A model generated the notes under the pieces. The model saw only the letters and a list, made by a program, of their open reading frames with translations, made no database searches and was not told the DNA's origin. A stretch of 9,803 nucleotides of DNA from Bryobacterales bacterium (GTDB lineage Bacteria; Acidobacteriota; Terriglobia; Bryobacterales; Bryobacteraceae). Shown here piece by piece: positions 1 to 9,803 of the stretch. The DNA is taken from assembly GCA_003132865.1 (NCBI GenBank), contig PKYZ01000748.1, positions 9,483-19,285 on the forward strand, in the 5' to 3' direction. Positions within the stretch are counted from its first letter, which is position 1; every line of letters begins with the position of its first letter. Made by a program: the position numbers and the translations under genes.

Positions 1-1
1 C

Positions 2-136
2 AGGAGGGCTCGAACCCCGGTCGACAACGTGTTCGATCCTGCAATGTTCGGTACAGCCTTCCTCCAAGCGCAGAGTTATAACATGGCCGGACCGATTCTT
101 CCCGTCGAAGAAGATTTTGTGATAGACTCACCATGA
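2..136 (+). CDS. 3' end of an upstream gene (partial, unrecognised)
   Basis: An open frame enters at the left edge and stays open for 44 codons to a TGA at 134-136. The residues look protein-like and end in an acidic tail, LPVEEDFVIDSP. No family was recognised, so the function is unknown. The stop lies 25 bases before the next start at 162, which would suit an operon. An ATG at 133-135 overlaps this stop in the classic ATGA arrangement, but its frame closes after four codons (MKPA, stop at 145-147), so it does not start a gene. The alternative is a chance open frame. Support rests only on openness, residue composition and position. Confidence 0.42.
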   Translation, partial: RRARTPVDNVFDPAMFGTAFLQAQSYNMAGPILPVEEDFVIDSP

Positions 137-146
137 AACCAGCCTG

Positions 147-152
147 AAGGAG
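147..152 (+). promoter_or_regulatory. Ribosome binding site of the composite gene
   Basis: AAGGAG lies 9 bases before the ATG at 162. It is the only good Shine-Dalgarno match nearby and supports that start over later in-frame codons. It overlaps the end of the four-codon minigene that begins at 133, so ribosomes finishing the upstream gene could reach it by coupling (inference). Confidence 0.6.
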
Positions 153-161
153 CGTTCGCCT

Positions 162-3100
162 ATGTGTTTCTCGGGTTTGCTACGCCACCGCCTGCCATTT
201 CATTTGAGAGCTTCCGGGATTCTCTCCACAATCAGCCTGGGTTTGTTGACTGCCCAGGTACCTGTTGAACTCGAACAGCGAATCCAGAAGATTCAAAACG
301 CGATTCTTCCGCCCGTCATCACTAAAGGAAAGCCACCGGCTACCACCAAACTCGCTGATCGAATGGCGGCGCTACACGTTCCCGGTGTAAGTGTCGCCGT
401 AATCCATGACGGAAAAATCGAATGGGCTCGCGGGTTCGGAGTAACCCGTGTCGGGGGGCCGGCGGTGACTCCGGATACGTTGTTCCAGGCGGCATCGATC
501 AGCAAGCCCGTAACGGCTGTTGCCGTTTTGCGCCGGGCAGAATCGGGAAAGCTGAATCTCGATGCGGACGTGAATCAGTATTTGAAAACGTGGAAAGTGC
601 CGGCCAACACATTTACCGAAAGGACAAAGGTCACGCTCCGCGAACTGCTCACTCACACGGCTGGGATGACGGTGCACGGCTTCCCTGGTTACGCTTTCGA
701 CTCCGCGCTGCCGACTCTGGTGCAGGTGCTGAATGGGGAGAAGCCGGCGAACACTCCTGCAATCCTCGTCGACACGATACCGGGAACCAATTGGCGCTAT
801 TCCGGAGGCGGGTTTGTGGTCACGCAACTCCTTCTTGAGGATGTGACCGGCCAGCCATTCCCCAAGCTGATGCATGACATCGTTCTCGGGCCTATGGGGA
901 TGACTCGCAGCACGTACGAGCAGCCTCTGCCCCAGAGTCGGATGGCCGAAGCGGCGATGCCCTATCGGCAGGATGGCCAGGCGGTCCCAGGCGGTCCGCA
1001 CGTTTACCCGGAAATGGCGCCTGCCGGCCTTTGGACAACTCCTTCCGACCTCGCACGGTACGCGATGGAGGTTCAGAAAGCCCTTGCAGGGAAATCTGGT
1101 GCGGTGCTTTCAGCAGCGATGGCGCGGGAGATGTTGAAGCCGGGAATGAATGGCTGGGGACTCGGAGTTGGAACTGGCGGCAGTGCCGAGCATCCGTACT
1201 TCACGCATGGCGGGGCCAACGAGGGCTTTAAGTGCAACCTTGTGGCCTATAACAACGGTGACGGCGCGGTGATCATGACCAACGGTGATTCCGGCGGGGC
1301 TTTGGCGACGGAGATTCTGGGTACCATCGCATATGAGTACAAGTGGCCCGACTTCGCGCCCCGCGAGATAGCTGAATGGAAAGGCACCGTAGATCAAAAG
1401 GTGCTGGCGCGTTACGTCGGGACGTATGAATTAATGGCTGGCGCTGACATGCTGATCACGTTGGAAGGAACTCAGCTCTCGGAGAAGCTGGGCGAGCAGC
1501 CGACGTTCCCGATTTTTCCGGAATCGGAGACGATGTTCTTCCTGAAGGTGGTGGACGCGCAAATCGAGTTCGTGAAGGATGCCAGCGGCGCGGTGACGGC
1601 ATTGGTTTTGCATCAGGGCGGGCGCGACCAGAAGGCGCCGCGGATCAGCGATAAAGCGGAGGCATCCGGTCCACTGCCCAATTCGCCGCAGACGGAGGCT
1701 CGCTCCCAGGCACGCGTCCAATTAAACAAGGGCGTCCAAGCGTTTAAGAGCGCGCTGTATCCCGCGGCGGTGGAGTGCTTCAAGACAGCCGTCGAGCTAG
1801 ATCCGACCTTGGATACGGCGCAATTATATCTGGCGTTTGCCTACATGCAGCAATACATTCCAGGCGCGGAATCGCCGGAGAACATGCAGATGGCCACGGC
1901 GGCCTACGATCAGTTTCAGAAGGTCCTGGCCCAGGACCCCAAGAACGAGTTGGCCGTCGCCTCCATCGCCTCGCTGCTGTTTAACGAGAAGAAACTGGAC
2001 GACGCCAACGAGTGGAACCTGAAGCTGATTTCCCTCAACCCGAAATCCAAGGAAGCCTATTATACGCTGGGCGTAATTGCCTGGACCAAGGCGTTCGTTT
2101 CGGATGGGGAGGCCAGGGCCAAACTGGGAATGAAGCCGGAAGATCCGGGCCCGCTGAAGGACAAGAAGGTGCGCACGGAGGTGGCCGCGAAGAACGGGCC
2201 TATTGTCGACGCGGGCATTAAGTACCTCGACAGATCCCTGCAGATCGATCCCGAGTACGATGACGCCATGGCGTACGAGAATCTCCTCTACCGCCAGAAG
2301 GCCGATCTGGAAGATTCACCGGAAGCTTACAGGGCAGACATAGAGGCTGCTGACAACTTCTTCGCAAGGACCCTAGAAACCAGGAAGGTTAAGGCCGAAC
2401 GGAACGCCCAGCCGAATACGCAAGTTGGTGCGTCGTCACCAACGTGCGTGGAGGAAGCAACTGCCCGTTCACCAAATGTCGCCACGCAAACTGTTGATAT
2501 CCGCATCACCAATCAGCGGTCGAACGCATCGAAAATCTATTGGCTGAACCAACAAGGGCAACGAGTGTTCTATATGACGTTAGATAGCGGGGCTTTCTAC
2601 ACGCAGCCAACGTATTCCGAGCATCCTTGGGTTGCGACGGACAACGATGGGCACTGTACGATGTTCTTCGTAGCGACAACCGCACCACATCAGGAAGTTA
2701 CGATCCGGTCGCCGGACGGAAAGATTGAGGGCTTGCTGTTAGGCCAGCCAGCGACGACATCCCGCATACGCGTAGAAGCGAATGTTCAGGCCCCAAACTT
2801 GATCAGAAAGTCACACCCATATACCAAATTTGGACCCGATCGGTGGCCGAAGGATGAGCTGAATCACTATATAGCGATGCAAAATGGATTCGATTCAGAG
2901 GCCAGAAAGCGTATCGAGCCTGAAAGATCAGCAGTAGCTTCGAAGGCCATGATCGCGGGGACTTCGGAACCGCTCGCTATCCACGCAGGGCTAGACGTTC
3001 TAAGGCACGGAGGCAATGCTGCCGATGCTGCCCTGACGACCTCACTGGCGCAGATCGCCCTCACCGCTGGCGCCGCCGTAAGCTACGCCGGGATCATGAC

Positions 3101-4532
3101 GGTCGTGTACTACGATGCTGCGACGGGCAAGGTGCACACGCTCAATGCAAGCTACAACACCGTCCAAAACGAAAAGGACCCGCTCAGCATTCCGGGAATT
3201 GGAGAACACAGCGGCCGGACAGTTCTGGTTCCTGGCTACATGGCCGGCGTGCAGGCATTGCACGATCGCTTCGGCCGGCTGCCCTTTTCCATGCTGTTCG
3301 GCCCCGCCATATGGATCGCAGAGAATGGCGTCGTGGTGAGCCCCACCGTGAACGCGTGGATCTCCTCGCAAAAAACATTCGTCACTCGCCTACCGGAAAC
3401 GAAGCGCATCTTCACTAAGCCGGACGGGGAGCTTTACAAAACAGGCGATCTTTTCCGCCAACTGGAATTGGCCGCAACCCTTAAGAAGATCGCCGCTCAG
3501 GGTTCCACCTATATTTACAAAGGGGAGTGGGCACATCATTTCGTTGACATCGCCCAGCGCGAAGGCGGGAAAATTACGCTCGAAGACCTAGCCGCCTATC
3601 GCCCCTTGTGGACCGAGCCTCTCCAGGCCTCTTATGCGGATTACCAGGTGGTACTATTGGGTCCGCCGAACACCGGCGGATTCATAACCCTCGGAGGACT
3701 CGGGCTAGCGGAGGTCGCAGGTCTCAAGAAATCTGACCATTACACAACCTCCGCGGAGGCTCTCTATAACCTGATCCAGATCGAGAGAACCACCCAAGCG
3801 TTTGCCAGTGCGTCCCCCAGCACACGCCAGGAATGGTTCCCCGAAGTGGAGCCGTCGCTGGAATCGCTCCTAACCCGCAAGGCTGCCGAACGCTTCTGGG
3901 CTGGCATCCAGCGCAAAATGGTACCACCACCGGCAGAAGATCCCAGCCCCTATCACTCGGCCGGCATCGTGGCCGTCGATGAACAGGGCAATGTCGCATG
4001 CATTCTCCATTCCATCAACGGAATTCTGTGGGGGGCGACAGGTATCTTCGTTGACGGAATCTCCATTCCGGACTCCGCCGTCTTTCAACAGCATCCGATC
4101 CTTGATGCGGGACCCGGTATGCGCCTACCCGAGTCAACCAACCCCTTGATCGTTCTGAAAGGGGGAAAGCCTGTGCTTGCCTCGGTCGCGATCGGCTCGG
4201 GATTGCACAACGTCACTCTTGAGAACCTCATCAATATCCTAGACTTTGGCATGGACCCCCAGACCGCCGTAAACCAGCCAAACACGCAAGGGCCATTCCG
4301 CGGGGTGATGGCGAACGCACCCGGTAAACCTGAATATGAAAAGGAAGCGATCGGCCAGGGCGAGTTTCCACAGTCCGTGATCGATGGCGTGGTGGCTCGG
4401 GGCCAAGCCATCAAGCTCGTCCATAAGTACGCGCAACCCGGTTATTGGATTGGAATCCAAGTCGATCTCCTGACTCACAAGCTCAGGGGCGCCGGCACAC
4501 CCCTGTTGCCCGCCCTCGTAGAAGGATACTGA
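162..4532 (+). CDS. Composite secreted protein: serine hydrolase, TPR, VHL-type beta domain, GGT-like domain
   Basis: This 1456-residue protein joins several modules. Residues 1-31 look like a Sec-type signal: arginines at 8, 10 and 16, then a hydrophobic stretch about 19-30. Residues about 55-400 are a class C beta-lactamase/esterase-type domain (penicillin-binding fold), with nucleophile motif S112-I-S-K115, a Y213-S-G motif in place of YxN, and H349-G-G in place of KTG. Residues about 404-495 look like the small beta domain that often follows such hydrolases. Residues about 517-740 hold TPR-like helices with repeated LDP/LNP/IDP ends, then a charged linker. Residues about 776-852 match the VHL beta domain. 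Residues about 922-1453 are gamma-glutamyltransferase-like. Each hydrolase half is near normal length alone, so this is a fusion. The frame is unbroken across all joins. The first domain is probably a peptidase, esterase or beta-lactamase-like enzyme; its substrate cannot be told. The start is set by AAGGAG at 147-152. Confidence 0.9.
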   Translation: MCFSGLLRHRLPFHLRASGILSTISLGLLTAQVPVELEQRIQKIQNAILPPVITKGKPPATTKLADRMAALHVPGVSVAVIHDGKIEWARGFGVTRVGGPAVTPDTLFQAASISKPVTAVAVLRRAESGKLNLDADVNQYLKTWKVPANTFTERTKVTLRELLTHTAGMTVHGFPGYAFDSALPTLVQVLNGEKPANTPAILVDTIPGTNWRYSGGGFVVTQLLLEDVTGQPFPKLMHDIVLGPMGMTRSTYEQPLPQSRMAEAAMPYRQDGQAVPGGPHVYPEMAPAGLWTTPSDLARYAMEVQKALAGKSGAVLSAAMAREMLKPGMNGWGLGVGTGGSAEHPYFTHGGANEGFKCNLVAYNNGDGAVIMTNGDSGGALATEILGTIAYEYKWPDFAPREIAEWKGTVDQKVLARYVGTYELMAGADMLITLEGTQLSEKLGEQPTFPIFPESETMFFLKVVDAQIEFVKDASGAVTALVLHQGGRDQKAPRISDKAEASGPLPNSPQTEARSQARVQLNKGVQAFKSALYPAAVECFKTAVELDPTLDTAQLYLAFAYMQQYIPGAESPENMQMATAAYDQFQKVLAQDPKNELAVASIASLLFNEKKLDDANEWNLKLISLNPKSKEAYYTLGVIAWTKAFVSDGEARAKLGMKPEDPGPLKDKKVRTEVAAKNGPIVDAGIKYLDRSLQIDPEYDDAMAYENLLYRQKADLEDSPEAYRADIEAADNFFARTLETRKVKAERNAQPNTQVGASSPTCVEEATARSPNVATQTVDIRITNQRSNASKIYWLNQQGQRVFYMTLDSGAFYTQPTYSEHPWVATDNDGHCTMFFVATTAPHQEVTIRSPDGKIEGLLLGQPATTSRIRVEANVQAPNLIRKSHPYTKFGPDRWPKDELNHYIAMQNGFDSEARKRIEPERSAVASKAMIAGTSEPLAIHAGLDVLRHGGNAADAALTTSLAQIALTAGAAVSYAGIMTVVYYDAATGKVHTLNASYNTVQNEKDPLSIPGIGEHSGRTVLVPGYMAGVQALHDRFGRLPFSMLFGPAIWIAENGVVVSPTVNAWISSQKTFVTRLPETKRIFTKPDGELYKTGDLFRQLELAATLKKIAAQGSTYIYKGEWAHHFVDIAQREGGKITLEDLAAYRPLWTEPLQASYADYQVVLLGPPNTGGFITLGGLGLAEVAGLKKSDHYTTSAEALYNLIQIERTTQAFASASPSTRQEWFPEVEPSLESLLTRKAAERFWAGIQRKMVPPPAEDPSPYHSAGIVAVDEQGNVACILHSINGILWGATGIFVDGISIPDSAVFQQHPILDAGPGMRLPESTNPLIVLKGGKPVLASVAIGSGLHNVTLENLINILDFGMDPQTAVNQPNTQGPFRGVMANAPGKPEYEKEAIGQGEFPQSVIDGVVARGQAIKLVHKYAQPGYWIGIQVDLLTHKLRGAGTPLLPALVEGY
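2484..2711 (+). other. VHL (von Hippel-Lindau) beta-type domain within the composite protein
   Basis: Residues about 775-850 resemble the beta domain of the VHL tumour suppressor, which in animals binds hydroxyproline in HIF-alpha. Recalled human VHL residues 88-117 align without gaps at a constant offset of 706. WLNxxG (W794 to G799) matches W88 to G93, Y804 matches Y98, T806-L807 match T100-L101, G810 matches G104, T817 replaces S111, Y818 matches Y112, H821 matches H115 and W823 matches W117. The human pocket for hydroxyproline is W88, Y98, S111, H115 and W117, so four of five are identical and the fifth is Ser to Thr. The VHL alpha domain that binds elongin C is absent; TPR helices lie before it and the GGT-like domain after. 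A binding role is inferred. Bacterial VHL-box proteins are known in the family, but their function is poorly defined. Confidence 0.8.
2919..4529 (+). other. Gamma-glutamyltransferase-like Ntn-hydrolase domain within the composite protein
   Basis: Residues about 920-1456 keep the GGT outline: a G950-G-N-A-A-D-A-A motif (GGNAxDAA), VPGYMAG at 1023-1029, and the small-subunit core VDxxGN at 1272-1277. Aligned with E. coli GGT, nucleophile T391 falls on S1266, T409 on S1284 and N411 on N1286. A Ser nucleophile is chemically possible in Ntn hydrolases, and self-cleavage between H1265 and S1266 (codon 3957-3959) is the inferred processing site. The arginine that binds the glutamate carboxylate (E. 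coli R114) is not found in the matching segment near 995-999. The GSPGG oxyanion motif reads IGSGLH at 1344-1349. It is therefore a divergent member; true gamma-glutamyl activity is doubtful, and an acylase or other amidase is possible. Confidence 0.78.
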
Positions 4533-4635
4533 CTCTTGAATAGGCTACGTAAGCTCCAGAGCTAATCTAGATATCGTAATTAAGCGCCATTCGCGACGCG
4601 GATTGCGCTTGACTCGCAGTCGGCAAAATGCCGCC

Positions 4636-4658
4636 CGCGCGATGACCGACATCGCGCG
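4636..4658. other. Strong GC-rich hairpin downstream of the composite gene
   Basis: Perfect 8-base arms, CGCGCGAT (4636-4643) and ATCGCGCG (4651-4658), enclose a 7-base loop. A smaller hairpin CGGCA-AAA-TGCCG sits just before it at 4621-4633, and a further TGCCG at 4664-4668 could pair with the same CGGCA around the main stem. The stem lies about 100 bases past the stop at 4532 and has no T-tract, so it is not a standard intrinsic terminator. It may block 3' exonucleases or be part of a structured RNA (inference). Confidence 0.35.
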
Positions 4659-4752
4659 AAATCTGCCGCAGGCGCGCTGTTTGAACCCCGCGCAGGCAGC
4701 GAGTTGAAATACAGTTGAAACTGGCCCCGCTGCTCCCTGCCAAAGCTTCGGC

Positions 4753-4883
4753 CAAAACGGGACTTGTAGCCGTCCTACTGTTCAGAACGGTTATTTGAGC
4801 AGTACGGGGAATGTTTCAAAACGGGTAGGTTTTGGAACTGCGCCCGATGGCCTGTGGGCATATGCTTCCATCGTCCCGTTTTG
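4753..4883. repeat. Three copies of CAAAACGGG, two direct and one inverted
   Basis: CAAAACGGG occurs at 4753-4761 and 4817-4825, and its reverse complement at 4875-4883. The first and third copies extend to an 11-base inverted pair (CAAAACGGGAC at 4753-4763; its complement at 4873-4883), able to form a large stem or act as spaced protein-binding sites. The sequence between has no convincing gene. It could be a scar of mobile DNA or a regulatory region; nothing here decides. Confidence 0.35.
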
Positions 4884-4965
4884 TTGTCCCACAAAAAGAG
4901 CGCTTCCGCTGTGACCGGCGCTCCATGAGCCTTAGGCCTGCCCGATCACACCTGGCGTACCGAGA

Positions 4966-5163
4966 CCTCCTGGTAGCAGCAGGCGAGCAGGAGGACATTC
5001 GCCAGTTTTTCGCTTCGGATACTTAGGCGCGGCTTCCGGAGAGAAGCCATGTCCCAAAAAGTAAACTATTTTGGACATGGGAACGGAGGGCAAGCCTGCC
5101 CTGGGCTCTAAAGGCGAACACGCGGCGAAACTCCTCCTGCTCGCCTGCTGCACGCAGGAGGAG
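4966..5163. repeat. Nested inverted-repeat element, BIME- or MITE-like
   Basis: Two arms of 30 bases (4966-4995 and 5132-5161) are reverse complements apart from one unpaired base on each side; the inner 20 bases (4976-4995 with 5132-5151) match perfectly. Each arm is itself a hairpin: CCTCCTG 4966-4972 with CAGGAGG 4988-4994, and CTCCTCCTGC 5131-5140 with GCAGGAGGAG 5154-5163. The 136 bases between hold three more hairpins: GGCTTC/GAAGCC at 5031-5048, CCATGTCC/GGACATGG at 5047-5080, and AGGGCA/TGCCCT at 5087-5102. Two inverted palindromic units around a structured centre resemble bacterial interspersed mosaic elements (paired REPs) or a small non-autonomous transposon. No transposase lies in the window and no target duplication was identified. 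Confidence 0.5.
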
Positions 5164-5210
5164 GCGCATCGGTGAGGACGAACCAGCGAACTGCAGTCTT
5201 CCCTACGTGG

Positions 5211-5249
5211 GCAAATTTGCGATAGCCTTTTGTACATGTCCGGCTATCG
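5211..5249 (+). promoter_or_regulatory. Abutting dyads at the oxidoreductase start, with the ATG in a hairpin loop
   Basis: GCAAATTTGC at 5211-5220 is a perfect 10-base palindrome 15 bases before the ATG at 5236. It is followed by a perfect 8-base stem, CGATAGCC (5220-5227) with GGCTATCG (5242-5249), whose 14-base loop carries the ATG. No Shine-Dalgarno match is visible before the start. The arrangement suggests an operator, a translational control hairpin, or start-codon display to the ribosome without a ribosome binding site. The structure is seen; the role is inferred. Confidence 0.42.
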
Positions 5250-6825
5250 ATTCTCAAGACGCCACTTCTTCTATGGCAGCCTGCTGGCGGGCGCCATTCC
5301 CGCGGGCGGATTCGGCAGCACCCCGTCTCTGCGCGCCTTAGGGTACAAATCACCGAACGAGAAGCTGAACCTGGCAGCCATCGGAGCGGGCGGGCAGCCA
5401 GCGGCCGACCTGAAAGAGGCGCAGGCCGGTGTAGAGAACGTAGTGGCGCTGGCGGATGTTGACTGGGTGCGCGGCCACGAATCTTTCGAGCGCTTCCCCA
5501 ACGCGGCCCGCTACAAGGATTTCCGCCAGATGCTGGACAAGCAAGGAAAGGAAATCGACGCGGTCGTCGTCGGCACGCCGGACCACAACCACGCCTACTG
5601 CGCGCTCACCTGCATGCAGGCCGGAAAGCACGTGTACGTTGAAAAGCCGCTTACCCGCACTGCCGGCGAAGCGCGCCTCCTGTGGCAAGCCGCTCGGAAA
5701 TACAACGTCGCTACGCAGATGGGGAATCAAGGCTATTCGCACGACGCTACCCGTGTGGCTTGCGAAATCATTTGGTCCGGCGAAATCGGCGAGGTGCGCG
5801 AAGTCCACGCCTGGACCGGCCGCCCGATTTGGCCGCAGGAGATGACCAGAATCCCGCCGCCCACTCCGGTTCCGGCAACGCTCGATTGGGACCTGTGGCT
5901 GGGCGTCGCCGCTGCGCGTCCGTTCACTGTTGGCGATGAGGATTACCAGTCGTTTGTGGCCGCGCGCGAAGCTCGCAACCGGCCGCCCGGCATGCCCCAG
6001 GGATTCCGTTACCCCGACCGGGATACGTTCAAATTCTATCTGCCCTTCAACTGGCGCGGCTTCTACGATTTCGGCAGCAGCCTGATTGGCGATTGGGGCG
6101 TTCACATTCTAGGTCCGGCGAACTGGGCCCTGCAACTCGATCCGGAGTACCTGACGAGCATCGAGTGTACTAAGAAAGACTCGCTGCCGGAATTCACCTT
6201 CCCCGATGAGTTGATTCTCAAATACGAATTTGCGGCGCGGCCCGGCATGCCGCCCGTGACGGTGTACTGGTATCATCACGGCGGTGGCGGCGACGCTTAC
6301 ACGCCTCCCGGCATGACGGTGGAAGACGCGCGCAAGATCCCCGGCCAAGGTCCACAGGTGGGACCGGCAGCCGGACAGGGCGGCTTCAGACCCGGTTCGG
6401 GCGGACGTCCGGGGGCTGGCGCGCGTCCTCCAGTGGGCAGCGGCTACAATTGCATTTTCGCCGGCTCGAAAGGCTACCTCGGAACCAGCGGGCGTGGCGA
6501 AGGCGTCGGTCTTCTACCCGGATCGCGATGGGCCGAATACAAACTGCCCGAACCGTATCTCCAGCGTTCGCCCGGCGCCAGCACCGGCTCCAATCACGCC
6601 GCGCACGCGCGCGACTGGATCCGCGCCTGCAAGGGCGGAGCTCCCGCCTGCTCCAACTTCAACATCGCCGCGCGCTACACGGAATGGCTGGTGGCGGGCT
6701 CGGCGGCAGTACATTATGATGGCAAGCTACTTTGGGATCAGGAGAAGGGCGAATTCTCCAGCAACCCCGGCGCGAACCGTTGGGTGAAGCCCACATACCG
6801 CAAGGGTTGGGAGATCCAGCTATAG
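5236..6825 (+). CDS. Gfo/Idh/MocA family oxidoreductase with Tat signal
   Basis: NAD(P)-dependent dehydrogenase family that oxidises or reduces sugar-type hydroxyls; the product is 529 aa. Numbering is from the ATG at 5236. Residues 6-11 (FSRRHFF) form a twin-arginine signal followed by a short hydrophobic run, so export of the folded enzyme with its cofactor is expected, as in Zymomonas glucose-fructose oxidoreductase. The Rossmann nucleotide motif GAGG is at about 50-53. The catalytic EKP is at 136-138. A DWGVH segment at 286-290 supplies the family's Asp and His. A Gly/Pro-rich low-complexity stretch at about 369-403 interrupts the C-terminal sheet domain. An in-frame TTG at 5230 could add two residues; the ATG was preferred because neither has a ribosome binding site. 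The next gene starts 32 bases downstream, so an operon is likely. The substrate cannot be told. Confidence 0.9.
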   Translation: MSGYRFSRRHFFYGSLLAGAIPAGGFGSTPSLRALGYKSPNEKLNLAAIGAGGQPAADLKEAQAGVENVVALADVDWVRGHESFERFPNAARYKDFRQMLDKQGKEIDAVVVGTPDHNHAYCALTCMQAGKHVYVEKPLTRTAGEARLLWQAARKYNVATQMGNQGYSHDATRVACEIIWSGEIGEVREVHAWTGRPIWPQEMTRIPPPTPVPATLDWDLWLGVAAARPFTVGDEDYQSFVAAREARNRPPGMPQGFRYPDRDTFKFYLPFNWRGFYDFGSSLIGDWGVHILGPANWALQLDPEYLTSIECTKKDSLPEFTFPDELILKYEFAARPGMPPVTVYWYHHGGGGDAYTPPGMTVEDARKIPGQGPQVGPAAGQGGFRPGSGGRPGAGARPPVGSGYNCIFAGSKGYLGTSGRGEGVGLLPGSRWAEYKLPEPYLQRSPGASTGSNHAAHARDWIRACKGGAPACSNFNIAARYTEWLVAGSAAVHYDGKLLWDQEKGEFSSNPGANRWVKPTYRKGWEIQL

Positions 6826-6843
6826 GAGTGGAAGTCCGGAAAC

Positions 6844-6850
6844 AGGAGGT
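6844..6850 (+). promoter_or_regulatory. Ribosome binding site of the TIM-barrel gene
   Basis: AGGAGGT lies 7 bases before the ATG at 6858 and is close to the ideal Shine-Dalgarno sequence. It fixes the start at 6858 rather than at the in-frame TTG at 6732, which lies inside the preceding gene and would place the Tat signal far from the N-terminus. This strong site contrasts with the missing one on the gene before it. Confidence 0.85.
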
Positions 6851-6857
6851 TTACAAA

Positions 6858-7826
6858 ATGATGGGAATTAGTCGCCGGCGGTTCTTGACTGGAACAGCTT
6901 CGCTCGCTGTGGCGGGCGCTGGCCTGCCCAAAATCGGGTGGGGCGATCCCTTGGGACTGCCGATCGGAATTCAGCTATACACTGTGGGCGCGGATTTGCA
7001 AAAGGATGCCCCAGCCACAATCAAGCAGATTGCGCGAATTGGATATACGGAAGTCGAGACCGCGGGGTTCGGGTCGGCAGGGAGTGCGGCAGCGCTTCGC
7101 AAGCTGCTGGACGATAACGCCATCAGGTGCCCCAGCGCGCACCTCAGCTTCGAGCTCAAGAATCTCAACAAGGCCTTCGACGACGCACACGCGCTCGGCT
7201 GCGCTTATGCCACCGCTTCCGTGCCGCGCTTGCTCCTCTCCCAAATGCCTTCGTTTGACGCCTCCGTCCCGGCTGCTGAACGCGCGAAAATGATGCAGGA
7301 GGTGAGGAAGACGCTACGCGCGCCGTTATTGTCTGACGACCTGAAGAGATTGATCGACTTGATGAACCAGGTCGGCGCGGCCGCAAAACAGCAAGGGCTG
7401 ATGTTTGCTGCGCACAATCATACTTTTGAGTTCGAGAAAGTAGACGACCGGCCCGCGATCTTCTCCATCATCGAGAAGACGGATCCGAACAACATCAAAT
7501 TCGAGATCGACTGCGGATGGGCAGAGATAGCGGGTTTCCACCCGGGCGACCTCGCGCAGGCTTATCCTGGCCGCATCCGGATGCTTCATATCAAGGACTT
7601 TCTCGCGTTCGAGAAAGGAGCCGCGCCTGGAAGCCCGGCGGGGCCGAAGGGTGCTGAGATCGGCGCGGGTGTGATCGACTATAAGAAAATCTTCGCCGAC
7701 ATGCAGGGCAAAGGAGTGGAACACATCTTCGTCGAGCAGGAAGGGCCTTATTCCCGCATGCCGGCCATCCAGGCAGCCGAGGTGGATTACAAGTTTCTGC
7801 ACTCGCTGAAAAACGCATTGGAGTGA
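6858..7826 (+). CDS. Sugar phosphate isomerase/epimerase-like TIM-barrel protein with Tat signal
   Basis: A 322-residue member of the xylose isomerase-like/AP endonuclease 2 TIM-barrel family, which uses a bound divalent metal to isomerise, epimerise or cleave sugar derivatives. A Tat signal is clear: ISRRRFLTG at 4-12 followed by an alanine-rich hydrophobic run to about 24. Barrel motifs follow in order: IGIQLYTV at 36-43, HNHTFEFE at 186-193, DCGW at 218-221, HIKD at 244-247 and VEQEG at 292-296. D218, H244 and E293 are likely metal ligands. The stop of the oxidoreductase lies 32 bases before the ATG, so both genes are probably cotranscribed and act in the same exported pathway. Gfo/Idh/MocA and TIM-barrel pairs are known in keto-sugar and C-glycoside metabolism, but assigning that here is inference. 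The hydrophilic C-terminus ends normally. Confidence 0.9.
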   Translation: MMGISRRRFLTGTASLAVAGAGLPKIGWGDPLGLPIGIQLYTVGADLQKDAPATIKQIARIGYTEVETAGFGSAGSAAALRKLLDDNAIRCPSAHLSFELKNLNKAFDDAHALGCAYATASVPRLLLSQMPSFDASVPAAERAKMMQEVRKTLRAPLLSDDLKRLIDLMNQVGAAAKQQGLMFAAHNHTFEFEKVDDRPAIFSIIEKTDPNNIKFEIDCGWAEIAGFHPGDLAQAYPGRIRMLHIKDFLAFEKGAAPGSPAGPKGAEIGAGVIDYKKIFADMQGKGVEHIFVEQEGPYSRMPAIQAAEVDYKFLHSLKNALE

Positions 7827-7898
7827 CCGCTGGCTTCGCGGCTCCATAAACTCTTGCGCAGGTGAGTTGCGCGCTGAAATTAGTGAAGCGGGACACAG

Positions 7899-7917
7899 GC
7901 CCAGTGCAGCATTGGGC
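7899..7917. terminator. Hairpin between convergent transcripts, possible terminator
   Basis: GCCCAGTG (7899-7906) pairs with CATTGGGC (7910-7917) over 8 positions, one of them a G-U pair, with a 3-base loop. It lies 73 bases after the TIM-barrel gene and 30 bases beyond the stop of the minus-strand ORF at 7947, where a shared terminator would be expected. The T-tract is poor on both strands, so intrinsic termination is uncertain. Nothing else was seen in 7827-7946. Confidence 0.3.
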
Positions 7918-7946
7918 GTTTCGGTCAATGTTCATGCCAACACGCT

Positions 7947-8282
7947 TTATTTCGGATAGCGCGTAATCCTCCCACGAGCAGCAGACACGAAGCGAAATAT
8001 CGTTACGAAATATGGCGGTTCAGATCCGCGTCGGCCTCTCAAGGCGGCTGGATTGACGTAGTCCATCGGGATTCCCCATGTCTTCAAGCGCAGCCAGCTT
8101 GATTGCAGGGCCGCAAAATAGGATGCTTCATACCACCGGTAATCTGACGTGTTCGGCAAGCAGCAATACCAAAGAGAAGCACTCCACTGGTATTCCGGCT
8201 TCTGTTGATGCACCACTATTTCTTCCGCGGCTACGACGTCCCACTTTGATCGACTGAACGCGCCGGGTTCCGAGCTGCCCAT
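7947..8282 (-). CDS. Small tryptophan-rich hypothetical protein
   Basis: An ATG at 8282 opens a 111-codon frame ending in TAA at 7947-7949. It starts only 5 bases after the stop of the FAD oxidoreductase on the same strand. The product has six tryptophans and many tyrosines, for example SLWYCC near 36-41 and YRWYEASYF near 48-56, and a basic C-terminus. It shows no signal peptide or membrane segment. No family was recognised. The same frame stays open upstream inside the oxidoreductase gene, where it is a shadow, so openness alone is weak support. The ribosome binding site is poor (a GAAG-like match 2 bases from the ATG). It may be a real small protein, the remnant of a larger gene, or noncoding. 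Confidence 0.35.
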   Translation of the reverse strand: MGSSEPGAFSRSKWDVVAAEEIVVHQQKPEYQWSASLWYCCLPNTSDYRWYEASYFAALQSSWLRLKTWGIPMDYVNPAALRGRRGSEPPYFVTIFRFVSAARGRITRYPK

Positions 8283-8287
8283 AACTT

Positions 8288-9803
8288 CTACGGCCGTATC
8301 AGCGGCGGGAAGAGTTGCAGCGCCGGCGCTTGCGGATTCGGCTGGTATTCGAGGATCGCGCCCTCTTTGCGCAGCGTGGCCATTAGCGCGGAAACGTCGA
8401 TATCCTGTACCGCCTTCCCACTCTCCACGGCCAGTCGCGCCGCCACGCCCGCCGCGTGCCCCAGGATCATGTACTGCGGCTCCATGCGGATCGAGGAATA
8501 CGCCACGTGGCTTGCCGAAAACGCCACTGGCACAAGCAAATTCTCCGCCTCCAACCGTTTCGGCAGCATCACGCGGAACGGGATCTGATACGGCTGCACC
8601 GGAACCTGCATATCGCCCTCGTTGCGTACGTTCCCGTCGGGCCCCACGATGCGCTCCACGTTGTGCGAATCGCTGTTGTAAGAGCCCATGCCGATGGCGT
8701 CCGGCTTGGTCCAATCCCTCTGCAGATCCTTCTGGGTCATCACGTACTCACCAACCATCCGCCGCGCTTCGCGGATGTACAACGGGTGCGGCCAATTCTC
8801 CGTGTCCGTGAATTCGTCCTTCGCCAAGCCCCACCGGTTCATCTCCTGCCGCAGGCTCTCCGGAACCCGTGGATCATTCGCCAGGAAATAGAAGAAGCCG
8901 GCCTGGTAGTCTTTGTGCGCCTGCCAGATCCTCTGCCGTTCGGCGTAGCTCGCGTCGGGGTAATTCCAGCTCCCGCCGATATAGTCCGTCGAAAACGCCC
9001 CGTTGTTGTTGATGTCCGTCTTTCCATTTGGAATGCGGCTCAGCGTCATTAGCGTGTCGAGCGCCGGAACGCGGCCCTCCGCCTGCGTCCGCGCGCGGAT
9101 CAGCCGCGCTAGAAGCTCGTAACGCCCTGCGTCGTATCCCACCGGCTTGGCGAATGCCACGCGGTTCGCCGCCACGTCGGTGAGGCACATTCGGTAGTTG
9201 TATGCTTGCACGGCTTTATCCGCCGATCCCGCCGCCGGCAGCGTTCGTGCCGAAATCTCCGGCAGCAGCTTGCCCGCAGCGTCATAGGCCGAAACGTTAA
9301 CCAGGAATTGATGGTATGGCGTTTGCTCTCGCACGCCCGCCAGCGACTCCCCGTACTGCGACGCCGCCTCGCGCCCGAACGTGTAGCTCACGCCCGCCTG
9401 CGCCATCAGGTCGCCTTCATACGTGCTGTCGATGAACACCATGGCCGTGAACTGGTCGCCCGCTTCGGTCGCAATCGCCGTCACACGCGCGCCCTGTTTG
9501 CGCACGCCGTTCTTCTCCACCAGGCGCTCATGCTCGAACAGCGCAACTCCCGCCTCTCTCACCATCCTGCGGAAAATCTGTTCCGCCACGTGCGGCTCCG
9601 GCAGCCACGCCACGTCCTGTCCGTAAAGCGGCATCTGGTAATGCCGCCCCACGCGATAGTAAAACTCCAGCGCGCAGCCGCCGATCACCTCCTTCTTTCC
9701 GTAATCGGTCCAGCCCAGGCCGCCCGATACCATCCCGCCCAAATGCACTCCCGGCTCGACCAACGCCGTCTTCTTCCCCTCCCGCGTCGCCGCCACCGCT
9801 GCG
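8288..9803 (-). CDS. FAD-dependent oxidoreductase (FAD_oxidored family), N-terminus off the window
   Basis: The frame runs from the right edge to a TAG at 8288-8290. It begins in AAVAATREGKKTALVEP, the helix and second strand of a Rossmann fold, so the GxGxxG motif and roughly 20-40 residues lie outside. The in-frame GTG at 9794-9796 is not the true start. Counting from that GTG, LGGMVSGGLGWTD at 19-31, IDSTYEGDL at 122-130 and SIRMEPQYMILGHAAG at 435-450 are typical of the FAD_oxidored flavoprotein family, often labelled xanthan lyase-like or exported. The C-terminal flavin motif is intact. Family members are abundant in Acidobacteriota and Planctomycetes and are linked to polysaccharide or sugar oxidation, but the substrate is unknown. 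It converges on the TIM-barrel gene. Confidence 0.88.
   Translation of the reverse strand, partial: AAVAATREGKKTALVEPGVHLGGMVSGGLGWTDYGKKEVIGGCALEFYYRVGRHYQMPLYGQDVAWLPEPHVAEQIFRRMVREAGVALFEHERLVEKNGVRKQGARVTAIATEAGDQFTAMVFIDSTYEGDLMAQAGVSYTFGREAASQYGESLAGVREQTPYHQFLVNVSAYDAAGKLLPEISARTLPAAGSADKAVQAYNYRMCLTDVAANRVAFAKPVGYDAGRYELLARLIRARTQAEGRVPALDTLMTLSRIPNGKTDINNNGAFSTDYIGGSWNYPDASYAERQRIWQAHKDYQAGFFYFLANDPRVPESLRQEMNRWGLAKDEFTDTENWPHPLYIREARRMVGEYVMTQKDLQRDWTKPDAIGMGSYNSDSHNVERIVGPDGNVRNEGDMQVPVQPYQIPFRVMLPKRLEAENLLVPVAFSASHVAYSSIRMEPQYMILGHAAGVAARLAVESGKAVQDIDVSALMATLRKEGAILEYQPNPQAPALQLFPPLIRP

Follow-up and report, generated by a model that had tools for sequence, protein, structure and literature searches.

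In human VHL, the 4-hydroxyl group of the bound hydroxyproline bonds with Ser111 and His115, its carbonyl with Tyr98 and its NH with the main-chain carbonyl of His110; Trp88 and Trp117 are further parts of the site (PMC9528729, in excerpt); Ile109 is also counted with the pocket in an excerpt of a second study (PMC6650433). That VHL domains occur in bacteria is already known: the Pfam VHL model covers bacterial members, and the Litorilituus sediminis protein EMK97_00595 has been reported to carry a VHL domain and is called secretory (PMC9002001, in excerpt). By title and abstract opening, this is the only paper in our literature search whose subject is a bacterial VHL domain; the search retrieved no paper dealing with the pocket in bacteria at large or with its ligand, and the excerpt of PMC9002001 holds no description of pocket conservation across bacteria. 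In Pseudomonas, the PHD-like enzyme PPHD hydroxylates a proline of EF-Tu (PMC6235002, in excerpt), and an endogenous hydroxyproline ligand is therefore conceivable in bacteria.

A further bacterial VHL beta domain is encoded in the window, i.e., the whole stretch of 9,803 nt analysed here from a contig of a Bryobacterales bacterium. It lies within an ORF of 1456 aa (162..4532, + strand, as for all features of this protein given below) that combines a beta-lactamase/serine hydrolase domain (residues 64-379, 351..1298; PF00144, E 3.4e-53), DUF3471 (residues 407-484, 1380..1613; PF11954, E 4.6e-12), a TPR region (about residues 517-640 per the Pfam TPR families, 1710..2081), the VHL beta domain and a gamma-glutamyltranspeptidase-like domain (residues 945-1426, 2994..4439), the last recognised by PF01019 (E 5.1e-67) and by alignments to solved relatives. 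The beta-lactamase-type domain contains the motifs SISK (112), YSG (213) and HGG (349). At the other end of the protein, Ser1266 (window 3957-3959), counted gap-free from the conserved D..GN, occupies the position of the catalytic Thr, presumably the nucleophile of the gamma-glutamyltranspeptidase family, in an alignment that is uncertain there by one residue. The identical fusion protein is present in three contigs (a cluster with 15 members), and P0003, from a cluster of 27 with one contig, has the same Pfam domains and is 87% identical over residues 640-885.

The TPR part (window 1704-2402) is close to TPR proteins that stand alone, with a length of about 268 aa and some of them named Bryobacteraceae, which resemble the ORF up to about residue 747, an end read by eye from the alignment; one of these (P0009, 268 aa, named Bryobacteraceae) shares 84% identity over 61% of a 383-aa query. 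Similar TPR parts are also fused elsewhere, to a PpiC/SurA-type partner in P0004, to a trypsin-like one in P0005 and in P0012, as might result from repeated copying of a single TPR cassette into different genes. Downstream of the ORF, family matches identify a Gfo/Idh/MocA oxidoreductase (window 5230-6825, +), a xylose-isomerase-like TIM barrel protein (6855-7826, +) and an FAD-dependent oxidoreductase that runs off the window (8288-9802, -). Eukaryotic contamination was set aside, as these neighbouring ORFs match families common in bacteria and proteins named Bryobacteraceae are among the matches of the TPR part.

The preliminary description had taken the protein to be secreted, and its N-terminus (about residues 1-32, 162..257), with a basic stretch followed by the hydrophobic ASGILSTISLGLLTA, does look like a signal peptide when judged by eye. 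Two cysteines of the VHL domain point in the same direction. The column of Cys762 (2445..2447) holds Cys in 16/16 domains found by sequence patterns that have a residue there, and that of Cys832 (2655..2657), in an alignment of domains found with a pocket-blind profile (see below), in 13/13 non-seed matches that have a residue at this position; the two probably form a disulfide. Together, the signal-like N-terminus and this common Cys pair would fit a location outside the cytoplasm.

The VHL beta domain itself spans about residues 762-850 (2445..2711). The interval initially proposed, 2484..2711 or residues 775-850, is located correctly and a little too short: the longer domain takes in the first strand (RS at VHL 64-65) as well as Cys762 and Cys832. 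As had been reported, residues 794-823 align without gaps to residues 88-117 of human VHL, with 11/30 identities, a number that a single one among 20,000 shuffled versions of the domain reached at any offset, and the gapless register spans VHL N78 to D121, with one extra residue of the window upstream. A chance resemblance with no relation to VHL nonetheless had to be weighed, since the curated Pfam VHL cut-off of 21 (PF01847) is reached neither by the whole protein (12.1 bits) nor by a 128-aa fragment of it (16.9 bits, E 0.0065), and since VHL is not among the matches of this fragment in a phmmer search against the PDB. Taken alone, the alignment of the window to human VHL is thus suggestive only.

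The relatives of the domain make the link to VHL firm. A tblastn search of 72,556 plasmid records returned two small cyanobacterial proteins, of Nostoc and Calothrix (E 4e-8 and 6e-8), which pass the Pfam VHL cut-off with 31.3 and 37.6 bits, respectively. The same cut-off is passed in 15/17 genomes behind the relatives and in 0/14 control genomes. With a profile built from 20 bacterial sequences, window included (A5), all 24 distinct PDB sequences matched at E<=1 are VHL (best 3.3e-8), and the predicted fold of the window stretch is the beta-sandwich of the VHL beta domain. With intermediates, profile and predicted fold all agreeing on VHL, the chance match was rejected on the A5 matches and the fold and is by now hardly conceivable, and the stretch is almost certainly a real bacterial VHL beta domain. 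The original observation is therefore right, and stronger than claimed, as is its structural interpretation. The elongin-binding alpha domain is absent, again as first described: the families that Pfam lists for the whole protein at E<=1 include no VHL alpha-domain family, for which Pfam presumably keeps a separate model, and behind the VHL beta domain come a linker and the gamma-glutamyltranspeptidase-like domain.

All five positions of the hydroxyproline pocket named in the preliminary description are kept in the alignment, namely W794 (VHL W88, 2541..2543), Y804 (Y98, 2571..2573), T817 (S111, a conservative replacement, 2610..2612), H821 (H115, 2622..2624) and W823 (W117, 2628..2630). With Thr for Ser, the side chains of the human site are thus all present, except that of His110, which is used through its backbone. 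How far these positions are kept in bacteria was followed in several sets of domains. The first consists of 26 domains found with the Pfam profile, L049 and L056 having been dropped from the 28 survey loci L037-L064 before any count, as a six-frame search with the bacterial profile gave no VHL-like frame in either at E<=0.1. In this set, W88, H115 and W117 are invariant, as is N78, among 71 ranked columns (H115 ranks third), Y98 ranks sixth (22/26 Y) and S/T111 ninth (24/26 T or S). The complete five-residue pocket is found in 22/26 of these domains and in 19/20 of the pattern-found domains covering the columns, the pattern-found set comprising 21/22 loci after L007 was left out as a near copy of L006. 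These counts do not represent independent events, because near duplicates remain in the sets (L041/L042 and L038/L043, and among the pocket-blind domains L118/L119, with L121 close to a seed).

Because the profile and the patterns themselves contain the pocket residues, ascertainment was tested. When the five pocket residues were masked, 12/26 profile-found domains remained at E<=1e-3, all 12 with all five residues, versus 21/26 when five other conserved columns were masked; part of the pocket conservation in the profile-found set is therefore ascertainment. A search with a pocket-blind profile gave matches in 10/339 and 7/357 genomes, 20 domains in total, of which 15 have all five residues (9/14 without the seeds). 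Among the 14 non-seed domains, the pocket columns rank 2, 3, 5, 12 and 16 of 78, ranks 2 and 12 being those of the hydroxyl-binding positions S/T111 and H115. The exceptions are three domains of the cyanobacterium G1308, with Y98 replaced by R, H115 by N or Y and, once, W117 by Y, in addition to one domain with Y98 replaced by A and one with its Tyr shifted by a residue. Most but not all domains therefore keep the pocket, and those with an incomplete one still match the profile. Across bacterial phyla, conservation of the pocket residues is strong without being universal, and few positions of this very diverse family are kept better. The three VHL-like domains of G1308 that lack Y98 and H115 are L108, L112 and L113; the L108 frame also contains GFTLVELLVAG, which resembles a type IV pilin-type N-terminus.

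Such conservation could also arise if the five residues were kept for packing of the beta-sandwich or for a protein-protein contact, with no small-ring ligand involved. N78, S65 and G93, which are probably structural, are kept as well, and W88 is found in 20/20 pocket-blind matches, including the pocket-poor ones. On the other hand, the three G1308 domains and L120 are still picked up by the pocket-blind profile although Y98, H115 or both are replaced in them, so that the fold probably has no need of these two residues, and the five side chains are those that line the site of the ligand in human VHL (PMC9528729, in excerpt). Packing or contact as the main reason for their conservation is unlikely.

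Around the pocket, the picture is mixed. Outside the five residues, VHL contacts the HIF peptide through F91, Y112, N67, R69, P99, R107, I109 and H110. Here the window has Q797 (F91), Y818 (Y112), Q815 (I109) and P816 (H110), at R69, P99 and R107 it has A, M and Y, and an N stands in the N67 column, upstream of a gap. Among the 26 profile-found domains, N67, R69, P99, R107 and H110 vary, whereas Y112 is Y or F and the L101 position hydrophobic in 25/26 each, and 17/26 have F, Y or W in the F91 column. Position 109, Ile in human VHL and Q815 in the window (2604-2606), is Gln in 21/26 profile-found and 13/21 pattern-found domains; this Gln sets the bacterial domains apart from human VHL at the rim of the hydroxyproline site.

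The proposal that we favour is that the VHL beta domain serves a putatively exported hydrolase of several domains as its binding module. The pocket of the VHL domain would recognise 4-hydroxyproline, or a residue closely resembling it, within a peptide or protein outside the cytoplasm. Hydrogen bonds would run from T817 and H821 to the 4-hydroxyl and from Y804 to the carbonyl, with W794 and W823 lining the ring, and the bound residue would tether the neighbouring enzyme domains, serine-hydrolase and gamma-glutamyltranspeptidase-like, to this substrate, the enzymes acting nearby. Because R69, P99 and R107, which in animals touch the remainder of the HIF peptide, are not conserved and Gln mostly replaces I109, the bacterial target would have hydroxyproline in common with HIF, not its sequence. 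The rank of the pocket positions among the best kept of the bacterial family favours such a hydroxyproline reader, and we give this mechanism a probability of roughly 0.4 for the bacterial VHL beta domain. For the window domain in particular, hydroxyproline is a plausible, putative and testable ligand on mixed evidence. Neutral to it or against it are the bacterial domains with an incomplete pocket and the replacement of Ile109 and of the His110 side chain, and extensin and collagen, the plant and animal targets proposed in the preliminary description, gain no direct support from these results.

Part of this mixed evidence comes from the genomes. A match to PF13640 (prolyl-4-hydroxylase-type) is present in 20/28 VHL-bearing versus 13/24 VHL-lacking genomes (p 0.25), thus leaving 8/28 VHL-bearing genomes without one; with two more Actinomycetota genomes, the figures are 20/30 versus 13/24 (p 0.41), and none of the three Actinomycetota genomes having the domain (G010, G771, G793) has a PF13640 match. 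PF05544 (hydroxyproline-epimerase-type) is not enriched either (3/28 VHL-bearing versus 3/24 VHL-lacking genomes over cut-off). The 28 genomes were drawn from 43 with Pfam VHL over cut-off (15 behind the relatives and 6, 7, 13 and 2 more from surveys), two of the 43 (L049, L056) being doubtful and some being small drafts, down to 1.9 Mb, in which absence means little; the 24 VHL-lacking genomes, of 4.0-7.1 Mb, came from the listed rows of the Chelativorans, cyanobacterial and Enhygromyxa surveys and include none of the Actinomycetota or the Limnohabitans group. Around 18 of the 22 loci, no Pfam family matches more than three of the 104 ORFs scanned (of 139 listed), and three of these 104 (in L009, L025 and L026) are VHL ORFs themselves; this applies to the best 25 of 152 families by frequency, outside which a 2OG oxygenase found in a single ORF would fall. 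Nothing in the genomes and loci examined points to a dedicated hydroxylase-reader pair, and an external source of hydroxyproline, another hydroxylase family or another ligand remain as alternatives.

The last of these supposes the same fold and pocket with a different ligand, such as plain proline, another small ring or a sugar, the specificity for hydroxyproline having arisen later in eukaryotes; exported and signalling proteins would still use the domain for binding. The PF13640 and PF05544 counts, with no link to hydroxylation or hydroxyproline catabolism, speak for it, as do pocket edges unlike those of VHL (in both sets together, S111 is Thr in 40/47 and I109 Gln in 34/47 domains) and very diverse fusion partners (kinase, CAP, caspase-like, SH3), which suggest a general module. 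S/T111 and H115 are nevertheless among the best kept columns, and the binding of plain proline would not obviously need them. A different ligand is a real possibility, if short of an even chance.

The distribution of the domain was approached by several searches. A first scan of a genome collection with narrow patterns, like a scan of viral contigs, gave no matches, and a third protein search returned P0007 only. A second scan of the collection with the window, Nostoc and Calothrix proteins gave 22 loci, one being the Calothrix plasmid itself, in organisms such as Chelativorans, Limnohabitans, Enhygromyxa and Streptomyces; from the organism names, we take the phyla to be Cyanobacteriota, Pseudomonadota, Myxococcota and Actinomycetota. 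Surveys centred on such genomes found Pfam VHL over cut-off in 7/289 genomes of the class of G004 (Chelativorans), 8/146 of the phylum of G003 (a cyanobacterium), 14/140 of the phylum of G005 (Enhygromyxa), 3/296 of the phylum of G010 (Streptomyces) and 1/274 of the class of G006 (Limnohabitans), where each count includes its centre genome and the doubtful L049 and L056 are among the matches. The VHL domain is therefore widespread but sparse in the groups surveyed.

Its contexts comprise enzymes, kinases, caspase-like proteins and CAP proteins, the Pfam partners being SH3_3, Peptidase_C14, Pkinase and CAP. In Streptomyces typhae (L025:3090-5216), a VHL beta domain forms the C-terminus of a caspase-like protein, and in genome G771 (L095) that of a protein kinase, in which no membrane segment is seen by eye between kinase and VHL and whose frame starts inside the kinase profile; both organisms presumably belong to the Actinomycetota, and these two kinds of fusion may well be cytoplasmic. 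In P0004, a TPR-VHL unit with VHL below cut-off stands behind a PpiC/SurA-like protein; P0004 is known from one sequence and may be chimeric through misassembly. A broader proposal is that several phyla carry hydroxyproline readers, exported or signalling, that share ancestry with the module recognising hydroxyproline in animal oxygen sensing and act independently of a ubiquitin ligase; we hold it tentatively, at somewhat under even odds.

If the bacterial pocket does read hydroxyproline, bacteria would possess the module behind animal oxygen sensing, unaccompanied by ubiquitin, HIF or the alpha domain, they would be able to recognise a protein modification little studied in them, and VHL-type bacterial domains could serve as affinity reagents for hydroxyproline. 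Hydroxyproline reading is directly testable on small domains, with the natural pocket-poor paralogues as controls, and hydroxyproline-mimic VHL ligands, VH032 and VH298, are known (PMC9528729, in excerpt).

Compared with the Pseudomonas PPHD system, for which the excerpted text describes no VHL partner and whose substrate EF-Tu is cytoplasmic (PMC6235002), the bacterial VHL domains also occur without a PF13640 match, in the eight VHL-bearing genomes mentioned above. Human pVHL (PF01847; PDB 1lm8, 1lqb, 4awj) is an E3 substrate receptor in which the beta domain is followed by the elongin C-binding alpha domain, whereas none is listed in the window protein. The window domain further differs from it at S111 (T), I109 (Q), H110 (P), F91 (Q), R69 (A), P99 (M) and R107 (Y), and by its fusion to bacterial enzymes and its Cys pair, a pair common in the bacterial family that human VHL is not known to have. 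A further comparison is with EMK97_00595 of Litorilituus and the plasmid proteins of Nostoc and Calothrix, which, like the window protein, are bacterial proteins with a VHL beta domain; the Nostoc protein also has an N-terminus that looks signal-like by eye. At 120 and 113 aa, respectively, the proteins of Nostoc and Calothrix are small, unlike the window protein of 1456 aa, and, whereas none of the three has a hydrolase or TPR fusion as far as seen, the window protein has both.
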